Assembly: GCF_011761355.1 (NCBI RefSeq)
Contig: NZ_JAASRW010000006.1
Span: 372,001 to 436,000, forward strand
Length of the DNA stretch: 64,000 nucleotides
Direction: 5' to 3'
Source of the DNA: Paenibacillus lupini
GTDB lineage: Bacteria > Bacillota > Bacilli > Paenibacillales > Paenibacillaceae
Shown in pieces: positions 1 to 64,000 of the stretch; the first letter of the stretch is position 1; every line of letters begins with the position of its first letter. A model generated the notes under the pieces. That model searched no databases, had not been told where the DNA came from, and was given only the letters and a program-made list of their open reading frames with translations. The translations under genes and the position numbers were made by a program.

Positions 1-272
1 CTCCCCTCGGTAAGAAACTGTTTGATTACACCGCTTTGCGCGATTTTGTTCGAGGTAAGGACGATGGAATAATTAAACGAATCCATGCCGCTTCTAATTT
101 GTGTCGTTATCTTCGAATTCGTAATACTGAACGTCTCCATAAAGACGCGCCCGGAAATATTAATCGTCATCCACGTCGTAGTAATGGAAACCGCCACAAT
201 GCTGACGACCATAATAATGAACATTTTGACGAATAGTCCGTTATATTTGAACCGATCTAGTACATTCCTCAC
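1..272 (-). CDS. Sensor histidine kinase, YesM type (N-terminal part, cut by window edge)
   Basis: Translating the minus strand from a GTG at 272 gives an open frame to the window edge, beginning VRNVLDRFKYNG. Residues about 11-35 form one hydrophobic membrane segment, followed by a polar stretch (SGRVFMETFSITNSKITTQI) typical of the start of an extracellular Cache-like sensor domain. The frame begins 14 bases after the stop of the YesN-type response regulator at 286-1854, the usual regulator/kinase pairing in Paenibacillus. A second in-frame GTG lies at 281. The catalytic domain is outside the window, so the YesM assignment rests on topology and context. Confidence 0.72.
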   Translation of the reverse strand, partial: MRNVLDRFKYNGLFVKMFIIMVVSIVAVSITTTWMTINISGRVFMETFSITNSKITTQIRSGMDSFNYSIVLTSNKIAQSGVIKQFLTEG

Positions 273-285
273 AGCTCTCACTCAC

Positions 286-1854
286 TCATCTCATGTTTTG
301 TTGCCGGTAGCGGCTTGGCGATAAGCCGGTATGCTTCTTAAACACTTTGCAGAAATAACTATGATCCGAATAACCTACCATCCCGCTAATCTCCGAAATC
401 AAGGCTTCTCCTCCGCGCAGCAGTTCAGACGCCTTCTCTAATCTCACCCGATGCAAATAATCAACAAAGCCTTCATTATGGTGAGTAGAGAAGTAGCTCG
501 ACAAGTAGGAAGGGTTAAAATGAAAATGTTTTGCCATCTCTGTTAAATTAAGCGATTCCGCGTAATGTTCATGAATATAATCGAGCAGACGCTTCATATT
601 GGCATTGCCGGATTGTTCAGTCTTCTCGGCGATACACAGCTTAGCCTCTTCGATAAATTCATTAAGCAGCTCCGCTGCAGCACCTGCATTGCGGGACTCT
701 TCGATCGCTTTGAAATAGTAGTATTTCTTCGTCTCGAGCTGTTGTGTGCTGTAGTTCATATTGCCCAGCAGCACGGTGATATTAAAGATGACATTACTTA
801 AGAACGACTTATATTCGAATACATCCGTCGTGTAGTTGGTTTTAAACACGTCCAGATGATCACGCAAATAGTCAAAGGCGGTGTCAAAGCGTTCCCGCTT
901 GAACGATTCCGTGAAATTATTCAAGTTAAAGGGCTCAACTGCTTGTGTGGATTCAGGAAACTCATTAAACAATAGCAGATGCTTGTCCGGAAAATAAAAA
1001 GCGTAGTCCATCATTTTCAGCAGATTAGTCTTGTACGCTTGCTCTAGTCCAGTAATAGCTGAGAAAGGCTCGCTGACTACGACTGCCGTATCCAGCTTCA
1101 ATTGATCAATCGAGCTTGCCATCGTTCTCGCCCAGTAGGGCAGCAGGCTCAGCATCGTATAGTCCAAATTGAGGAGCAGCAGAATCATCGGCGCTTCTGC
1201 CTTCAGAACATGGTACACCAGCTGTTCGGCATATTGAGCCTGCTTGTCCAGTTCTTCCTGCATCGTGAGCCGGATCGCATTCACCTGCTCCTTCGTCATC
1301 GTCCTTCCTCGAAGGTCGATGCCAAGCAGGCAGAAGGCACTATGAGGAAACTCGTCAGTAAGCTCATCTACAGCCTGCTGATCATCAATCTCGTAGCCAG
1401 ATAACAACTTATCTAAAATGGAGTCGATGGATGGCCCCTGATCAACGACCTGCACATCTCCTTGTAAGGATGGAATCTTCTCAGCTGCCGACTTTAATAC
1501 ACTCAGCAAATGACCGGTGTCGAGCTTGGGTTTTAATATATAGTCTCGTACGCCGCTTTGAAAGGTAGAACGTACGTAATCGAAATCTCCAAAGCTGCTA
1601 AGGACAATAACCTCAATGTCCGGGTATTGCAGCTTAATTTGCCGGGTCAGCTCTTCGCCGTCCATGATTGGCATAACAAGATCCGTCAGCACAATATGCG
1701 GCTGCAGCTCTGCGATGAGCTCAAGCGCTTCTTTACCATTCGAAGCTTCGCCTACGATTTGGAAGCCTTCCTGCTCCCAATTCATGTAGTGCTTGATGCC
1801 TTGCCGGATTAAGGCTTCATCATCAACGATCAGCAGCTTGCAGTAATTTGACAT
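286..1854 (-). CDS. Response regulator, YesN type (REC + AraC-type HTH)
   Basis: 522-residue two-component response regulator. The N-terminal receiver domain (about 1-125) has the acidic pair D11/D12, the phosphoacceptor D58 (VLTDLVMPIMDG), a Ser at 86-87 and K108 (YILKPK). The middle 130-415 is a poorly conserved linker, and residues about 425-520 form an AraC-type double HTH ending in the signature YSDHSYFCKVFKKHTGLSP. Such proteins usually activate sugar transport or polysaccharide operons in response to a YesM kinase, here the adjacent partial gene at 1-272. ATG at 1854 is preceded by AGGAGGGG. A hairpin repeat array begins 19 bases upstream of the start, so it lies in the leader or promoter of this gene. 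Confidence 0.93.
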   Translation of the reverse strand: MSNYCKLLIVDDEALIRQGIKHYMNWEQEGFQIVGEASNGKEALELIAELQPHIVLTDLVMPIMDGEELTRQIKLQYPDIEVIVLSSFGDFDYVRSTFQSGVRDYILKPKLDTGHLLSVLKSAAEKIPSLQGDVQVVDQGPSIDSILDKLLSGYEIDDQQAVDELTDEFPHSAFCLLGIDLRGRTMTKEQVNAIRLTMQEELDKQAQYAEQLVYHVLKAEAPMILLLLNLDYTMLSLLPYWARTMASSIDQLKLDTAVVVSEPFSAITGLEQAYKTNLLKMMDYAFYFPDKHLLLFNEFPESTQAVEPFNLNNFTESFKRERFDTAFDYLRDHLDVFKTNYTTDVFEYKSFLSNVIFNITVLLGNMNYSTQQLETKKYYYFKAIEESRNAGAAAELLNEFIEEAKLCIAEKTEQSGNANMKRLLDYIHEHYAESLNLTEMAKHFHFNPSYLSSYFSTHHNEGFVDYLHRVRLEKASELLRGGEALISEISGMVGYSDHSYFCKVFKKHTGLSPSRYRQQNMR

Positions 1855-2267
1855 GATGTTCCCCTCCTGAAAGCATTGTCACGCTTTTTGTGACAATGCT
1901 TACTTCGTAAGCATAAACCTGGCATTGTCACGCTTTTTGTGACAATGCTTACTTCGTAAGCATAAACCTGGAATTGCCACATGCTAAAAGAATTTCCACA
2001 TGCTTTATGTGGTAATTCTTACTTCGTAAGCAGATGCTTTATGTGGTAATTCTTACTTCGTAAGCATAGCACTTACATATTTAAAGTACATTATAACCGA
2101 TAAAGCGAGCTGATTTCTCTCCATTATAAAGAGGATGTCCATGTTAGATTTTGGCGGATTATTTGGAAGTTTGCTAGAATCGGGCAACTTTTGCTTCACA
2201 TATCCGGGGAGGACTTGAATATATTGAATAACAAACCCAAAAAAACTGTGCAAGGAGGTGCTCCGAA
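1855..2267. other. 413-bp divergent intergenic region between the regulator and yhbH
   Basis: This gap carries the promoters of two divergent genes, the hairpin repeat array at 1873-2067, and the yhbH ribosome binding site (AAGGAGG, about 2252). I see no other ORF or RNA gene. Sporulation sigma-E type boxes were looked for upstream of yhbH, but no convincing pair was found. Confidence 0.6.
1873..2067. repeat. Tandem hairpin repeat array (two related unit types)
   Basis: Two identical 49-bp units lie back to back at 1873-1921 and 1922-1970. Each contains a hairpin with arms ATTGTCAC/GTGACAAT and a second one, GCTTAC-TTC-GTAAGC. They are followed by two 34-bp units (2000-2033 and 2034-2067) that keep the GCTTAC/GTAAGC type tail (TTCTTACTTCGTAAGCA) but carry a CCACAT/ATGTGG type hairpin. 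All four units share the TTACTTCGTAAGCA core. A variant of the core (ATGCTTACGAAGCAT) recurs at 45020-45034. Function is unknown. Confidence 0.9.
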
Positions 2268-3434
2268 ATGGGTTCAGCAGAAGATAAAAGACTGTTTGTT
2301 GTATCTCAGGAGGATTGGTCGCTGCATCGCAAAGGCTACCAGGATCAAGCCAGGCACCAACAAAAGGTCCGGGAAGCCATTAAGCAAAACTTACCTGACC
2401 TCGTGTCCGAAGAAAGCATTGTCATGTCTGACGGCAAGCAAGTAATCAAAGTGCCGATTCGGAGCCTTGACGAATTCCGATTTGTGTATAACTACAATAA
2501 AAATAAACATGTAGGTCAAGGAGATGGCGACAGCCAAGTTGGTGACGTATTAGGCGTTGATCCGCAGGCGGCCAAAGGTCCTGGGAAAGGCGAGGGTGCA
2601 GGCGATCAGCCCGGCGAGGATGTTATTGAAGCAGAGATTAGTTTGGCGGAGCTCGAAACGATGCTGTTCGAAGAGCTGGAGCTGCCCTTCCTTCGCCAGA
2701 AGGATAAGGACCAGCTTGAGACCAAGGAAATCCGGTTCAACGATATCCGAAAAAAAGGCATCATGTCGAACATCGACAAGAAGCGGACGATCATGGAAAA
2801 CCTGCGGCGTAATGCCACATCCGGTACGCCAGGTATCCACGGTATCTCGCCGGATGACCTGCGCTACAAAACTTGGGAAGAAATCGTACGTCCTCAGTCG
2901 AATGCCGTTATCCTTGCGATGATGGATACATCGGGATCGATGGGCTCCTTCGAGAAATATGTAGCCCGCTCCTTCTTCTTCTGGATGACCCGCTTCCTGC
3001 GGCATCAATACGAAAAGGTCGAAATCGTATTCATCGCCCATCATACCGAAGCGAAGGAAGTCACCGAGGAAGAATTCTTCACCCGTGGCGAAAGCGGCGG
3101 CACGATCTGCTCATCCGCCTACATCAAGGCGCTCGAGATTATCGACAGTCGGTTCTCGCCAAGTATGTATAACATCTACCCATTCCACTTTTCCGATGGC
3201 GACAACCTGACCAGCGACAACGAACGCTGCGTCAAGCTGATCGGCGAGCTGCTCAAGCGCTCTAACCTGTTCGGCTACGGCGAAGTAAACCAGTACAACC
3301 GCTCCAGTACCCTCATGTCCGCATATAAGCATATTAATATGAACCATTTCATGTACTACGTCATTCGCGAGAAAGGCGAAGTATATAACGCCTTGAAATC
3401 GTTCTTCCGCAAGCGGGAAGGCGTTGTGGGGTAA
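2268..3434 (+). CDS. yhbH: YhbH/DUF444 family sporulation-associated protein
   Basis: 388-residue soluble protein of the YhbH (DUF444) family, which in Bacillus is linked to sporulation and usually genetically associated with the PrkA kinase and SpoVR. The N-terminal third ([17 protein letters not shown]) and a Gly/Asp-rich linker (about 85-125) precede a von Willebrand A-like domain with a MIDAS-type DTSGSMGSF motif at about 220-230. The C-terminal part has the family pattern GGTICSSAY and [12 protein letters not shown] at 2268 has a near-perfect AAGGAGG site. Neither prkA nor spoVR is adjacent. A terminator follows. Its molecular role is not established. Confidence 0.93.
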
Positions 3435-3460
3435 ACGAAGTGTGCAGCTGCAACAGACAA

Positions 3461-3499
3461 AAGGTGATTCCTGTATGGAACAGGGGTCATCTTTTTTTA
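3461..3499 (+). terminator. Rho-independent terminator after yhbH
   Basis: An imperfect hairpin, AAGGTGATTCCTGT pairing with ACAGGGGTCATCTT around the loop ATGG, is followed by a run of seven T. It lies 27 bases after the yhbH stop. Confidence 0.75.
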
Positions 3500-3549
3500 T
3501 AAGATCATTATTCTACTTCTCAATTAGTACCACTCTATCTTCTCTTACA

Positions 3550-3590
3550 ATAAAAAAGGATTCCAGGTATACTAATCTACCTGAAATCCT
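3550..3590 (-). terminator. Rho-independent terminator after the giant glycosidase gene
   Basis: Read on the minus strand, AGGATTTCAGGTA pairs with TACCTGGAATCCT (one mismatch) and is followed by TTTTTTATTG. It lies 40 bases past the stop at 3630 and converges with the yhbH terminator. Confidence 0.8.
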
Positions 3591-3629
3591 ATTCTATTTC
3601 ATCGATCTTGGGCCGGTCGCGCTGATGGT

Positions 3630-6600
3630 CTACACTTCTTCTTGGTATAGGACGATGTTGTCAAAGTACCCTTTGCCTCCAGTTGCAGTCGCGCCGAGCT
3701 TTAACATCAGCTGTACACTTCCCGTAACATTCGCGTCGCAAGGTCCTGTTGCCACAGAGACGTTGTCCAGATAGAGTGTAAAGTTCCATCTCGTGCCGTT
3801 GTGAGTAAACTCCACTTTGAAATGATGCCACGCATCTTTGGTATAATACGCATTGCCCCAAGTGTTCCACGAACGCAGATTCAAATCACTGCCCTGCGCC
3901 GGGCCGTCGCTGTCAAAGAATCTCGCACTCCACCCGAGATAGAGAGCGTTTCCGGTAGTTACGCCGCTGCCCATAAAGTCATACTCCAGGATGTAGCCGA
4001 CGTTCGACTCAAGCTTAATCGCGGGGAGCTGATACATACTATTGGCGTCAGTCTGAGTGATCTCAAGCGCCTTCCCGCCTACTTCGCCCGGAGCGGAGAC
4101 AATCGCGCTGCCGGTGCCTGCCCATCCGATAACCTCGTTCAAATCACTGCGCGAGTCGAAATTTTCCTCAAGCAGAACATTGTACTGGGTCTCCGGCTTT
4201 TCTCCTTGGTAGAGCTCGACGTTGTCGAAGTAGTTATTACCGCCGGCTCCGCCGACCTTCAACATCAGTTGCTGGCCCAGAGAAACCGCGCCGTTTACAT
4301 CGTTTTCGTCTACGAGCACGCTATCCAGGTAGAGTCTTACGCTCCACTTCACGCCGTTGTGCTTGAGCTCCGCTTTGAAATGATGCCACTCATCTTTCGT
4401 ATACGACTTCGCGACCCAGCTCTGCCACATGCGCAGATTCAGCTTGCTCGCATCGCTGCCGCCGTCGCTGTCATAAAATCTCTCGCCCCACCCGAGATAA
4501 AGAGCGTTTCCGGTACTCGTGCCACTGCCCATATAGTCATATTCCAAGGTGTAGTCGATCCCAGGCTCAAACGCGATCGCGGGGAATTGATATAAGCTAT
4601 TGCCGTCAGTTTGAGTAATCCCAAGCGCCTTGCCGCCCACTCCGCCTGGAGCGGTGACAATTACGCTGCCGGTGCCTGCCCATCCAACAACCTCACTCGG
4701 AGCGTTTAGCGAGTCGTAGTTTTCTTCATATAGGACCGCGTAATGAACCTCAAGCTCCCCGAACTCTGCCGTTACGATGACGTCCTCGCTCGGCATGAGG
4801 TATACGTGGCTGCCGCTGGCTAGCGTCTGCTCCACACCGTTGATCTTGAGCCAGGACAGCAAATAGCCGTCGTCCGGGGTGATGGTCATGGTGAGCGTTT
4901 CGCCTTCGGCAGCAGTTGCCTTGTCCGCGGTGACCGATCCTCCGGTGATCTCGCCGGGCACCGTGAAGCTGTGCGGCGTCGTCACGCCCTCCTGCTGACC
5001 CTTATAAAGGAAAAAGTTGTCATAGTACGCTTTGCCGCCATCATCGCTAAGGTAGCCGTTTTTCAGTTTTACCGTCTGGTTCCCGGTAACAATGGCGTTA
5101 GCGACAGGGCCGTTAGCCATAAGCACGTTGTCGATGTAGAGTGTAAACGACCATTTCACGCCGTCATGCCTGAATTGCAATTTGAAATGGTGCCACTGGT
5201 TTTGGCTATAAGTCTTCGCGCTCCAAGTGCTGGCCGAACGCACATTCATCATGCCGTCCACCGGAGCGTCACCGTCGAACAGCCTTTGGCTGTCGTTCAA
5301 ATAAAAACTTGTTCCGTCGATGCCGCTGTCACCCTTAAAGTCATATTCAAGGGTATAGTCGATGCCCGGGTCAAAGCTGATCCCGGGGAGTTGATACAGG
5401 TTATTCCCGGCGCCCTGCGTAATTTCTACCGCCTTATCACCCTCGTCACCCTCTGGACGGTCAACAATCGCTGCTCTGTCGCCAGCCCATGCTCCTCCGC
5501 CGACACTGTTACTGTCGTCGAAGTTCTCGTCGTACAGGACAGCGTATCCGTCGCCCGGCTCTATTTCGGCGAACGAAGCCGTCACGGTGACGTCCTCGCC
5601 AGGCATGGTAAACAGGTACTTGTTATCGCCGAGACTGGACAGTCCTGCGGCGCTGCCGTTTACTTTGAGCGAGCCACTCTGCATTTTGTATTCGGGGTTC
5701 GGAGAAACAGTGAGGGTGACCAGCTCGCCCTCTTTCGCCTGAGCTTTATCAGCTGTGACGTTTCCGTTCTCCAGCTGGCCGATCGTAATATTGTGCGTCA
5801 CCGGCTCCGGTGTAGAAGCCTTCACCATGACGAACACCGGCTTTTCAGTAACTCTAACGGTCACCTTTCCGTCAATTAGTTGAGACTTTACAGAGGTGGT
5901 GGAACCGGTATCGCTCTTGTCAACCAGCTCAACCAGCGTTACGTCCTCGATATCCGCTTGAGGGATATCGGAAAGATCAAGCTCGTAGTCCACATAATTG
6001 CCGTCAACATCGCCCTTGGAGGTTCCCAGCCAGAGCGCGTAGCCCTTGCCGTTATTTTTGTCTTGCTCGTCTTTTCCGGCGTTCGCGTCCTCGAAGCCGA
6101 ACTGAAGGACATTCAGTGCGCTTTCGGGGGTGGTATTGTTATTGGTAAAAGCATTGCCCGATGTGTCCCATGCTTCTACTTTTTTGGTATAGGCGGGAGT
6201 CTCCACTTCCTTCTCGAAGCGCATATCGCCCAGCCAGTTTCGCATAGCCGTGACATAATACCATGAAGGTTTCTTAGCGTTTGGACCCTCGCCTAACACT
6301 TCTTGAGTGTCCAAATACCCGCTGGTATTGAATTTGCCGGCGGTACCCGTTCCTGAGCCGCGCAGCATGAACTGCTGGGCACGATCCACGCCCCAGGACG
6401 CCAGGAGCAGAAATTCCCTGACGATCCAGCGGCCTTGAATTTCAAAACCGCCGATTACGTTTTGCAAGGTTGCCGGATTGTCCTTTCCAGGGAAGCTCGG
6501 ATAAAGATCCGGATTTAATTTGAGCTCCGCGTTGACGCCGGGATAATAATCCTGATTCGCTTTGGCGGTGGTAGCCGTGCCTTGGGCGCTGTCCCAGCCC

Positions 6601-9600
6601 AGCTCGGAAATCCACACCTCGGCGCCCGGATAATACAACGCGCGAAGATTCATGACCCACTTCATGCCGTACTCAAGGGGAACGTCCTGGTTCCACGTCT
6701 GCTTAGTCCACTGGTCTTCCTCGGGCGCCACGCCGCCGATTGACCTACCGTTCGCCACGTCTTTGGAGTCGGGGGTGTAGTGATGCACATTCAGTACGTC
6801 TACCGGGAACTGCTCGAACCTGTACAAGAAGTTTTGCTGTTCCTCGGGATTTTCCTCTCCCAATAAGGCTTCCTCTCTGGTGTAGGGCTTCATCTTCTCG
6901 GTATCATGCTTCCTATAGTACGAACCGCCCTCGGAGACATAGTTGATATCCAGGTAATCGTCCTCGGTTCTGTAGGTCAAGAACCACTCTGTCATCTCTT
7001 CCAGGAATTTGAGGTCGAGACCGCCTACGCCAGCTATGGACAGCTTGGCATTTGGGTCGGCGTTCTTGATGCCCACGCCGGAATAAGGCTTGCCGGTGGC
7101 TTTCTCGGTGTAGATGTAATTCCCGCTCCGGGAGTTAACATCGATATCCGTATCGTGTATCCACGACTTCATCGAGTTCATATGGCCGTCGTAGTCCGCG
7201 CTGGTCATGGCCGCGAACTCATAGCCGTTCACTCCCTTGAGGTTCAATTCGTTGCCGTTCTCATAAGTCTCGATCAGGTTCAACCCGATTTCTTTGGAGG
7301 TGCCTGGGGCAACGTGCACCAGATCGGGATCGATGGTACCGCCCTCCTCGGTGCTCTTGGCGCTTCCATATCTAGCTACGTGCTGCCATAGGCTCATGGC
7401 ATGGCCCAGATAGGAATCGGGGTTTTCTCTGTCCCCATCACCCTGGTAATTGGGAATGCTGTACGCGGGATCCGTTCTTTCGGCGTCTCCGACATGCAGA
7501 TTCTGCACATCCAGATATACCTCTGCACCGGCGGCTTTCATGTTCCTGTAGTAAGCGTCAAATGCGCCCCAGGTGTTGACGAACGCTACCAGTGGCCTAT
7601 CTGGATCGTCGATCATACGCGGATCGTTATCGCCGGCGTCCAAGTCGTTTCCGACCATATATTCCGTCCAGGACCAAGTGTGGTATTCTCTCGTCGTTCC
7701 GCTGACCGGGACGACGCTGCCATTAAGGTCAGGATCATTAAAGAAGCTGTTGGTGCCGACAAACGTACCGAAGTCCGTATCCGATTCGGGTACAGTCTGA
7801 GGTTCTTTGTCCCAGTCAAGAGGTACGATGTCCCTTTTGCCGGTATCCGCGATCAGCGGTTCCAGCGGAAGGCCGAGAATAACAAACTCGGATAAGTTGA
7901 CGTCGCGGTCAACTGTAATGATATCATCCGCGAAATTAACATATTTGTACGTACCGCCGCTCAGCTTTTCGATTTTAATTTTCGTGGCGTTCTTAATCTG
8001 ATCGTAGTTGTAGCCGCCTCCGAAGCTGGCGGGGCTGGTGAGGTCCATTCGCACCCAACTGTCGTCGTTGTTCATGGCGTAGGTGAACAGCTCCTCATAA
8101 TGGCCATCCACATAAGCGGACACCTTGATAGAACCGCCTGCGACCTGCCACTCACTGGTCTGGTTCGCTATGGCGTCTGATGTGGCACCATACTCTGCGC
8201 CGTCAAAGAACCAGATCTCCTGAAGCGTATGCTTCTGATTGAGTGCGATCTCTAGCGTACTGCTGCCGCCCTCGCCTGTTCTCCATACGCTGTCATTAGT
8301 CGGAAGCGCTTTCACTTCAGCGCTGAGTTTGGGTGAATAACCGTTCGGCGCTGCGGCGCTGATCTGCTCAAAAGACGTGAAGTCCTTGTATTGCTCGTAT
8401 CCGTCAAACAGCAGATAAGGCGATCCGTCGCCCTCAGCCTTGCCGTCGTTGCCCAGCCAAGACCTCTGCACCGCCGCCACCTTGCTGCGGGTGATGGGCT
8501 TGCCGACCATGACAAAGCTAGAAAGGTTTACGTCGGTATCGAAGTTTCTGTATACGTCAGCGCCTTCCCACCAGTTGTATTTATCCTCGCTCACCTTTTC
8601 GATTTTGATTTTCGAGACTCTCTTGATCTCATCGTAGGTGAGGCTGGTATGGTTGGCTAAATCGCTGAGATTCCTAAGGTCTACCTGCACCCAGCTATCA
8701 TCGTTGTTCATATCATAGGAGAACAGCAGCTCATACTTCTCCTCGTCTTCCAGATAGCCGTACACATTGATAGACCCGCCAATGACCTCCCATTTGCTGC
8801 CCACGCCTTCAGGATCGTTCGGAACGTCGGGAACAGGGTTATCCGGATCCGTAAAGTTCCAATATGCCGAGGGGCGGTATGCTCCGCCGTCAAAGAACCA
8901 TATTTCCTCAAGCTCATGTCGCTGTTTAAGATCAATCTCGAGGACTCTGTTCGTGTCCCATGCCCCTCCGGCCCCCGATCTCCATACCTTGTCGGTATTG
9001 CCGTTCGGGATTAACTTGTCCTCTTGGCTTAGGATAGGCCAGTAGCCGGACGGACTCGCTGCGCTGATCTGATCGAACGTCGTGAAGTCCTTATAGGTCT
9101 CATATCCGCTGAACAGCAGATACGGATTGCCAGGGGTCGTATCCTCGCCTTTCGTGCCCAGCCAGGATCTATCCACGTCGACAACCTCTTTGTCGCCTAT
9201 GGTGACCCATCCGTCGTCGGTATCGCCTTCGACAGCGTTCGTCACTTTAACGGTCAGCTTGCCGGACTGGGAGATCAGGTCGCCTTTTTTGTCCTGCGCT
9301 TTGCTTATAAGCGTGTATTCTCCCGGCTCATTATAGGCGGTTTTAAAGGTAAAGGTTTGCGAATTGCCTTTTTTGATCTGTTTGATAGCCCAGGTGTTCT
9401 CTCCCGCAACTATGCTGATATTGTTGTATGTACCCTTGCTGCCATTATTGGATGCGGTAACCGTATAAGTTACCGTCTCTCCCGGTTCTACGGATGTTTT
9501 ATCCGCATTCAGGGACACGTCGATCCCCGCCGCAGTGCCCGCAAAAGCCTGGACCGGGATGCTTGTCGACAATATCATAATTACAGTAATCATAACTGCC

Positions 9601-9620
9601 AATAGCCTTCGTTTCATCAT
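3630..9620 (-). CDS. Giant secreted multi-domain glycosidase (clan GH-A-like catalytic domain)
   Basis: 1996-residue exported protein. Seen in order: signal peptide 1-27 (cleavage after AFA); a CARDB-like beta-sandwich about 32-130; two related discoidin-like carbohydrate-binding modules (about 146-375 and 380-600), both starting RSWLG; a catalytic region about 607-1140 with ENGNEL (E791) and WISELGWDS (E1006), the acid/base and nucleophile pattern of clan GH-A TIM barrels; a beta-sandwich to about 1265; then Flg_new_2-type bacterial repeats (about 1268-1350 and 1545-1627) interspersed with three homologous LamG-like modules (about 1352-1545, 1627-1802, 1812-1993). No S-layer or sortase anchor is visible, so it is probably released. 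The GH family and substrate cannot be assigned by eye. It has its own terminator and is separated from the upstream operon by another. The start is supported by AAGGAGG before ATG 9620. Confidence 0.85.
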   Translation of the reverse strand: MMKRRLLAVMITVIMILSTSIPVQAFAGTAAGIDVSLNADKTSVEPGETVTYTVTASNNGSKGTYNNISIVAGENTWAIKQIKKGNSQTFTFKTAYNEPGEYTLISKAQDKKGDLISQSGKLTVKVTNAVEGDTDDGWVTIGDKEVVDVDRSWLGTKGEDTTPGNPYLLFSGYETYKDFTTFDQISAASPSGYWPILSQEDKLIPNGNTDKVWRSGAGGAWDTNRVLEIDLKQRHELEEIWFFDGGAYRPSAYWNFTDPDNPVPDVPNDPEGVGSKWEVIGGSINVYGYLEDEEKYELLFSYDMNNDDSWVQVDLRNLSDLANHTSLTYDEIKRVSKIKIEKVSEDKYNWWEGADVYRNFDTDVNLSSFVMVGKPITRSKVAAVQRSWLGNDGKAEGDGSPYLLFDGYEQYKDFTSFEQISAAAPNGYSPKLSAEVKALPTNDSVWRTGEGGSSTLEIALNQKHTLQEIWFFDGAEYGATSDAIANQTSEWQVAGGSIKVSAYVDGHYEELFTYAMNNDDSWVRMDLTSPASFGGGYNYDQIKNATKIKIEKLSGGTYKYVNFADDIITVDRDVNLSEFVILGLPLEPLIADTGKRDIVPLDWDKEPQTVPESDTDFGTFVGTNSFFNDPDLNGSVVPVSGTTREYHTWSWTEYMVGNDLDAGDNDPRMIDDPDRPLVAFVNTWGAFDAYYRNMKAAGAEVYLDVQNLHVGDAERTDPAYSIPNYQGDGDRENPDSYLGHAMSLWQHVARYGSAKSTEEGGTIDPDLVHVAPGTSKEIGLNLIETYENGNELNLKGVNGYEFAAMTSADYDGHMNSMKSWIHDTDIDVNSRSGNYIYTEKATGKPYSGVGIKNADPNAKLSIAGVGGLDLKFLEEMTEWFLTYRTEDDYLDINYVSEGGSYYRKHDTEKMKPYTREEALLGEENPEEQQNFLYRFEQFPVDVLNVHHYTPDSKDVANGRSIGGVAPEEDQWTKQTWNQDVPLEYGMKWVMNLRALYYPGAEVWISELGWDSAQGTATTAKANQDYYPGVNAELKLNPDLYPSFPGKDNPATLQNVIGGFEIQGRWIVREFLLLASWGVDRAQQFMLRGSGTGTAGKFNTSGYLDTQEVLGEGPNAKKPSWYYVTAMRNWLGDMRFEKEVETPAYTKKVEAWDTSGNAFTNNNTTPESALNVLQFGFEDANAGKDEQDKNNGKGYALWLGTSKGDVDGNYVDYELDLSDIPQADIEDVTLVELVDKSDTGSTTSVKSQLIDGKVTVRVTEKPVFVMVKASTPEPVTHNITIGQLENGNVTADKAQAKEGELVTLTVSPNPEYKMQSGSLKVNGSAAGLSSLGDNKYLFTMPGEDVTVTASFAEIEPGDGYAVLYDENFDDSNSVGGGAWAGDRAAIVDRPEGDEGDKAVEITQGAGNNLYQLPGISFDPGIDYTLEYDFKGDSGIDGTSFYLNDSQRLFDGDAPVDGMMNVRSASTWSAKTYSQNQWHHFKLQFRHDGVKWSFTLYIDNVLMANGPVANAIVTGNQTVKLKNGYLSDDGGKAYYDNFFLYKGQQEGVTTPHSFTVPGEITGGSVTADKATAAEGETLTMTITPDDGYLLSWLKINGVEQTLASGSHVYLMPSEDVIVTAEFGELEVHYAVLYEENYDSLNAPSEVVGWAGTGSVIVTAPGGVGGKALGITQTDGNSLYQFPAIAFEPGIDYTLEYDYMGSGTSTGNALYLGWGERFYDSDGGSDASKLNLRMWQSWVAKSYTKDEWHHFKAELKHNGVKWSVRLYLDSVLVDENDVNGAVSLGQQLMLKVGGAGGNNYFDNVELYQGEKPETQYNVLLEENFDSRSDLNEVIGWAGTGSAIVSAPGEVGGKALEITQTDANSMYQLPAIKLESNVGYILEYDFMGSGVTTGNALYLGWSARFFDSDGPAQGSDLNLRSWNTWGNAYYTKDAWHHFKVEFTHNGTRWNFTLYLDNVSVATGPCDANVTGSVQLMLKLGATATGGKGYFDNIVLYQEEV

Positions 9621-10028
9621 TTTCCCTCCTTATAAAATAGTGAATCCAGGTGTGCCCTACAAAACGCCTTTTTTGGTGACACCGCGGAAACAGACCGGGC
9701 TAACGATTCCGGGATAAGCGGGAACATACGCAGCGAACTTGAAAACACCCTTCCTTCCTGTGAAAATGATGACTGGCCCGGTGCGTATAAAGTAACACAT
9801 TCTATTGATGGTATATATTGCATTTCATTGCCTTTCGTTTACTTTTTATAGCTTTACGGAAATATAGCCGGAAATCGCACTGACAAGCACGAACGATCCT
9901 CCTAAAAAACTCGGCGACCGTTCTTCGGTTGAATACCGAAACTCGATCGCCGCATAATAAAATAACTATTTTCACTCGTCCGTTGTTCGTCCGTTGTCAC
10001 CGCGCATCCAATCCGGCGATTCTCGACC
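9621..10028. other. 408-bp gap upstream of the giant glycosidase
   Basis: It holds one strong minus-strand terminator (9904-9952) and presumably the promoter of the 3630-9620 gene. No other coding signal was seen. This means the giant glycosidase is probably transcribed separately from the rest of the island. Confidence 0.55.
9904..9952 (-). terminator. Branched terminator ending the upstream operon
   Basis: On the minus strand, outer arms CGGCGA/TCGCCG enclose an inner hairpin TTCGGT-ATTCA-ACCGAA, and the structure is followed by AGTTTTTTAGG. It lies downstream of the truncated DUF2961 gene and upstream of the giant glycosidase gene. Confidence 0.8.
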
Positions 10029-10319
10029 TCACGTCCGTGAGCTCAGGCAGATTGGATGCTGGCTTCTGTCGTTTAGCGTGATCCAGATGCGCCGGACGAT
10101 ACCGCTGACCGCTTGCTCCTCGGCCAGCACGACTGTCTCCCCGGGAGCGATCGGCAGGAATGGCGAGCCTTTACGACCGCCTCCGGCGCGGGCTGCGGAA
10201 CCTTTGGAACCCGTCCGGTTCTCGGGGCATGCCCAGCGCGTCTCCACCCCTTCGGGCATCGCGTACAGCGCATTCTCTCCATGCGCTCCGATTTCCGGTA
10301 CCATCCTATTTTGTATCAT
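10029..10319 (-). pseudogene. Truncated DUF2961 (GH172-type) gene fragment
   Basis: An open frame of 96 codons from ATG 10319 (MIQNRMVPEIG) with AAAGGAG upstream. Residues 15-85 read like the N-terminus of DUF2961 proteins (ETRWACPENRTGSKG, GRKGSPFLPI, GIVRRIWITLND) and parallel GIIKHIWITVN in the intact neighbour at 10306-11448. The frame then ends after a short unrelated tail (QHPICLSSRT), whereas family members are about 350-400 residues. It overlaps the 3' end of the intact gene by 14 bases, suggesting it was once the next gene in the operon before most of it was deleted. A stand-alone function for the fragment is unlikely but not excluded. Confidence 0.75.
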
Positions 10320-11448
10320 CCGACGGCTTCTCCTTTCGTTCATTGCCCCACAGACGCGTGCCGCCCCCTAGCGATTGCCGCCATTCGTGGCGCCATAGAT
10401 GAACGTCCGGTATCGTAATTTCCGGCATATTCTGGCGCTTATCCTTTGCCGGGAACGGCGGGAAAGGTTTATGCGGCTCCACCTGGTACCAGTACGAAAC
10501 TGTGCTCAAATCGAGCGTCAGGTTGTTGTCGTGTCCGTGCTCGATGCTCGCGCGCAGCGACTTGTCGAAGTAGACCGGCTCCTCCAGCATGAACCGGTAA
10601 CAGTGCGTCCTGCCCATCCAGCCCAGCTTATCCGGCACGCGGGCATAGCCGAAATACGGATGCAAATAAACTTCGTTCGGGCACCAGGAGCTGTTGAAGA
10701 AATCTTCCGTCCCCGTACCGTGCAGCGAGCCCGGCCAGTCTTCGCCGTCGACGAGCCACATGTCATCGCCTTCGCCGTACCACATCGGACCAGGATTTTC
10801 CACGAAATAGTTGACCCCGACGAAATGGCCTTTGCCTTCGATATCGGCGAACAAATAATTGCTCGCGTCGCTCGGGTTTTTGCCTTCCGGCGCGACGATG
10901 CTCCATTCCGTCTCCCCGGCTTCCGGATGCACCTCCGTCAGCTCGCGGTTCCACCAAGCGTGGAAACGGCCCATCGAAGCCGGCATCTCGCGGTGCTCCT
11001 CATAGTCAATGTAGTAATAGAACGACCGGATCGGTTCGTCGGACTCGTTCTGCAGCGTAATCCGCGCGCCGCTGCCGTAAGGCATCGGGAAATAGCAGTT
11101 CAGCGCTTTTCCCTTGGCAGGTGCCGCCGCCAGCGGCAGAGAGATGAAATTGTACTCTTCGCCCCAGCCTTGGCCGAAGAAGTCGCCGAGAGGCGCCTCT
11201 ACGCTCGGCTCGGTTTCTCCGTCCCAATACATGCGCAGTACGGCATTGCGGCGAATCATCTTGTCAAGCGTGTTGACCGTAATCCAAATATGCTTGATGA
11301 TGCCCGCGCCGGGAATGTCCGCCAGCACGGCCATCTCGCCCGCAGGAATCGTTACGTAATCCTGGTTGCCCCCCGTACGGTCATAGCTCGATACCCGTTT
11401 GGTGCGAATGTCATCCTTGATCTTGTAAATATCGTTAAGTAGGCTCAT
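10306..11448 (-). CDS. DUF2961 family protein (GH172-type glycosidase)
   Basis: 380-residue cytoplasmic protein of the DUF2961 family, which includes GH172 furanosidases acting on fructofuranosyl or arabinofuranosyl linkages. Visible family blocks are GAGIIKHIWITV, LRMYWDGETEPSVEAPLGDFFG, NCYFPMPYGSGARI and DWPGSLHGTGTEDFFN. The acidic residues in the second and fourth blocks are those expected around the active site. There is no signal peptide. The start is taken at ATG 11448 because GGGAGAG lies just upstream; the frame is open further but without homology. It sits 55 bases downstream of the 700-residue gene, probably in one operon with the lyase. Substrate specificity cannot be told from sequence. 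Confidence 0.87.
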   Translation of the reverse strand: MSLLNDIYKIKDDIRTKRVSSYDRTGGNQDYVTIPAGEMAVLADIPGAGIIKHIWITVNTLDKMIRRNAVLRMYWDGETEPSVEAPLGDFFGQGWGEEYNFISLPLAAAPAKGKALNCYFPMPYGSGARITLQNESDEPIRSFYYYIDYEEHREMPASMGRFHAWWNRELTEVHPEAGETEWSIVAPEGKNPSDASNYLFADIEGKGHFVGVNYFVENPGPMWYGEGDDMWLVDGEDWPGSLHGTGTEDFFNSSWCPNEVYLHPYFGYARVPDKLGWMGRTHCYRFMLEEPVYFDKSLRASIEHGHDNNLTLDLSTVSYWYQVEPHKPFPPFPAKDKRQNMPEITIPDVHLWRHEWRQSLGGGTRLWGNERKEKPSDDTK

Positions 11449-11503
11449 CCTATACCGCTCTCCCTTTACCCCGTTATTGTGTCTGTCAGCAAGGTGCCCT
11501 GCG

Positions 11504-13603
11504 CTAGCCGCGCTCGACTCCGACTCGGTCCAGGAACGCCTCTCCGTAATGGGCGACAAGCCTCATAAAGCTTTCCGCCGCGGCGCCGTTCCCCCAATCA
11601 TAAATCGTGAATTCGCCCATGTAATCGTCGGCGGCGCTCGTCCGGCCTCCGTGGCCGTAATTTTCCATCATGAATCCGTAGTCCGCTTCTCCGAAAAAAG
11701 GCCATGCGTGCTCCCAGCGCGACTTCGCCACCGGATTCTCCGGACAGTACATCAACGCGAACGAGACGCGGAGTGCCGCGATTCCCCGCTCTACATACTC
11801 TTCGACTCCCAACTCCAGACCGTAGCGAATGATCGTCTCGGCGAACAGGCTTTGGCGAGCGTCGTTCCATTCCCCGTCTGTATTCATGACCCCGAAGCCG
11901 CCGACCGCTGGAACGAAAATATAGGGCGGCTGCCACGAAGCCTGCGTCATCAGCAGCTCGTCAAGGCAGCGACGGCCGAGTTGCAAATACGAGGGATCGC
12001 CGCTCGTTCCGTAGCTGCCCAGCAGCGCCTCCGCCGTCCAGAACATCGAGAAGTTGCACTGCTTATGCATGTTGTTTCGCTCAACCTTACAGCCGATCCA
12101 TTCGTCACGTCCGAACGGGCTGCAGGAATAATAGGTTTCGAAATCCTCCCAGCGCCCGACGGGCACCACATGCCGAGCGACAGCGTCCATCGCCTGCAGC
12201 GCAGCAGCGCGATACGATTCATTGCCTGTCATTCGATATAAATTAAGCAGGAATGTAACGGACATCGACGTCTCGGGGCTGTCACCTAGCACATCGTAAG
12301 GCTCGTGCGTCTTCTCGTCGATCCAGCCAGGGAAGAAGCCGCGCTCGTCCTGCAGTCGCAGCAGCGCGTCGCCGTACCGGACAGCGTATTCGAGCAATCG
12401 TCCGTCAGGCTCCAGCTCTTCATGCCAGCGAAGCATCTGCAGGGCGGTCCAGCTCATATCGAGCACGTGCAGAGGCGCGTCCTTGACGACGCCGGTAAAC
12501 GGATTGCGATTCGAGTTTCCCCAGTAATAGGTATGCCAGCCTTTTGAACGATTGATCTTCCGGCCGTTCTCTTCCACAAACTCCATCTCTGCGGCGAGGA
12601 CCGATGGGAAGAAGCCGCCATTCTGCGGAGCGGCCAGCGCCAGCTCCTTCGTTTGCCGCGCGCGCTCGACGTAGTCCTTGTTGCCAGTACGTTGGCCGAA
12701 GCGGAATAGCCCTTGCGCCGAGCGCAGCGAGCTGAACCATGCCTGGTTCCAGACGGAGCGGAGCTCCCGTTCGCTTGCCTCCCCCGGATAGTTCGGACTT
12801 TGCGTTACGTTAACGATGAAGACCGGCGCTCCTACTTTGCGATCGCCGAGGTCGATGCTTTGCCAAATGGCGTCTTGCCAACCGCGGAATGCCCACTCAT
12901 ACGCGTATTTGGCGTACGGCTCGAGAGAGCCTCGCAGCGGTTCGCCGGAGCGATACAATTTGCCGCCCCAGCCTTCCCATAGGAACGCCAGCGCTTGTCG
13001 CCACGGGTTCGCGAGATCATCGGCTTCTGTCGACACATTCACATAGAAGCCGAATTCGAGCTCGCCCGCCGGGAATACGGCGCCCGGCCGCCGAACGTAC
13101 AGCACATGCTCCCGCACGGCGGTGGCGGACAGACCAAGCGTCAGCTCATTGCGGGGAGCATCCAGATCCATGTACCAGCGCGGCGACTCGGCGGCGCCGG
13201 ACGCCAAAATCTCCGGCATCGCCAGCATCGCGTCCGGGTCAGGGACGATCGTCAGCAGCCGTTCGCGGTCGCCCGCGATCAACGCCGGTGATCGGAACGA
13301 ATGCTGATCAACAACGTGATCACCCGTCGGCGTCAGATGCGGCGACCAATGAAACGTCGGCGCGAACGCCGGGCGGATCGTCACGCGCCAATCGTCCTGC
13401 CGGATATCCTCGGTCAGACGGAAGCTCAGGCGGATCTTCGCCCGCCCCGGCTCTATATAGACGATGGACGTCCGGGGAAGTTCTCCCCCGAGCTCACCAT
13501 ATTCAATCGAACCAATAAAAGGGGCGTATTCCGGGGCGAGCATAAGACTAACTGACGCGTGCGATGCACCATCGCCTTGTGATCGGTCGGATAAGTTCGA
13601 CAT
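11504..13603 (-). CDS. Uncharacterised 700-residue protein, probable (alpha/alpha) barrel glycosidase-like
   Basis: I do not recognise a named family. The protein (699 residues, no signal peptide) has a beta-rich N-terminal third (about 1-215) and an alpha-helical remainder with Trp/Tyr/Gly-rich repeats resembling six-hairpin glycosidases, for example YAVRYGDALLRLQDERGFFPG (in pieces), DSPETSMSVTFLLNLYRMTG and WHTYYWGNSNRNPFTG. Asp/Glu residues in GWIDEKTHEPYD and MNTDGEWNDARQ are candidate catalytic positions, as inference only. It lies between the heparinase II/III-like lyase and DUF2961 genes with gaps of 30 and 55 bases, so it very likely acts in the same pathway. ATG 13603 is chosen because AGGAGGG lies 8 bases upstream. 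Confidence 0.75.
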   Translation of the reverse strand: MSNLSDRSQGDGASHASVSLMLAPEYAPFIGSIEYGELGGELPRTSIVYIEPGRAKIRLSFRLTEDIRQDDWRVTIRPAFAPTFHWSPHLTPTGDHVVDQHSFRSPALIAGDRERLLTIVPDPDAMLAMPEILASGAAESPRWYMDLDAPRNELTLGLSATAVREHVLYVRRPGAVFPAGELEFGFYVNVSTEADDLANPWRQALAFLWEGWGGKLYRSGEPLRGSLEPYAKYAYEWAFRGWQDAIWQSIDLGDRKVGAPVFIVNVTQSPNYPGEASERELRSVWNQAWFSSLRSAQGLFRFGQRTGNKDYVERARQTKELALAAPQNGGFFPSVLAAEMEFVEENGRKINRSKGWHTYYWGNSNRNPFTGVVKDAPLHVLDMSWTALQMLRWHEELEPDGRLLEYAVRYGDALLRLQDERGFFPGWIDEKTHEPYDVLGDSPETSMSVTFLLNLYRMTGNESYRAAALQAMDAVARHVVPVGRWEDFETYYSCSPFGRDEWIGCKVERNNMHKQCNFSMFWTAEALLGSYGTSGDPSYLQLGRRCLDELLMTQASWQPPYIFVPAVGGFGVMNTDGEWNDARQSLFAETIIRYGLELGVEEYVERGIAALRVSFALMYCPENPVAKSRWEHAWPFFGEADYGFMMENYGHGGRTSAADDYMGEFTIYDWGNGAAAESFMRLVAHYGEAFLDRVGVERG

Positions 13604-13633
13604 CAAGATTCCCTCCTGTTAAGCGCGATCGGA

Positions 13634-15529
13634 TCAGCCGCGATCAAGCGTAACGGCGATCATTCTCTCGCCGGCAGCGATCGGCTGACGTTCCTCCAAT
13701 ACGATGCGGTACATACGGTCGCCCCAGTTTCTTCGCAGGCGGCTTTCCATGTTGTTATCAATCTTCTCGAATCGCGCGCGAAGAAACTCGGCGTCGTAGC
13801 GGACGACCGCCTGCTTGCCTGGCGCATAAGTCAGCCGGATCTCGCCGCTGTCTTCGCCATGAGTCGCAGGTTCGCATGGCGTGATTAACGAATGGAAAAT
13901 CTCCGCCGGAGCGCCGTCCTTCATAACGAATGCGTCTCTGACCGTCACTGCCGAAACGCCGTCCCGATCCAGCCGAACCGTGCGCTCCCAGGTTTCGATG
14001 CCGGCCTTTTCCGGATACGCTTCGGCGATGTCCATTCGCAGCTCGGAGTAGCTGCCTTGCAGCGAGTATTCCGCATTTCGCGCCTTGTACCGCCCGCCAC
14101 TCTGCTGCAGCACCCCTCGCACTGTCGGCAGGTTATGGTACTGCGATTGCAAGTACCACAGCTCGTAGCGCTGCGCACTGAACGTCTGTGCCTTATATTC
14201 CTCCGTGCCAAGATCGATGAGCAGCGGATAACCGTCGGCGAAGACGAGGAAGCTGCCGACGTCGTTATGATTGTGGGCTTCCCCGTTATTGCCGCCTTTG
14301 GCCGCGACGTACAAGCCTTGCTCGGTGCCTTCCCGCTGCCTTGCGGTCATCACTTCGGTAATGTTGAACCAGGCATCGCGCAGATAGGGAGCATTGGCTC
14401 TCTGCGCGAGCCGCTCTTTCTCGACGAACAAATCCCGCGTATAGCCATACAAGTTAAACCAAATTCGCGTGCTTGGATCGCCGCTTGGCGGCAGGCTGGC
14501 GCCAAGACGGACGAGCGAATCATCCCCCGCGCTGAGGCCGTAGCGATACACGCCCCCGCCTCCCGGACTCGCCTTTACATCGCAATCGGCGAAGGCGACA
14601 TAATATTCGCCATGAATATGAACTTTGGGCATATAAGCGCCAATATCCTTAATGATCTGCTCCCCGAAAATGTCGAAACGTCCTTGTGACACCAGCCACA
14701 GCATCTCCAGACATTCATACAAACCTCCCGCCGCCGCGCTCCAATAAGACGGTCCTTCGTCACAGCAGCCGTCGGCCGGATAAGTGGCGATGAAAGCATC
14801 GAGGCTTCTGAGCACCTTGGCAATTCCCGCTCTTCTGACGTCCGGGTCCTCCTCGATAAGCAGAAATCCCGCAAGCACCGGGCCATTACACCATGGATTC
14901 CAGTTGTTGACCCGCTCGCCCGGGGTGAAGCCTTGCCACCAGTAATCGTCGTGCTCGAGGTAAGGCTTCAGCATCCGATCCTTCGTCTCCGAAACGATGC
15001 GTTCGTTGATTCGCGAGCTGATTGCGTCAAATTTGCTTCCTAGCAAATAGCGGGTCCACAGCAGCATCCGAGCCGTTTCCACGGATGACAGCTCGACTCC
15101 GTATTCTGTACGACTAGGGAGGCTCTCTTGCTTATCGAATTCCTTCCAGTGGCTGCGATGGCCCGGGAACACCCAGGTCGTCTCCTCGCAGATGGCGAAG
15201 ATCCCGTTCATGATTTGATCAAGGTACTTGCCTTCACCTTCCATGCATTCGGCGATCACGAGAATGCCAAGCACGCTTCTCCGTTCGAAATAGGCGAGAC
15301 TGAGGCGCGACAGGTCGCCGCTTGTCCAATAGGCACGATAGTCCGACACTTTAAGAACCGGCCAACCGTAATTTGCATAACCGTCCGCAAGTCGAAGCCA
15401 ATTCTCCCTCTTCTCACACGAGATCGAACCCCAGGCTGCGCGGTCTTCCTCCTTAGGAAACGGCGCATAGGGGGCCTGGCCGAAGCCAAGCTCCTCAAGC
15501 CGTGCTGAGCCGTAACGTTCATATAACAC
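13634..15529 (-). CDS. Heparinase II/III-like polysaccharide lyase family protein
   Basis: 631-residue protein without signal peptide. The N-terminal half is an alpha-helical toroid with the pattern NNWNPWCNGPVL and DGCCDEGPSYWSAAAGG (about 215-275); the C-terminal half is a beta-sandwich starting with EAHNHNDVGSFLVFADGYP (H419, H421), the hallmark of the heparinase II/III family (PF07940). Family members cleave uronic-acid-containing polysaccharides by beta-elimination, which would feed the GH88 enzyme encoded at 29581-30771. Being cytoplasmic, it is more likely to act on imported oligosaccharides. The GTG start at 15529 follows GGGAGG. The gene follows the two ABC permease genes with a 67-base gap. 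Confidence 0.88.
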   Translation of the reverse strand: MLYERYGSARLEELGFGQAPYAPFPKEEDRAAWGSISCEKRENWLRLADGYANYGWPVLKVSDYRAYWTSGDLSRLSLAYFERRSVLGILVIAECMEGEGKYLDQIMNGIFAICEETTWVFPGHRSHWKEFDKQESLPSRTEYGVELSSVETARMLLWTRYLLGSKFDAISSRINERIVSETKDRMLKPYLEHDDYWWQGFTPGERVNNWNPWCNGPVLAGFLLIEEDPDVRRAGIAKVLRSLDAFIATYPADGCCDEGPSYWSAAAGGLYECLEMLWLVSQGRFDIFGEQIIKDIGAYMPKVHIHGEYYVAFADCDVKASPGGGGVYRYGLSAGDDSLVRLGASLPPSGDPSTRIWFNLYGYTRDLFVEKERLAQRANAPYLRDAWFNITEVMTARQREGTEQGLYVAAKGGNNGEAHNHNDVGSFLVFADGYPLLIDLGTEEYKAQTFSAQRYELWYLQSQYHNLPTVRGVLQQSGGRYKARNAEYSLQGSYSELRMDIAEAYPEKAGIETWERTVRLDRDGVSAVTVRDAFVMKDGAPAEIFHSLITPCEPATHGEDSGEIRLTYAPGKQAVVRYDAEFLRARFEKIDNNMESRLRRNWGDRMYRIVLEERQPIAAGERMIAVTLDRG

Positions 15530-15596
15530 CGTTCTTTCGCCTCCCCATCTCAGTTAGAAAACCGCCCTGATCTGATGAACAGGACGGCTTATCGGG

Positions 15597-16484
15597 CTAT
15601 TCCTTGACGCTTCCGAGCGTCATGCCGCTCATGAAGTACCGCTGCAGGAACGGATATACGCACAGCACCGGCACCATGCCGAGGAAAATTTGAGCCGCGC
15701 GCACCGATCGGTCATTTAACTGCGACAACAATAACAGCATGGAAGGATCTGATATGGTAGACATATCCATGCGGACGATAATCGTCTGCAAGTAGCTCGC
15801 AAGCGGATAGTGGATCGGATCGTCCATATAGATCAGTCCATTGAACCATTCGTTCCAGTGCGAAACGATCGCGAACAGCGTTACCGTAGCAATCGAAGGC
15901 ATTGAGAGCGGAATGATGATCCGCCAGAGCGTCTGCCAATGTCCGGCGCCGTCGATGAACGCCGACTCCGACAGCTCCTTCGGCAACCCTCTGAAGAAAT
16001 TGAGCATCAGAATGACGTTAAAGATAGGCAGCGCACCCGGCAGCACAAGCGCCCAGATACTGTCGAGCAGGTGCAAATTACGCACGATCATATAAGACGG
16101 AATCAATCCGCCTGAGAACAGCATCGTGAAGACGAAGAACCAGGCATATCCCGTTCGGAACTTCAGACTCGCTGCTTCCTTGGACAGCGGATAGGCCGTA
16201 AGCACCGTTAGCAGCATATTTATGCTGACGCCTAACAACACCCGCTGTACGGAGACGCCCGTCGAGACCAGGAACTCATGCTTCTCCGCAACGAACTTGT
16301 AAGCCTTCCAAGAGAAGTCGACCGGCCATAGCGTAACTTTGCCCGCTTCAATTGCGGCGGCCGAGCTTAAGGAGACAGAGAAAAGGTTCAATAAAGGCAG
16401 AATGCTGATAAGAGACAAAACGGCAAGTAAGGTATAGTTGAAAACAACGAACAGCTTGCGACTCCATGAGTAGGGTTGAACCAT
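15597..16484 (-). CDS. Carbohydrate ABC transporter permease, YtcP/LplC type
   Basis: 295-residue inner-membrane permease with about six membrane spans. The EAA loop that contacts the ATPase is seen as ESAFIDGAGHWQTLWRIIIP near 195-215. The C-terminus, RYFMSGMTLGSVKE, is typical of the YtcP/LplC subfamily that works with LplB and LplA-type partners. It lies 21 bases downstream of the second permease gene and has AAGGAGG before ATG 16484. The transporter would import oligosaccharides. No MsmX-like ATPase gene is in the window; in this family a shared ATPase encoded elsewhere is usual. Confidence 0.93.
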   Translation of the reverse strand: MVQPYSWSRKLFVVFNYTLLAVLSLISILPLLNLFSVSLSSAAAIEAGKVTLWPVDFSWKAYKFVAEKHEFLVSTGVSVQRVLLGVSINMLLTVLTAYPLSKEAASLKFRTGYAWFFVFTMLFSGGLIPSYMIVRNLHLLDSIWALVLPGALPIFNVILMLNFFRGLPKELSESAFIDGAGHWQTLWRIIIPLSMPSIATVTLFAIVSHWNEWFNGLIYMDDPIHYPLASYLQTIIVRMDMSTISDPSMLLLLSQLNDRSVRAAQIFLGMVPVLCVYPFLQRYFMSGMTLGSVKE

Positions 16485-16505
16485 GACAATCCTCCTTGCA
16501 GCTGG

Positions 16506-17405
16506 TCAGAAAATGCGATAATTTGCGAAACGATAAGCTAAGAAATAGGACAACGCAATAAGGACGAGCGAGATCACTGACTTAAACAGTCCGACGGCGG
16601 TCGCCACTCCATATTGAGCGCTGGCCAGGCCGATCCGGTAGACGTAAGTATCGAGAATGTCGCCGGTCGAATAGACAGACGGGTTATAGAGGTTGAAGAC
16701 TTGGTCGAAGCCGGCATTCAGCACGTTCCCGAGCGCGAGCGTCGTAAGCAATATCGTAATCGGAATGATCGCGGGAATCGTCACGTGAAGCGTTTGTTTC
16801 CAGCGGTTCGCACCGTCCAGGACGGCTGCTTCGTACAAAGACGGATTTACGGCAGTGATTGCAGCCAAATAGACAACCGTTCCGAAACCAAATTCCTTCA
16901 ATACGTCGGTCACCGCCAGCACGTAAGGAAACCATTTATCATCGCCGAGAAAGAACACTTTATCGAATCCGAGCCACTCGATGAATTGATTGACGATCCC
17001 GGAAGTTGGAGAGAGCACGTCAATCAAGATGCCGGCCATAATGACCCAGGACATAAAGTGCGGCATATAGATAATCGTTTGGACGCTGCGCTTATAGAAC
17101 TTCTTCCTGATCTCATTCAGGAGAAGAGCGGTGACAAGCGGCGCGAAGAGTCCACCGATAATTTTCATGAAAGCGATAAATACCGTATTCCGCAGCACTA
17201 CCCTTGTCTCGGACAAGTTATAGATATATCGGAAATGATCCAATCCGACCCACTTGGAGTGAAAAATCCCTTTAACCGGGATAAAGTTCTCAAAGGCGAT
17301 GACGATGCCGACCATCGGGCCGTAGCTGAATAGCAGCACGATAATAATACCCGGCACCAGCATAAGGTGCAGCGGCAATTCCAATCTCCAGTTTCTGCGG
17401 CTCAA
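16506..17405 (-). CDS. Carbohydrate ABC transporter permease, LplB type
   Basis: 299-residue inner-membrane permease with six predicted spans. The N-terminus has the LplB-type pattern LHLMLVPGIIIVLLFSYGPM, and the EAA loop is YEAAVLDGANRWKQTLHVTI at about 190-210. It is the partner of the permease at 15597-16484 and of the binding protein at 17478-19229, in the order binding protein, LplB type, YtcP type. The start is a TTG at 17405 with AGGAGGG 8 bases upstream. Confidence 0.93.
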   Translation of the reverse strand: MSRRNWRLELPLHLMLVPGIIIVLLFSYGPMVGIVIAFENFIPVKGIFHSKWVGLDHFRYIYNLSETRVVLRNTVFIAFMKIIGGLFAPLVTALLLNEIRKKFYKRSVQTIIYMPHFMSWVIMAGILIDVLSPTSGIVNQFIEWLGFDKVFFLGDDKWFPYVLAVTDVLKEFGFGTVVYLAAITAVNPSLYEAAVLDGANRWKQTLHVTIPAIIPITILLTTLALGNVLNAGFDQVFNLYNPSVYSTGDILDTYVYRIGLASAQYGVATAVGLFKSVISLVLIALSYFLAYRFANYRIF

Positions 17406-17477
17406 TAGATTTCCCTCCTGCCTGGTTACAAAGAGGGGATAGCGGCTAGCGGCTAGCCCCTATCCCCTTGTTGCGTA

Positions 17478-19229
17478 TTATTGAACCATGCCACTGGCGT
17501 TGACTTCGTCGAGAATACTCTGACCGCCGGAAGCAAGCCAATTCGCTGCCCACTCATCAAAGTAGTCGAGCGGCTTGGAACCCATAATAATTGAAGTCAA
17601 CATCTTGACTTCTTCGTCGCGAAGCGAAGGACCTTTCGCGATCATCGTCGGAGTCGGGTTGCCCACATACGCCGATGTGAACACTTGCTTGTTGTCTACG
17701 TATTGGCCGAGGAGGCTGAATACGCCGCCTTCCGACCACAATTTGTTCGCGGCCCACATTGTTGCGTCGCCGGCCTCGAATTTAGCTACTTGATCATAGT
17801 AATTCTTCTGTTCGTCATTCAGCGCCGACGTATCGCCGGATTTCTTCGCTGCTTGAACCGCGGCAGCCGCCCTCGGATTGTTGCCCGGCAAGCCCCCGTT
17901 GATCGGCGCAAGTCCGAATTCACCGTAGTCTTTGCCATCCACGGTAACCGTATGGTAATTCTTATCGAAGTGTCCGTAAATTTTCTCAATATACGTATTG
18001 AGCAACAAGAACGGAGCCTCCGGATGTTTGGACTTCTTGCTAACGACAAAGTAGTGCGAAGGCAATCCGCCCATGCTTTGCGAGAGCGCCGGCTGATCGT
18101 CGGACGACACGAGCGGATAGATGCCCCAATCCGCGCCCGGAACGTCCTTGTACATATTGTTGATCGGCCATGTCGGCACCCAGAATGCGCCAAACGTTAT
18201 TCCGACTTTGCCGGACGTAACGAGTTCTGCTGACTTATTGCCGTCGATGACGCTAAATTCCGGATAGATCGCGCCTTGCTTGAACAAGTCGGCCAGCTTG
18301 CCGAGAGCGGTCTTCACTTCCGGTTGAACGTCGGCCCACTGCACCTTGCCGTCCGCGCCTTTGATGAAGTTCAGACTCGTGCCCGTACCCTTGGTCGGAT
18401 TAAACGGATATGCGTGGTAACCGTTGAAGAAGCCGTCAAGACCGGACCAGCCGTTGAACAAGTTGTTGTCGAGGCTTAATCCGTACGTATCGTTCTTGCC
18501 GTTCTTGTCAGGATCGTTCTTCGTGAATGCCATGGCGATATTGATGACATCGTCCATCGTCTTCGGCGGCTGAAGCCCCAGATTATTAAGCCAGTCTTTG
18601 CGAATATAGATGAGCTGGGTATCGGCGGCTTCTCCACCGTCTGCCGGAATCCCCATGATTTTGCCGTCCACCGTCGCCGCTTTGAGACGCAGGCTGTTGC
18701 TTCCTTCGAACGAACTCTTCGTCAGATCGGAAGCGTACTTCGCGTACACATCGGTCAGATCCGCGATCGTGCCGGCTTGTACGAGGATCTGGAACTGCTG
18801 AGCGTCGACATTCATAAAGTCAGGCATATCGCCCGAAGCCATCGTTACTGCGATCTTGTTCTGATATTGCTCAGCATTTACTTTCCAGGTATTCTTCACC
18901 TTAATGCCGAGATCGCTTTCGAACGTTTTGGTCCAAATGTTCTCGTCGTACGTTTCACCAGGCGCAAGTTCAGCTGCCTGATTGAGGGAGCGTACCGTCG
19001 TCACTTCGATCGGAGGATCGTACTTGCCCTCCGGGCCGCTCGGAACGGAATTTCCAGGCGTTGCCGCCGGGCTTTCTCCCGTGCTCGTCGATGCGCTTGG
19101 CGAGTTGCCGGCGTTGGAGACTGCGTTGCTGTTATCGCTGTTAGTGCAAGCTGTTACAGTTGTCATAAGAAGCAGCAATGAGAGCATTGCCGAGCCCTTC
19201 ACTTTCACTTTCGCTTTCTTCAACACCAT
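17478..19229 (-). CDS. Extracellular sugar-binding lipoprotein, LplA type
   Basis: 583-residue solute-binding protein. Residues 1-28 form a lipoprotein signal peptide ending in the lipobox TVTAC, then a Ser/Asn/Pro-rich linker to about 70. The mature part is a large two-lobed family 1 binding protein of the LplA/YtcQ type (NIAMAFTKNDPDKNGKNDTYG is the characteristic Asp-rich loop, in pieces). It is anchored outside the membrane and delivers oligosaccharide to the two permeases downstream. ATG 19229 follows GGGGGGC. A candidate catabolite-repression site lies 75-90 bases upstream, and the YesN/YesM genes precede it. Confidence 0.94.
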   Translation of the reverse strand: MVLKKAKVKVKGSAMLSLLLLMTTVTACTNSDNSNAVSNAGNSPSASTSTGESPAATPGNSVPSGPEGKYDPPIEVTTVRSLNQAAELAPGETYDENIWTKTFESDLGIKVKNTWKVNAEQYQNKIAVTMASGDMPDFMNVDAQQFQILVQAGTIADLTDVYAKYASDLTKSSFEGSNSLRLKAATVDGKIMGIPADGGEAADTQLIYIRKDWLNNLGLQPPKTMDDVINIAMAFTKNDPDKNGKNDTYGLSLDNNLFNGWSGLDGFFNGYHAYPFNPTKGTGTSLNFIKGADGKVQWADVQPEVKTALGKLADLFKQGAIYPEFSVIDGNKSAELVTSGKVGITFGAFWVPTWPINNMYKDVPGADWGIYPLVSSDDQPALSQSMGGLPSHYFVVSKKSKHPEAPFLLLNTYIEKIYGHFDKNYHTVTVDGKDYGEFGLAPINGGLPGNNPRAAAAVQAAKKSGDTSALNDEQKNYYDQVAKFEAGDATMWAANKLWSEGGVFSLLGQYVDNKQVFTSAYVGNPTPTMIAKGPSLRDEEVKMLTSIIMGSKPLDYFDEWAANWLASGGQSILDEVNASGMVQ

Positions 19230-19304
19230 CTGTATGCCCCCCTGTTTTCCTGGGTTAAATGTGGTACGCTTTCAGTATGAGGCAGATAAGGCACGGCGAA
19301 TATA

Positions 19305-19319
19305 ATAAACCGTTTACAT
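19305..19319 (-). promoter_or_regulatory. Candidate CcpA (cre) site upstream of the binding-protein gene
   Basis: On the minus strand, ATGTAAACGGTTTAT matches the cre core (TGWAANCGNTNWCA) except at the last two positions. It sits in the 107-bp gap between the YesN-type gene and the binding-protein gene, where catabolite repression of a sugar transporter would be expected. Single-site matches of this kind are weak evidence. Confidence 0.4.
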
Positions 19320-19336
19320 TCCTTATCCTTTCATAT

Positions 19337-21007
19337 CTACTTGAGCGAATCGCGGTATTCCTGAGGCGTCAATGATGTCGTTTTTTTGAAAAACCGGGTG
19401 AAATAGGATGCAGAATCGTACCCAATCCGCATTCCAATCTCATGAATTTTAAGGTTGCTCTCGCCAAGCATCCGCTTCGCTATTTCGACTCTCCTCCCCG
19501 TGATATAGTCGCTGATGGTATGGCCCGTCTTCTGCTTATACAATCTGGAGAGGTAAAAAGGTGTCAAATAGACGTGCTCAGCCAGGCGATTCAGCGACAG
19601 ATCCCCATCGATTTGCTCCTCCACGTATTGATGAAGCTGCTCGACGACTTCGCTCGTCTCCTGCTCATTGCCGCCTTCCATGCGTTCGAACAGCAATTCG
19701 GCCAGCTCGCGGAAAAAGCCGGAAGCTTCCCTCCACGAACGATGCTCACGGATAGAGAACAGCTTGCCCGGGATGGCGTGACCTCGGGCGTCCCCGAGAG
19801 CTTCGAACCGATTCAAATGCGGGATGAAGATCGCGGACAGCTCGTAGAACACCTCGAGCGGCAAACCCGTATCCAGCGTAGCCGGCTCGCCGACGGCTTC
19901 CGTAATCTCGTCGAACAGCTGCTCGAATTTCGCCCGTTCCTTCTGCATCAAGTATTGGTCGAGCATCCGGATGCGTTTGACCTTGCTTCGCGCCTTCTCT
20001 TCTCCGCTTTCCTTCGCGCGGTCGTCCGACAGCAGCATCTGGCTGCCGAGTCCAAGTCCGCGGCCGAACAGCTGCGACAGCCGTTCATATTTGGACGAGA
20101 GTATGTCCCACTCGAACGGTTCGCTGGAGACGACGAACGAGCACGCGAGCTTCAAATAGCGGCTGCAAGCGTCTTGCACCGATTCGAGCATCCCAAGCAA
20201 GTAAGCGTGCAGGCGGGCTTCCGGATCGACTTCCGCGCCTGTGCGCAGCTGCGCATTCCCGACGATCGCCTGGCGATACACCGACTCCGCCTTCGGCTGC
20301 AGCAGCCAGATCAGCCGCTCGTGATTGCCTCTGAAGTACGTCAGGTGGAATTCCAGAGCTACGAATTCATCGAAGATGTTGTTGATTGAATAAGCGAACA
20401 ACATCTTATCGCCTACCGCCTTATCCTCGCGCCAGCGGTCGATCCGGGCGACGGCCATGACGACTGGCAAGTCGGAATCGAGTGGCACTTCAAACTGTGC
20501 GAACCGCTCTCTCCGCGTGGCGGACGACGAAGCTTCCCCTTCCAGCAGCCCGGTCAAATACTCCTTGCGCAGTGCCGGCAGTGCCAACTTAAGGGACGAG
20601 CGAGCGCTTTCGATCAGGCCTTCGTAGGTCACTTCCTCGGCAATGACACGAATCGCCTTCTTGACAGAGGCAACGATCGAATCGTCGCCTTCTGTCTTCA
20701 GCACGTAATCGATCGCTCCTCCGCGAATAGACGATTGGATATAGCCGAACTCGTTATAGCCGGTCAGGAAAATCGACTTGCAGCGAGGCCAAAGGCGCAG
20801 CACCTCCTTCTGCAGCTCGATGCCGTTCATCTCTGGCATTTCGATATCCGTCAGCAGAATGTCGATGCGCAGTTTCCGCGCGACCGCCAGCGCTTCCAGT
20901 CCGTCAAACGCTTGATAGACCTCCAATGGATAGTCGGACTGCGAGAATAGCTCGCTTAAGCCTTCAACGATAATCGGCTCATCATCTACGATCAACAACC
21001 GGTACAT
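19337..21007 (-). CDS. Response regulator, YesN type, for the polysaccharide island
   Basis: 556 residues: receiver domain 1-120 with D8/D9, phosphoacceptor D54 (LLTDIEMPEMNG) and a lysine in DYVLKTEG (Thr replaces the usual Pro after Lys); a 300-residue linker; AraC-type HTH from about 455 to the end (LSLNRLAEHVYLTPFYLSRLYKQKTG and YDSASYFTRFFKKTTSLTP, in pieces). It likely activates the transporter genes immediately downstream, and perhaps the rest of the island, when phosphorylated by the YesM-type kinase encoded 54 bases upstream. ATG 21007 has AAGGAG. Confidence 0.94.
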   Translation of the reverse strand: MYRLLIVDDEPIIVEGLSELFSQSDYPLEVYQAFDGLEALAVARKLRIDILLTDIEMPEMNGIELQKEVLRLWPRCKSIFLTGYNEFGYIQSSIRGGAIDYVLKTEGDDSIVASVKKAIRVIAEEVTYEGLIESARSSLKLALPALRKEYLTGLLEGEASSSATRRERFAQFEVPLDSDLPVVMAVARIDRWREDKAVGDKMLFAYSINNIFDEFVALEFHLTYFRGNHERLIWLLQPKAESVYRQAIVGNAQLRTGAEVDPEARLHAYLLGMLESVQDACSRYLKLACSFVVSSEPFEWDILSSKYERLSQLFGRGLGLGSQMLLSDDRAKESGEEKARSKVKRIRMLDQYLMQKERAKFEQLFDEITEAVGEPATLDTGLPLEVFYELSAIFIPHLNRFEALGDARGHAIPGKLFSIREHRSWREASGFFRELAELLFERMEGGNEQETSEVVEQLHQYVEEQIDGDLSLNRLAEHVYLTPFYLSRLYKQKTGHTISDYITGRRVEIAKRMLGESNLKIHEIGMRIGYDSASYFTRFFKKTTSLTPQEYRDSLK

Positions 21008-21061
21008 GGCTTTTCAATCTCCTTTCGCGTCTAAATTATCTGAAGGTTCTACAGTTTTACC

Positions 21062-22816
21062 CTAGAACTGGGGCATCGGCAGCCTCAATGTCGCTTTCAT
21101 GCCGCCCATTTCGCTGCGGGCGACGGACACGCCATACTCGGCGCCGAACCGGATCTGCAGCCGGCGGTGAACGTTCAGCATGCCGGTATATTCCATACCC
21201 GCGCGCTGTTTCTCTAAATTCGCTTCGAGCTGCTGAAGGTCGGCGTTTGTCAGCTGCTCGCCGTTATCCTCGACCGAAATGAGCAATTGTCCATCCCGCT
21301 CAGTCATCTTCACGGCGATTCTGCCATCCCTGCGCTTAGTCTCGAGCCCGTACTGGTACGCGTTCTCGATGAACGGCTGCAGGATGAGCCTCGGTACCCG
21401 CATATCCCCGCAACCTTCGGGAAGTTCGCTGAAATCGACGGTAATGCGGCTCTTGGCGAAGCGGATACTCTGAATTTCTACATACGAACGGGAGTGCTTA
21501 ATCTCCGCTTCGAGCGGCACATCATCGGAGCCGTTGCGGGTTATGTATTGGAAATACTCCCCAAGATGCTGACTGAACCGGATTACGCTGTCATTATCGT
21601 GCATCTTCGCCAAGCGGTATAGGATAAAGTAGGTATTATACAGAAAGTGCGGATTGATCTGCGACTGCAGTTGCTTCAGCTCCGACGTTTGGGCGCGCAG
21701 CTTCTGTTCGTACACTTCCTGGATGAGCACCTTCAAATTGTTCGTCATCATGTTGAATCGTTGGAACAGGTATTGGAACTCATCGCGAGACTTGGGCAGC
21801 GGAATCGGCTCCATCATTCCCGCCTCTACCTTGCGGAATCCAGTAATCATCCGATGCAGCGGCTTCCGGATGAGCTGATAGAGCCAGTAAGAGTAGGCGA
21901 CGATAAAAACGAGCGAGACAAACGACAGCAGCCATAGCAGTATCCGGTATTTGTAGATCGGACCGAGCATTTCGACCGATGGCACGTAGGCGATCAAGTA
22001 GTAACCAAACGTAGGCGAGCGCTTATAGGCGACGAAATAGGAGCTGTTTCCCGCTGAAATTTGCTTATAGCCTTCATCTGCGCTGTCCTCGGGACGGTTT
22101 TTCAAGTAGTTCAAAAGCTCATTCGTAATTCCTTCGTCTGTTTGGTTGCCGAGGCTCCAGCCGTTCTCCGGATTGACCAGCATCGCTCCTGCGTTCTGGT
22201 AGTCGGAGAAGTTCTCCAGCGACTGCTTCATCGCCTCCTGGTTGATCTCGATCGAAAGCGCGAACGTTTCCTTCATGTTCGGCAGATCGGAGCCGGGATA
22301 GGCTACCGCCATGAACAGCCGGTCTTTCCAGTAATAATTGCCGACGCCCCGGAGTTTGGCTACGGAGGCAACAGCCTCATAATCGGGATTAATCGTGTCG
22401 CTGATCGTTTCGTTGCTCGATATCGTGCGCTTCAGCGTCAGAATATGAGCGCTTACGTTTTTGATATAGAGGCTCGAGTACTTGATCTGCTGCAGCTTGT
22501 CCTGGATGCTCTGCACCGTCTCCGTCCATGCTCCGATCGACATCGTATTGCTGATAAATGCGGCGTGTTGGATGTCTTTGTCTATAGCATATTGCTGCAG
22601 CAGCCCACTCATCTGCTCATTTCCTGCCTCAAGCGAGCTCAGGTAGAAATCGACCCGCGACTGGAGCGATTTCGACAGCTCCTCGCGGACGCTCTTCTCG
22701 CCTAGCTGATTCATCCAAAGACCGATTCCGTAGATCGGAGCGACCACAAGCAGAAAGGCTATGATCAGCTTCGGAAATATCGTCATTCTCCACTGTTGTT
22801 TTCGAAAAATCTTCAT
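21062..22816 (-). CDS. Sensor histidine kinase, YesM type, for the polysaccharide island
   Basis: 584-residue membrane kinase. A first membrane segment (about 16-36, IIAFLLVVAPIYGIGLW) and a second (LLWLLSFVSLVFIVAYSYWL, about 295-315) flank an extracellular sensor domain. A HAMP region (RKPLHRMITGFRKVEAG) follows, then a His_kinase domain with SQINPHFLYNTYF carrying the phospho-His, and a HATPase domain with the N box (LQPFIENAYQYG) and GMLNVHRRLQIRFG. The start is placed at ATG 22816 (MKIFRKQQ) because AAGGGG lies 8 bases upstream; the longer open frame is non-homologous and overlaps a gene remnant. It pairs with the regulator at 19337-21007. Confidence 0.93.
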   Translation of the reverse strand: MKIFRKQQWRMTIFPKLIIAFLLVVAPIYGIGLWMNQLGEKSVREELSKSLQSRVDFYLSSLEAGNEQMSGLLQQYAIDKDIQHAAFISNTMSIGAWTETVQSIQDKLQQIKYSSLYIKNVSAHILTLKRTISSNETISDTINPDYEAVASVAKLRGVGNYYWKDRLFMAVAYPGSDLPNMKETFALSIEINQEAMKQSLENFSDYQNAGAMLVNPENGWSLGNQTDEGITNELLNYLKNRPEDSADEGYKQISAGNSSYFVAYKRSPTFGYYLIAYVPSVEMLGPIYKYRILLWLLSFVSLVFIVAYSYWLYQLIRKPLHRMITGFRKVEAGMMEPIPLPKSRDEFQYLFQRFNMMTNNLKVLIQEVYEQKLRAQTSELKQLQSQINPHFLYNTYFILYRLAKMHDNDSVIRFSQHLGEYFQYITRNGSDDVPLEAEIKHSRSYVEIQSIRFAKSRITVDFSELPEGCGDMRVPRLILQPFIENAYQYGLETKRRDGRIAVKMTERDGQLLISVEDNGEQLTNADLQQLEANLEKQRAGMEYTGMLNVHRRLQIRFGAEYGVSVARSEMGGMKATLRLPMPQF

Positions 22817-23315
22817 TTCGAGCCGCCCCTTGCGTATAAAATTCGGCATCTTATCTGTGGAAAAAGCATGAAGGCTTCCTCTGTGAGAAACTTCTATCAA
22901 TCAAGCTTGCCTCTCGCCTCAAGCTTACCGCCTTTGTCCGATTCGCGGATCTCGCCGTTCGGCAGTACGATCAGCGTAGGCATGCCGGCCCGTATGGCTC
23001 CATCCGTTACCTTTAGCAGGGCCGCCCGATACCCAGACCCCGTTCATATACAGCCGATATCGGCTGTCGCCGTCACATCTACTGTAAGCCGGGATTTGCC
23101 CGAATCCGAGATGCTCCATCCCTTGTCACCCCTCTCAAAAGTCCAGTATTTGTGATTGTATACAGATCGTACCACCCTATTATAAAGCGCTTTCAAAAAG
23201 ATTACGACCCAAATCGCTTCGAATCCAAGTGTGCGAAGTTCCAAAAAATCAATGATAGGATTTTGTTGATAGACATGACGAAAGGGCTGCCCGCCTGGAC
23301 AGCCCTTACCGTTTT
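22817..23315. other. 499-bp gap holding a gene remnant and a hairpin
   Basis: Apart from the decayed glycosidase fragment (22897-23140) and the hairpin at 23282-23317, nothing coding is visible. The promoter of the YesM/YesN operon is probably in or near the remnant, but no convincing -35/-10 pair stood out. Confidence 0.5.
22897..23140 (-). pseudogene. Decayed glycoside hydrolase remnant (alpha-L-rhamnosidase-like N-terminal motif)
   Basis: Three minus-strand frames carry consecutive coding-like pieces. First GWSISDSGKSRLTVDVTA, then after a one-base shift near 23070 DSRYRLYMNGVWVSGGPAKG, which matches the jelly-roll N-terminal motif (ADsrYrLyvNGewvgrGP) of GH78-type rhamnosidases and relatives. 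Near 23015 a third frame takes over (LLKVTDGAIRAGMPTLIVLP and onward) and ends at a stop at 22897, like an authentic C-terminus. The simplest reading is a frameshifted, internally deleted glycosidase gene. The family assignment rests on one motif. Confidence 0.6.
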
Positions 23316-23317
23316 TT
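23282..23317. terminator. Hairpin after the 722-residue glycosidase gene
   Basis: AAGGGCTG and CAGCCCTT form an 8-bp stem around a 10-base loop. The T run (TTTTTT) lies on the plus-strand side and only CCCTTTCG follows on the minus strand, so the polarity for the minus-strand gene ending at 23316 is poor. It is probably a terminator but the strand is uncertain. Confidence 0.5.
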
Positions 23318-25484
23318 ATTGTCGTACGAGCATAAATCCGACGATCTCATTAAGTTCATTACCACTTATGTTTACGGTCATGTTTCCGTTATGATCGGAG
23401 TTCGAAGCCATACTCGTACGCTCTTCTTGATGACGGAATTCAATAACAGCTTCGAAGGCTCCCTCAATGGTAAGAGCACCTGGCGCAAACGGGATACAGA
23501 CGAGCTTGGAGCATTGCCAGATGTCCTCACTGTCTTGAGCGATAAGCGCCCACTCCCCCGTGAAACGGATACCGGACACTTGTGGAAAAGCCATCTCATC
23601 GCCTGACGCATGCCGTAATGCGAGAGCCGTTATCCTGTCACCGCCCTGATGAGTTTCCACCCGTCCCCATGACCTTATGACCGGCTCGCGGCTCACATCT
23701 CCGAAATCGGCGTCAAGCCATAACGGAGACCAGCCGCTGCCGGGCCTGCGCCACCTGTCCAGAGCAAGCCAGCGGAGCCGCTGTGAATCGGTCATCGCCT
23801 TACCGGTGCGATCGATAGCTCCGAGCGTTAAGCCATTGGTGCCGACAACGGCGGTGTTGAGTAAAATCTGCTCCAACGTCTCCCAGTAATAGCCTGTCGA
23901 TGTATTGATCAACATGCCATGGCGCGCCGCAAGTGCCGACCACATGCAGCGCTGATTGTGCCCAAGAGCCTCATATTTCGCACTATCTCCAGCGTCGCCT
24001 AGATCATCGATATTGATCACGTCGAAGTGATCATGCAGCAGCGGATGCAGCCCGTAATAGATAATTGCTATATCCGGCTTTGCCTCCTTTGCCGCGTCCG
24101 TAATGATTTGGAGCAGTTCCGAGCAAAGCCGTTCTCCCCGCAATTCCGGACAACGCGGCACGCTTACGTCCGGCCCGGGCAAGCCATAGCCGAAATCCAG
24201 CTTCAGCGCTGCAGGATTCAGCCGGTTGATGACGGTCCTGGTACGTTCGGTTAGAAATGATCTGGTCCGCTCCGAGCTGGGATCCAGGCAGTAATGATAG
24301 GACTGACCGTATATCGGATCTCCCGACCATCGCCAGTGCCTCGGCTTCCCGTCCATTCCGCACAACAGATCCTTATCGGTCAGGCCAAACGCCTCAGGCT
24401 GGTCAATCCAGCCGATTGACTGCCAAACTGCAATTTCGAAGCCTTCTGCCCTCATATGCGCAATGTCCCTGTCAAACTCCGGAAACCGGTTATAGTCCGG
24501 AATTCCACTGCTGTCGCATGTTTCCCAATATTCGTCGAGCACGATCATATCGGCAGGGGCCGATCGCGAAACCCGTTCCGTAATGGCTCTTAGATCAAAC
24601 TGCCCTTCCTTGAAATCGCCCCATGTACATACAAACGATTTTGCTTGAATGGGCAATTTAGGACCGCTCACCGGAAAAGTTTGATACAGCCGGTCGTAGG
24701 CATCGAATCCATTCATCCCCCAGGCAAGTCTGAGCGGTTCGCTCCATCTTCGATTCAGCAGGTCAGGCGCTTCCCACAAATCCTCCCTATATAAATACTG
24801 CATACAAGCAGTGGCGGATTTTAACTGCAACGATAGCGCCGCATCCGGGATCGCTCCGGGTCCAAGCGACAGCCATCCGTCACCTCCACCCATCGCTGCA
24901 GCATAAAGCGGCCTCGGGTAAGCAGCCGCATAAGATGTTCCCATCGCATCGCCAAAGCTGCCCAGAGGCAGCAGCGAATCGCCCATATCAAAAAAACGCC
25001 AAAAGCTGCGCGTCGGATTCGTGCCTGCGCAGGGCAGGCAGTACCCTTCCGCTTTCCAGTTCGGCCAAAAGGGCTTGGCAAGCGATGGTGCGCACCGGCG
25101 TTGTATGTCCGTCATTTCCTTCGTTCCAAAATAGAGCGCTATGATAGAGGTCGGCTGATGCCATACGACTTCCAGACTGGAAAATCGGATTCCCCATGCT
25201 TCGGTGTTCACCTGAAGGGAGCCTCTTCCAAATTTACCGAATTCAAGCGCGATCTCATAGCGAGAATCCGAAAAGGTTGACACATTCGAGATAATCGCAT
25301 CCGTATAATGAGTCTGTCCGTTTTCATCCGAGAGCTCAAACGAAGGCAGCAGACTTCCTTGCCACACGATGCGTCCATCTCGTTCAAGTACGGCCTGATC
25401 GTTATCCGTATTCCAACAAAACAACATTTGTTGCGCAGCGATCTTAAAGTCCGGCAATAGGTTCACCTTATCCTCCCATTTCAT
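23316..25484 (-). CDS. Glycoside hydrolase, clan GH-D-like (alpha-galactosidase-like)
   Basis: 722-residue protein without signal peptide. A beta-sandwich N-terminal region (about 1-270) precedes a TIM barrel. ADMIVLDEYWETCDSSGIPD marks an early strand, ALKLDFGYGLPGPD carries the probable nucleophile D430, and VINIDDLGDAGDSAKYEA (about 485-500) the probable acid/base Asp, the arrangement of GH27/GH31/GH36 enzymes. A C-terminal beta domain follows. The overall sequence does not look like a standard melibiase, so the GH family is open. It likely releases an alpha-linked sugar from imported oligosaccharides. ATG 25484 has only a weak ribosome binding site. It is followed by the hairpin at 23282-23317. 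Confidence 0.78.
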   Translation of the reverse strand: MKWEDKVNLLPDFKIAAQQMLFCWNTDNDQAVLERDGRIVWQGSLLPSFELSDENGQTHYTDAIISNVSTFSDSRYEIALEFGKFGRGSLQVNTEAWGIRFSSLEVVWHQPTSIIALYFGTKEMTDIQRRCAPSLAKPFWPNWKAEGYCLPCAGTNPTRSFWRFFDMGDSLLPLGSFGDAMGTSYAAAYPRPLYAAAMGGGDGWLSLGPGAIPDAALSLQLKSATACMQYLYREDLWEAPDLLNRRWSEPLRLAWGMNGFDAYDRLYQTFPVSGPKLPIQAKSFVCTWGDFKEGQFDLRAITERVSRSAPADMIVLDEYWETCDSSGIPDYNRFPEFDRDIAHMRAEGFEIAVWQSIGWIDQPEAFGLTDKDLLCGMDGKPRHWRWSGDPIYGQSYHYCLDPSSERTRSFLTERTRTVINRLNPAALKLDFGYGLPGPDVSVPRCPELRGERLCSELLQIITDAAKEAKPDIAIIYYGLHPLLHDHFDVINIDDLGDAGDSAKYEALGHNQRCMWSALAARHGMLINTSTGYYWETLEQILLNTAVVGTNGLTLGAIDRTGKAMTDSQRLRWLALDRWRRPGSGWSPLWLDADFGDVSREPVIRSWGRVETHQGGDRITALALRHASGDEMAFPQVSGIRFTGEWALIAQDSEDIWQCSKLVCIPFAPGALTIEGAFEAVIEFRHQEERTSMASNSDHNGNMTVNISGNELNEIVGFMLVRQ

Positions 25485-25562
25485 CTCACGGATATGTATA
25501 TTGCTCTATCTTGACGGATGCGTATGCGATGGAATCGCTGGTTGTTATCGGCTGGAGCAAGC

Positions 25563-28040
25563 CTATTCATGCTTGACACAAGGCAACATCCAACTCGCTG
25601 AAGATAGCCCTGGAGCCGAAGCTTCAATGGCAATCGCTCCCGGATCCCGTCCCGCGCGCACGATGGCGGCGGCGATTCCGCGGTAGGCGCGGCAGCCCGC
25701 AGAACGGTAGCTCTCGCTGCTCGTCACGTCCGCCGAATAAACGCCGAGCAGGCTTCCGCTGCCTTGTACCGTGACGGAAATCAAATGCGCAGCGTCAGGC
25801 ACAATGTGGCCATCCTTGTCGACAACAACAATTCGCAGCTCCGCGAAGTCCCGTCCGTCCGCGGACAACCCTTCACTGTCGCAGCTCAGTTCCAGCCGCG
25901 CCGCGCCTCCTGCAGTGACCAGTGTGTCCTCGCATACTGGCTGCCCTTCGTTCAGGCCGACGGCAGTAAGCGTTCCGGGAACATAGTTGACGTCCAGCTC
26001 GATCGCACGGTAATTCTCCGTATCCTTCGCCAATACTCCGAGCGAACGCCCGTTCAGGAACAGCTCCGCCACATCGCAGTTGGTGAAGACGTATACCTTC
26101 TTGCGCTCGCCTTCGCTCCAGTTCCAGTGAAACTGTGAATTCATGTAGGCGTACGTTTCGCCGGCAGCGGGAACGGGTTGCCTGACGGCGAGGCGAACGA
26201 ACGGCACATCGTCCCAGATGCTTCGGCGGAAGTAGTATTCTCCTCGCGGTGTGCCGACCGAATCGATGAGCCCGAACCCCCAACCGCGGCGCCCTCCCGC
26301 AAGCGCGGAGATATCGAACGTATTGCCTAGCGCGGAGTCCTCGCCGAGCACGTCGGCGCCTTCTCCCAAATAATCGATGCCGACCCACAGGAATTGGCCA
26401 ATGACGTAGGGATTCTGCATAATACGCTTCCAATGCTCTGGCTCGAACTCAGTCTCTGAGCCGAGCAGAGCCCGATTCGGACGCTCGGCGTGTAAATGTT
26501 CGTAGTACGCGTCGCCTTCCCGGCTGGCGACATAGTTATACCCCGGCACGTCCACCAGATCCATGATGCCTTCCCGCAATCGCAGCAGGTGATTGCCTTC
26601 CGCGCATACGGTCACGGGCCGGGTGTCGTCCTCCTCCTTGCAAATCTCAACCATCCTGCGCAAGATTGGGATTCCTTCGTCGAAATAGAGATCCGGAATT
26701 TCGTTGCCCACGCTCCACATGATGACGCTCGGATGGTTGCGATCCCGCCGCAGCATCGCCCGAAGGTCTGTCTCGTACCATTGGTCGAAGTAAAGATAAT
26801 ATCCGTAGACGTTCTTGCCATACGGCGAGTCCGAATAACCACGGTCCCAGCCTAATCGCCATTCATCGAATGCTTCGTCCATGACCATCATCCCGAGGTA
26901 ATCACACGCATGATAAAATTCCGTCGGAAAAGGGTGATGCGACGTGCGGACCGCATTGCAGCCGGCTTCCTTCAGCATGGCCAGCCTGTTCGCCCATGTA
27001 GGCGTCTGAACTGCCCCGCCGAAAATCGCCGCGTCCTGGTGCAGGCAGACGCCTTTGATTTTCATCTCGACTCCGTTCAGCTCGAAGCCGTTCCCGGCAG
27101 TAAACAATAACGTGCGAATGCCAAGCGGGGTCAGCGCATCGTCAGCCGGCTCGTTCTCGACGAACAGAACGGAGTGGACCCGGTACAGATTCGGCTGATC
27201 CGGACTCCAAAGAGCGGGTTTGGACACGCGCATCCGTTGCTCGAACCGATGTTTGCCGAACTGCGGCACGGTCATCTCAGACTCGGCTACGGCCACCTCG
27301 CGGTCTTCCGGATCGAGGATCGTCGTTCGTAATCGACAGTTTTTGCTAATCTCGTTATTCTTCGCCATTCCATTCCCTTGCCAGACAAAAGCGTTCCACT
27401 TCGTCTCGGGATAACGGCCCACGGAGATGTTCGTTGCAACCGAAATCACGGCGCCCCCGGAGTCGATGGACTCCGTTCTGGCGACTACGCCCCATACGTC
27501 AATGTGCAAGGGGGCTGTAACAATTAACTGCACGCGGCGAAACAGTCCGTTTCCTTGATAGGATCTGCCAAATGGCTGCAGAGAAGCGTCCACCTTGACC
27601 GCAAGGACGTTCTCCTCCCCGGCGGGACGAAGATGAGGTGTAAGATCAAACCAGAATGGCGTAAATGCGTAGGGATGCGTCCCCAGACAGCGGCCGTTCA
27701 CCCACACCTCGGCGTTCATCGCGGCTCCATCGAACATCAGGTAACGTTTGCCGCCGACATGCCGCTGCGGAGAAGCGAACGACGTTCGGTACCACAAAAC
27801 GCCCGAGCGAACGTACCCATTCGCCGGATAGGCGGCATTGAAATCCGACTCCGCCGAATCATCGTGCGGAAGCTGTACGATCTGCCATGCCGAGTCGTCA
27901 TAGAAGGCAGCTTGCGCGCCTGAAGCGTCTCCCGCATGGCAGCGCCAATTTTCCATTAAAGATGTAATGCTGCGGTAATCGGTGCCGTCAAGCATCCGCT
28001 CCACGTACGAGATGGTCGGTTCTATTCTTCTATGTGTCAT
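25563..28040 (-). CDS. Glycoside hydrolase family 2 protein (beta-galactosidase type)
   Basis: 825-residue enzyme without signal peptide. GH2 order: jelly-roll sugar-binding domain (about 20-200, with FDGAAMNAEVWVNGRCLGTH), Ig-like domain (to about 310), TIM barrel with WSVGNEIPD (acid/base E447) and LLGSETEF (nucleophile E529), then additional beta domains including DUF4982-like and Ig-like segments. NAVRTSHHPFPTEF is the classical GH2 block. Family members hydrolyse beta-galactosides, glucuronides or mannosides; which one applies here cannot be read from sequence. ATG 28040 is chosen because AAGGAGT lies 10 bases upstream; a TTG three codons earlier is too close to that site. Confidence 0.92.
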   Translation of the reverse strand: MTHRRIEPTISYVERMLDGTDYRSITSLMENWRCHAGDASGAQAAFYDDSAWQIVQLPHDDSAESDFNAAYPANGYVRSGVLWYRTSFASPQRHVGGKRYLMFDGAAMNAEVWVNGRCLGTHPYAFTPFWFDLTPHLRPAGEENVLAVKVDASLQPFGRSYQGNGLFRRVQLIVTAPLHIDVWGVVARTESIDSGGAVISVATNISVGRYPETKWNAFVWQGNGMAKNNEISKNCRLRTTILDPEDREVAVAESEMTVPQFGKHRFEQRMRVSKPALWSPDQPNLYRVHSVLFVENEPADDALTPLGIRTLLFTAGNGFELNGVEMKIKGVCLHQDAAIFGGAVQTPTWANRLAMLKEAGCNAVRTSHHPFPTEFYHACDYLGMMVMDEAFDEWRLGWDRGYSDSPYGKNVYGYYLYFDQWYETDLRAMLRRDRNHPSVIMWSVGNEIPDLYFDEGIPILRRMVEICKEEDDTRPVTVCAEGNHLLRLREGIMDLVDVPGYNYVASREGDAYYEHLHAERPNRALLGSETEFEPEHWKRIMQNPYVIGQFLWVGIDYLGEGADVLGEDSALGNTFDISALAGGRRGWGFGLIDSVGTPRGEYYFRRSIWDDVPFVRLAVRQPVPAAGETYAYMNSQFHWNWSEGERKKVYVFTNCDVAELFLNGRSLGVLAKDTENYRAIELDVNYVPGTLTAVGLNEGQPVCEDTLVTAGGAARLELSCDSEGLSADGRDFAELRIVVVDKDGHIVPDAAHLISVTVQGSGSLLGVYSADVTSSESYRSAGCRAYRGIAAAIVRAGRDPGAIAIEASAPGLSSASWMLPCVKHE

Positions 28041-28298
28041 GTTCCACAAGACTCCTTCGCAAGGTCTCTCTCGTAATCTGCTTCTATTTCTTCATTATTC
28101 CATATCGGCGATCCGCACGAGATCCCGCTTCTGCGCGGAACGCTTCGCACCGGGAATGCAGGAGTAAGCGCTGATTTTTTACCCATACCTCCGCAGCCCG
28201 CCTCGGTAATCTGCAGTTGTCGTAATTCGCCTATCGTTAATCTCCTATGCCCGTTCCGCCAGTGAATGGGTCAAGCGTCTACCGCACTTTTTTCCAGC

Positions 28299-29450
28299 CT
28301 ACTCCACATTCGCCAGGAAGCGATCTGCTCCATCCGCCAGCCAGATGTCCCCCGTCTGCCTGCCCGCTCCCGTATCGCGGATAAGATTGTCCTTCAGCTC
28401 ATTGTCGACGGACCCAGCGTTCACGATGAATCCGAATCCGTCGTTATTCTCGATCACGTTGCGAAGCCACTTGTTGCGGTTCGCACCGTTGGATGCTTTC
28501 TCCGTGCGGTAATAAACGCCGCCATTCCCATTGCAGCTTATGACGTTATCGGCGAACCAATTGTCAGAGTCCTTATGTCCGATCGAGATGCCAGACACGG
28601 CGTTATGCTCCAGCACGTTGCGCTCGAACTCGCCGAACTGGACCCGCCAGCAGACGAACAGCCCCGCCGTGCCGTTGCCGCTGCACGTATTGTCCTTGAC
28701 GCGAGAGGAGTACGAGCCGGAACCGGGATGCAGCCCCGATCCTTTGCAGCCTCGAACGTCGCAGTGAAGCACCGAGATATTCTCCGTAATCTGCCAACTG
28801 ATGCCATCACCGTTGAAGTCGTGCACGAAGACGCGCTCGATCATGCAATCGCGTGCCTTCTTCAGATAGATCCCGCCCGCTCGGCAGCCGCCGATCGGCT
28901 CGTTGGCTGCCTTGTTACCGTCGATTGTAAGGTCGCGCACGCGAACCTGCTCGACATCCACCGCCTCGATAATCGAGCAGGCATTCGTTGCCATGCCGCC
29001 GTCGTCCGACCGGTAATCGCGCTCCAGGTGCCGGTCGAAGCGCAGCACATGGCCGTCCACCGCTGTAATGACCGCCGTGCTTTCATCCCAACCCCATTTT
29101 TGGGAGTCGTCGAAAATTTGCAGGCCCATCCCGACGCGGAAGCCGCTCGGGTCCGCCACCTCTACGCGCAGCTCGCCGTAGTCGGCGTCGACGATAAACG
29201 GGCTCTTGAAGCCATCCGTCTTACGCAGTACCGTCTCCGGTCCTGCGCCGGCCAGCGTGACCCGATCCGTCAACCGAATCGGTCCGTACACGTCATACAC
29301 TCCCGGGTCCAGCCGCACGATGCCGCCGCCATGCCGGGTCGCTTCATCTACCGCCGATTGAACGGCCATAGACGTGAAGCCCGGATAGTTGCTTTGCGAA
29401 CCTCCCGCAGTCACTTCGATCGTACGATTGCGCAGCATCGGATCTCTCAT
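28299..29450 (-). CDS. Right-handed parallel beta-helix protein (pectate lyase-like)
   Basis: 383-residue beta-helix protein with the PL/GH28-type N-terminal cap: AVQSAVDEATRHGGGIVRLD and GVYDVYGPIRLTDRVTLAGAG, then repeated beta-helix rungs (for example ENISVLHCDVRGCKGSGLHP, EFERNVLEHNAVSGISIGH, NKWLRNVIENNDGFGFIVNA). Such proteins include polysaccharide lyases, epimerases and GH28-like hydrolases, and catalytic residues cannot be assigned here. There is no signal peptide. It lies 130 bases downstream of the GH88 gene, consistent with a lyase/unsaturated-product pathway. ATG 29450 follows GAGAGGA at 8 bases. Confidence 0.85.
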   Translation of the reverse strand: MRDPMLRNRTIEVTAGGSQSNYPGFTSMAVQSAVDEATRHGGGIVRLDPGVYDVYGPIRLTDRVTLAGAGPETVLRKTDGFKSPFIVDADYGELRVEVADPSGFRVGMGLQIFDDSQKWGWDESTAVITAVDGHVLRFDRHLERDYRSDDGGMATNACSIIEAVDVEQVRVRDLTIDGNKAANEPIGGCRAGGIYLKKARDCMIERVFVHDFNGDGISWQITENISVLHCDVRGCKGSGLHPGSGSYSSRVKDNTCSGNGTAGLFVCWRVQFGEFERNVLEHNAVSGISIGHKDSDNWFADNVISCNGNGGVYYRTEKASNGANRNKWLRNVIENNDGFGFIVNAGSVDNELKDNLIRDTGAGRQTGDIWLADGADRFLANVE

Positions 29451-29580
29451 CCCCTACATCCTCTCGTTATGAAAATATCAATTGCAGCTCCGCAGGCCAA
29501 GGAGCCCCTGATCGAGCAAGTCGTAAGCTCCCGCCGCAGGCTGCCCTAGTATCGGCGCCATTTATCTCCGATTTCTTCGT

Positions 29581-30771
29581 TTACCAGAATAGCTCCTTGC
29601 GTCCCCGCAGCTTCGCGAGCGCTTCAACGAAGAAATAATCGCCATAGATCAGCGATTCGTCTACATACACGCCTCGCGAGTAATAACCTGTCGCATGCCG
29701 CAGAAGGCCTTCATGCTCGTCGCCCCATTCCGTATAGCGGTCGCACAGCGACCGGACGATCCGCTCGGCTGATATCCGGCACCAAGCGGCGTCTTCGACT
29801 CCCGCTCCTTCGCCTGCTTTCAACAACTCGGCCAGCTCCAGCAGACCGGACGCCACGATAGCCGCGGCGGACGAATCTCTCGGCATCAACTCCCGGCCAG
29901 CTTCCGGCAGGAAGAAATCCCAGTAAGGGACGGCGTCTTCCGGCAACCGTGCGACGAAGAACCGAGCGACCCGCAGCGCGGCTTCGCAATACCGCGCCTC
30001 GCCCGTGTACCGATAGCTGAGCGCGAAGCCGTACAGTGCCCAGGAAGCTCCGCGCGCCCAAGCGGAATCCGCCGCGTAGCCTTGCCCGGCCAGCGCCTCA
30101 ATCGGCTTCCCTGTCTCCGGATCATAGCGGAAAATATGGCAGACCGAACCGTCTGGGCGAAGAAAATCGCGCAGTACGGAGTCGGCGTGCCGGATCGCGA
30201 TATGCTTGTACCGCGGATCCTTGATCTCGCGACCGGCCCAATGCAGCAGCGGCAAATTCATCAGACAATCAATGATCGCCCAGCCAGTATGATCCTCTTC
30301 GTCCCAATTCGGCCAGGCACGGATGAACTCGCCTTGCGGATTGTACCTTCCGGCAAGGAGGTTGGCCGCGATGAGTGCATGCCGCTTCGCGTCCGCATCT
30401 CCCCCGCGCCCTGACGCTTCGGCCAGACGATGCTGGGCAACGCTGCTCAAGCTGAACATGAAGCCGACGTCGTGATGCAGCAGGTCGTAGGTCTGCAGCG
30501 TATCCGCCAGCTGCCGTTCGCACGCTTCGGCGACTCGTCGCAGTTCCTCATCACCGTTCTCGCGGTACACAAGCCACAACAGTCCCGGCCAAAAGCCGGC
30601 GACCCAGTCATGCTCAGGTCCCCTGACATAACGTCCGTCTTTCGTCCCGTTCGGAAAGGCGACTCCGATCGTCCGGGCGCTCCGGCTGATTTTCACTTCC
30701 GCCCTGCTCCAAGCCTCTTCCGCCCAAACCAAATCCAATTCCACGCCAGGGTTCAACTTCTGCTCCGTCAT
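29581..30771 (-). CDS. GH88 unsaturated glucuronyl/uronyl hydrolase
   Basis: 396-residue (alpha/alpha)6-barrel enzyme that removes the 4,5-unsaturated uronic acid left at the non-reducing end by polysaccharide lyases. The catalytic pair known in the family is visible as LLHHDVGFMF (D101) and GWAIIDCLMNLPLL (D168). The substrate-pocket motifs RAWPNWDEEDHTGWA and RGASWALYGFALSYRYTG are also present. It has no signal peptide and acts in the cytoplasm. The start is set at ATG 30771 (MTEQKLNPGV), preceded by GGGAGGG; the open frame extends 33 codons further without homology. It is the clearest indicator that the island degrades uronic-acid-containing polysaccharide. Confidence 0.94.
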   Translation of the reverse strand: MTEQKLNPGVELDLVWAEEAWSRAEVKISRSARTIGVAFPNGTKDGRYVRGPEHDWVAGFWPGLLWLVYRENGDEELRRVAEACERQLADTLQTYDLLHHDVGFMFSLSSVAQHRLAEASGRGGDADAKRHALIAANLLAGRYNPQGEFIRAWPNWDEEDHTGWAIIDCLMNLPLLHWAGREIKDPRYKHIAIRHADSVLRDFLRPDGSVCHIFRYDPETGKPIEALAGQGYAADSAWARGASWALYGFALSYRYTGEARYCEAALRVARFFVARLPEDAVPYWDFFLPEAGRELMPRDSSAAAIVASGLLELAELLKAGEGAGVEDAAWCRISAERIVRSLCDRYTEWGDEHEGLLRHATGYYSRGVYVDESLIYGDYFFVEALAKLRGRKELFW

Positions 30772-31020
30772 GCTTCCATCCCTCCCGCAGTTACCCGTGA
30801 ATGTCGCCAATACGTTTCGAATCCATCCAACGATCCATGCGCAGCACCGGCCGAATGGACTCCGTGCCAAGCAGCGCTTGATCTTCCTTGCCTACTGCGA
30901 TGATTATATTAATTTCTCTGGCTTTGCCGTATTCGTATTTATTATAAAATCGCTGAACTGCCGTACCTATAGTAATGTTTATTGAATCGCTGTCTTTTCA
31001 TATCCTTTTAACGGGCTTTG

Positions 31021-31090
31021 AAACAAACGTGGGCTTGCGTATTGGCGGGAGATAACCTCCCGATAATCGCAAGCCCGCGTTTGTTTTTCT
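31021..31090. terminator. Large bidirectional terminator
   Basis: Arms of 19 bases (31021-31039 and 31068-31086; AAACAAACG and CGCAAGCCC-type ends, one mismatch) enclose a smaller hairpin (CGGGAG/CTCCCG at 31046-31062). T-rich DNA follows on both sides. It lies after the stop at 31169 on the minus strand. Confidence 0.85.
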
Positions 31091-31168
31091 AGTGAATCTT
31101 ATCCTTTACAGCCAGATCGAACAAAGCCCCTTCGTTGAACCATGCCGGCGTGATCCCCTGCTCCATCT

Positions 31169-32779
31169 TCACAGCCACCAGCCGTTGTCTTTCTCCTCCA
31201 ACGTTTCCCCGGTAACCTGGTTCCAAACGAATGTCGTCTCTTCTCCGTTCAGCAGCCAGCGGCTCGGGCATGTCGTGTGCAGCCAATCGAGTGGTTCCGC
31301 CGCCGGCCGTTCGACTGCCGCCAGTTCGAATGCCCGCCGAAGCTCGGCCTCCTGCTCCTTCGTCAAGACGGACGGATCCGCCGAGACGAACAGCGGCGTG
31401 CCGCTGCCAGCCAGCAAGCGAAGCCACTCGCGATTCAGCTCCCATGGCACGTCGGCCGTGAGACCGACGCAATCCGCGTCATGGCTGAAAAACGTTCCGT
31501 GCTGCGGCATTCGGAAGCCGAGCGTATTGACGCCCATATAGCGCGTCCTCTCCCACCACTTGCCGCTCGTATCGTCACCGGTCCGCTGAATTGAGAACAA
31601 GCCTGCCGCCAGATGGCCAAGCGTATTGCAGCCGATCACGTCTGCCTCACCAGCGGCTTCCGCAATCGTCCGGTACAGCTCCAACGTGAGCTCCGCGGTC
31701 GTCCTCGATCGGTCCCGGAACGGGTGCGGCAGCGCGTGCGGCCTGGAACGCATCGTGAATCCCCATTGGCCAAGCAGGTCGTACGTCGTAAAATCGTGCT
31801 TCAACAGTTCGAAGCCCCATCCGACCATCGTACGGACCGCCTCACGGATCGACTCGAGCGCTCCGGAAACGGTCGGGTCGAGCACATGGCCACCGCTCGA
31901 CGAATAGCGAATCCATTCTGCCGGCACCTCCTCCGCTGTCAGAAGCGGCCTGCACCAAAGTCCAGGCTTGACGTTAATCTCCTTCATCTCCCAAGCCAGC
32001 CGCTCCATATCGGGGAACTTACCGTTACCCGTCCAAGGCCCGCCATTGCAGGCTCCCCCTCCGCTTTTCGACTGCCAGCCGTCATCGATGACCATATAGG
32101 GTCGATTCCCTGCGTTCGCGGACAACGAAGACATGAATCTCGAATCCTCGAGAATTTCCCGGTGTGAGCTGTTGCCATAGGCGTAGTACCAGTTGTTTCC
32201 GCCATAGACCGGCTGCTTCGGCATTCGGGGATGGTCGCACAGAAGCGAGCAGAACCGTCGCGCCGCCACAATGGGCCGTTCTCCCTCCGTTCCTGGATCC
32301 GTGACGATCTCGGCGATTGGCAGTATGCGATTGCCTAGGAGAACGCCTTCGCTGCCGCAGGAGACGTCGGCAGTCAACGTCAGACCATCGGGATCAAGCT
32401 GCCAGAAGCAGAACGCTCCCGCTCCCGTTTTCACCCCGCAGCCTGCCGTCCGGACACCGTCATGAGCCAGGAAATACCAAGGCAGGACCCTTTCGGGCAC
32501 CAGCCCCCTCCATTCCAAATCGCCGTATGCCCGCTCCCAATGATCCCCCAGAACAAGCCAATTCCCTTCGACTCGCTCATCCCACCGGAGCTTGACGGCT
32601 CTCGGCCCAGCCACCGGCGCCTCCAAAGTCACTGCTATGAGGCCATCATCGTTCGTCAGACGAACCGTAACCCCTTCAGACTCCCATGTTCCGGGCTGAA
32701 CCTGCGTTAGCGCCCGCCATCCGGAGTCCAGACGAACGAACACGGCGGAAGGGCTCTCCATTCTTTTAAACAAATTCAC
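31169..32779 (-). CDS. Glycoside hydrolase, clan GH-D (GH36/alpha-galactosidase-like)
   Basis: 536-residue cytoplasmic protein. After a beta-rich N-terminal domain (about 1-195) comes a TIM barrel: NNWYYAYGNSSHREILEDS, MVIDDGWQ, KPGLWCRPL, then ELLKHDFTTYDLLGQWGF with the nucleophile D329, and IQRTGDDTSGKWW with the acid/base D402/D403. These are the clan GH-D catalytic signatures. It differs clearly from the other GH-D-like protein at 23316-25484. The start is a GTG at 32779 with a perfect AAGGAGG 8 bases upstream; the frame upstream is open but runs into the AraC promoter region. Divergent from the AraC gene at 32947, so likely its direct target. Confidence 0.85.
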   Translation of the reverse strand: MNLFKRMESPSAVFVRLDSGWRALTQVQPGTWESEGVTVRLTNDDGLIAVTLEAPVAGPRAVKLRWDERVEGNWLVLGDHWERAYGDLEWRGLVPERVLPWYFLAHDGVRTAGCGVKTGAGAFCFWQLDPDGLTLTADVSCGSEGVLLGNRILPIAEIVTDPGTEGERPIVAARRFCSLLCDHPRMPKQPVYGGNNWYYAYGNSSHREILEDSRFMSSLSANAGNRPYMVIDDGWQSKSGGGACNGGPWTGNGKFPDMERLAWEMKEINVKPGLWCRPLLTAEEVPAEWIRYSSSGGHVLDPTVSGALESIREAVRTMVGWGFELLKHDFTTYDLLGQWGFTMRSRPHALPHPFRDRSRTTAELTLELYRTIAEAAGEADVIGCNTLGHLAAGLFSIQRTGDDTSGKWWERTRYMGVNTLGFRMPQHGTFFSHDADCVGLTADVPWELNREWLRLLAGSGTPLFVSADPSVLTKEQEAELRRAFELAAVERPAAEPLDWLHTTCPSRWLLNGEETTFVWNQVTGETLEEKDNGWWL

Positions 32780-32946
32780 GGCCTTGACCTCCTTCAAATG
32801 TTGCGCAACTGCTCGCAAAAGCGAATAATAGTAACGTATCCCAAAAGTATAAACGGCTTCGGTAACAGTCGTTAGGGCGAAAAGGGTCCGATCGGGGAGC
32901 AAGGTTAACCAACTGGGACATGATTCGGATCGAAGGAGGTATTGCA

Positions 32947-33840
32947 ATGGCAGATCACCATTGGGAGGACTATGTGCCTTTTCCAAACAGCAAATCGGAA
33001 GCGTACCTATATGGAGCCCACTCCGCCGCCGTCCCTGCGGGATGGGCCTGCGGTAGGCACCTGCATCACCTAATGTTCGAGCTCAACCTCGTTCTCGAAG
33101 GGACACAACTGACCGAAATCAGCGGAATCCCCTACCGCCAGGAAGCAGGAGACCTCCTTCTCGTGCCCCCGATGCGACTACACTCGTTCCGATCCGAAGC
33201 ACCGCTCCGCTATTTCGTCCTTCATGTGCAAATCGACGACCCTGCCTTCCTGCAACGGTTGGCCGAATCCGGCCTGCTGCTCATTGATCGCGGCCACCCA
33301 TTGAACCGCAAGCTGGTCGCAGCCGTGCAGGCCCTCCGGGAGCGCATGACGCAGGGGGCCTCCCGAATCCGGCTCTATCGATCGCTGTACGAGATGCTCG
33401 ATCTCCTAGAGAGCGAGCTCAACCGCATCTTGCCGGTACCTGGCGCTTCGAAGGAAAACCTTTCCCTTCCCGCTCGAATCGCGAGGGAGATCGAAGCGTT
33501 CGTCGCCGTCCAAGTGGACGAGGACCGGGAGAAAGAAGAGAATTGGATGGAATCCATCGCGCGCCGGCTCGGCTACAGCCGCAGGCATTGCTACCGGGCA
33601 TTCATGGGCACGTTCCGGATGTCCCCGCGCGATTACTTGTTCGTGCTGCGACAGCAAGAAGCGATGCACCTTCTGCTCAGCGGAGGGGATTCTCTGGAGC
33701 GAATCGCCCTCCGTATCGGTTACGATAATGTTCAGAGCTTCATCCGGCAGTTCTCAAAGTGGACGGGGACGACTCCCGGCCAGTTCCGCAAACAGAAGCG
33801 GGACGAGCTTGTCTATTTGACGCGTTTGGAAGTCCGTTAA
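32947..33840 (+). CDS. AraC family transcriptional regulator with cupin sensor domain
   Basis: 297 residues. The N-terminal cupin-like domain (about 15-110; GRHLHHLMFELNLVLEGTQL and LLLVPPMRLHSF) is the usual sugar-sensing fold. The C-terminal double HTH (about 190-290) reads MESIARRLGYSRRHCYRAFM and IALRIGYDNVQSFIRQFSKW. It is the only plus-strand gene in the island and shares a 167-bp promoter region with the GH-D gene. It probably controls that gene and perhaps the genes beyond. ATG 32947 is chosen because GAAGGAGG lies 7 bases upstream; a plausible ATG 27 bases earlier lacks such a site. Confidence 0.92.
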   Translation: MADHHWEDYVPFPNSKSEAYLYGAHSAAVPAGWACGRHLHHLMFELNLVLEGTQLTEISGIPYRQEAGDLLLVPPMRLHSFRSEAPLRYFVLHVQIDDPAFLQRLAESGLLLIDRGHPLNRKLVAAVQALRERMTQGASRIRLYRSLYEMLDLLESELNRILPVPGASKENLSLPARIAREIEAFVAVQVDEDREKEENWMESIARRLGYSRRHCYRAFMGTFRMSPRDYLFVLRQQEAMHLLLSGGDSLERIALRIGYDNVQSFIRQFSKWTGTTPGQFRKQKRDELVYLTRLEVR

Positions 33841-33948
33841 TATTTCTGAAGCAAGCTCCTAGAGAGCATTCCCTTTCTAAGAGAGATTGATATAGTTAGG
33901 AGACCCGTTGCGAGATGCGATGCCATCCATGGACGGCTGGGGTAAAAG

Positions 33949-33980
33949 GAAACCGGTCGTCCTGGGGACGACCGGTTTTT
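33949..33980 (+). terminator. Terminator after the AraC gene
   Basis: AAACCGGTCGTC and GACGACCGGTTTTT form a 12-bp stem around CTGGG. It marks the right-hand end of the polysaccharide island. Confidence 0.88.
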
Positions 33981-33983
33981 GGT

Positions 33984-34208
33984 TTAGATAAAAATATCAA
34001 GAATATCTACTCCAACAAGGGGAATTCCAATTAACAAAAAGAAAGCACCAAATATTCGATGAAGGAGAATGACAAACTTGTTAGGTTCTGAAGTAGCAAA
34101 AACAAATTTACCATCTTTCTTTATTATCATGAATTCAGTAAGATACAATACCTTCTTCGGCCAAAATACATTCACTGCGCCCACAGTTGCAACAATTAAT
34201 CCGATCAT
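33984..34208 (-). CDS. Small two-span membrane protein
   Basis: 74 residues with hydrophobic segments at 1-16 (MIGLIVATVGAVNVFW) and about 48-72 (IFGAFFLLIGIPLVGVDILD), separated by a polar cytoplasmic-looking loop. I do not recognise it firmly; it resembles the DUF6199-type small membrane proteins, as does the next gene upstream. ATG 34208 has AGGAG 6 bases upstream. It begins a run of five short minus-strand genes ending with a SUKH protein. Confidence 0.7.
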   Translation of the reverse strand: MIGLIVATVGAVNVFWPKKVLYLTEFMIIKKDGKFVFATSEPNKFVILLHRIFGAFFLLIGIPLVGVDILDIFI

Positions 34209-34245
34209 GCAGTTCTCCTATTCTAATCATGTTCATTCAACTCTT

Positions 34246-34467
34246 TTAAAGTAAAATTAATATCACAATCCCAGCATTTAAAAAAATAACACCACTGATC
34301 CGAACTATTTTCAAACGATGCTTTTTCGCCATAGATTGAAGTGATCTAATGTCTTCCCAGCCATTACTGCCGTCATTGATCATATTGGATGTCCCGAATC
34401 TCCAGATCAATTTAGGAAAGATTAAAAGTATAATCGCAATAAGTAACAGAACGATGGCTGTAACCAC
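34246..34467 (-). CDS. Small two-span membrane protein (DUF6199-like)
   Basis: 73 residues: hydrophobic span 1-19 ending in IFPKLIWRFG, a polar middle (SNGWEDIRSLQSMAKKH), and a second span from about 52 to the end. The layout mirrors that of the protein at 33984-34208 (both have a PK pair after span one), so the two may be distant paralogues. The start is a GTG at 34467 with AGAGGTGG 9 bases upstream. Function unknown. Confidence 0.7.
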   Translation of the reverse strand: MVTAIVLLLIAIILLIFPKLIWRFGTSNMINDGSNGWEDIRSLQSMAKKHRLKIVRISGVIFLNAGIVILILL

Positions 34468-34494
34468 CTCTTGAACCCACCTCTTTTATACATC

Positions 34495-34698
34495 TCAAAG
34501 TTTCCTCTCTTTTTCTTTCCAGTTCATGCTGCCAAATATAAGTCCAATAGCGATTCCAGCGACATAATCATAATAATCCCAAGGTCTATGAAAAATTTGC
34601 TTCGCAATGAGCATGAAGAAGGTGTAGGAAATCTGGCCAGCTATTGCTTTTCGAAAAAGATACTTATATTTTTCACGCCTCAAGTCACTAGCCCCCAA
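34495..34698 (-). CDS. Small hypothetical protein
   Basis: 67 residues, basic N-terminus (LRREKYKYLFRKA), one probable membrane segment (about 40-57, DYVAGIAIGLIFGSMNW) and a charged tail (KEKERKL). Not recognised. A TTG at 34698 follows AGGAGGAGG, which supports translation. It lies in the run of short genes between the island and the GNAT gene. Confidence 0.6.
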   Translation of the reverse strand: MGASDLRREKYKYLFRKAIAGQISYTFFMLIAKQIFHRPWDYYDYVAGIAIGLIFGSMNWKEKERKL

Positions 34699-34730
34699 TA
34701 CTAGCCTCCTCCTAACCTCCTATTACTACA

Positions 34731-35141
34731 TTAATGAGTTCTAAAATCATATTTCTCATACGGTAAATTTAATTCATGCCCGTTAATTTCTACCGTATCA
34801 TTATCAATCCAGACCATTTTTGCGGATTGCTCATGGTAATTCCAATAAATATTTTTAACTCTATGTGTATTTGTATTAGTAACCAACTCTACTCTTACCG
34901 CAAAATCGGTCGTCGCCCCACCATTAGACAAATAAGCTTTAATTGTATAGTGTCCGTCCGGAGAGCTCGATTGCGAGATAAACTCACCCTTCGGCAGTCT
35001 ATTTATATCCCAAAATGTCCAATAGACCCCATATCCAATGAAACATATGACTAGAAAAATAATAGAAAACAGCACTACACGCACTTTTCGTTTGGTCCGT
35101 TGCATTTCAAGTTTTACAGCTTCATCATCGAAATAATCCAT
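34731..35141 (-). CDS. DUF5412-like membrane-anchored protein
   Basis: 136 residues: charged N-terminus, one membrane span (about 22-45, VVLFSIIFLVICFIGYGVYW), then an extracytoplasmic domain with SPDGHYTIKAYLSNGGATTDFAVRVEL-like sequence (in pieces: SPDGHYTIKAYL, NGGATTDFAVRVEL), the signature of DUF5412. Function unknown. ATG 35141 has GGAGG 5 bases upstream, and the gene follows the SUKH gene by 15 bases. Confidence 0.8.
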   Translation of the reverse strand: MDYFDDEAVKLEMQRTKRKVRVVLFSIIFLVICFIGYGVYWTFWDINRLPKGEFISQSSSPDGHYTIKAYLSNGGATTDFAVRVELVTNTNTHRVKNIYWNYHEQSAKMVWIDNDTVEINGHELNLPYEKYDFRTH

Positions 35142-35156
35142 GTTTCCTCCGGATTT

Positions 35157-35645
35157 CTATATAGAATCATAGGCATCTCCTAAAGCTTCAAAATCATCCT
35201 CCACCCAATAAAGATACTGGCCCTTGCTCTCTAGCAATTGACGAAGTAGATCAGTAAAAGAATTCGCAATGATTGCATTTGAACCAGCAACTCCGTGAAC
35301 TTCGTAAAAGCTGTCGTAACATTTCCCACATCGTCCATAGGATAAATCAATCGTAATATACTGAGAACTTCCATCCGTCCCTATAACATACCAATCGGAA
35401 GACCTATCATACTCACATAGCTCACCAACAATAACCGGATTAGCTAATACAAAATCATTCGGCTGCACAATCGTCATCGCATAAGAGGCGGATTCAAATA
35501 ATGTGATACCACCACATAGTTCATAAAATCTACGAAGGTCAGCTGGTAGGATATGATTATAATTGAAAAGTATCGGCTGATTTGATGGAGGTAATACTTT
35601 ACAATCTTCTATACGCTTTATATCCTCAATTAGTTCATTAATCAA
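35157..35645 (-). CDS. SUKH (SMI1/KNR4) family protein
   Basis: About 162 residues of the SMI1/KNR4 (SUKH) superfamily: LPADLRRFYELCGGITLFES is the family core, with ANPVIVGELCEYDRSSDWYVIG and SFTDLLRQLL further on. In bacteria such proteins often serve as immunity proteins in polymorphic toxin systems, but no toxin gene is nearby. The start is taken as TTG 35645, 9 bases after AAAGGAT; a GTG at 35654 directly abuts that site. Likely co-transcribed with the DUF5412-like gene. Confidence 0.85.
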   Translation of the reverse strand: MINELIEDIKRIEDCKVLPPSNQPILFNYNHILPADLRRFYELCGGITLFESASYAMTIVQPNDFVLANPVIVGELCEYDRSSDWYVIGTDGSSQYITIDLSYGRCGKCYDSFYEVHGVAGSNAIIANSFTDLLRQLLESKGQYLYWVEDDFEALGDAYDSI

Positions 35646-35701
35646 TAATGTCACATCCTTTATCTGTAATTCAGTTTACAATAACTAACTACACTTAGGG
35701 A

Positions 35702-35740
35702 CAAAAAAAGACGGCACCAATTCTTTCTGGCACCATCTTA
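35702..35740 (-). terminator. Terminator after the GNAT gene
   Basis: On the minus strand AAGATGGTGCC and GGTGCCGTCTT pair with two G-T wobbles around a 10-base loop, followed by TTTTTTTG. It separates the acetyltransferase gene from the SUKH gene. Confidence 0.65.
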
Positions 35741-35787
35741 AAAGTAAAAGTTTATGAATAGAAAATCACCTTGTTCAATCAAAGCGA

Positions 35788-36210
35788 TTATTCAAACACC
35801 GTAATCATCCCCGTCATCCCCGGGGAATGATCTTTGAAGCCAAACTGCTCGTAAAACTTATCATTGCCATGAGAAGCAAATAGTCCAACAAAGGCGAGCC
35901 CATCCTTATGGCGGCGCTCCTTTATATAATCCAGTAGGCGCTCTACAATTAGCTTTCCTAGACCATTTTTCTGATGCTCAGGCGAAATCGCCACGTCCTG
36001 GATATAGAAGTACATGGCTCCGTCGCCAACAATCCGTCCCATGCCAACAACCTCTTCCTTACATACAACAACGACACCGTAGAGAGAATTGTCAATCGAT
36101 TGCTTAGACATTTCTATATTAATGTTTCCCCACCCGACAGTTTCCCATAAAGTCTTGTGTTCGACTACAGTAGGGAAACGCTCAATGATTTCATATTTGT
36201 TTTTTGTCAT
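35788..36210 (-). CDS. GNAT family N-acetyltransferase
   Basis: 140-residue single-domain acetyltransferase. Motif A is seen as YIQDVAISPEHQKNGLGKLI (acetyl-CoA pyrophosphate loop Q-x-x-G-L-G), followed by GLFASHGNDKFYEQFGFKDH. The acceptor is unknown. ATG 36210 (MTKNKYEII) is chosen because GAGGGTGG lies just upstream; the frame is open six codons further. Confidence 0.9.
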   Translation of the reverse strand: MTKNKYEIIERFPTVVEHKTLWETVGWGNINIEMSKQSIDNSLYGVVVVCKEEVVGMGRIVGDGAMYFYIQDVAISPEHQKNGLGKLIVERLLDYIKERRHKDGLAFVGLFASHGNDKFYEQFGFKDHSPGMTGMITVFE

Positions 36211-36368
36211 ATTTACCACCCTCATCAAATGAATTGGTGGCTGTCCTAAACAACCACCTGTTATGATTGGATCCCGCGGTTATACTCCATGTTTTTCATC
36301 TCCCGTCAATATTCCTTAAGACACTTTACTTTAATATTAAGTAGAAAGAAACCTCTGGCGGTTACTAA

Positions 36369-36515
36369 CTATTTCTTCAGTATGTGAACCCCTACACCGT
36401 ATCTACTCTCTCCATTATTAATACTCCAATCATAATCACCCACAGGCAAGTTTTCAGGAATCGTCCCTGTCGCTTGCCATTCACCTTCATTCACCACTAC
36501 ACTCAATGTGAAGCC
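36369..36515 (-). pseudogene. In-frame C-terminal remnant after a stop codon
   Basis: Directly after the TAA of the gene at 36516-37085, the same frame continues for 48 codons (GFTLSVVVNEGEWQATGTIP onward) and ends YGVGVHILKK before TAG. The amino-acid pattern (VVVNEGEW, LPVGDYDWSINN) looks like a real Ig-like domain end, but there is no start codon or ribosome binding site. Either the TAA is a mutation in one longer gene, or a deletion joined the ends of two genes. Confidence 0.5.
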
Positions 36516-37085
36516 TTATGAAGCGCCTGCTGAACTGAAGCAAGGCGATGAATTTACGACGAGCCACTCCAAATACCCTTCTTTTACAAAGTCAAAGAGT
36601 TTCTCTGATTCGGCGAAATAGTCACCTTTATCCGGGTCAGAGACCCAAATCATATGTTTTACCGGTGTACATGAAGTTTCTGTACTACCTTTCTCAACAA
36701 TTTTGCTTGTACAATGCCATGCTGGACGGATTTGCAGGATGTCATGATTCGTATACTCTAAATTAACAGCCATACTGCGTTCCATCATCGGTGAAGTTAA
36801 TCCTCGTCCATCATTGGACTTTGCCTCGTCTAACCATTTCAAAAGCTGAGCAATTTGGTCCTGATCTCTTGAACCAATAAGTGGTTTACTTACATATACG
36901 GAAGGAATCGGCCAAGACATATAGACCCATTGTACGTCGTTATCCGATGCAGAAGGCTTATCTGTTGAATCCGTCGCAGCTGCAACAACAGGTGCAAGTG
37001 CATGATTCTCATGACGTTGTAAAACAAGCAGCAAAACTGTAGCAATCAAACAACAAGCTACGACTACCCTTATAGGCTTTATCAC
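36516..37085 (-). CDS. Hypothetical membrane-anchored or secreted protein
   Basis: 189 residues with an N-terminal hydrophobic segment (about 6-23, RVVVACCLIATVLLLVLQ) that could be a signal anchor, then a soluble domain containing two cysteines (AWHCTSK and TSCTPVKHMIW) that may form a disulfide. Not recognised. The GTG start at 37085 follows GGAGG. It lies 27 bases downstream of the GT39-like gene and may be co-transcribed. The reading frame continues past its TAA for another 48 codons, so the present C-terminus may be the result of a mutation. Confidence 0.7.
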   Translation of the reverse strand: MIKPIRVVVACCLIATVLLLVLQRHENHALAPVVAAATDSTDKPSASDNDVQWVYMSWPIPSVYVSKPLIGSRDQDQIAQLLKWLDEAKSNDGRGLTSPMMERSMAVNLEYTNHDILQIRPAWHCTSKIVEKGSTETSCTPVKHMIWVSDPDKGDYFAESEKLFDFVKEGYLEWLVVNSSPCFSSAGAS

Positions 37086-37112
37086 AGCAAGTATTCCTCC
37101 TTTGATTCCAAT

Positions 37113-38561
37113 CTACAGTCCAATTTCTCTTTCTCTCCGGAGATCTGCACTCGAAGGTAGAGTTTGTCTTATCCAGCTGAACACCTGATAAGCCCCATAG
37201 CTCTGCAACAAAATGAGTACTGGTATAAAATCCAGCCGATAACGTGGTTGATTTTCCACCAACAAATGTGCGCCTATGTAGAAAAGCAATAAACCCAAAT
37301 ACAACAATGCCTCGTTCCCCTTGCCTGTTCGCCATAAAGCCATCATGCTAATAACACCAAATGCGCACATCAACACATACATAGGGCCTTCCCATCGTTG
37401 CATTTTTTGTTCCAGCTCCCAGTTGTCCAATCCCCGCAAGCTCCAATAGGCGGCTGAATCCGATGAACCCCACATGATGGAAAGCTTTCTGCCGAGGAGT
37501 GCCGCGACTTCTGACTTATCTTCCAGACGCTCTTTAATCTTAATAAGCTCCGCTTGATAGCGCTCTTCCCCATATGGATATTGGTTTACATAATTCGCAT
37601 CTTCTTTATTCCAACTGCCGTTCGTTTCAGCATTTAAACCAACCATGAACTTCCAATATTTTTCTCCCTCAAATAAGGAATGCTGGGTGACACCGGAAGA
37701 GATCAGCGATGTACTAGCAAGCAGCTGCACCAAATAATATGCAATAATCACACCACCAAGCTTGCCCGCCATCACACCTGCCTGCCTCTTAGCGGAACCA
37801 CGCCACAGCTGCCATAACATCGGCAAGACAAATAAAGCAGCCCCCGCCAAGTAGACAATTCCTATTGGCCGCATGAGATTCCCAAGTCCGATAGCTAACC
37901 CCGCAAGCAGCCAATGGATGAACGAGTCCCTAACTCTCAGCAGTAAGAGACATCCTAGCATAAACAGAAACACCGATATATGCTGATTCGTTAATACCGA
38001 GCACATAAGTATATTCGGTATATAAAAGAGATAAATAAGTGCAGCAACTCTACCGTAATTCTCGTTATTAAATACCTTTTTAGCCGAATAATAGAGAATG
38101 GCAGCTGTCCCAATGCTGAACAGAACGTTAAACAACTTGAGTACAATCAGGTGATTGCCAAACAGTTTAATCACCGCAGCCTCATAAATCGTAAATCCAT
38201 GCTGGTAAGGAAAGCTGATATAGTAAGGCGAATCGCTATAGGCAAAGTTCCCCGAAGCCGCCTCTTGAGCCGCATTGTACATGAAAAGAAAATCTGATTC
38301 CGGTAAGGCCGGATTCCATAGGATCCAAGCTACGCGGCAGGCTAAACCAAGCGTTAGAAAAACAATCAGAAACATTTTTCTGCTCAAATGTTGGGTTGCC
38401 CAATAAATCACGAATACAACGACAATAAAAGTTACAGCAAGTGCCGCGAGCATCTTCCATACGGATTCATAGATACTCATTGTATTTGCAAATGAAGAGA
38501 CCAGAATGGTCAGAAAAAATAGCCCGCCTGCTGTAGAAAGGATACGTGTGCGAAAAGTCAT
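37113..38561 (-). CDS. Integral membrane glycosyltransferase, GT39/ArnT-like
   Basis: 482 residues with roughly eleven hydrophobic spans. After the first spans, NPALPESDFLFMYNAAQEAA has the acidic pair in the first extracytoplasmic loop typical of polyprenyl-phosphate-sugar transferases (PMT/PF13231 type), and FPYQHGFTIYEAAVIKLFG follows. The C-terminus has the usual ENQPRYRLDFIPVLILL. These enzymes transfer a sugar from a lipid-linked donor to an exported acceptor at the outer face of the membrane. Acceptor unknown. ATG 38561 has AAGGAG. Confidence 0.83.
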   Translation of the reverse strand: MTFRTRILSTAGGLFFLTILVSSFANTMSIYESVWKMLAALAVTFIVVVFVIYWATQHLSRKMFLIVFLTLGLACRVAWILWNPALPESDFLFMYNAAQEAASGNFAYSDSPYYISFPYQHGFTIYEAAVIKLFGNHLIVLKLFNVLFSIGTAAILYYSAKKVFNNENYGRVAALIYLFYIPNILMCSVLTNQHISVFLFMLGCLLLLRVRDSFIHWLLAGLAIGLGNLMRPIGIVYLAGAALFVLPMLWQLWRGSAKRQAGVMAGKLGGVIIAYYLVQLLASTSLISSGVTQHSLFEGEKYWKFMVGLNAETNGSWNKEDANYVNQYPYGEERYQAELIKIKERLEDKSEVAALLGRKLSIMWGSSDSAAYWSLRGLDNWELEQKMQRWEGPMYVLMCAFGVISMMALWRTGKGNEALLYLGLLLFYIGAHLLVENQPRYRLDFIPVLILLQSYGAYQVFSWIRQTLPSSADLRREREIGL

Positions 38562-38795
38562 AATTACTCCTTATCTCATTTATGATTATCCGAGTATGTT
38601 ACCATATTTTGCTTCTCGTGAGTATGATTGTAACGAACTACTTTCATTAGGATGCCGGAAAGGCATCCATGCAAGAACATGATTTTTTAAACGTTTTCGT
38701 TACTTTTGCCTATACCATCCGCTAATCTCTCTCATACGCTATACGGTACCTGCCTAAACTCAACTATCACCATTTACTTATAGGGAGATGGACAC

Positions 38796-40139
38796 GTGAA
38801 ATCAAAGACGGGGCTTACCGGGCGAGTAATTTTTAAAGGAGATCCAGGTTATAATGCGGCGCGTAAAAACTGGGATCCTCATACAGACAGATTCCCGAAG
38901 GTATTTGTTTTTGCCCAAAGAACACAAGACGTAGCAAACGCGATCAAATGGGCTCGTAAGAACAATGTCCCTATTCGGCCAAGAAGCGGCAGACATGCTC
39001 TGGAGACCAATCTTTCACAGGTTAACGGCGGCATCGTCATTGATGTCAGTGAAATGAAGAAAATTACTTTGAATAAAAAATGCAGAACTGCTGTGGTAGA
39101 GTCCGGTAATCAAGTAGGCAGAATTGTTGATACGCTTGCGCGGCAAGGGTTTATAGCTCCCTTTGGCGACAGTCCCTCTGTTGGGATCGGCGGCATCACA
39201 ACTGGCGGGGGCATCGGTCCGCTGCAACGGACGACTGGTCTAATCTGCGATAATCTTATTGCGGTGGAAATGGTTGATGCGAAGGGCCGAGTGATTCGCG
39301 CGAGCAAAAAACGCAATTCCGATCTTCTATGGGCTACCCGCGGGGGAGGCGGCGGTAACTTTGGCGTATATACCAAATATAAATTCAAAGTGCTGCGTGC
39401 TCCAGCCAAGGCTACCGTATTCAGCGTTACCTGGCCATGGAACCAGTTCGAAGCAGTCGTCAAGAAATGGCAAAGGTGGGCTCCTGGCACCAGCACCAAA
39501 CTAGGCAGCGAGTTAACCGTCGGTCCAAAAAAAGGCGGCAATGTAAGTATGCTTGGGCTGTTCCTGGGATCTAAAACAGAAGCTCTTCGCTTCTTAAAGC
39601 CTATCCTAAGCGTTGGAACACCTACGCCAACAATCAAGTATCTCCCTTACCTTGAAGCCACTAAGTTTTTACTTGCTCCTGACCCTGTACTTACTCAAAA
39701 GTACAGCAACCAATTCTCAAGCGGTTTTGGATATCATCCATTCCCTGATAAAGCCTTTAAACCTATGCGTAAGTTCTTGGAGAAGGCTGAGGGAGGAACT
39801 CCAGCCGGGTTCTACTTCCTCAACTGGGGTGGAGCTGTAAGCAAACTTGCCCCTAGGGCTACCGCATTCTATTGGCGTAACGCGAAGTTCTATGTGGAAT
39901 GGAACAGCTCATGGGTTAAGCCATCTCATGCTGCCAGAAATATCGCCCTAACTCGCAATACACGCAAGAAGCTGCAGCCTTATATCGTAGGATCGTATAT
40001 CAACGTGCCTGACCAAGGCATCAAATGCTCCGGTCCGGTCTACTATGGGAAGAACTATCCTAGACTGCGCAGGGTAAAAGCGAAGTATGATCCGCAGAAT
40101 GTGTTTAACAACCCGCAAAGTATTCCTCCTGCAAAATAA
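38796..40139 (+). CDS. FAD-dependent oxidoreductase, berberine-bridge type
   Basis: 447 residues: FAD_binding_4 domain (about 30-200) with RPRSGRHALE (H67, the usual 8-alpha FAD-linked histidine) and GDSPSVGIGGITTGGGIG; substrate domain; C-terminal BBE segment (YYGKNYPRLRRVKAKYDPQN VFNNPQSI, in pieces YYGKNYPRLRRVK and YDPQNVFNNPQSI). Relatives oxidise sugars or alcohols using O2. The second covalent FAD site, a Cys before the VGIGG motif in bicovalent members, is Asp/Ser here, so only single covalent attachment is expected. No signal peptide. GTG 38796 follows AGGGAG. A perfect terminator follows. Confidence 0.92.
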   Translation: MKSKTGLTGRVIFKGDPGYNAARKNWDPHTDRFPKVFVFAQRTQDVANAIKWARKNNVPIRPRSGRHALETNLSQVNGGIVIDVSEMKKITLNKKCRTAVVESGNQVGRIVDTLARQGFIAPFGDSPSVGIGGITTGGGIGPLQRTTGLICDNLIAVEMVDAKGRVIRASKKRNSDLLWATRGGGGGNFGVYTKYKFKVLRAPAKATVFSVTWPWNQFEAVVKKWQRWAPGTSTKLGSELTVGPKKGGNVSMLGLFLGSKTEALRFLKPILSVGTPTPTIKYLPYLEATKFLLAPDPVLTQKYSNQFSSGFGYHPFPDKAFKPMRKFLEKAEGGTPAGFYFLNWGGAVSKLAPRATAFYWRNAKFYVEWNSSWVKPSHAARNIALTRNTRKKLQPYIVGSYINVPDQGIKCSGPVYYGKNYPRLRRVKAKYDPQNVFNNPQSIPPAK

Positions 40140-40141
40140 CA

Positions 40142-40183
40142 AAAACAGCGGCCCGACTAGAATTAGTCGGCCGCTGTTTTTTT
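40142..40183 (+). terminator. Terminator after the FAD oxidoreductase gene
   Basis: AAAACAGCGGCCCGACTA and TAGTCGGCCGCTGTTTT form a long stem (one bulge) around GAAT, followed by TTTG. It could stop transcription from both sides. Confidence 0.9.
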
Positions 40184-40200
40184 GTGCTGCGTTAGTTCCA

Positions 40201-41493
40201 TTAATCCGTATTATTCCGGATGATAATGATTACTTTAATTTTTGTTATATTTTTAGCATTCCTAGGCTTTACCTTAATGCTGACTGTCGCTTCTTCTGAA
40301 GTCAACTCTCCATTACTCACCGTAAAGGTAAAGCTGTCCTTACCGGTATAACCAGCAGCTGGCTTGTACGTATAAGCTCCAGTAGCGGCATTCACTTTTA
40401 CCGTGCCATGCTTAGGCTTTGTTGCTATGGCAAAAGTCAGCGTCGCCCCTGGATCCACATCCGTTCCGCTTAATGTACCCTTTAATGCTTTGCCCTTCTT
40501 GGTCGAAGCCCTTGCATCATTTGCTATTGGAGCATGGCTATCAGAGTTAACCATTATGGTTACTGTTGCAGGCGCTGATATGCTGGATCCATCACTTACC
40601 GAGAATGTGAAGCTGTCCTGTCCGGTAAAGTCAGCTACAGGTGTATAAATATATGCCCCTGTTTCCGTATTTATTGTCAAGTTACCGTGTGCTGGATCTG
40701 AGACTTTCATGAACGTTAAAGCATCTCCATCTAGATCAGTCCCGCTTAGAACCCCTTCCAACACAGTATCTGCCTTCACCGTCGCTTCTGCTGGATTGGC
40801 TTCGGGTGGATCGTTCAAGGCAGTTACCGTAATCTTAATGGTCGCAGGTGTAGAATAAACCACTCCATCGTATACCTTAAAAGTAAAGCTATCCGAACCG
40901 CTATATCCTGGATTTGGCGTATAGGCATAGTCACCTGTAGAGCTGTTAAGTGATAAAAGCCCATTAACCGGAGCTGTTGCTACCGAATAAGTTAATGTCG
41001 TTCCCGCATCCAGATCAAGTCCGACAAGCTTACCAACTATTTTGGTATCTTCAATAGTAGAAACAGATCTGGCAACTCCCCATGGCACATCATTGATGGA
41101 GTTTATTGTAATCGAAACAGTCGCTGCAGCCGATAAAGCTGTACCATCCTTAGCTATAAAAGAAAAGCTGTCACTTCCGTAATAATTCGGCAGAGGCAAA
41201 TAGGAATATGTACCATTAGATTTAAACTCAATGGAGCCGTGAGATGGTCCAACTGCTACTTCAAACGTTAACGGATCACCATCTGGATCAGAACCATAAA
41301 CCTGACCTTTCAATAAAGTATCTTCATCAATGGTTTCACTTGCCGGTGTTGCGGTTGGCGCACTACCCGCAATTGTTTCTTGCACGGTCTCCTCGGCTGC
41401 AAAGGCGTTCTTGCTCTGCAAAGTGAAGCCTCCTGTAAGCAGCAAGGCGCTGAATATGAACAGATAAGCAATGTTTCGGATAGAGCTTTTCAT
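40201..41493 (-). CDS. Secreted tandem Ig/cadherin-like repeat protein
   Basis: 430 residues: signal peptide 1-33 (cleavage near AFA-AEE), then four tandem repeats of about 92 residues, each with the pattern (D)GDPLTF...HG...G.Y.Y.P...G.DSF.F...DG...S.PATV.I, the Big_9/cadherin-like fold of VCBS-type adhesins. Short repeats such as YTPNPGYSGSDSFTFKV and YKPAAGYTGKDSFTFTV show the periodicity. Asp-rich SDPDGDPLTF loops suggest calcium binding. No sortase motif or S-layer domain is visible, and the tail is basic. ATG 41493 is chosen because GAGAGGAG lies 11 bases upstream; an upstream GTG abuts that site. Confidence 0.87.
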   Translation of the reverse strand: MKSSIRNIAYLFIFSALLLTGGFTLQSKNAFAAEETVQETIAGSAPTATPASETIDEDTLLKGQVYGSDPDGDPLTFEVAVGPSHGSIEFKSNGTYSYLPLPNYYGSDSFSFIAKDGTALSAAATVSITINSINDVPWGVARSVSTIEDTKIVGKLVGLDLDAGTTLTYSVATAPVNGLLSLNSSTGDYAYTPNPGYSGSDSFTFKVYDGVVYSTPATIKITVTALNDPPEANPAEATVKADTVLEGVLSGTDLDGDALTFMKVSDPAHGNLTINTETGAYIYTPVADFTGQDSFTFSVSDGSSISAPATVTIMVNSDSHAPIANDARASTKKGKALKGTLSGTDVDPGATLTFAIATKPKHGTVKVNAATGAYTYKPAAGYTGKDSFTFTVSNGELTSEEATVSIKVKPRNAKNITKIKVIIIIRNNTD

Positions 41494-41590
41494 AATCTCT
41501 TTCACTCCTCTCTTGACTCACAATTATTCTAGAAGATTATTCCATTTCATTCGTGAGCCATTTGCCGCAATTCAGTGATTCAGCAGACAC

Positions 41591-41614
41591 AAAAAAAGCA
41601 GCCTCCCGGCTGCT
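41591..41614 (-). terminator. Terminator after the RimJ-like acetyltransferase gene
   Basis: On the minus strand GCAGCCGGGAGGCTGC forms a 6-bp stem followed by seven T residues. Confidence 0.8.
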
Positions 41615-41670
41615 TCGGATGGACTATGTCCACTACTGCGTTTATGTGCTTTGTTTATATCCCTCAATTT

Positions 41671-42249
41671 TTAAAACTCCGCTCCCCGAGCCTTCGCAAA
41701 AATCATCGTATCCCTAAGCGAGCCGTCATTTGCACATTTGTCATTTCTCAGGATACCTTCCAGCGTAAAGCCTGCCCGTTCAGCCACTTTGGCGCTCCGC
41801 TGATTGCGGGCATCACATAGAATCTCAATCCGGTTCGCCTCTAGAACATGGATAGCAAAATTCGTAATCGCATCTACCGCTTCCGTTATGTAGCCTTGTC
41901 CTGCATAGGACGTACGTGCCCAATAACCAATCTCGAATGAACGTGCCTGCCAATCCATCCGGTGAAGACCGCTGCTGCCAACAAGCTGTCCTGTTTCTTT
42001 ATGAATAAGAAGAAGACGTAAATCTGTCCGCGCCAGATATTCCAGCCGTGATTTGCGTATGGTAATCTCAGACTCTTCTATAGTAGGAGCTGATTTCGCC
42101 CAAGGCATCCATGGCCACAGCTCTTCCCTGCTTTCAATAACCGCCTCATTAACTGCTGCACCGTCTCCGTATAATGGAGCACGAATAATAAGTCTAGCAC
42201 TTTCGAAACTTTCAGGTATTGATAGTAAAATCGGATTAAATAGGCTCAT
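41671..42249 (-). CDS. GNAT acetyltransferase, RimJ/RimL type
   Basis: 192 residues of the ribosomal-protein-alanine acetyltransferase-like group (Acetyltransf_3): ESARLIIRAPLYGDGAAVNE at the N-terminus, IGYWARTSYAGQGYITEAV as motif A (AGQGYITEA), NRIEILCDARNQRSAKVAER and AGFTLEGILRND at the end. Acetyl-CoA-dependent; the acceptor may be a protein N-terminus or a small molecule. ATG 42249 follows AGAGGAA. Confidence 0.92.
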   Translation of the reverse strand: MSLFNPILLSIPESFESARLIIRAPLYGDGAAVNEAVIESREELWPWMPWAKSAPTIEESEITIRKSRLEYLARTDLRLLLIHKETGQLVGSSGLHRMDWQARSFEIGYWARTSYAGQGYITEAVDAITNFAIHVLEANRIEILCDARNQRSAKVAERAGFTLEGILRNDKCANDGSLRDTMIFAKARGAEF

Positions 42250-42453
42250 TTATTCCTCTCCTTTATTACTTGGATATATGCTGCATCCTTGCATCAGCAA
42301 ACGCGGAGGAACCGGAGTTGAGAAGGTAAAATCGCTGAATTGGCTATGTTCACACCATTATAGGTCCTGCTATTCTTAGACGCAATAGCTCCTTTTTGCG
42401 CCACTTGCCCCCTATTCCAGCGAATATACACAGCACATTTAAAAACACAGCAT

Positions 42454-42488
42454 AAAAAACAGGTTGAACCCAAGATGGATCCAACCTT
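42454..42488 (-). terminator. Terminator after the HTH/F1-beta-like gene
   Basis: On the minus strand AGGTTG and CAACCT form a stem around GATCCATCTTGGGTT, followed by GTTTTTTATG. It lies 13 bases beyond the stop at 42502, so the gene is probably a single transcription unit. Confidence 0.7.
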
Positions 42489-42501
42489 TTACAATTATCT
42501 A

Positions 42502-43566
42502 TTAGCTTCTAACCTCGAGCCGTCCTTTGAAAAACAGCTCCGAAGCTTCGGTATCGTCCAATTCGCCATCCAGAATTCGCTTGACGTCCTCCAGCGTATC
42601 GTAGAGCGGCAGCCACTCTCCAGGTTTCTGCGTATACGGCTCGGAGACAAAAAACGGCTGTGCTAGATAGGATTCCAGTCTTTCTCCACGGTTATATAAC
42701 TGCACATCAGAGTCCGCTATTTTCTCAATACCATGTACACTCACAAGTGATCTTAATTCCCGATAACGACGAAGCAGCTTCCTTGCACGTTGTTGTATGG
42801 TAAGGTGTACAGCATCTAGATAAGAGCCTTCCAAAATGGTTGAGGTAGAAACAATAGGATCAATAGCAGGATAAATACCGCGGCTGATTAAATCCGTATC
42901 AAAACGCAAGAGCGTATCTAGCGGGCCATATGCATCTGTTGCTGATCCATCCGCAGCCTCATATGCCATATCGACTAATGCAACTGTGATTGGTCTTGCC
43001 CCTGCTTCCTTCAAGCTGTCCCTTAAAATCAATAATTCACCCGATAGAACCGTACTGCGGTCAACACCAAGCAAAATATCCTTCTCTTCACGAAGATTTA
43101 CGATCTGTTTGTACACTTCATCTCTAGTCGAGAGAACAAATTCAGATTGTTCTTTCACATGGTTAATTCCCGGTGCATCCGTGCCAGGATCCCAGAAAAT
43201 CGTTGCATATCCACGTTTGTTCAGTCGATGCATAAACTCCGCAAGTAAGACAAGCTGCCCCATATTTGGCCTTGCTACAAAACCAACCGTTCCGCCTCGC
43301 ACGACCGGTGCCATTAAATCCAGCGCCTTAATTCCGGTTTCAATCATCCTCATCCCGCTCCCTCTAATAATGAGTTCATCAAGACTACATCCTGCTAATG
43401 TTGCTAAAGCGACCAACGTTCGAACTTCTGCACGGCCAACAGGAATCTTCCCTGTGCAAAGATTAGAAACGGTTGCTGCTCTTAGACCAGCTGCCCGTGC
43501 CGCTGAGGTGAGATTCGGAACACGACGACGTAATAACGGAACGTTAAGCTGTAACTCTTCGTCCAT
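42502..43566 (-). CDS. XRE-type HTH fused to a degenerate F1-ATPase beta-subunit-like domain
   Basis: 354 residues. Residues 1-70 read as a Cro/XRE-type HTH (LTSAARAAGLRAATVSNLCT, then TLVALATLAGCSLDELI). From residue 74 the protein follows F1-ATPase beta: MIETGIKALDLMAPVVRGG (beta: LETGIKVIDLLAPYAKGG), DILLGVDRST (Walker B region, 163-172), LISRGIYPAIDPIVSTSTIL (226-245; beta: GIYPAVDPLDSTSR), then LLRRYRELRSLVSVHGIEKI and YLAQPFFVSEPYT (300-312; beta: FLSQPFFVAEVFT). The beta-barrel N-domain of F1-beta is missing, replaced by the HTH. The Walker A GGAGVGKT is replaced at 98-105 by ARPNMGQL: the catalytic Lys is Gln and Thr is Leu. It is therefore an unlikely ATPase and more likely a DNA-binding regulator that reuses the fold. 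ATG 43566 follows AAGGAG. It is divergent from trpB. Confidence 0.88.
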   Translation of the reverse strand: MDEELQLNVPLLRRRVPNLTSAARAAGLRAATVSNLCTGKIPVGRAEVRTLVALATLAGCSLDELIIRGSGMRMIETGIKALDLMAPVVRGGTVGFVARPNMGQLVLLAEFMHRLNKRGYATIFWDPGTDAPGINHVKEQSEFVLSTRDEVYKQIVNLREEKDILLGVDRSTVLSGELLILRDSLKEAGARPITVALVDMAYEAADGSATDAYGPLDTLLRFDTDLISRGIYPAIDPIVSTSTILEGSYLDAVHLTIQQRARKLLRRYRELRSLVSVHGIEKIADSDVQLYNRGERLESYLAQPFFVSEPYTQKPGEWLPLYDTLEDVKRILDGELDDTEASELFFKGRLEVRS

Positions 43567-43580
43567 TTTTTAACATCTCC

Positions 43581-43610
43581 TTACTCTATATAGTAATCAG
43601 AGTTACTCTA
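43581..43610. promoter_or_regulatory. Operator-like repeats upstream of the HTH/F1-beta gene
   Basis: Two direct copies of TTACTCTA (43581-43588 and 43603-43610, start to start 22 bp, about two helical turns) flank an inverted AGTAA (43593-43597). Thus TTACT-N6-AGTAA-N6-TTACT alternate. On the gene strand one copy (TAGAGTAA) touches the ribosome binding site. A plausible binding site for autoregulation by the encoded HTH protein. The binding partner is inference. Confidence 0.5.
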
Positions 43611-43760
43611 AAGCGCAACTACAACTTGTAAAATATTGTGAACATCAATTGAACACCTTACTCTCCAACTGCCTTTTTTTAACAAGCCATTTCCTAGCAT
43701 TTATGCTACGATAGGGTTTGAATTGGTAGAGTACATATTCGATTGGAGGCGCTTTCAAAG

Positions 43761-44924
43761 ATGAGTCAAGAACAAGTGGCTGAAGGATATTTTGGAGAGT
43801 TTGGGGGCAGCTTTGTTCCACCTGAGCTGAAAGAAGTACTAGACTATTTAAGTACGCAGTTCAACAAGTTTAAGGACGACCCAGAATTTAAAGAAGAACT
43901 CGAATACTACCTCAAAGAATATGTTGGCCGCGAGAATCCGCTGACTTACGCCGAACAATTAACGGACGCTTGGGGCGGAGCGAAAATCTACCTGAAGCGC
44001 GAAGACCTGAACCATACCGGTGCACATAAAATCAACAACGTTGTTGGGCAAATTTTGCTTGCTAAACGTATGGGTGCCAAACGTGTGATTGCCGAGACTG
44101 GAGCTGGCCAGCATGGTGTTGCAACGGCAACGGCTTGCGCCATGTTCAACATGGACTGCGTCATCTACATGGGTGCAGAAGATACTCGCCGCCAAGCGCT
44201 GAACGTATTCCGTATGGAGCTGCTTGGAGCAACCGTTATACCTGTAGACAAAGGCCAAGGCCGCTTGAAGGATGCAGTAGACGAAGCGCTGAATGATCTC
44301 GTTGAAAACTATAAAAATACATTCTATCTCCTTGGCTCGGCCGTAGGACCACATCCTTTCCCTACGATGGTTAAGCATTTCCAATCGATTATTAGTGAAG
44401 AATCGAAGCGTCAGATTTTGGCCAAAGAGGGTCGTCTCCCTGACGCCGTTATCGCCTGCGCAGGCGGCGGAAGCAATGCCATTGGCGCATTTGCTCATTA
44501 CATAGATGAACCATCCGTACGCCTCATTGGTGTTGAACCGGATCAAGCTCCAACGTTGACTGAAGGCGTGCCGGGCATTATCCACGGCTTCAAGTGCCTC
44601 GTTCTGCTTGATGAAGAAGGTAATCCAAGAAAAACATACTCCATCGCTGCTGGACTCGACTATCCAGGTATTGGACCGGAGCACAGCCATCTGAAAGTTA
44701 GCGGACGTGCAGAATACGTAACAATCAGCAATGAAGAAGTACTCGCAGCATTCCAGGAACTGTCCCGTACAGAAGGCATTATCCCAGCGCTCGAAAGCGC
44801 ACATGCAGTTGCTCATGCGAAAAAGCTTGCGCCTACGATGACCAAGGATCAGATCATCATTGTCAATTTATCCGGCCGCGGCGACAAAGACGTTGAGCAA
44901 GTGTTCCACATGCTGAATAGATAA
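43761..44924 (+). CDS. trpB: Tryptophan synthase beta chain
   Basis: 387 residues, PLP-dependent beta chain that joins indole and serine to make tryptophan. HTGAHKINN carries the PLP-binding K90; [13 protein letters not shown] contains the catalytic-site Glu112; [13 protein letters not shown] binds the PLP phosphate; [15 protein letters not shown] and IIHGFKCL are standard family blocks. No trpA, trpC or other pathway gene is adjacent, so this is an orphan copy; whether the genome has a second trpB in a trp operon cannot be seen here. ATG 43761 ([12 protein letters not shown]) is chosen over a TTG 18 bases upstream because GGAGG lies 10 bases before it. No T-box or TRAP leader was seen. Confidence 0.94.
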
Positions 44925-44936
44925 GATGGATCGTAT

Positions 44937-44972
44937 AGCAGCTTCTGCCCATCGGCAGGGCTGCTTTTTTTT
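44937..44972 (+). terminator. Terminator after trpB
   Basis: AGCAGC and GCTGCT plus the inner TGCCC/GGGCA-type pairing form a stem (AGCAGCTTCTGCCC with GGCAGGGCTGCT), followed by eight T. Confidence 0.88.
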
Positions 44973-45019
44973 GGCTGCCGTGAAGCGTATACTGTAACTA
45001 AGCTTTAGTTATTGAGACC

Positions 45020-45066
45020 ATGCTTACGAAGCATGAATCATTACGATTGGCCTCTATAAGGCCAAT
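45020..45066. promoter_or_regulatory. Two-hairpin leader before the M20 peptidase gene
   Basis: ATGCTTACGAAGCAT (45020-45034) and ATTGGCCTCTATAAGGCCAAT region (arms at 45046-45052 and 45060-45066) form two hairpins just upstream of the AAGGAGG site of the peptidase. The first is a variant of the core of the 1873-2067 array. Its role is unknown; it may simply be a dispersed repeat. Confidence 0.45.
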
Positions 45067-45100
45067 TGGGTAACAATTCATTTAAGGAGGTACATATCGC

Positions 45101-46459
45101 ATGAGTTATGAATCGTATTTTAAAGAATTAAGAGAACAGCAGCTGGGGGAGCTTAAAGAGTTTTTAACTATTCCGAGCATTTCAGCACTGTCTGAGCATA
45201 AGCAGGACATGATCAAAGCCGCTGAGTGGGTGGCTGGCAAGCTTGAGCAAGCTGGACTCGACAACGTGAAAATTCATCAAACAGCCGGACATCCAATCGT
45301 TTATGCCGAGCATCTGCATGCTCCTGGCAAACCAACTGTATTAATTTACGGCCACTACGATGTGCAGCCGGTTGATCCACTCAACTTGTGGGAGACGCCG
45401 CCATTTGAGCCAACGGAACGCAACGGTAAGCTGTATGCACGTGGAGCAACAGACGATAAAGGTCAGATTTTCCTGCATATCAAGGCGATTGAAGCACTGT
45501 TGAAACAGGAGCAACAGCTGCCTGTAAACGTGAAGTTCTGTATCGAAGGCGAAGAGGAAATCTCAAGCCCAAGTCTGTTAACGTTCCTGCAAGAGCAGCA
45601 AGATAAGCTGTCAACGGACGCTGTACTGATCTCGGATACTTCTCTCATTGAAAAAGGTAAGCCGGCCATCTCCATTGGCCTGCGTGGACTGTGCTCGCTG
45701 GAGCTGACCATCAACGCTTCGAATACAGACCTTCATTCTGGCACTTATGGCGGCGGCGTTCCGAATGCGCTTCATGCTATGGTTGAGCTTCTTGCTTCTC
45801 TTCATGATAAGCAGGGTCGTATTACGGTTGAAGGCTTCTATGAAGGCGTGCCTGAATTGACGCCTGATATGCGGGCAGAATTCGAGAAGCAGAACTTCAA
45901 TGAAGAACAGCTCAAGCAAACGCTTGGCCTTAGCACCACATATGGTGAAGAAGGCTACTCCTTTGTGGAACGTACTGGCGCCCGTCCAACCCTTGAATTG
46001 AACGGCGTATACGGCGGCTTCCAAGGCGAAGGCACAAAGACAGTAATCCCGAAAGAAGCACATGCCAAAATCACCTGCCGCCTTGTTGGACAGCAGGATC
46101 CACAGGTTACTCTTGATCGCATCATTGCGCATCTTCATGCCAATGTTCAGCCAGGTGTAACGTTGAAAGTGAAGCCAGGCGAAAAAGCCCGCGCCTTCGA
46201 TATGGATCCATCCATTCCGCTTCTCCAAACAGCTGCGGATGCGTATGAAGCTGTCTACGGCACTCGTGCACTCTTCACAAAAGACGGCGGCTCGATTCCA
46301 ATTGTGGAGACGTTCTCCCGTCTTCTGTCTGCACCTGTTATTATGATGGGCTTTGGTCTGCCGGATGAGAACCTCCATGCTCCTAACGAACACTTTAATC
46401 TGGAGAACTTTGATAAAGGGTTGCTCACGATTGTCGAGTTCTTGAAAAGAGTTGGCTAG
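45101..46459 (+). CDS. M20 family metallopeptidase (dipeptidase)
   Basis: 452 residues, cytoplasmic. Two-metal M20 signature: YGHYDVQP (H85, D87), YARGATDDKGQ (D118), IEGEEEISS (E151/E152), SDTSLI and the final H in LHAPNEHFNLENF. The dimerisation domain is about 190-320 (LRGLCSLELTINASNTDLHSG in pieces). This subgroup hydrolyses dipeptides or related amide bonds; the exact substrate is not determinable. ATG 45101 has AAGGAGG 8 bases upstream. A perfect terminator follows the gene. Confidence 0.93.
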   Translation: MSYESYFKELREQQLGELKEFLTIPSISALSEHKQDMIKAAEWVAGKLEQAGLDNVKIHQTAGHPIVYAEHLHAPGKPTVLIYGHYDVQPVDPLNLWETPPFEPTERNGKLYARGATDDKGQIFLHIKAIEALLKQEQQLPVNVKFCIEGEEEISSPSLLTFLQEQQDKLSTDAVLISDTSLIEKGKPAISIGLRGLCSLELTINASNTDLHSGTYGGGVPNALHAMVELLASLHDKQGRITVEGFYEGVPELTPDMRAEFEKQNFNEEQLKQTLGLSTTYGEEGYSFVERTGARPTLELNGVYGGFQGEGTKTVIPKEAHAKITCRLVGQQDPQVTLDRIIAHLHANVQPGVTLKVKPGEKARAFDMDPSIPLLQTAADAYEAVYGTRALFTKDGGSIPIVETFSRLLSAPVIMMGFGLPDENLHAPNEHFNLENFDKGLLTIVEFLKRVG

Positions 46460-46546
46460 GGATTATTGATAAACGTTGGTTGAGGGATGTATCTCCTTCC
46501 GGCCCACACTCAACGAGATTTCACATATACTGCTCCTACTAAAATG

Positions 46547-46583
46547 AAATGCCGCCCCATTAATCAATGGGACGGCATTTTTA
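46547..46583 (+). terminator. Terminator after the M20 peptidase gene
   Basis: AAATGCCGCCCCATT and AATGGGACGGCATTTTTAT pair (one bulge) around AATC. Confidence 0.88.
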
Positions 46584-46597
46584 TTAAGGCGAGCATG

Positions 46598-46800
46598 CTT
46601 AACAATGCACCATATCGTTAAGCTGGCTAAAACCAAGTATAAGCTGTACCTTGACGATGTGCTACATCGTTAAGGCCTGTCCAAACTAGGCTATTCGAGC
46701 CTAAAATGAGCTAAATCCTTGTTCTTTACGATGTGCGGCAACGTTAAGCATACTTATAAATCACTTTAAATGGGTCTTAACGATGTGCGATATCGCTAAG
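46598..46800. repeat. Four spaced 25-bp imperfect palindromes
   Basis: Copies at 46598-46622, 46650-46674, 46724-46748 and 46776-46800. The consensus is CTTAACGAT-GTGCKAY-ATCGTTAAG (9-bp arms, 7-base centre), each copy with one to four changes. The start-to-start spacings are 52, 74 and 52 bases. Sequence between copies is unrelated. Not a CRISPR array, because repeats are self-complementary and spacers vary in length. Function unknown. Confidence 0.9.
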
Positions 46801-46801
46801 G

Positions 46802-47209
46802 CTATTTCAACTTCTTAATCGCTGCCCATTCTTCTTCCGTATAGCTGAAAGATACAAACATCGCGTTATGTACATACATAGCAGTTTCCTTCATCCCGTA
46901 GGTGAGATCTTTGGACTGCTCCTCCTGGAATTGCTCCAGCCCTTTCTTCCTTTCATCATCAGATGTATATAGATAAACTTTGAGTCCTTCTTCTCGTAAA
47001 TCTTCATCTGTATGCAGAATTAAAGCAGGAGCGGTGCCATTATACACAACACTCTTTTTCACCTCAGAGGGGCCAAGTTGTTCCGTGTATTTCACGCCAG
47101 CTTTAGTAAAGGATGATTCAATATCGTTTATCGTGAGGTTATGGGATTCTGAACAACCTGACAAGAGAAAGAGCAAACCTATTGCACCATTCGAGTATCT
47201 CACCAACAA
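46802..47209 (-). CDS. Small putative lipoprotein
   Basis: 135 residues with a lipoprotein signal (IGLLFLLSGC; lipidated Cys at 19) and a soluble domain (VVYNGTAPALILHTDEDLRE, YLYTSDDERKKGLEQF). I do not recognise the family. It would be anchored on the outer face of the membrane. The start is a TTG at 47209 with GGGAG 7 bases upstream. The stop abuts the palindrome array. Confidence 0.72.
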   Translation of the reverse strand: MLVRYSNGAIGLLFLLSGCSESHNLTINDIESSFTKAGVKYTEQLGPSEVKKSVVYNGTAPALILHTDEDLREEGLKVYLYTSDDERKKGLEQFQEEQSKDLTYGMKETAMYVHNAMFVSFSYTEEEWAAIKKLK

Positions 47210-47295
47210 TCATCTCCCAGCCCACTAACATCAGCTTCTTTGATGAGCAATGACGACTGTTGAATAGAGCTTGTTGCATCTTTTACAAAACAAAC

Positions 47296-47335
47296 AAAAA
47301 TGGCGTACAAATTGATCATCAATTCGTACGCCATT
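47296..47335 (-). terminator. Terminator after metQ-like gene
   Basis: On the minus strand AATGGCGTACGAATTGAT and ATCAATTTGTACGCCATT form an 18-bp stem (one G-T) around a short loop, followed by TTTGTTTG. Confidence 0.88.
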
Positions 47336-47339
47336 CCAT

Positions 47340-48188
47340 TTATTCAAATGCTGGCAATGCAATATCGCTGTAGTTGTCTTCGAGGAATTTCTTCACCTCT
47401 GGACCAGTCATACGTTCAGCAAGCTTCTGGATCGGAGCAGAATCCACATTGTCTTCACGTGCTACCAACGTGATGACGAAGTCGGAGTCTTTACCTTCCG
47501 TAATAAGCGCATCATTCTTTGGTGTAAGCCCCAGCGGCTTCGCGTATGCCGGAGTCATGAGGACCATATCGACATCTTCGATAACACGGGCCAACATGAG
47601 CAGATCGACTTCCTGGAACTTATACTTATGCGAATTCTCAACAATGTCGGCCTGTGTTGCTTTGATGCCAACGCCTTCTTTCAGCTTAAGCAAGCCGTTG
47701 TTCTCCAGCATAACAAGCGAGCGTCCGATATTGGACGGGTCGTTTGCAATCGCGATTGTTGCACCTTCTGGAAGCTCCTCGATTTTTTTATACTTTTTCG
47801 AATAGCCGCCATATACCGCATTATAGATCGCTTTGACCGGCACCAGCGTGCCTTTGTTTGTAGCGTTGAAATCATTCATATACGGAACATGCTGGAAGAA
47901 GTTCGCGTCTACCTCTTTATGTTGAAGGGCTGTGTTTGGCTGAACGTTATCCGACAGCGTCACAATCTCCAGGTTAATACCGTCTTCTTTCAGTAAAGGC
48001 TTCACCAGCTCCAGGATTTCACTCATCGGCGGAATAAGCACCGCTACCTTCAGGTTTACTTCCTGCCCATCTTTTCCTTCGTTTGCTGCTTGATTGTTCT
48101 GCTTGTCAGCATTATTATTTTGACCGCATCCTGCGATAATCGCCACAAGAAGTGCGAGCATGACGAGCCCTGTTAGTTTCTTTCTCAC
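47340..48188 (-). CDS. metQ: MetQ/NlpA family substrate-binding lipoprotein
   Basis: 282 residues: lipoprotein signal with lipobox IIAGC (Cys 21), an Asn/Gln-rich linker (about 22-42) and a type II binding-protein fold of the NlpA family (ALQHKEVDANFFQHVPYMND and IAIANDPSNIGRSLVMLENN are diagnostic). Such proteins bind methionine for the MetNI ABC transporter, but no metN or metI gene is nearby, so it is an orphan binding protein. GTG 48188 has GGAGG upstream. No SAM riboswitch was found in the leader. The specificity for methionine is inferred from family. Confidence 0.88.
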   Translation of the reverse strand: MRKKLTGLVMLALLVAIIAGCGQNNNADKQNNQAANEGKDGQEVNLKVAVLIPPMSEILELVKPLLKEDGINLEIVTLSDNVQPNTALQHKEVDANFFQHVPYMNDFNATNKGTLVPVKAIYNAVYGGYSKKYKKIEELPEGATIAIANDPSNIGRSLVMLENNGLLKLKEGVGIKATQADIVENSHKYKFQEVDLLMLARVIEDVDMVLMTPAYAKPLGLTPKNDALITEGKDSDFVITLVAREDNVDSAPIQKLAERMTGPEVKKFLEDNYSDIALPAFE

Positions 48189-48390
48189 TTTCCATTCCTC
48201 CCGCTTTATCTATCCGGCTAGCTTATTATCTCTCTATGCCAAAATTGGCAGTCAGCAGCCCGTAAAACCATAGTCTAAGCGAGTCCAAATCATAAATCAA
48301 TCTAGAGATTCGCTCGCACTGTTCGCAATTTGGAATATGAAATATAATTGAAAGAAAATGATTTGCACAACAGATTGGAGAAGAGCGGCC

Positions 48391-49338
48391 ATGTCATTTA
48401 CCGAGCAAGAAAAAGAAATATTAAACCGCCAGCTCCCGGCTTGGGTCGAGGCGAGCAAAGTACGTTCATCCTACGGCAAGACGGCCTCTTATATTCCTGA
48501 GCTGGCGAAAGCCCCTCAAAACGCGCTTGGTATCCATCTGATCGATACAACGGGCAATACCATTTCGAGTGGTGACTGCAGCCTTTCTTTTACAATGCAA
48601 AGTATTTCCAAAGTGTTCACGCTTATCCTCGCATTGATGGACAATGGGGAAAAAGCGGTGTTCGAGAAGGTCGGCATGGAGCCAACTGGTGATAACTTTA
48701 ATTCGATGCTGAAGCTGGAGCTTGTCCGGCCTGGAATCCCGTTCAACCCGCTGATTAACGCCGGTGCTATCGCCATCTCATCTTTGATTCATGGCCAGAA
48801 TGCTGCGGAGAAAACTTCACGAATTCTCTCGTTCTTCCAATCACTCGCAGGCAATGATACATTGACCTATGATATGGAGGTTTATCGGTCGGAATCGGAT
48901 ACGGCAAACTTGAACCGATCGATGGCTTATCTGCTGAAGGATAACGGGGTTCTGGAAGGGCAAGTCGAAGAGGTGCTGGATGTTTATTTCCATCATTGTT
49001 CTATACAAGTGAATTGCAGTGATCTTGCGCGTATGGCCCTTGTGCTGGCGAACAACGGAATAGACCCCATCACAGGAGCCTCCCTTATTCCGCGCCGTTA
49101 TGTACAGATTGCGAAGACGTTTATGGTTACATGTGGGATGTACAATGCATCAGGCGAATTTGCGATTCAAGTCGGTCTGCCAGCTAAAAGCGGGGTTTCT
49201 GGCGGGATCCTCACCATGGTGCCAGGTCGATTTGGTATTGGTGTCATTGGCCCAGCTTTAAACACCAAGGGCAACAGTATTGCAGGCGTCCATCTACTCG
49301 AGACGCTCTCTCGTGAGATGGATTGGAGCTTATTCTAG
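48391..49338 (+). CDS. glsA: Glutaminase
   Basis: 315 residues of the serine-dependent beta-lactamase-like glutaminase family, which converts glutamine to glutamate and ammonia. FTMQSISKVF carries the catalytic Ser71-x-x-Lys74. FNPLINAGAIAI, YRSESDTANLNRSMAYLL and AKSGVSGGILTMVPG are the remaining family blocks. ATG 48391 (MSFTEQEKE) is chosen because GGAGAAGAG lies upstream; the frame is open for eleven more codons. Divergent from metQ with a 202-bp gap. A strong terminator follows. Confidence 0.95.
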   Translation: MSFTEQEKEILNRQLPAWVEASKVRSSYGKTASYIPELAKAPQNALGIHLIDTTGNTISSGDCSLSFTMQSISKVFTLILALMDNGEKAVFEKVGMEPTGDNFNSMLKLELVRPGIPFNPLINAGAIAISSLIHGQNAAEKTSRILSFFQSLAGNDTLTYDMEVYRSESDTANLNRSMAYLLKDNGVLEGQVEEVLDVYFHHCSIQVNCSDLARMALVLANNGIDPITGASLIPRRYVQIAKTFMVTCGMYNASGEFAIQVGLPAKSGVSGGILTMVPGRFGIGVIGPALNTKGNSIAGVHLLETLSREMDWSLF

Positions 49339-49346
49339 GAACGCAG

Positions 49347-49402
49347 AACAGGGAGTACGGAACGAAGTCAATCCTTCGGTTTCCGTACTCCCTGTTTCTT
49401 TT
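49347..49402 (+). terminator. Terminator after glutaminase gene
   Basis: AACAGGGAGTACGGA and TCCGTACTCCCTGTT form a 15-bp stem around a 20-base loop, then TCTTTT. The downstream arm overlaps the end of the convergent HNH gene. Confidence 0.88.
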
Positions 49403-50213
49403 ACAGATCACGCATAAATTCCTCAATATCTTTATCTGCTTTGGACTGATTGCAATCATTACACGCACATACACAATTGTCCGGTGTTGTATGGCCGCCC
49501 TTTGCTCTCGGCAGCATATGGTCAATTGTATCGCCGTATTGTCCGCAAAAATGACAGGTGTAATTGTCCCTCGTTAAGATAAAGCTTCGGAAATCCTTGT
49601 TGCTGAACAAGCGCCGGATCGTTGTCCGGTTTACAATAACAGCGGCCCGCTCCTTAACAAGCGTAACGGCTAATTCCAGCTCAATCTCCTGATGCCAGCG
49701 CCGCCCTTTATCTGTCTTCCCGCGCATCCAGACCGTTCCTTTACGTGTTGTTCTCAATAGACTAACGTCTGATGGAGAATGGTTCGCCGGCAAAGGACGG
49801 GGGCGGGGTTTCAAGATATTGGCTCCACCCCTAGGCGAAGTTTTTGGCCTCGGACGTTTAGGCGCAGTTGCAGTTGGAGCTGCAGGTGCAAGTGGTATAA
49901 CAGCCGTCCCCAAATCAGGTACGGTGAGAGGAGCAGCTTGGCTAACTGGTTTTGCAGCTTCAGCCTCAGATACCAGCGAGTGCTCTATCTGATTATTAGG
50001 CGGCAAGGCAGATTCCGCATGCGATATCGTCGCAGCCGGAAATCTGCTAATATGTTTACGGCAGGATCGGCAAGAGCCACGCCGCGAGCCTGTTCCGGAA
50101 CGTCTGCCCGTTCGGCGCAGGAAGTCCGTTACCGGCTTTTGCTCCATACAATGCACGCATTGCTTATATCGGATTTGTTCGTTATCGGTCATCGGCTGTA
50201 CCGGTGCTATCAC
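49401..50213 (-). CDS. HNH endonuclease family protein with N-terminal Cys motif
   Basis: 270 residues. The N-terminal block CVHCMEQKPVTDFLRR and CRSCRKH is a CxxC...CxxC zinc-finger-like motif (about 19-54). It is followed by a low-complexity Ala/Pro/Arg linker (about 70-150; TATAPKRPRPKTSPRGG). The C-terminal domain carries a full HNH signature: CHFCGQYGDTIDHMLPRAKG and DNCVCACNDCNQSKAD, with H/N/H in DHMLP, DNCV and CNDCN. The family includes nucleases. The target is unknown, and no methylase or restriction partner is adjacent. GTG 50213 follows GGGGTG. Confidence 0.85.
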   Translation of the reverse strand: MIAPVQPMTDNEQIRYKQCVHCMEQKPVTDFLRRTGRRSGTGSRRGSCRSCRKHISRFPAATISHAESALPPNNQIEHSLVSEAEAAKPVSQAAPLTVPDLGTAVIPLAPAAPTATAPKRPRPKTSPRGGANILKPRPRPLPANHSPSDVSLLRTTRKGTVWMRGKTDKGRRWHQEIELELAVTLVKERAAVIVNRTTIRRLFSNKDFRSFILTRDNYTCHFCGQYGDTIDHMLPRAKGGHTTPDNCVCACNDCNQSKADKDIEEFMRDL

Positions 50214-50254
50214 CGGTGTTTCACCCCATTACCTGTTTATAATAATACGGGTAC

Positions 50255-51211
50255 TTACAGTTTCATCCGATAGACTGGCTTATTCTCCAGTCCACGTATA
50301 ACAGGGGTCCACAGTTCACTTTCCGGTGTCGTCAGCAGAGCATCCTCTACCATTTGCAGCTTGGCATCCATGGCATCAATATGATGCAGTGCTACCGCCT
50401 CGGCCGTCTGCGGCTGAACGGGGCTTCCCCACTCTCCCAGATTATGATGAGACAGCACCATATGCTGCAGCCCGAGCACTTTCTCCGACTGTAAATTTAT
50501 ATCGCAGCGAATTGCTGCCTCCGTAATCCATGTCGAAGCAAGCGAAATATGTCCCATCAGCTTACCCGAAAGGCTGTAGTCGGATACGATGCCAAGCTGC
50601 GCGATCATCTCCTCCGGCTTTGCAATATCATGAAGAATAATACCCGCCTTAAGCAGATCAGCATTTAGAAACGGCCGCTGCTTACATAGGAACTCCCCAA
50701 TCTCCAGCATTCTCGCCATATGATAGGCTAGACCGGCAAAATACGCATGATGATGCGTCTTCGCTGCTGGGTAATGCGTCAGCTTCTCTTCGACCTTAGC
50801 TACACAATAGTCCACTATGGTTTTAATCTCAGAATCCTGTATACTGTCTTTCGCTTGATTAATCGTATCAATGAGTTCATTAGAAGCAACGGGTGCCGAG
50901 CGGATGAAATCCGTCAACGTAACACCGTCTTCTGGTGCTGCAGGACGCATCCTTGAGATCTTAATTTGCAGCTTCTCCCGATATAAATGGACATTACCCT
51001 GAACTTTAACAAGCCCCATCGGGAAGAAGGTTTCTTTATCCTGCTGTGAGACATCCCAGAACTTTGCCCCTAGCTGCCCGCTGGAATCCCCTAGTACGAT
51101 ATCGAAATAATCCTTAGGTGTCGTTGCATTAGTCTGCTTTACATCCAGCTCCTTCAACAAATAGAAGCCGGTAAAATCATCTTGATTACGAAGATCTTTA
51201 ATTTGCGTCAT
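50255..51211 (-). CDS. yhaM: 3'-5' exoribonuclease YhaM
   Basis: 318 residues: an OB-fold nucleic-acid-binding domain (about 10-95; FYLLKELDVKQTNATTPKDY, VKVQGNVHLYREKLQIKISR) followed by an HD phosphohydrolase domain with HHHAYFAGLAYHM and AGIILHDIAKPEE (the HD pair) and ending LENKPVYRMK. This order is that of YhaM, a 3'-5' exoribonuclease acting in RNA turnover. ATG 51211 is chosen because GAGAGGA lies 6 bases upstream, rather than the ATG 18 bases earlier. It converges on the HNH gene and is followed on its upstream side by an IS1182-type element. Confidence 0.94.
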   Translation of the reverse strand: MTQIKDLRNQDDFTGFYLLKELDVKQTNATTPKDYFDIVLGDSSGQLGAKFWDVSQQDKETFFPMGLVKVQGNVHLYREKLQIKISRMRPAAPEDGVTLTDFIRSAPVASNELIDTINQAKDSIQDSEIKTIVDYCVAKVEEKLTHYPAAKTHHHAYFAGLAYHMARMLEIGEFLCKQRPFLNADLLKAGIILHDIAKPEEMIAQLGIVSDYSLSGKLMGHISLASTWITEAAIRCDINLQSEKVLGLQHMVLSHHNLGEWGSPVQPQTAEAVALHHIDAMDAKLQMVEDALLTTPESELWTPVIRGLENKPVYRMKL

Positions 51212-51286
51212 TCGTGTTCCTCTCTCCAACTGTTCATGATGCTCCTATTATACTATGAAAGCATGCATTGCGGAGCGACAAAAGAA

Positions 51287-51335
51287 GGGGGTGTCCCATA
51301 AGTCATGAAAATGACGATGGGACACCCCTTTTTTA
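51287..51335 (+). terminator. Hairpin at the left end of the IS element
   Basis: GGGGTGTCCCAT and ATGGGACACCCC pair around AAGTCATGAAAATGACG (itself hairpin-forming, GTCAT/ATGAC), followed by TTTTTTAT. It overlaps the left inverted repeat and may stop transcription entering the element. Confidence 0.75.
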
Positions 51336-51357
51336 TCTAGGCTAAACAGCAGTCTGC

Positions 51358-51472
51358 GCATTTAAATGTTCTTCCAATCGCCATTGCTCGGGGATTCCCT
51401 GAATCAACGAGGTAAGGTTGGAATCCCCTCACAAAAGCGACCGCTGACGCTTCTCCAGAATCATTTAATTGC
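51358..51472. repeat. Nested stem-loop repeat, copy A
   Basis: Outer arms at 51358-51372 (GCATTTAAATGTTCT) and 51457-51472 (AGAATCATTTAATTGC) pair. Inside lies a second hairpin with CGGGGATTCC and GGAATCCCC. The segment GACGCTTCTCCAGAA is shared with copies B (61773-61885) and C (62334-62383). Copy A lies between the left IS end and the transposase gene. Confidence 0.75.
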
Positions 51473-51577
51473 TCCGTCTACTCTTAACCTGTTCATGAAA
51501 TGCTCAAACAAAAAGAAGCCAACCCTTGTTAAAATGGAGGTACCACCCAACCATTCTAAGTAAAGAGAGGCTTCTTT

Positions 51578-53137
51578 ATGTACAAAGAATATACCATGGA
51601 TCAGTTATTCTTGCCAATGGACTTGCAAGAAGATATCCCCGAAAATCATCTCGTTCGCGTCATCAATGACGCGGTCAATCGCTTAGATCTGAATCTCTTC
51701 ACCAAAGCTTATCCCGGAGGTGGCCGGGACAGCTACCACCCCAAAATGCTTCTAAAGGTTATCATCTATGCTTACACACAGCGCATTTACTCGTCTCGCC
51801 AAATCGCAAAAGCGGTACGCGAAAACATCATGTTCATGTGGCTGGCCGCCAGACAGCGCCCAGACTTCCGAACCATTAACCGCTTCCGCTCTGAACGCAT
51901 GAAAGACGTGCTGGAGACCGTCTTTACAGCTGTTCTTCAGTTTCTCATTGAAGAAAACTACGTCAAGCTCGACCATTACTTCGTGGATGGAACGAAGATC
52001 GAAGCGAATGCCAATCGCTACACGTTTGTGTGGGGCAAGGCTGTCGTCAAACAGAAGATGAAGCTACAAGAAAGAGTTCAGACCCTGTTCACTGCCATCG
52101 AGGAGGCTGAGAAACAGGAAGACCAAACTCTGAATAACTTGGACCTCCCGAAGCTCAGAGAGGCTTCCACCATCACAAGCGAAAAGTTAGAACAGGCAGT
52201 TCATCAACTTGAAAATAAGCTTCAAGAAAAGCCAAAGAACAAACCGCTAAAGAAAGCCGTTCGCCTTGTCCGGAAAGACCTTCTGCCACGCCTGCAGAAA
52301 TATGAAAATCAGCAGGAAACACTCGGAAACCGCAACAGTTTCAGTAAAACCGACCCCGATGCAACATTTATGCGCATGAAAGAAGATCATATGCGTAATG
52401 GCCAGTTGAAACCAGGCTATAACGTACAGATCGGAACAGAGGATCAGTTCATTCTTAGCTACAGCCTTCACCAACGCCCAACAGATACGCGTTGCCTCAA
52501 GCCGCACCTCGATCAAGTGAAGGCTTCGCTTGGTCAATTGCCGGGAACCATCATCGCGGATGCAGGTTATGGGAGTGAAGAAAACTATGCTTACCTGGAG
52601 TCTGAGGAACAACGGGCACTAGTGAAATATAATACCTACCACAAAGAAAACACCAAAGCATGGCAACAAGACATTAGCAAATTCGAGAATTGGTTGTACG
52701 ACGAGCAGGAAGACACGTGGACATGTGCAGCAGGACAGAAACTCCTATTCCGTTATGAAAGCAGAAGTAACACGGAAAGTGGGTATGAAATCAATACTCG
52801 CCATTATCGTAGCTTTTCATGTGAAGGCTGCCCATTGAAAGAACAATGCACGAAGGCACAAGGCGACCGTGAAATAAAGGTCAGTATGGAATATCTTCGC
52901 CTTAAACGACAAGCTCGGGAGCAATTAAAGAGTGAAGATGGACATGCCTTATCGGTTCGACGCATGCACGAACCGGAGAGTGTGTTTGGGCAAATAAAGA
53001 ATAACCGAGGATTCCGTCGGTTCCTGCTTCGAGGCTTGCCGAAAGTCAGCCTAGAGGTCGGGTGGCTTTCGCTTGCCCACAATTTGCTAAAGAAAGCAGC
53101 AAGAGATCTAAAAACAAAAATAGCAGTGCAGGGATAG
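51578..53137 (+). CDS. IS1182-family transposase
   Basis: 519 residues, apparently full length. The N-terminal DUF772-type DNA-binding region (DSYHPKMLLKVIIYAYTQRI, in one block) is followed by a DDE catalytic core: VDGTKIEANANRYTFVW (first Asp), GTIIADAGYGSEENYAYL (second Asp), then a zinc-finger-like CEGCPLKEQCTKA, and the final Glu in HEPESVFGQIKNNRGFRRF. ATG 51578 follows AAAGAGAGG, whose surroundings (AAAGAAGCC and GGCTTCTTT) form a hairpin over the ribosome binding site. Such a structure can limit transposase translation. No frameshift seen. Confidence 0.95.
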   Translation: MYKEYTMDQLFLPMDLQEDIPENHLVRVINDAVNRLDLNLFTKAYPGGGRDSYHPKMLLKVIIYAYTQRIYSSRQIAKAVRENIMFMWLAARQRPDFRTINRFRSERMKDVLETVFTAVLQFLIEENYVKLDHYFVDGTKIEANANRYTFVWGKAVVKQKMKLQERVQTLFTAIEEAEKQEDQTLNNLDLPKLREASTITSEKLEQAVHQLENKLQEKPKNKPLKKAVRLVRKDLLPRLQKYENQQETLGNRNSFSKTDPDATFMRMKEDHMRNGQLKPGYNVQIGTEDQFILSYSLHQRPTDTRCLKPHLDQVKASLGQLPGTIIADAGYGSEENYAYLESEEQRALVKYNTYHKENTKAWQQDISKFENWLYDEQEDTWTCAAGQKLLFRYESRSNTESGYEINTRHYRSFSCEGCPLKEQCTKAQGDREIKVSMEYLRLKRQAREQLKSEDGHALSVRRMHEPESVFGQIKNNRGFRRFLLRGLPKVSLEVGWLSLAHNLLKKAARDLKTKIAVQG

Positions 53138-53155
53138 CCCTTGCACTGCTATTAT
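53121..53155 (+). terminator. Terminator at the end of the transposase gene
   Basis: AGCAGTGCAGGG and CCCTTGCACTGCT form a stem around ATAG, followed by ATTATTTATT. It overlaps the transposase stop codon. Confidence 0.75.
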
Positions 53156-53226
53156 TTATTAAAATCACACTGATGCGAGCCGGTTCTCCAGCGAGCGAAC
53201 CCCTTTTGAGACGGCCCCTTTCATAT

Positions 53227-53952
53227 TTATTGTAAAGCTTCCGGAGTTGCTGAAGCTTCTGGTGTATTTGGAGCTTCAGGAGTCTCAGGGTCAACCTGAC
53301 CGTTATCCTTATGCGTCTCAACAAACTGATGCGCATCGTACAGCATTGCTGCCGCTTCTCCACGATCTACAATCTCCTGCGGATGGAAGTTACCTTCCTC
53401 ATCAAGCTTTGCAATCTTATACAGCAGCGCACGCTGAATCGTCCCCTGATAATCTACCGTAATTTCCTTCTCATCCAGAATGTTAATGTACATCTTAATG
53501 AGCGGATATTGGCCGGTCTTCTCCAGAGCCTGCACCAGATAATGCGTGAACTGCTCACGGGTAAGCGGCTTCGACGGATCGATATCAGCAGGAAGATCCA
53601 GTCCGTTATAATGAGCGATTACGAAGCTCTCTGCATACCAAGCATCATTTTTCACGTTTGTGAAGAATCCTTCTGCCGTAGGAGCTTGCTTGAAATCGAT
53701 AGCAGCAAGACTTAATTGCATGGTCCGAACAATAAGCTCGATCCCTTGCGCACCAATCAGGCTTTCTTCCGGATGGAATTCCGAATTGGATACCCCTTTC
53801 ACAATTCCAAGCCCTTGTAGAGCCTCGATCTGTGCCCGGCTGCTCGAGTTCGCAATATCCTTGAAGCCTGAATCAGCGGCAAAAGCCTGCCCCGACAAAG
53901 ACCCGAACAAGACAGCGGCCGAGATTGCCGCAGCGGTTAAACGTTGTTTCAT
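53227..53952 (-). CDS. S-layer-homology (SLH) domain protein
   Basis: 241 residues: signal peptide 1-24 (cleavage after AFA), then three SLH-like modules (FKDIANSSSRAQIEALQGLG at about 27-75; FTNVKNDAWYAESFVIAHYN at about 98-150; KLDEEGNFHPQEIVDRGEAA at about 180-215), then a Thr/Pro/Glu tail (VDPETPEAPNTPEASATPEA). SLH modules bind pyruvylated cell-wall polymers; here nothing beyond the anchor is present, so the role is unknown. ATG 53952 is chosen for AGGAGG 9 bases upstream; the open frame is 64 codons longer. The IS element ends 7 bases beyond the stop and may have displaced its terminator. Confidence 0.88.
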   Translation of the reverse strand: MKQRLTAAAISAAVLFGSLSGQAFAADSGFKDIANSSSRAQIEALQGLGIVKGVSNSEFHPEESLIGAQGIELIVRTMQLSLAAIDFKQAPTAEGFFTNVKNDAWYAESFVIAHYNGLDLPADIDPSKPLTREQFTHYLVQALEKTGQYPLIKMYINILDEKEITVDYQGTIQRALLYKIAKLDEEGNFHPQEIVDRGEAAAMLYDAHQFVETHKDNGQVDPETPEAPNTPEASATPEALQ

Positions 53953-54035
53953 TGTAATTGTCCTCCTTCTGTCTCTAAGCTGAATGTGTAGAGTAATGTT
54001 CAGAGATTTGGACGAAGGTACCTCGGAAAATGTTG

Positions 54036-55259
54036 CTAAAAACTTATTTTTCGATTCGTCTCCTTTGCTGCAGTCATTCTCATATACACATACAACAGAG
54101 AAAAACCCGCTATACCAAGCAGCGCCATACCCGTACCTGCCCAATAAATAGTCTCCGGACCTTTCTGTTCAAAAAGGTATCCGCCCAGAAAGCCAGCAGC
54201 AATTCCGGACAAACCACCCCAGGTCAATGCATAGACCGCCTGCCCCGATGCACGCAGCTCGGCTGGCACAATAAGTGCTGTCAGCTGCGTGCCAATGTAA
54301 TAGAAAGCGCCGAAGGTCAAGCAATGCAGCGTCTGGATAAATATAATCTGTACCGCATCGCCCGCTCCCGCCATGAGGAACCAGCGTAATGCATACAACA
54401 AGCTTACAAGAATCAGACAGCTGATCATCGTACGTGCATTTTTCGTCAGATAACGGTCCAGCAGCAGAAAGACTGGGATCTCGAAGATCGAGGACAAGAA
54501 AGCCGACCATCCAATCAGATCCGTGTGACCACCAAGATCCGCCATATACAGGCCTATGAAGGTTGTGTTCATTGAATTCGGAATCGAAATCAACAGTCCA
54601 ATAACAAGAAACGCAAGGAATGCCCGGTTTCCCAGCATCCGCCTATAGTTCACTTCAACCGCTGTCTTCGGTGACGCACCTCGCGGTAAAGTAAAAGCGA
54701 AGCCTATTGCCACAAGCATCATTAAGCTGTAAACGAGCGACAACCGGTCAATGCCGATCTGCCCGAGGATAGGTCCTGTTATAACCGCTAGTACCGCCCA
54801 GCCAAGGGATCCCCAAAGCCGGAAAGCGCCAAACTTATGACGTGTCCCCTCGATACTATTAAGAATTAGGCTGTTGCTCTGCGAGAATAATGGCATTTGG
54901 AAAAAGAAAAACGCAATCATACAGCCAAAGATGAGCGTGTAGGAATGAGACAAAAACACAAGCTGCATTACCACTAGATTACCGACCAGCATCATAATGA
55001 GAATTAACCGTATATTCCGCGTCCGGTCACTCAGGTAACCCCATAATGGATTCGCAATTAAAGAAACAATGGGTCCACCCGCCATCAACGCTCCGATTTT
55101 TAAAGGAGTAATGCCAATGGATTGCAAATAAAGCGCAAAAAATGTACTGTATACGGCTATTGTTCCATAACTAAAAAAATTAAAAGCCTTTATCGAGCGA
55201 AAGCTCGTCTTCGCTTCCTTCGTATCGGTATCTCCCTCACTCAAGATGTCCACCGCCAT
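54036..55259 (-). CDS. MFS transporter (MFS_1-like/PPP family)
   Basis: 407 residues with twelve predicted membrane spans. The first cytoplasmic loop has PLWGYLSDRTRNIR (MFS motif A-like) and the sixth-span region contains FGAFRLWGSLGWAVLAVITG, the characteristic sequence of the phenylpropionate-permease-like MFS_1-like group. The substrate is unknown; co-transcription with an oxidoreductase and a sugar isomerase-like gene suggests a polyol or sugar derivative. It starts 12 bases after the stop of the Gfo/Idh gene. The ribosome binding site before ATG 55259 is weak, so translational coupling is possible. Confidence 0.9.
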   Translation of the reverse strand: MAVDILSEGDTDTKEAKTSFRSIKAFNFFSYGTIAVYSTFFALYLQSIGITPLKIGALMAGGPIVSLIANPLWGYLSDRTRNIRLILIMMLVGNLVVMQLVFLSHSYTLIFGCMIAFFFFQMPLFSQSNSLILNSIEGTRHKFGAFRLWGSLGWAVLAVITGPILGQIGIDRLSLVYSLMMLVAIGFAFTLPRGASPKTAVEVNYRRMLGNRAFLAFLVIGLLISIPNSMNTTFIGLYMADLGGHTDLIGWSAFLSSIFEIPVFLLLDRYLTKNARTMISCLILVSLLYALRWFLMAGAGDAVQIIFIQTLHCLTFGAFYYIGTQLTALIVPAELRASGQAVYALTWGGLSGIAAGFLGGYLFEQKGPETIYWAGTGMALLGIAGFSLLYVYMRMTAAKETNRKISF

Positions 55260-55271
55260 TTTCGTTAAGGT

Positions 55272-56399
55272 TTACACAGGAATAGCTGTCGAGCTGGAAC
55301 GAGTCGTTACTTCATCTGCCGTCACTTCACGGCCAAGCTCTTCAGAGAGGTAAATCCCTTCACTGATCAGCATCGTACGCAGAGCAATCGCCGCCGTCGG
55401 CAGGAGTGGAACTCGGCCCTGCAGCGCTGCAATCCAGTGATGCTGCGAGGAGTCATAAGCATCTTCATTCTCGCGAATCCGATGCCAGCGTAAATCCATC
55501 ATGTCGAGATCAATCGTACTGTCCAGATCGATATCACATACCGTGCTGTGATAGCTGAATGGCTGACTGGCTTCTCCCGGCAAGCCATTCGGGAACCGTA
55601 CGCCACCTTCCGAGCCAAGGATACTGCTTCCCTCAAAGCCTCCCATATGAACCGACCAGGCTTCAATCAAATCCAAAGTGAGACCGCCCTTGAAACGAAT
55701 GAATCCAGTTGCTAGCTCTTCTACATTAAAGCCGCTGCTTTCTCTTCGTTCCTCCAGCATCGCCATCTCCTGATAGACTTTACCCGAGATCCGTTCAACC
55801 TCCGGATTGCCAAGCAAATAAAGAAGTTGAGCAATATGGTAGACCCCCATATCCAGCAAAGCTCCTCCAGCAGCCGTCTCTTTACGGGTGAAAAATGGTG
55901 TGCCGTAGCCATCCACATAAGGCCGATTTCTGCGGCGGAAGCCCGTAGATCGTGCATGATACAACCTGCCCAGCTTGCCGGCGTCAATTAATGTTTTGGC
56001 TGCTTTCGTATCTTTACCGTACAGTGTAAAGAGCTGAACATGCAGCATTTTACCTGTCTTTTCCGCTGCTTCAACCATTCGTCTGCCGTCCTCGTATGTA
56101 CCGGCGATTGGTTTCTCGCAATAGACATGTTTGCCGGCTTGGAGCGCAGCAATTGTAACCGGAGCATGGAAGTTATTATGCAAGCATACGTCAACGGCCA
56201 CGATATCTTCCTGAGCGAGCAGCTGATGGAAGTCTGTATAGCTGTTTGGTATGCCAAATTGCTCTGCCACACGCCTTACTTCTGCTTCATTCACGTCGCA
56301 GACCGCAACGATTTCTACACCTGCAATTAGGCAATACTTCTCAATATGCTGCTTACCGATTTGTCCAACACCAATGATCCCAACTTTAACCGTCTCCAT
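55272..56399 (-). CDS. Gfo/Idh/MocA family oxidoreductase
   Basis: 375 residues: N-terminal Rossmann fold with GIIGVGQIGKQHIEKY (GxGxxG) and the conserved EKP block as HVYCEKPIAGTYEDGRRMVE, then a C-terminal substrate domain with GGALLDMGVYHIAQLLYLLG (the G-G-x-L-x-D-x-G-x-H signature). Family members oxidise inositols, sugars or their derivatives with NAD(P). ATG 56399 overlaps the TAA of the upstream isomerase gene (TAATG), so they are translationally coupled. Confidence 0.93.
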   Translation of the reverse strand: METVKVGIIGVGQIGKQHIEKYCLIAGVEIVAVCDVNEAEVRRVAEQFGIPNSYTDFHQLLAQEDIVAVDVCLHNNFHAPVTIAALQAGKHVYCEKPIAGTYEDGRRMVEAAEKTGKMLHVQLFTLYGKDTKAAKTLIDAGKLGRLYHARSTGFRRRNRPYVDGYGTPFFTRKETAAGGALLDMGVYHIAQLLYLLGNPEVERISGKVYQEMAMLEERRESSGFNVEELATGFIRFKGGLTLDLIEAWSVHMGGFEGSSILGSEGGVRFPNGLPGEASQPFSYHSTVCDIDLDSTIDLDMMDLRWHRIRENEDAYDSSQHHWIAALQGRVPLLPTAAIALRTMLISEGIYLSEELGREVTADEVTTRSSSTAIPV

Positions 56400-57217
56400 T
56401 ACGCATTGCCCCCTCGGTCCGCTTCGTCTGCAAGCAGCTTCTTCACCATGCCCAGCAGTCTCTCTGTCTCCAGATACTGCCGCTTAGGCGCATTGTATTC
56501 GATCCCCCAATACCCTTTGTAGCCAGCATCCTTTAAGGTTGCAATCGTATTCAAAGCATTGCCCGAAACGGCGGTTTGCTCATCAAAATGAGTATGGTAA
56601 GCCCATGGTGCAACCAGCTTATCGCCCTCTTCCTGATCCGCTCTCCAGCGCCCAAGATGGACGAGAAAGCCAAAGGCCGGATGATCAACCGCTTCGGCGA
56701 TCCGCTTCATTTCGCGCGGCAGAAGCGAGGCTCCCATATGATTTTCCGGGCCGATAAGAAAACCGTTGTCTGCAGCAAATTGTGCGAACTCCTGATAAGT
56801 CCGGATCGTATATTCGAATTGTTCGTCCGTCATTGTTTCTACGTCATGATAGCTGCCGCCTGTATCGATGCGGACAGTCTTCGCGCCAAGAATAACCGAT
56901 GCACGGAGATGCACAAGCGCATTCTCATGCAGCTTCTTCCTAACATCGGGATTCGGATCCCATAGATGAGCACCATCAACTGCAAAATTGACAACCGACA
57001 TTTCCTTCTCATCCAGCGCTTCACGGATTTTGCGGATATAGCTTTCATCTGCAAGCTGATAGATCGGACCTGTATTTCGGTCGATGAAAAACCCGTTCCA
57101 TAAATCGGCTACGTCCAGCTTATAGCGGTATTTAACCGTTTCCAAATAACCAAATACATCCATCTTGCCTTCCAGGTTCGTGTTGTTAAACGAATAGCCT
57201 CCAATTGATACGTTCAC
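56399..57217 (-). CDS. Sugar phosphate isomerase/epimerase-like TIM barrel protein
   Basis: 272 residues of the xylose-isomerase-like/AP-endonuclease-2 superfamily: VSIGGYSFNN, VVNFAVDGAHLWDPNPDVRK, ASVILGAKTVRIDTGGSYHD, IGPENHMGASL (metal-ligand Glu and His) and YKGYWGIEYNAP (Glu) define the barrel and its metal site. It probably isomerises or epimerises a sugar or polyol derivative oxidised or delivered by the two following genes. GTG 57217 has GGGAGTG upstream. It is the first gene of the three-gene operon. Confidence 0.88.
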   Translation of the reverse strand: MNVSIGGYSFNNTNLEGKMDVFGYLETVKYRYKLDVADLWNGFFIDRNTGPIYQLADESYIRKIREALDEKEMSVVNFAVDGAHLWDPNPDVRKKLHENALVHLRASVILGAKTVRIDTGGSYHDVETMTDEQFEYTIRTYQEFAQFAADNGFLIGPENHMGASLLPREMKRIAEAVDHPAFGFLVHLGRWRADQEEGDKLVAPWAYHTHFDEQTAVSGNALNTIATLKDAGYKGYWGIEYNAPKRQYLETERLLGMVKKLLADEADRGGNA

Positions 57218-57587
57218 GATTCCTCACTCCCGCTGATCAATATGTCCATCCCCTTCCATTATAGTGCTTATAACTGGTGGAATAGGGTTACTTTTTTCCA
57301 CGAAACGGGGGAAATTTCTATTGGTTCAGCCCAATCGTTCTCGAATCAGAATACAACTTTATTCGAATCGACAGCTTTCCACAGGAAAAAGGTGTTGGAT
57401 ATTGGCGATATGAGCATAATAAGAATGAAAAATGCCGCTCGCAGTGCTGAATCAATCTATATTCAAGATAATAATGATACATATTCGTTATTTAAGTTTT
57501 GAGGCATGTTTATACTATAATGAATGTATAAGAAAGTTCTATTTTCCGTCCCTTGAACTTCAAAATCCTAGACGGAGGTATCTGTCG

Positions 57588-60467
57588 ATGTCATCTGGCA
57601 ATTTGCACAAGCAAGACCCATGGGCTTCCTATTACGGGCCCAATCTTGGATATGTCCAAGAACAATATGAACTTTACAAACAAAACCCTGAATCTGTTAT
57701 CGCTGAGTATCGTGAGCTGTTCGAACTTCATGGTGAACCGCCTCAATACGCAGGACAAACAGCACCTATCGTTGCAGCACAGTCTTCTGGCGGCGCGGCA
57801 ATCGATGCGAAAGTTCTTCAAAACCTAGTAGCGGCTGGTAAGCTTGTATGGAACATACGCGCTTTCGGCCATTTAGCTGCGGATATCGATCCACTTGGTA
57901 TCAGCCCGAAAGTAAGCACCAATATGCTTGAACTTGAAACATACGGCTTAACTCAAGCTGATCTGGCTGCATTGCCTGCTGAGCTTGTGTGGACGAAAGC
58001 ACCTGCTGATGTTAAGAATGGCTGGGACGCAATCGAAAAACTTCGCAAAGCCTACACGGGTACCATTGCTTATGAGTTCAGCCACGTTCATAACGAAGAA
58101 GAACGTGCATGGCTCAAGCAGCGTGTAGAAAAAGAAAATCCATCAAACAAGCTGAGCACAGATGAACGCAAGAAGCTGTTGACGAAGCTGTTCGAAGCTG
58201 AACAATTCGAAGATTTCCTGCAGCGCACATTTGTCGGCCAGAAGCGTTTCTCGGTGGAAGGTAATGATGTACTCGTTGCCCTTGTCGATGAAATGGTTCA
58301 CGAGCTGTCCAATGACGGCGTTAAACATATTTTGATGGGCATGGCGCATCGCGGCCGCTTGAACATTCTGGCGCATGTGCTTGGCAAACCTTACAGCAAA
58401 ATTTTCTCGGAGTTCCATAACGCATCTAACAAAAAAATGAGCCCATCCGAAGGCTCGATCGGCATCAACTACGGTTGGACCGGCGACGTGAAATATCACC
58501 TTGGCGCTAACCGTTCGATCGGAACAGGCGAAACAGTTAAGACCCGCATTTCACTTGCGAACAACCCGAGCCATCTGGAGTTCGTTAACCCGGTTGTCGA
58601 AGGCTTCACACGTGCAGCACAAGATGACCGTACAGCAGCAGGTTATCCGAAGCAAAACCTGGATGCCGCTGCTTCGATCATTATGCACGGCGACGCTGCA
58701 TTCCCTGGTGAAGGCATCGTTGCAGAGACATTGAACTTGTCGCAGCTGAATGGTTACTCGCATGGCGGTACGCTTCATATTATCGTCAACAACAAAATCG
58801 GCTTTACAACTGAAAGCCATGATTCCCGTTCAACACATTATGCGAGCGACGTGGCAAAAGGCTATGAGATTCCAATCGTTCACGTAAACGCTGATGACCC
58901 GGATGCGGTTATTATGGCGGCTCGTATGGCAAGTGAATACCGTACGAAGTTCAAGAAGGACTTCCTTATTGACCTGATCGGCTACCGTAAATACGGACAT
59001 AACGAAACAGATGATCCGGAAACAACGCAACCGACCATTTATAAAAAGGTAAAAGCTCATCCAACTGTAAGCCGTGTCTTTATCGACAAGCTTGTAGCTG
59101 AGGGCGCAATTACCGAGCAAGAAGCTGAAGGGTTGAAGCAAGAAGTAATCAACCGCCTGAAAGCCGCATACGAGGAAATGAAGAGCCGCGAAGGCCAAGA
59201 GCCTGTCCACCAGACACAAGGTTTGCCAAATGAACTGTCAATTGGTGAAGCAGTAGCTCCTGTATCGGTTGAAACGCTTCGCGAAATCAACGCAAACCTG
59301 TTGAAATGGCCGGAGAAATTCAACGTTTATCCGAAGCTGCAACGCATCTTGGAACGCCGTGCAACTGCAGTTAACGACGGTGAGAAAATGGATTGGGGCC
59401 ATGCTGAAACACTTGCTTTCGCTTCGATTCTGGCAGATGGCAAGCCAATTCGCCTCAGCGGTCAAGACGTTGAACGTGCAACATTCGCTCACCGTAACCT
59501 TGTCCTGCATGATGCTGAGACTGGCGATACTTTCTGCCCGCTTCATCATCTTCCTGAAGCTAAAGCATCGTTCGCAATTCATAACAGCCCGCTGTCTGAG
59601 GCTGCTGTACTTGGCTTCGAATATGGTTACAACGTACACGCTCCGGAAACAATGGTTATCTGGGAAGCACAGTACGGTGACTTCACGAACGTAGCGCAAG
59701 TTCTGATTGATCAGTTCATCTCCGCTGGCCGTGCAAAATGGCAGCAAAAATCGAGCCTGATCATGATGCTTCCGCATGGTTACGAAGGTCAAGGACCAGA
59801 GCACTCCAGCGCTCGTCTGGAACGCTTCCTGCAGTTGTCCGCTGAAGAAAACTGGACGGTTGTGAACCTGTCCAGCGCAGCGAACTACTTCCACCTGCTT
59901 CGCCGCCAAGCTTCGATCACAGAGAGCGATGCTGCTCGTCCGTTGATCATCATGGCACCTAAGAGCTTGATTCGTAACCCGCGTGTTGCTTCGGAAATTT
60001 CCGAGCTGAGCAATGGTACGTTCAAGACAGTTGTGGAACAAAAAGGTCTCGGCGCTCATCCTGACCGCGTAGAACGCCTCGTTCTCGCTACAGGCAAGAT
60101 GGCGATTGATATCGATGAAGCGATTGAGAAGAATGGCGATAAAGAGCTGGATTGGCTGCATGTCGTTCGTGTTGAGCAACTGTATCCGTTCCCTGATAAA
60201 GAAATCGCAGCAATCCTTGAACGTATGCCAAATCTGAAAGAAATTGTTTGGGTACAAGAAGAGCCGCAAAACATGGGCTCATGGTTCTACATGGAACCGC
60301 GCCTGCGCAAAGTTGCACCAGCTGGTGCAAGCGTAAGCTACATCGGCCGTCCAGAGCGTTCGAGTACAGCAAGCGGCTTCCAACAAGTTCACAGCTTCGA
60401 GCAACAGCACATTTTATTGCAAACATTAAAATATAGTCCGTCGTTGACATATAACACTGGGAGGTAA
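57588..60467 (+). CDS. odhA: 2-oxoglutarate dehydrogenase E1 component
   Basis: 959 residues, the thiamine-diphosphate-dependent E1 subunit of the TCA-cycle 2-oxoglutarate dehydrogenase complex. The N-terminal region SYYGPNLGYVQEQYELYKQN is the usual E1 start. ThDP binding is seen in IMHGDAAFPGEGIVAETLNL to IIVNNKIGF (about 360-410). HILMGMAHRGRLNILAHVLG and the C-terminal transketolase domain (VIWEAQYGDFTNVAQVLIDQ) are also present. ATG 57588 follows ACGGAGG; the open frame extends far upstream without homology. It is followed 6 bases later by odhB. Confidence 0.96.
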   Translation: MSSGNLHKQDPWASYYGPNLGYVQEQYELYKQNPESVIAEYRELFELHGEPPQYAGQTAPIVAAQSSGGAAIDAKVLQNLVAAGKLVWNIRAFGHLAADIDPLGISPKVSTNMLELETYGLTQADLAALPAELVWTKAPADVKNGWDAIEKLRKAYTGTIAYEFSHVHNEEERAWLKQRVEKENPSNKLSTDERKKLLTKLFEAEQFEDFLQRTFVGQKRFSVEGNDVLVALVDEMVHELSNDGVKHILMGMAHRGRLNILAHVLGKPYSKIFSEFHNASNKKMSPSEGSIGINYGWTGDVKYHLGANRSIGTGETVKTRISLANNPSHLEFVNPVVEGFTRAAQDDRTAAGYPKQNLDAAASIIMHGDAAFPGEGIVAETLNLSQLNGYSHGGTLHIIVNNKIGFTTESHDSRSTHYASDVAKGYEIPIVHVNADDPDAVIMAARMASEYRTKFKKDFLIDLIGYRKYGHNETDDPETTQPTIYKKVKAHPTVSRVFIDKLVAEGAITEQEAEGLKQEVINRLKAAYEEMKSREGQEPVHQTQGLPNELSIGEAVAPVSVETLREINANLLKWPEKFNVYPKLQRILERRATAVNDGEKMDWGHAETLAFASILADGKPIRLSGQDVERATFAHRNLVLHDAETGDTFCPLHHLPEAKASFAIHNSPLSEAAVLGFEYGYNVHAPETMVIWEAQYGDFTNVAQVLIDQFISAGRAKWQQKSSLIMMLPHGYEGQGPEHSSARLERFLQLSAEENWTVVNLSSAANYFHLLRRQASITESDAARPLIIMAPKSLIRNPRVASEISELSNGTFKTVVEQKGLGAHPDRVERLVLATGKMAIDIDEAIEKNGDKELDWLHVVRVEQLYPFPDKEIAAILERMPNLKEIVWVQEEPQNMGSWFYMEPRLRKVAPAGASVSYIGRPERSSTASGFQQVHSFEQQHILLQTLKYSPSLTYNTGR

Positions 60468-60473
60468 GCTCAC

Positions 60474-61715
60474 GTGCAACAAATTATAGTACCGGCAATG
60501 GGTGAATCAATTACAGAGGGCTCGATCTCCAAATGGGTAGTAAAAGTAGGAGACGCTGTTAAACAAGGCGACGTGCTTCTTGAGCTTGAAACAGACAAAG
60601 TAAACATTGAAATCAGCGCTGAGCAAGACGGCGTTCTGCAAGAAATTACACGCAACGAAGGCGACACCGTTCAAATCGGTGAAGTTATCGGCACAATCGG
60701 AGCTGGCAGCGGCGCTGCTGCTCCGGCACCGGCCGCTCCTGCAGCTGAAGCAGCACCTGCACCAACTGCTGCTCCAGCTACGGCAGTAGCAGTAGCTCCA
60801 GCACCTGCGGCTGCACCGGCTGCGGCTCCTGCAGCTACTGGCAGCCAATTGAATGTTTCTCCTGCAGCTCGTAAGCTTGCAAGAGAAAAAGGTATCGACA
60901 TTAACGAGGCTCAATCGACTCTGGGCCGTGTTGACCTTCGCTCGGCTGCTCCTGCACAAGCAGCAGCACCTGCTCCGGCAGCAAAAGCAGCTCAACCTGA
61001 GTTCACATCGAACAAGCCTTACGTTCGTACGAAAATGTCCCGTCGCCGTGCGACAATCGCGAATCGCCTTGTTGAAGCGCAACATACAGCAGCAATGCTG
61101 ACAACCTTCAACGAAGTTGATATGACTGCGATCATGGATGTTCGTAAACGCCGTAAACAATCGTTCTTCGATAAACATGAAGTAGGTCTTGGTTTCATGT
61201 CCTTCTTCACAAAAGCAGTTGTTGGCGCGCTTAAAGAGTTCCCACTCCTTAACGCTGAGATCAACAACGGCGATATCATTGCAAAACAATTCTACGATAT
61301 CGGTATTGCAGTATCGGCAAAAGAAGGTCTGGTTGTTCCAGTCGTTCGTGATGCTGACCGCATGAGCTTCGCTGAAATCGAGAAACAAATCGTTTCCCTT
61401 GCTGGCAAAGCGCGTAACAACTCGCTGTCGCTGGAAGATCTGCAAGGCGGCACGTTCACGATCACAAACGGTGGTACATTTGGTTCCCTTCTGTCCACGC
61501 CGATCTTGAACTCGCCGCAAGTTGGTATCCTGGGCATGCACAAAATCCAGCTCCGTCCGGTAGCAATCGACGCTGAGCGCTCGGAAAACCGCCCAATGAT
61601 GTACATCGCCCTCACTTACGATCACCGTATCGTTGATGGCTCGGAGGCTGTACGCTTCCTGGTAAAAGTAAAAGAAATGCTTGAAGATCCAGAAACCCTT
61701 CTTTTGGAGGGCTAA
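60474..61715 (+). CDS. odhB: 2-oxoglutarate dehydrogenase E2 (dihydrolipoamide succinyltransferase)
   Basis: 413 residues: lipoyl domain 1-78 with LLELETDKVNIEIS (lipoyl-Lys42); an Ala/Pro-rich flexible linker about 79-130; peripheral-subunit-binding domain (VSPAARKLAREKGIDINEAQ, about 128-160); second linker; catalytic acyltransferase domain from about 185 with the active-site YDHRIVDGSEAV near the end. It transfers the succinyl group to CoA. GTG 60474 follows GGGAGG. Operon partner of odhA; E3 (lipoamide dehydrogenase) is not adjacent. A terminator follows. Confidence 0.96.
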   Translation: MQQIIVPAMGESITEGSISKWVVKVGDAVKQGDVLLELETDKVNIEISAEQDGVLQEITRNEGDTVQIGEVIGTIGAGSGAAAPAPAAPAAEAAPAPTAAPATAVAVAPAPAAAPAAAPAATGSQLNVSPAARKLAREKGIDINEAQSTLGRVDLRSAAPAQAAAPAPAAKAAQPEFTSNKPYVRTKMSRRRATIANRLVEAQHTAAMLTTFNEVDMTAIMDVRKRRKQSFFDKHEVGLGFMSFFTKAVVGALKEFPLLNAEINNGDIIAKQFYDIGIAVSAKEGLVVPVVRDADRMSFAEIEKQIVSLAGKARNNSLSLEDLQGGTFTITNGGTFGSLLSTPILNSPQVGILGMHKIQLRPVAIDAERSENRPMMYIALTYDHRIVDGSEAVRFLVKVKEMLEDPETLLLEG

Positions 61716-61719
61716 TAGA

Positions 61720-61754
61720 ACGGGCTGTACCCTTGGGTACAGCCTGTTTTTTTG
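61720..61754 (+). terminator. Terminator after odhB
   Basis: ACGGGCTGTACCC and GGGTACAGCCTGT form an 11-12 bp stem around TT, followed by seven T. Confidence 0.9.
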
Positions 61755-61772
61755 TTTCGTTCATCTCACTAC

Positions 61773-61885
61773 GTGGTCTAATATTCTTACGATCGCTGTG
61801 CTTTTCGGATTCCCTGATTCAACTTTTTAATGTTGGAATCCGAAAACCAAGGCGAGCGCTCCGCTTCTCCAGAACATTAGTCCAC
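61773..61885. repeat. Nested stem-loop repeat, copy B
   Basis: Outer arms 61773-61787 (GTGGTCTAATATTCT) and 61871-61885 (AGAACATTAGTCCAC) differ at two pairs. Inside, TTTTCGGATTCC (61802-61813) pairs perfectly with GGAATCCGAAAA (61835-61846). Relative to copy C this is the same outer element with a second hairpin inserted in its loop. CGCTCCGCTTCTCCAGAAC is shared with copy C. Confidence 0.85.
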
Positions 61886-61906
61886 TCCGTTCGACTAAAC
61901 CAACCA

Positions 61907-61952
61907 AAAGGGCTATACCCAAGGCTAAAAGCCTGCGGGTATAGCCCTCTTT
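61907..61952 (+). terminator. Second terminator-like hairpin downstream of odhB
   Basis: AGGGCTATACCC and GGGTATAGCCCT form a perfect 12-bp stem around AAGGCTAAAAGCCTGC, itself partly paired, followed by CTTTG. It may be a back-up terminator. Confidence 0.6.
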
Positions 61953-61967
61953 GTACAACAGGGATCC

Positions 61968-62257
61968 GTTCCTGGCTGACAGCCCAGGAACGACATTCTC
62001 TGGACCAGACTCGCGCGGGCCATATGGGCCTCGATTCTAAACGAAATGCAACAATACATGTAAAAGTCCAGCTGATCAGCTGGAACTCTCAATAAAATGC
62101 GAAAATGCAGGTAAATCCAAGCTAAGTATGCCTTCTAGGTGTAAAAGGCGAGATTTACCTGCATTTTTGCATCTGGACGACAGAGTCGCATTACTTTACG
62201 AAAATAACCTGCACTTTTGCAGATGATAAATCTTGTTCCTGGCGACAGCCCAGGAAC
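61968..62257. repeat. Repeated GTTCCTGGC hairpins and a 16-bp-arm hairpin
   Basis: The hairpin GTTCCTGG(CTGACAG)CCCAGGAAC occurs at 61968-61992 and again, one base shorter, at 62235-62257. Between them, AAAATGCAGGTAAATC (62102-62117) pairs perfectly with GATTTACCTGCATTTT (62152-62167). No coding function is apparent. Confidence 0.7.
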
Positions 62258-62261
62258 ACAT

Positions 62262-62293
62262 AAAAAAGCCTGCTGAAGACACTCAGCAGGCCT
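62262..62293 (-). terminator. Terminator after the ArsR-type gene
   Basis: On the minus strand GCCTGCTGAGTG and CACTCAGCAGGC-type arms (GCCTGCTGA/TCAGCAGGC) form a stem around GTGTCT, followed by TTTTTTATG. It is 100 bases beyond the stop at 62393, beyond repeat C. Confidence 0.8.
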
Positions 62294-62333
62294 AAACTGC
62301 CCTCCCCAATAGGGCGAGCAACTTTGGAGCGAA

Positions 62334-62383
62334 GTAAGTGAATGTTCTGGAGAAGCGGAGCGATCGGAAGAATATTCACTTAC
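62334..62383. repeat. Stem-loop repeat, copy C (simple form)
   Basis: Arms 62334-62348 (GTAAGTGAATGTTCT) and 62369-62383 (AGAATATTCACTTAC) pair over 15 bases with one G-T/A-C change. The 20-base loop is the reverse complement of the TCGCTCCGCTTCTCC segment in copy B. It overlaps the region just after the stop of the ArsR-type gene. Confidence 0.85.
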
Positions 62384-62392
62384 GCAGCGACA

Positions 62393-63322
62393 CTACAATG
62401 CGAGCCCTTCCACATAGTGTACACGGAAAATCATATCCTGATTGTAGTTGCCGAAGCCTTTGCCGAATAACGTTAGGCCGCCGACGTGGACGGCATTGTC
62501 TTCGACGGCGAGACGGAACACCCATTGATTGCGGTTAAGCTCGATTTGATCGATACCGATCTCCGAAATTTTTTGACCATCGATATAGGTGCCGTTCTTC
62601 TGGACGCGGATGATCTTGAGCAGACCATATTGATTGACAAAGTCCTGCCACCATGCCGGCGTATACTTGCCTTTCACATCGCCATAATCCCCGGGACTTG
62701 TCCACATTCCGATACGGACACCATTCAAGGTAAATACAATATCCGATGGCCAGTTCTCGTTGTAACCTGGTGCCTCCGAGCTGATCTCAAGAACGATCTC
62801 CAGCTCTTCCGGACGCTGGCCAGGCAATAAGTAATTCGGGATTTTGTACTCCACATACCCTTTGCCAAACCATAGAATTCCGGCATTCATCCGCTCCGGT
62901 TCAATAAAATATCGCGGATCATCGAATTGACCGATGACCTTCTCCGTGGTGGCAATACCGCAGGTCGGATGGACTTCAAACTCGGTATAATGCCCAATGG
63001 GAATGCTGATCTCATGCGTTTTCTTCGGAATAAATCCAGTCTGAGGCAGATCAATCTGAATGCGGGAGGCGGAAATCTCGCAAATCTTATGAGTCCCTCC
63101 CTGCTTTCTAATCATCTTCGTCTGGATAAGTCCGGCCTGCTCCAGCTTACGAACATGCATCGTCACGATCGCGCTGCTTAATCCAAGCGAGGCTGCGAGC
63201 TCCTTCACGTTCATCGGCTCAGGTGCTGCTGCGAGCAGATCCAGAATATTTAATCGTACAGGACTAGCCAAAGCTTCATATAGGGGAAGCCAGGCATGGT
63301 CTGTATCGGCTTTGATTAGCAT
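62393..63322 (-). CDS. ArsR-type transcriptional regulator with large C-terminal domain
   Basis: 309 residues. The N-terminal winged HTH of ArsR type spans about 10-85 (LYEALASPVRLNILDLLAAA, LAASLGLSSAIVTMHVRKLE, AGLIQTK). The C-terminal 220 residues form an unrecognised, beta-rich domain (EPERMNAGILWFGKGYVEYK, LPGQRPEELEIVLEISSEAP, DIVFTLNGVRIGMWTSPGDY), far larger than in metal-sensing ArsR proteins. It may bind a sugar ligand (inference, supported by the adjacent arabinofuranosidase gene whose stop is 13 bases upstream of its start). ATG 63322 follows AGGATGTG. Confidence 0.87.
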   Translation of the reverse strand: MLIKADTDHAWLPLYEALASPVRLNILDLLAAAPEPMNVKELAASLGLSSAIVTMHVRKLEQAGLIQTKMIRKQGGTHKICEISASRIQIDLPQTGFIPKKTHEISIPIGHYTEFEVHPTCGIATTEKVIGQFDDPRYFIEPERMNAGILWFGKGYVEYKIPNYLLPGQRPEELEIVLEISSEAPGYNENWPSDIVFTLNGVRIGMWTSPGDYGDVKGKYTPAWWQDFVNQYGLLKIIRVQKNGTYIDGQKISEIGIDQIELNRNQWVFRLAVEDNAVHVGGLTLFGKGFGNYNQDMIFRVHYVEGLAL

Positions 63323-63335
63323 GTTTCACATCCTG

Positions 63336-64000
<665 letters not shown>

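Follow-up and report, generated by a model that had tools for sequence, protein, structure and literature searches.

The window, a stretch of 64,000 nucleotides of the Paenibacillus lupini genome, holds three hairpin-forming repeats (copies A, B and C) that are members of one large, apparently uncatalogued palindromic DNA repeat family found throughout Paenibacillus and its relatives. The members of the family are dispersed, confined to Paenibacillus and its order, and mostly immobile; each is a long imperfect palindrome with a conserved unpaired core. We give an even chance to the reading that their arms are kept complementary mainly by fold-back copying and exchange at the DNA level, with a separate constraint on the core, because paired Watson-Crick replacements are clustered, a strong G-U signature of the RNA type is lacking, and flanking sequences are mirrored across some of the hairpins. 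The main rival to fold-back copying is selection at the RNA level.

Three copies in the window

Copy B (61766-61890, plus strand) is a full-length element and the best-scoring copy of the whole genome in a covariance-model search (model positions 1-127, 124.4 bits, E 1.8e-33). The 5' arm of its outer stem P1 (61773-61787) pairs with the 3' arm at 61871-61885 and, as the preliminary description had it, the loop contains a second, perfect 12-bp hairpin, the inner stem P3, with arms TTTTCGGATTCC (61802-61813) and GGAATCCGAAAA (61835-61846), all on the plus strand. The 18-mer CGCTCCGCTTCTCCAGAA (61857-61874, plus strand), made up of the asymmetric unpaired segment and the start of the P1 3' arm, had been proposed as the shared core. 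It is exact in B and C, with two occurrences in the window against 0.03 expected, but only there; the core of the family as a whole is CAAAGGCGAACGCTnCGCTTCTCCAGA.

Copy C (62329-62390, minus strand; 54.1 bits with the covariance model) is the simple hairpin that had been reported, with a stem GTAAGTGAATGTTCT / AGAATATTCACTTAC (given on the plus strand of the window) of 15 pairs including one G-U, closed by a 20-nt loop. Its outer arms had been described as the same as those of copy B, which holds for the inner part, AATATTCT/AGAACATT, but not for the remainder of the arm. An expansion from simple to nested hairpins, also suggested earlier, runs against the comparison with two orthologues located after the same ArsR-like gene (L284 in genome G031 and L286 in genome G018). 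Both are full length and possess the full inner hairpin, and copy C is short of them by approximately 64 nt, its P2 and P3 being deleted between two CGCT direct repeats. Because the outer arms of these full-length orthologues are identical or nearly identical to its own, copy C derives from the full-length form by loss of the inner hairpin and is not a simpler ancestor.

Copy A (51351-51477, plus strand; 107 bits) is again full length and repeats the same design with altered arms, as first noted. It sits inside an IS1182-family element (51285-53220, plus strand, ends approximate), between the left end and the transposase gene (51578-53137, plus strand; NF033551, 457.6 bits, cut-off 270), and homology with a second IS copy begins at the left end and takes in copy A. 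Folding z-scores against dinucleotide shuffles were -5.4 and -5.9 on the two strands for B, -4.0 and -6.4 for C, and weaker, -2.0 and -2.9, for A. Together with the count of the 18-mer, these values exclude hairpins arising by chance. Further small inverted repeats occupy the interval between copies B and C (window 61960-62260), including two that are near-duplicates, GTTCCTGGCTGACAGCCCAGGAAC / GTTCCTGGCGACAGCCCAGGAAC, and a ATTTACCTGCATTTTTGCAT-type repeat.

Anatomy and range of the family

A blastn search with copy B gave 15 matches in the genome it comes from, and 24 of 60 relatives had matches as well. Alignment A1 was built from 43 copies with the structure written by hand, and the resulting covariance model, R1, produced 116 matches in the genome, or about 98 once antisense echoes of the palindrome were removed. 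With two more, this makes at least 100 copies in 6.67 Mb, a lower bound obtained from the 150 candidates scored, and 100 copies were used for analysis. The preliminary description had named a lack of further copies, and of conserved pairing in relatives, as evidence against a family; there are about 100 copies here, and many relatives carry the family.

Each full copy is a 125-nt imperfect palindrome in which variable outer and inner stems surround conserved unpaired segments: a variable outer stem P1, the conserved TCTTCCGATCGCTGTTG, the variable hairpin P3 with a TTGAA-type loop, and the conserved CAAAGGCGAACGCTnCGCTTCTCCAG. In A1, stem P2 contains one A-A and one G-A mismatch. The asymmetric unpaired stretch belongs to the CAAAGGCGAACGCTnCGCTTCTCCAG part, with some 12-13 nt on the 3' side versus 2 nt on the 5' side, and the consensus ends in ACTGCG/CTCCG. 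Double-sided changes are present in 29 of 37 pairs of A1 and 88% of cells pair; none of 500 shuffles was as good, and every slid control was far worse. These figures bear out the earlier proposal of a nested-structure repeat family whose pairing is preserved as the arms vary.

R1 matched 42 of the 51 genomes sampled from the genus and 107 of the 149 sampled from the order, and the two P2 mismatches and the asymmetric loop are conserved throughout the order. In a class-wide draw, matches came only from the nine genomes of the own family, and none from the 112 others. Named records with the core pattern belong to Paenibacillus, plus one Saccharibacillus. No Rfam 15 model reached its gathering score in the window, none matched an element even at E <= 1 across the nine loci scanned, and no description of the family was found in the literature searched; it may be described in the subscription literature, which lay outside this scope.

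Several variants were observed. An extra hairpin, AGCTTTCTGAAAGAAAGCT, is located in the asymmetric loop of 11 of the 100 copies (including L127, L129, L133, L135, L140, L148, L149 and L152), and this subtype would form a three-way junction. A divergent, partly G+C-rich subfamily with GTATCTCC/GGAGATAC arms (L102, L113, L115-L126, L139 and others) often has an ATCGAT palindrome in its outer flanks. Separately, locus L075 contains a T-box leader (131-394, minus strand) slightly below the Rfam gathering score (90.6 versus 93 bits).

Among known systems, the bcr1-bcr18 repeats of the Bacillus cereus group are likewise high-copy and intergenic; some are MITE-like, and some have a conserved secondary structure and are transcribed as parts of untranslated regions (PMC3446304). 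Compared by description, the Paenibacillus family differs in being found only in Paenibacillus and its order, and in its locus-specific arms, asymmetric conserved core, mirrored flanks and positions conserved between species. REP elements, defined as palindromes of 20-40 bp with a GTAG or CGTC end and associated with RAYT transposases, also are palindromic repeats present between genes in many copies (PMC3733652). On these grounds the family might be taken for REP elements with a RAYT transposase, a reading that we consider extremely improbable and reject for this genome: at 125 nt it is much longer, its consensus has no GTAG end, and a search for the Y1 transposase (PF01797), the RAYT-like enzyme that had been suggested for checking, returned no match in the genome and was positive in 5 of 14 control genomes. 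The bacterial MITEs, among which ERIC, RUP and NEMIS are named (PMC3733652), are similar in being approximately 100-200 bp long, intergenic, hairpin-forming, high-copy and non-coding. A shared terminal inverted repeat is a feature of MITEs, whereas the arms of the Paenibacillus family are unshared and change in concert.

Positions and carriers

By gene calls made heuristically with a simple ORF caller, the flanking genes are convergent for 46 of the 100 copies, co-directional for 50 and divergent for 3; for comparison, among the gaps of at least 60 nt in the window, 7 are convergent, 14 are co-directional and 8 are divergent. Behind a co-directional upstream gene, the median distance from stop codon to element is about 30 nt, and in many copies separate, terminator-like A- or T-runs are found further off beyond the element. 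Among 49 copies examined in G031, 38 adjoin the same gene, on the same side and the same relative strand, as a copy here, against one or two expected by chance (an estimate from 100 copies among some 6000 genes), although orthology rests on single flanking genes and the copies are not independent. At these shared positions the distance to the gene is mostly within 30 nt of equal. Such agreement means that most copies are old and not jumping. They keep to their places, which for the most part lie directly behind stop codons or separate transcription units.

The family also rides in IS1182 elements and in prophages. Because the arrangement of copy A recurs in IS1182 elements of G022 (L008, L029, L048) and G018 (L308), the hairpin element belongs to the IS1182 lineage that carries copy A. 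Six Paenibacillus prophage-like viral contigs from IMG/VR (L276-L281) have a copy fixed between a holin-like gene and the tail genes. Searches of phage and plasmid records retrieved no phage record, and one Paenibacillus megaplasmid without annotation at that place. Copies L084, L085, L087 and L091 form a group of similar copies, and an IS-like end, GAGTCTGTCTCATAAGTCATGG, just upstream of L087 suggests a second IS type carrying the element.

These carriers raise the possibility of a non-autonomous, MITE-like mobile element that is still moved in trans, with an IS1182-type transposase as the likely partner. Copies lie within IS1182 elements in three species, solo copies have flanks resembling the IS left end, and G022 contains tandem arrays with periods of about 151 bp and 200 bp (L046, G022:C15:34900-35980; L047, G022:C1:1-900). 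Against this stand the lack of a conserved terminal inverted repeat, since the outer arms vary between copies, and the strict conservation of position, side and strand between species. Furthermore, the closest paralogues of known setting are the IS1182-borne ones, and their similarity extends through the flanks, so that they moved as part of something larger. We regard continued movement in trans as unlikely.

The main rival to fold-back copying would be an RNA-level element, that is, a hairpin transcribed often in 3' untranslated RNA, from either side between convergent genes, and selected to protect or end transcripts or to insulate neighbouring genes; its covariation would then be the ordinary kind seen in RNA. 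The 29 covarying pairs, the excess of convergent over divergent settings, the proximity of co-directional stop codons and the A- or T-runs beyond are all consistent with this reading. Against it, there is no promoter enrichment on either side of the element, as a small-RNA promoter of its own would give, and no U-run straight after the hairpin, with T at 27-30% in the first 20 nt downstream, which led us to reject an intrinsic terminator. A riboswitch or 5' leader was likewise rejected as a general reading, since a co-directional gene lies downstream in only 23 of the 100 copies. Taking in also the changes described below, we hold the RNA-level element to be possible, though clearly less probable than fold-back copying.

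We also considered a functional RNA of a new class, performing one specific task (a ribozyme, an aptamer or a protein-binding RNA) in about 100 copies. The conserved unpaired segments amid freely varying stems and the lack of an Rfam match would fit such a class, but a strand-specific wobble signature is weak or absent, copies occur in both orientations relative to genes, and the neighbouring genes that we read share no evident function. It is, in our judgment, slightly less likely still than a MITE-like element.

Changes in arms and flanks

Selection on one RNA strand is expected to leave G-U above A-C on that strand. In 48 orthologous comparisons, whose alignments were fitted to the model and so favour pairing, 197 paired positions had changed from one Watson-Crick pair to another on both sides, while single changes led to A-C in 63 cases, to G-U in 34 and to other mismatches in 66. 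Across 41 comparisons, a set that leaves out cases with wholesale P3 replacement or shifted arms, adjacent double changes numbered 26 against about 14 expected (no more than 1 shuffle in 1000 reached this), and transversions, which no G-U step can bridge, made up 39 of the 106 double changes.

The stems contain 1.7% G-U and 2.7% A-C, versus 7.1% and 0% in 37 tRNAs of the same genome, where the A-C zero is partly built in because ARAGORN admits standard pairs only. An initial count gave 107 A-C against 52 G-U (the pair at columns 42/146 left out), but isolated interior mismatches in the variable stems are nearly balanced (28 to 38 in this genome and 12 to 25 in two relatives). Given this balance, and an excess in the conserved stem P2 that has the look of a subfamily marker, we abandoned a firm assignment of the strand from wobble pairs. 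Neither strand has a strong G-U excess of the kind that an RNA-level element would predict, and the direction of neighbouring genes has no significant link to the wobble-bearing strand (p = 0.24). Two observations hint at RNA: in 116 of 162 copies the fold of the reverse strand is slightly better than its composition would predict, and in the phage copies wobble (G-U) is confined to the strand that is transcribed together with the phage genes. They amount to a weak lean to the reverse strand.

The flanks provide a second line of evidence. In 13 of the 100 elements they are mutually inverted copies, against 1% in a control that paired flanks of different copies; the mirrored stretch is 50-110 bp long and often includes a complete terminator on each side, while the majority of copies have no mirrored flanks. 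Copy B is positioned after the terminator of odhB (sucB), recognised in the sequence as a terminator-like hairpin with a T-run (61722-61756, plus strand), and this terminator, GGGCTGTACCC..GGGTACAGCC, is the upstream arm of a mirrored flank (mirror alignment L067_1501). Its inverted counterpart, GGGCTATACCC...GGGTATAGCCC, lies on the other side of copy B (61893-61975, plus strand) and scores 47, where the 99% value of the control is 41. Mirrored flanks are most simply read as the outcome of copying across the hairpin, because shared selection could give two terminators but not their sequence likeness.

The inner hairpin, by the identities that follow, is also exchanged between copies. In the pair L285/L069, P3 and its loop are 60% identical and the remainder 95%, and the P3 of L069 resembles, at 87%, the one in a neighbouring copy at a distance of 250 bp. 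The proposal that the units expand as modules survives to the extent that the inner hairpin is at times swapped whole and that 11 copies carry an extra hairpin, but not as it was put. Selection on structure, the other proposal made at first, is one reading of the data; the mirrored flanks, the clustered double changes and the lack of a strong G-U excess favour fold-back copying, and an RNA-level element would need copying in any case to account for the mirrored flanks and the whole replacement of P3.

Under fold-back copying, the hairpin would form during replication, and at the hairpin the polymerase would switch template, or the arms recombine, so that one arm is copied onto the other. Copying would sometimes run outward and mirror the flanks, the inner hairpin would sometimes be replaced from another copy, and the unpaired core would be separately constrained. 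The correction of quasipalindromes by template switching is expected to leave arms that match by Watson-Crick pairing on both strands, to change pairs in clusters and to duplicate flanks in inverted orientation, and the Paenibacillus family resembles it in all these respects. The process is known mainly from short mutation hot spots; it is not known as the way in which a conserved repeat family whose unpaired core stays fixed evolves.

Pure fold-back copying should remove the A-A and G-A mismatches along with the asymmetric loop, yet these are conserved, so some selection must act. RNA-level selection and fold-back copying may both act together. The core may, as a tentative best guess, be the part of the extruded hairpin that a putative host factor recognises. 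A more specific model, which we think unlikely, would have the putative host factor recognise the fixed unpaired core of this lineage-specific DNA hairpin and provoke fold-back copying; each copy would then continually rewrite its own arms and sometimes mirror neighbouring terminators into two-way transcription boundaries.

Covariation commonly counts as proof that an RNA is functional, and here the paired changes look at least partly derived from DNA copying between arms. The family supplies more than 100 natural replicates in each genome, and their positions can be matched from one species to another. If confirmed, it would provide a direct measure of template switching in evolution, would caution against taking covariation in long palindromes for RNA selection, and would fill a large gap in the repeat annotation of the Paenibacillus order.
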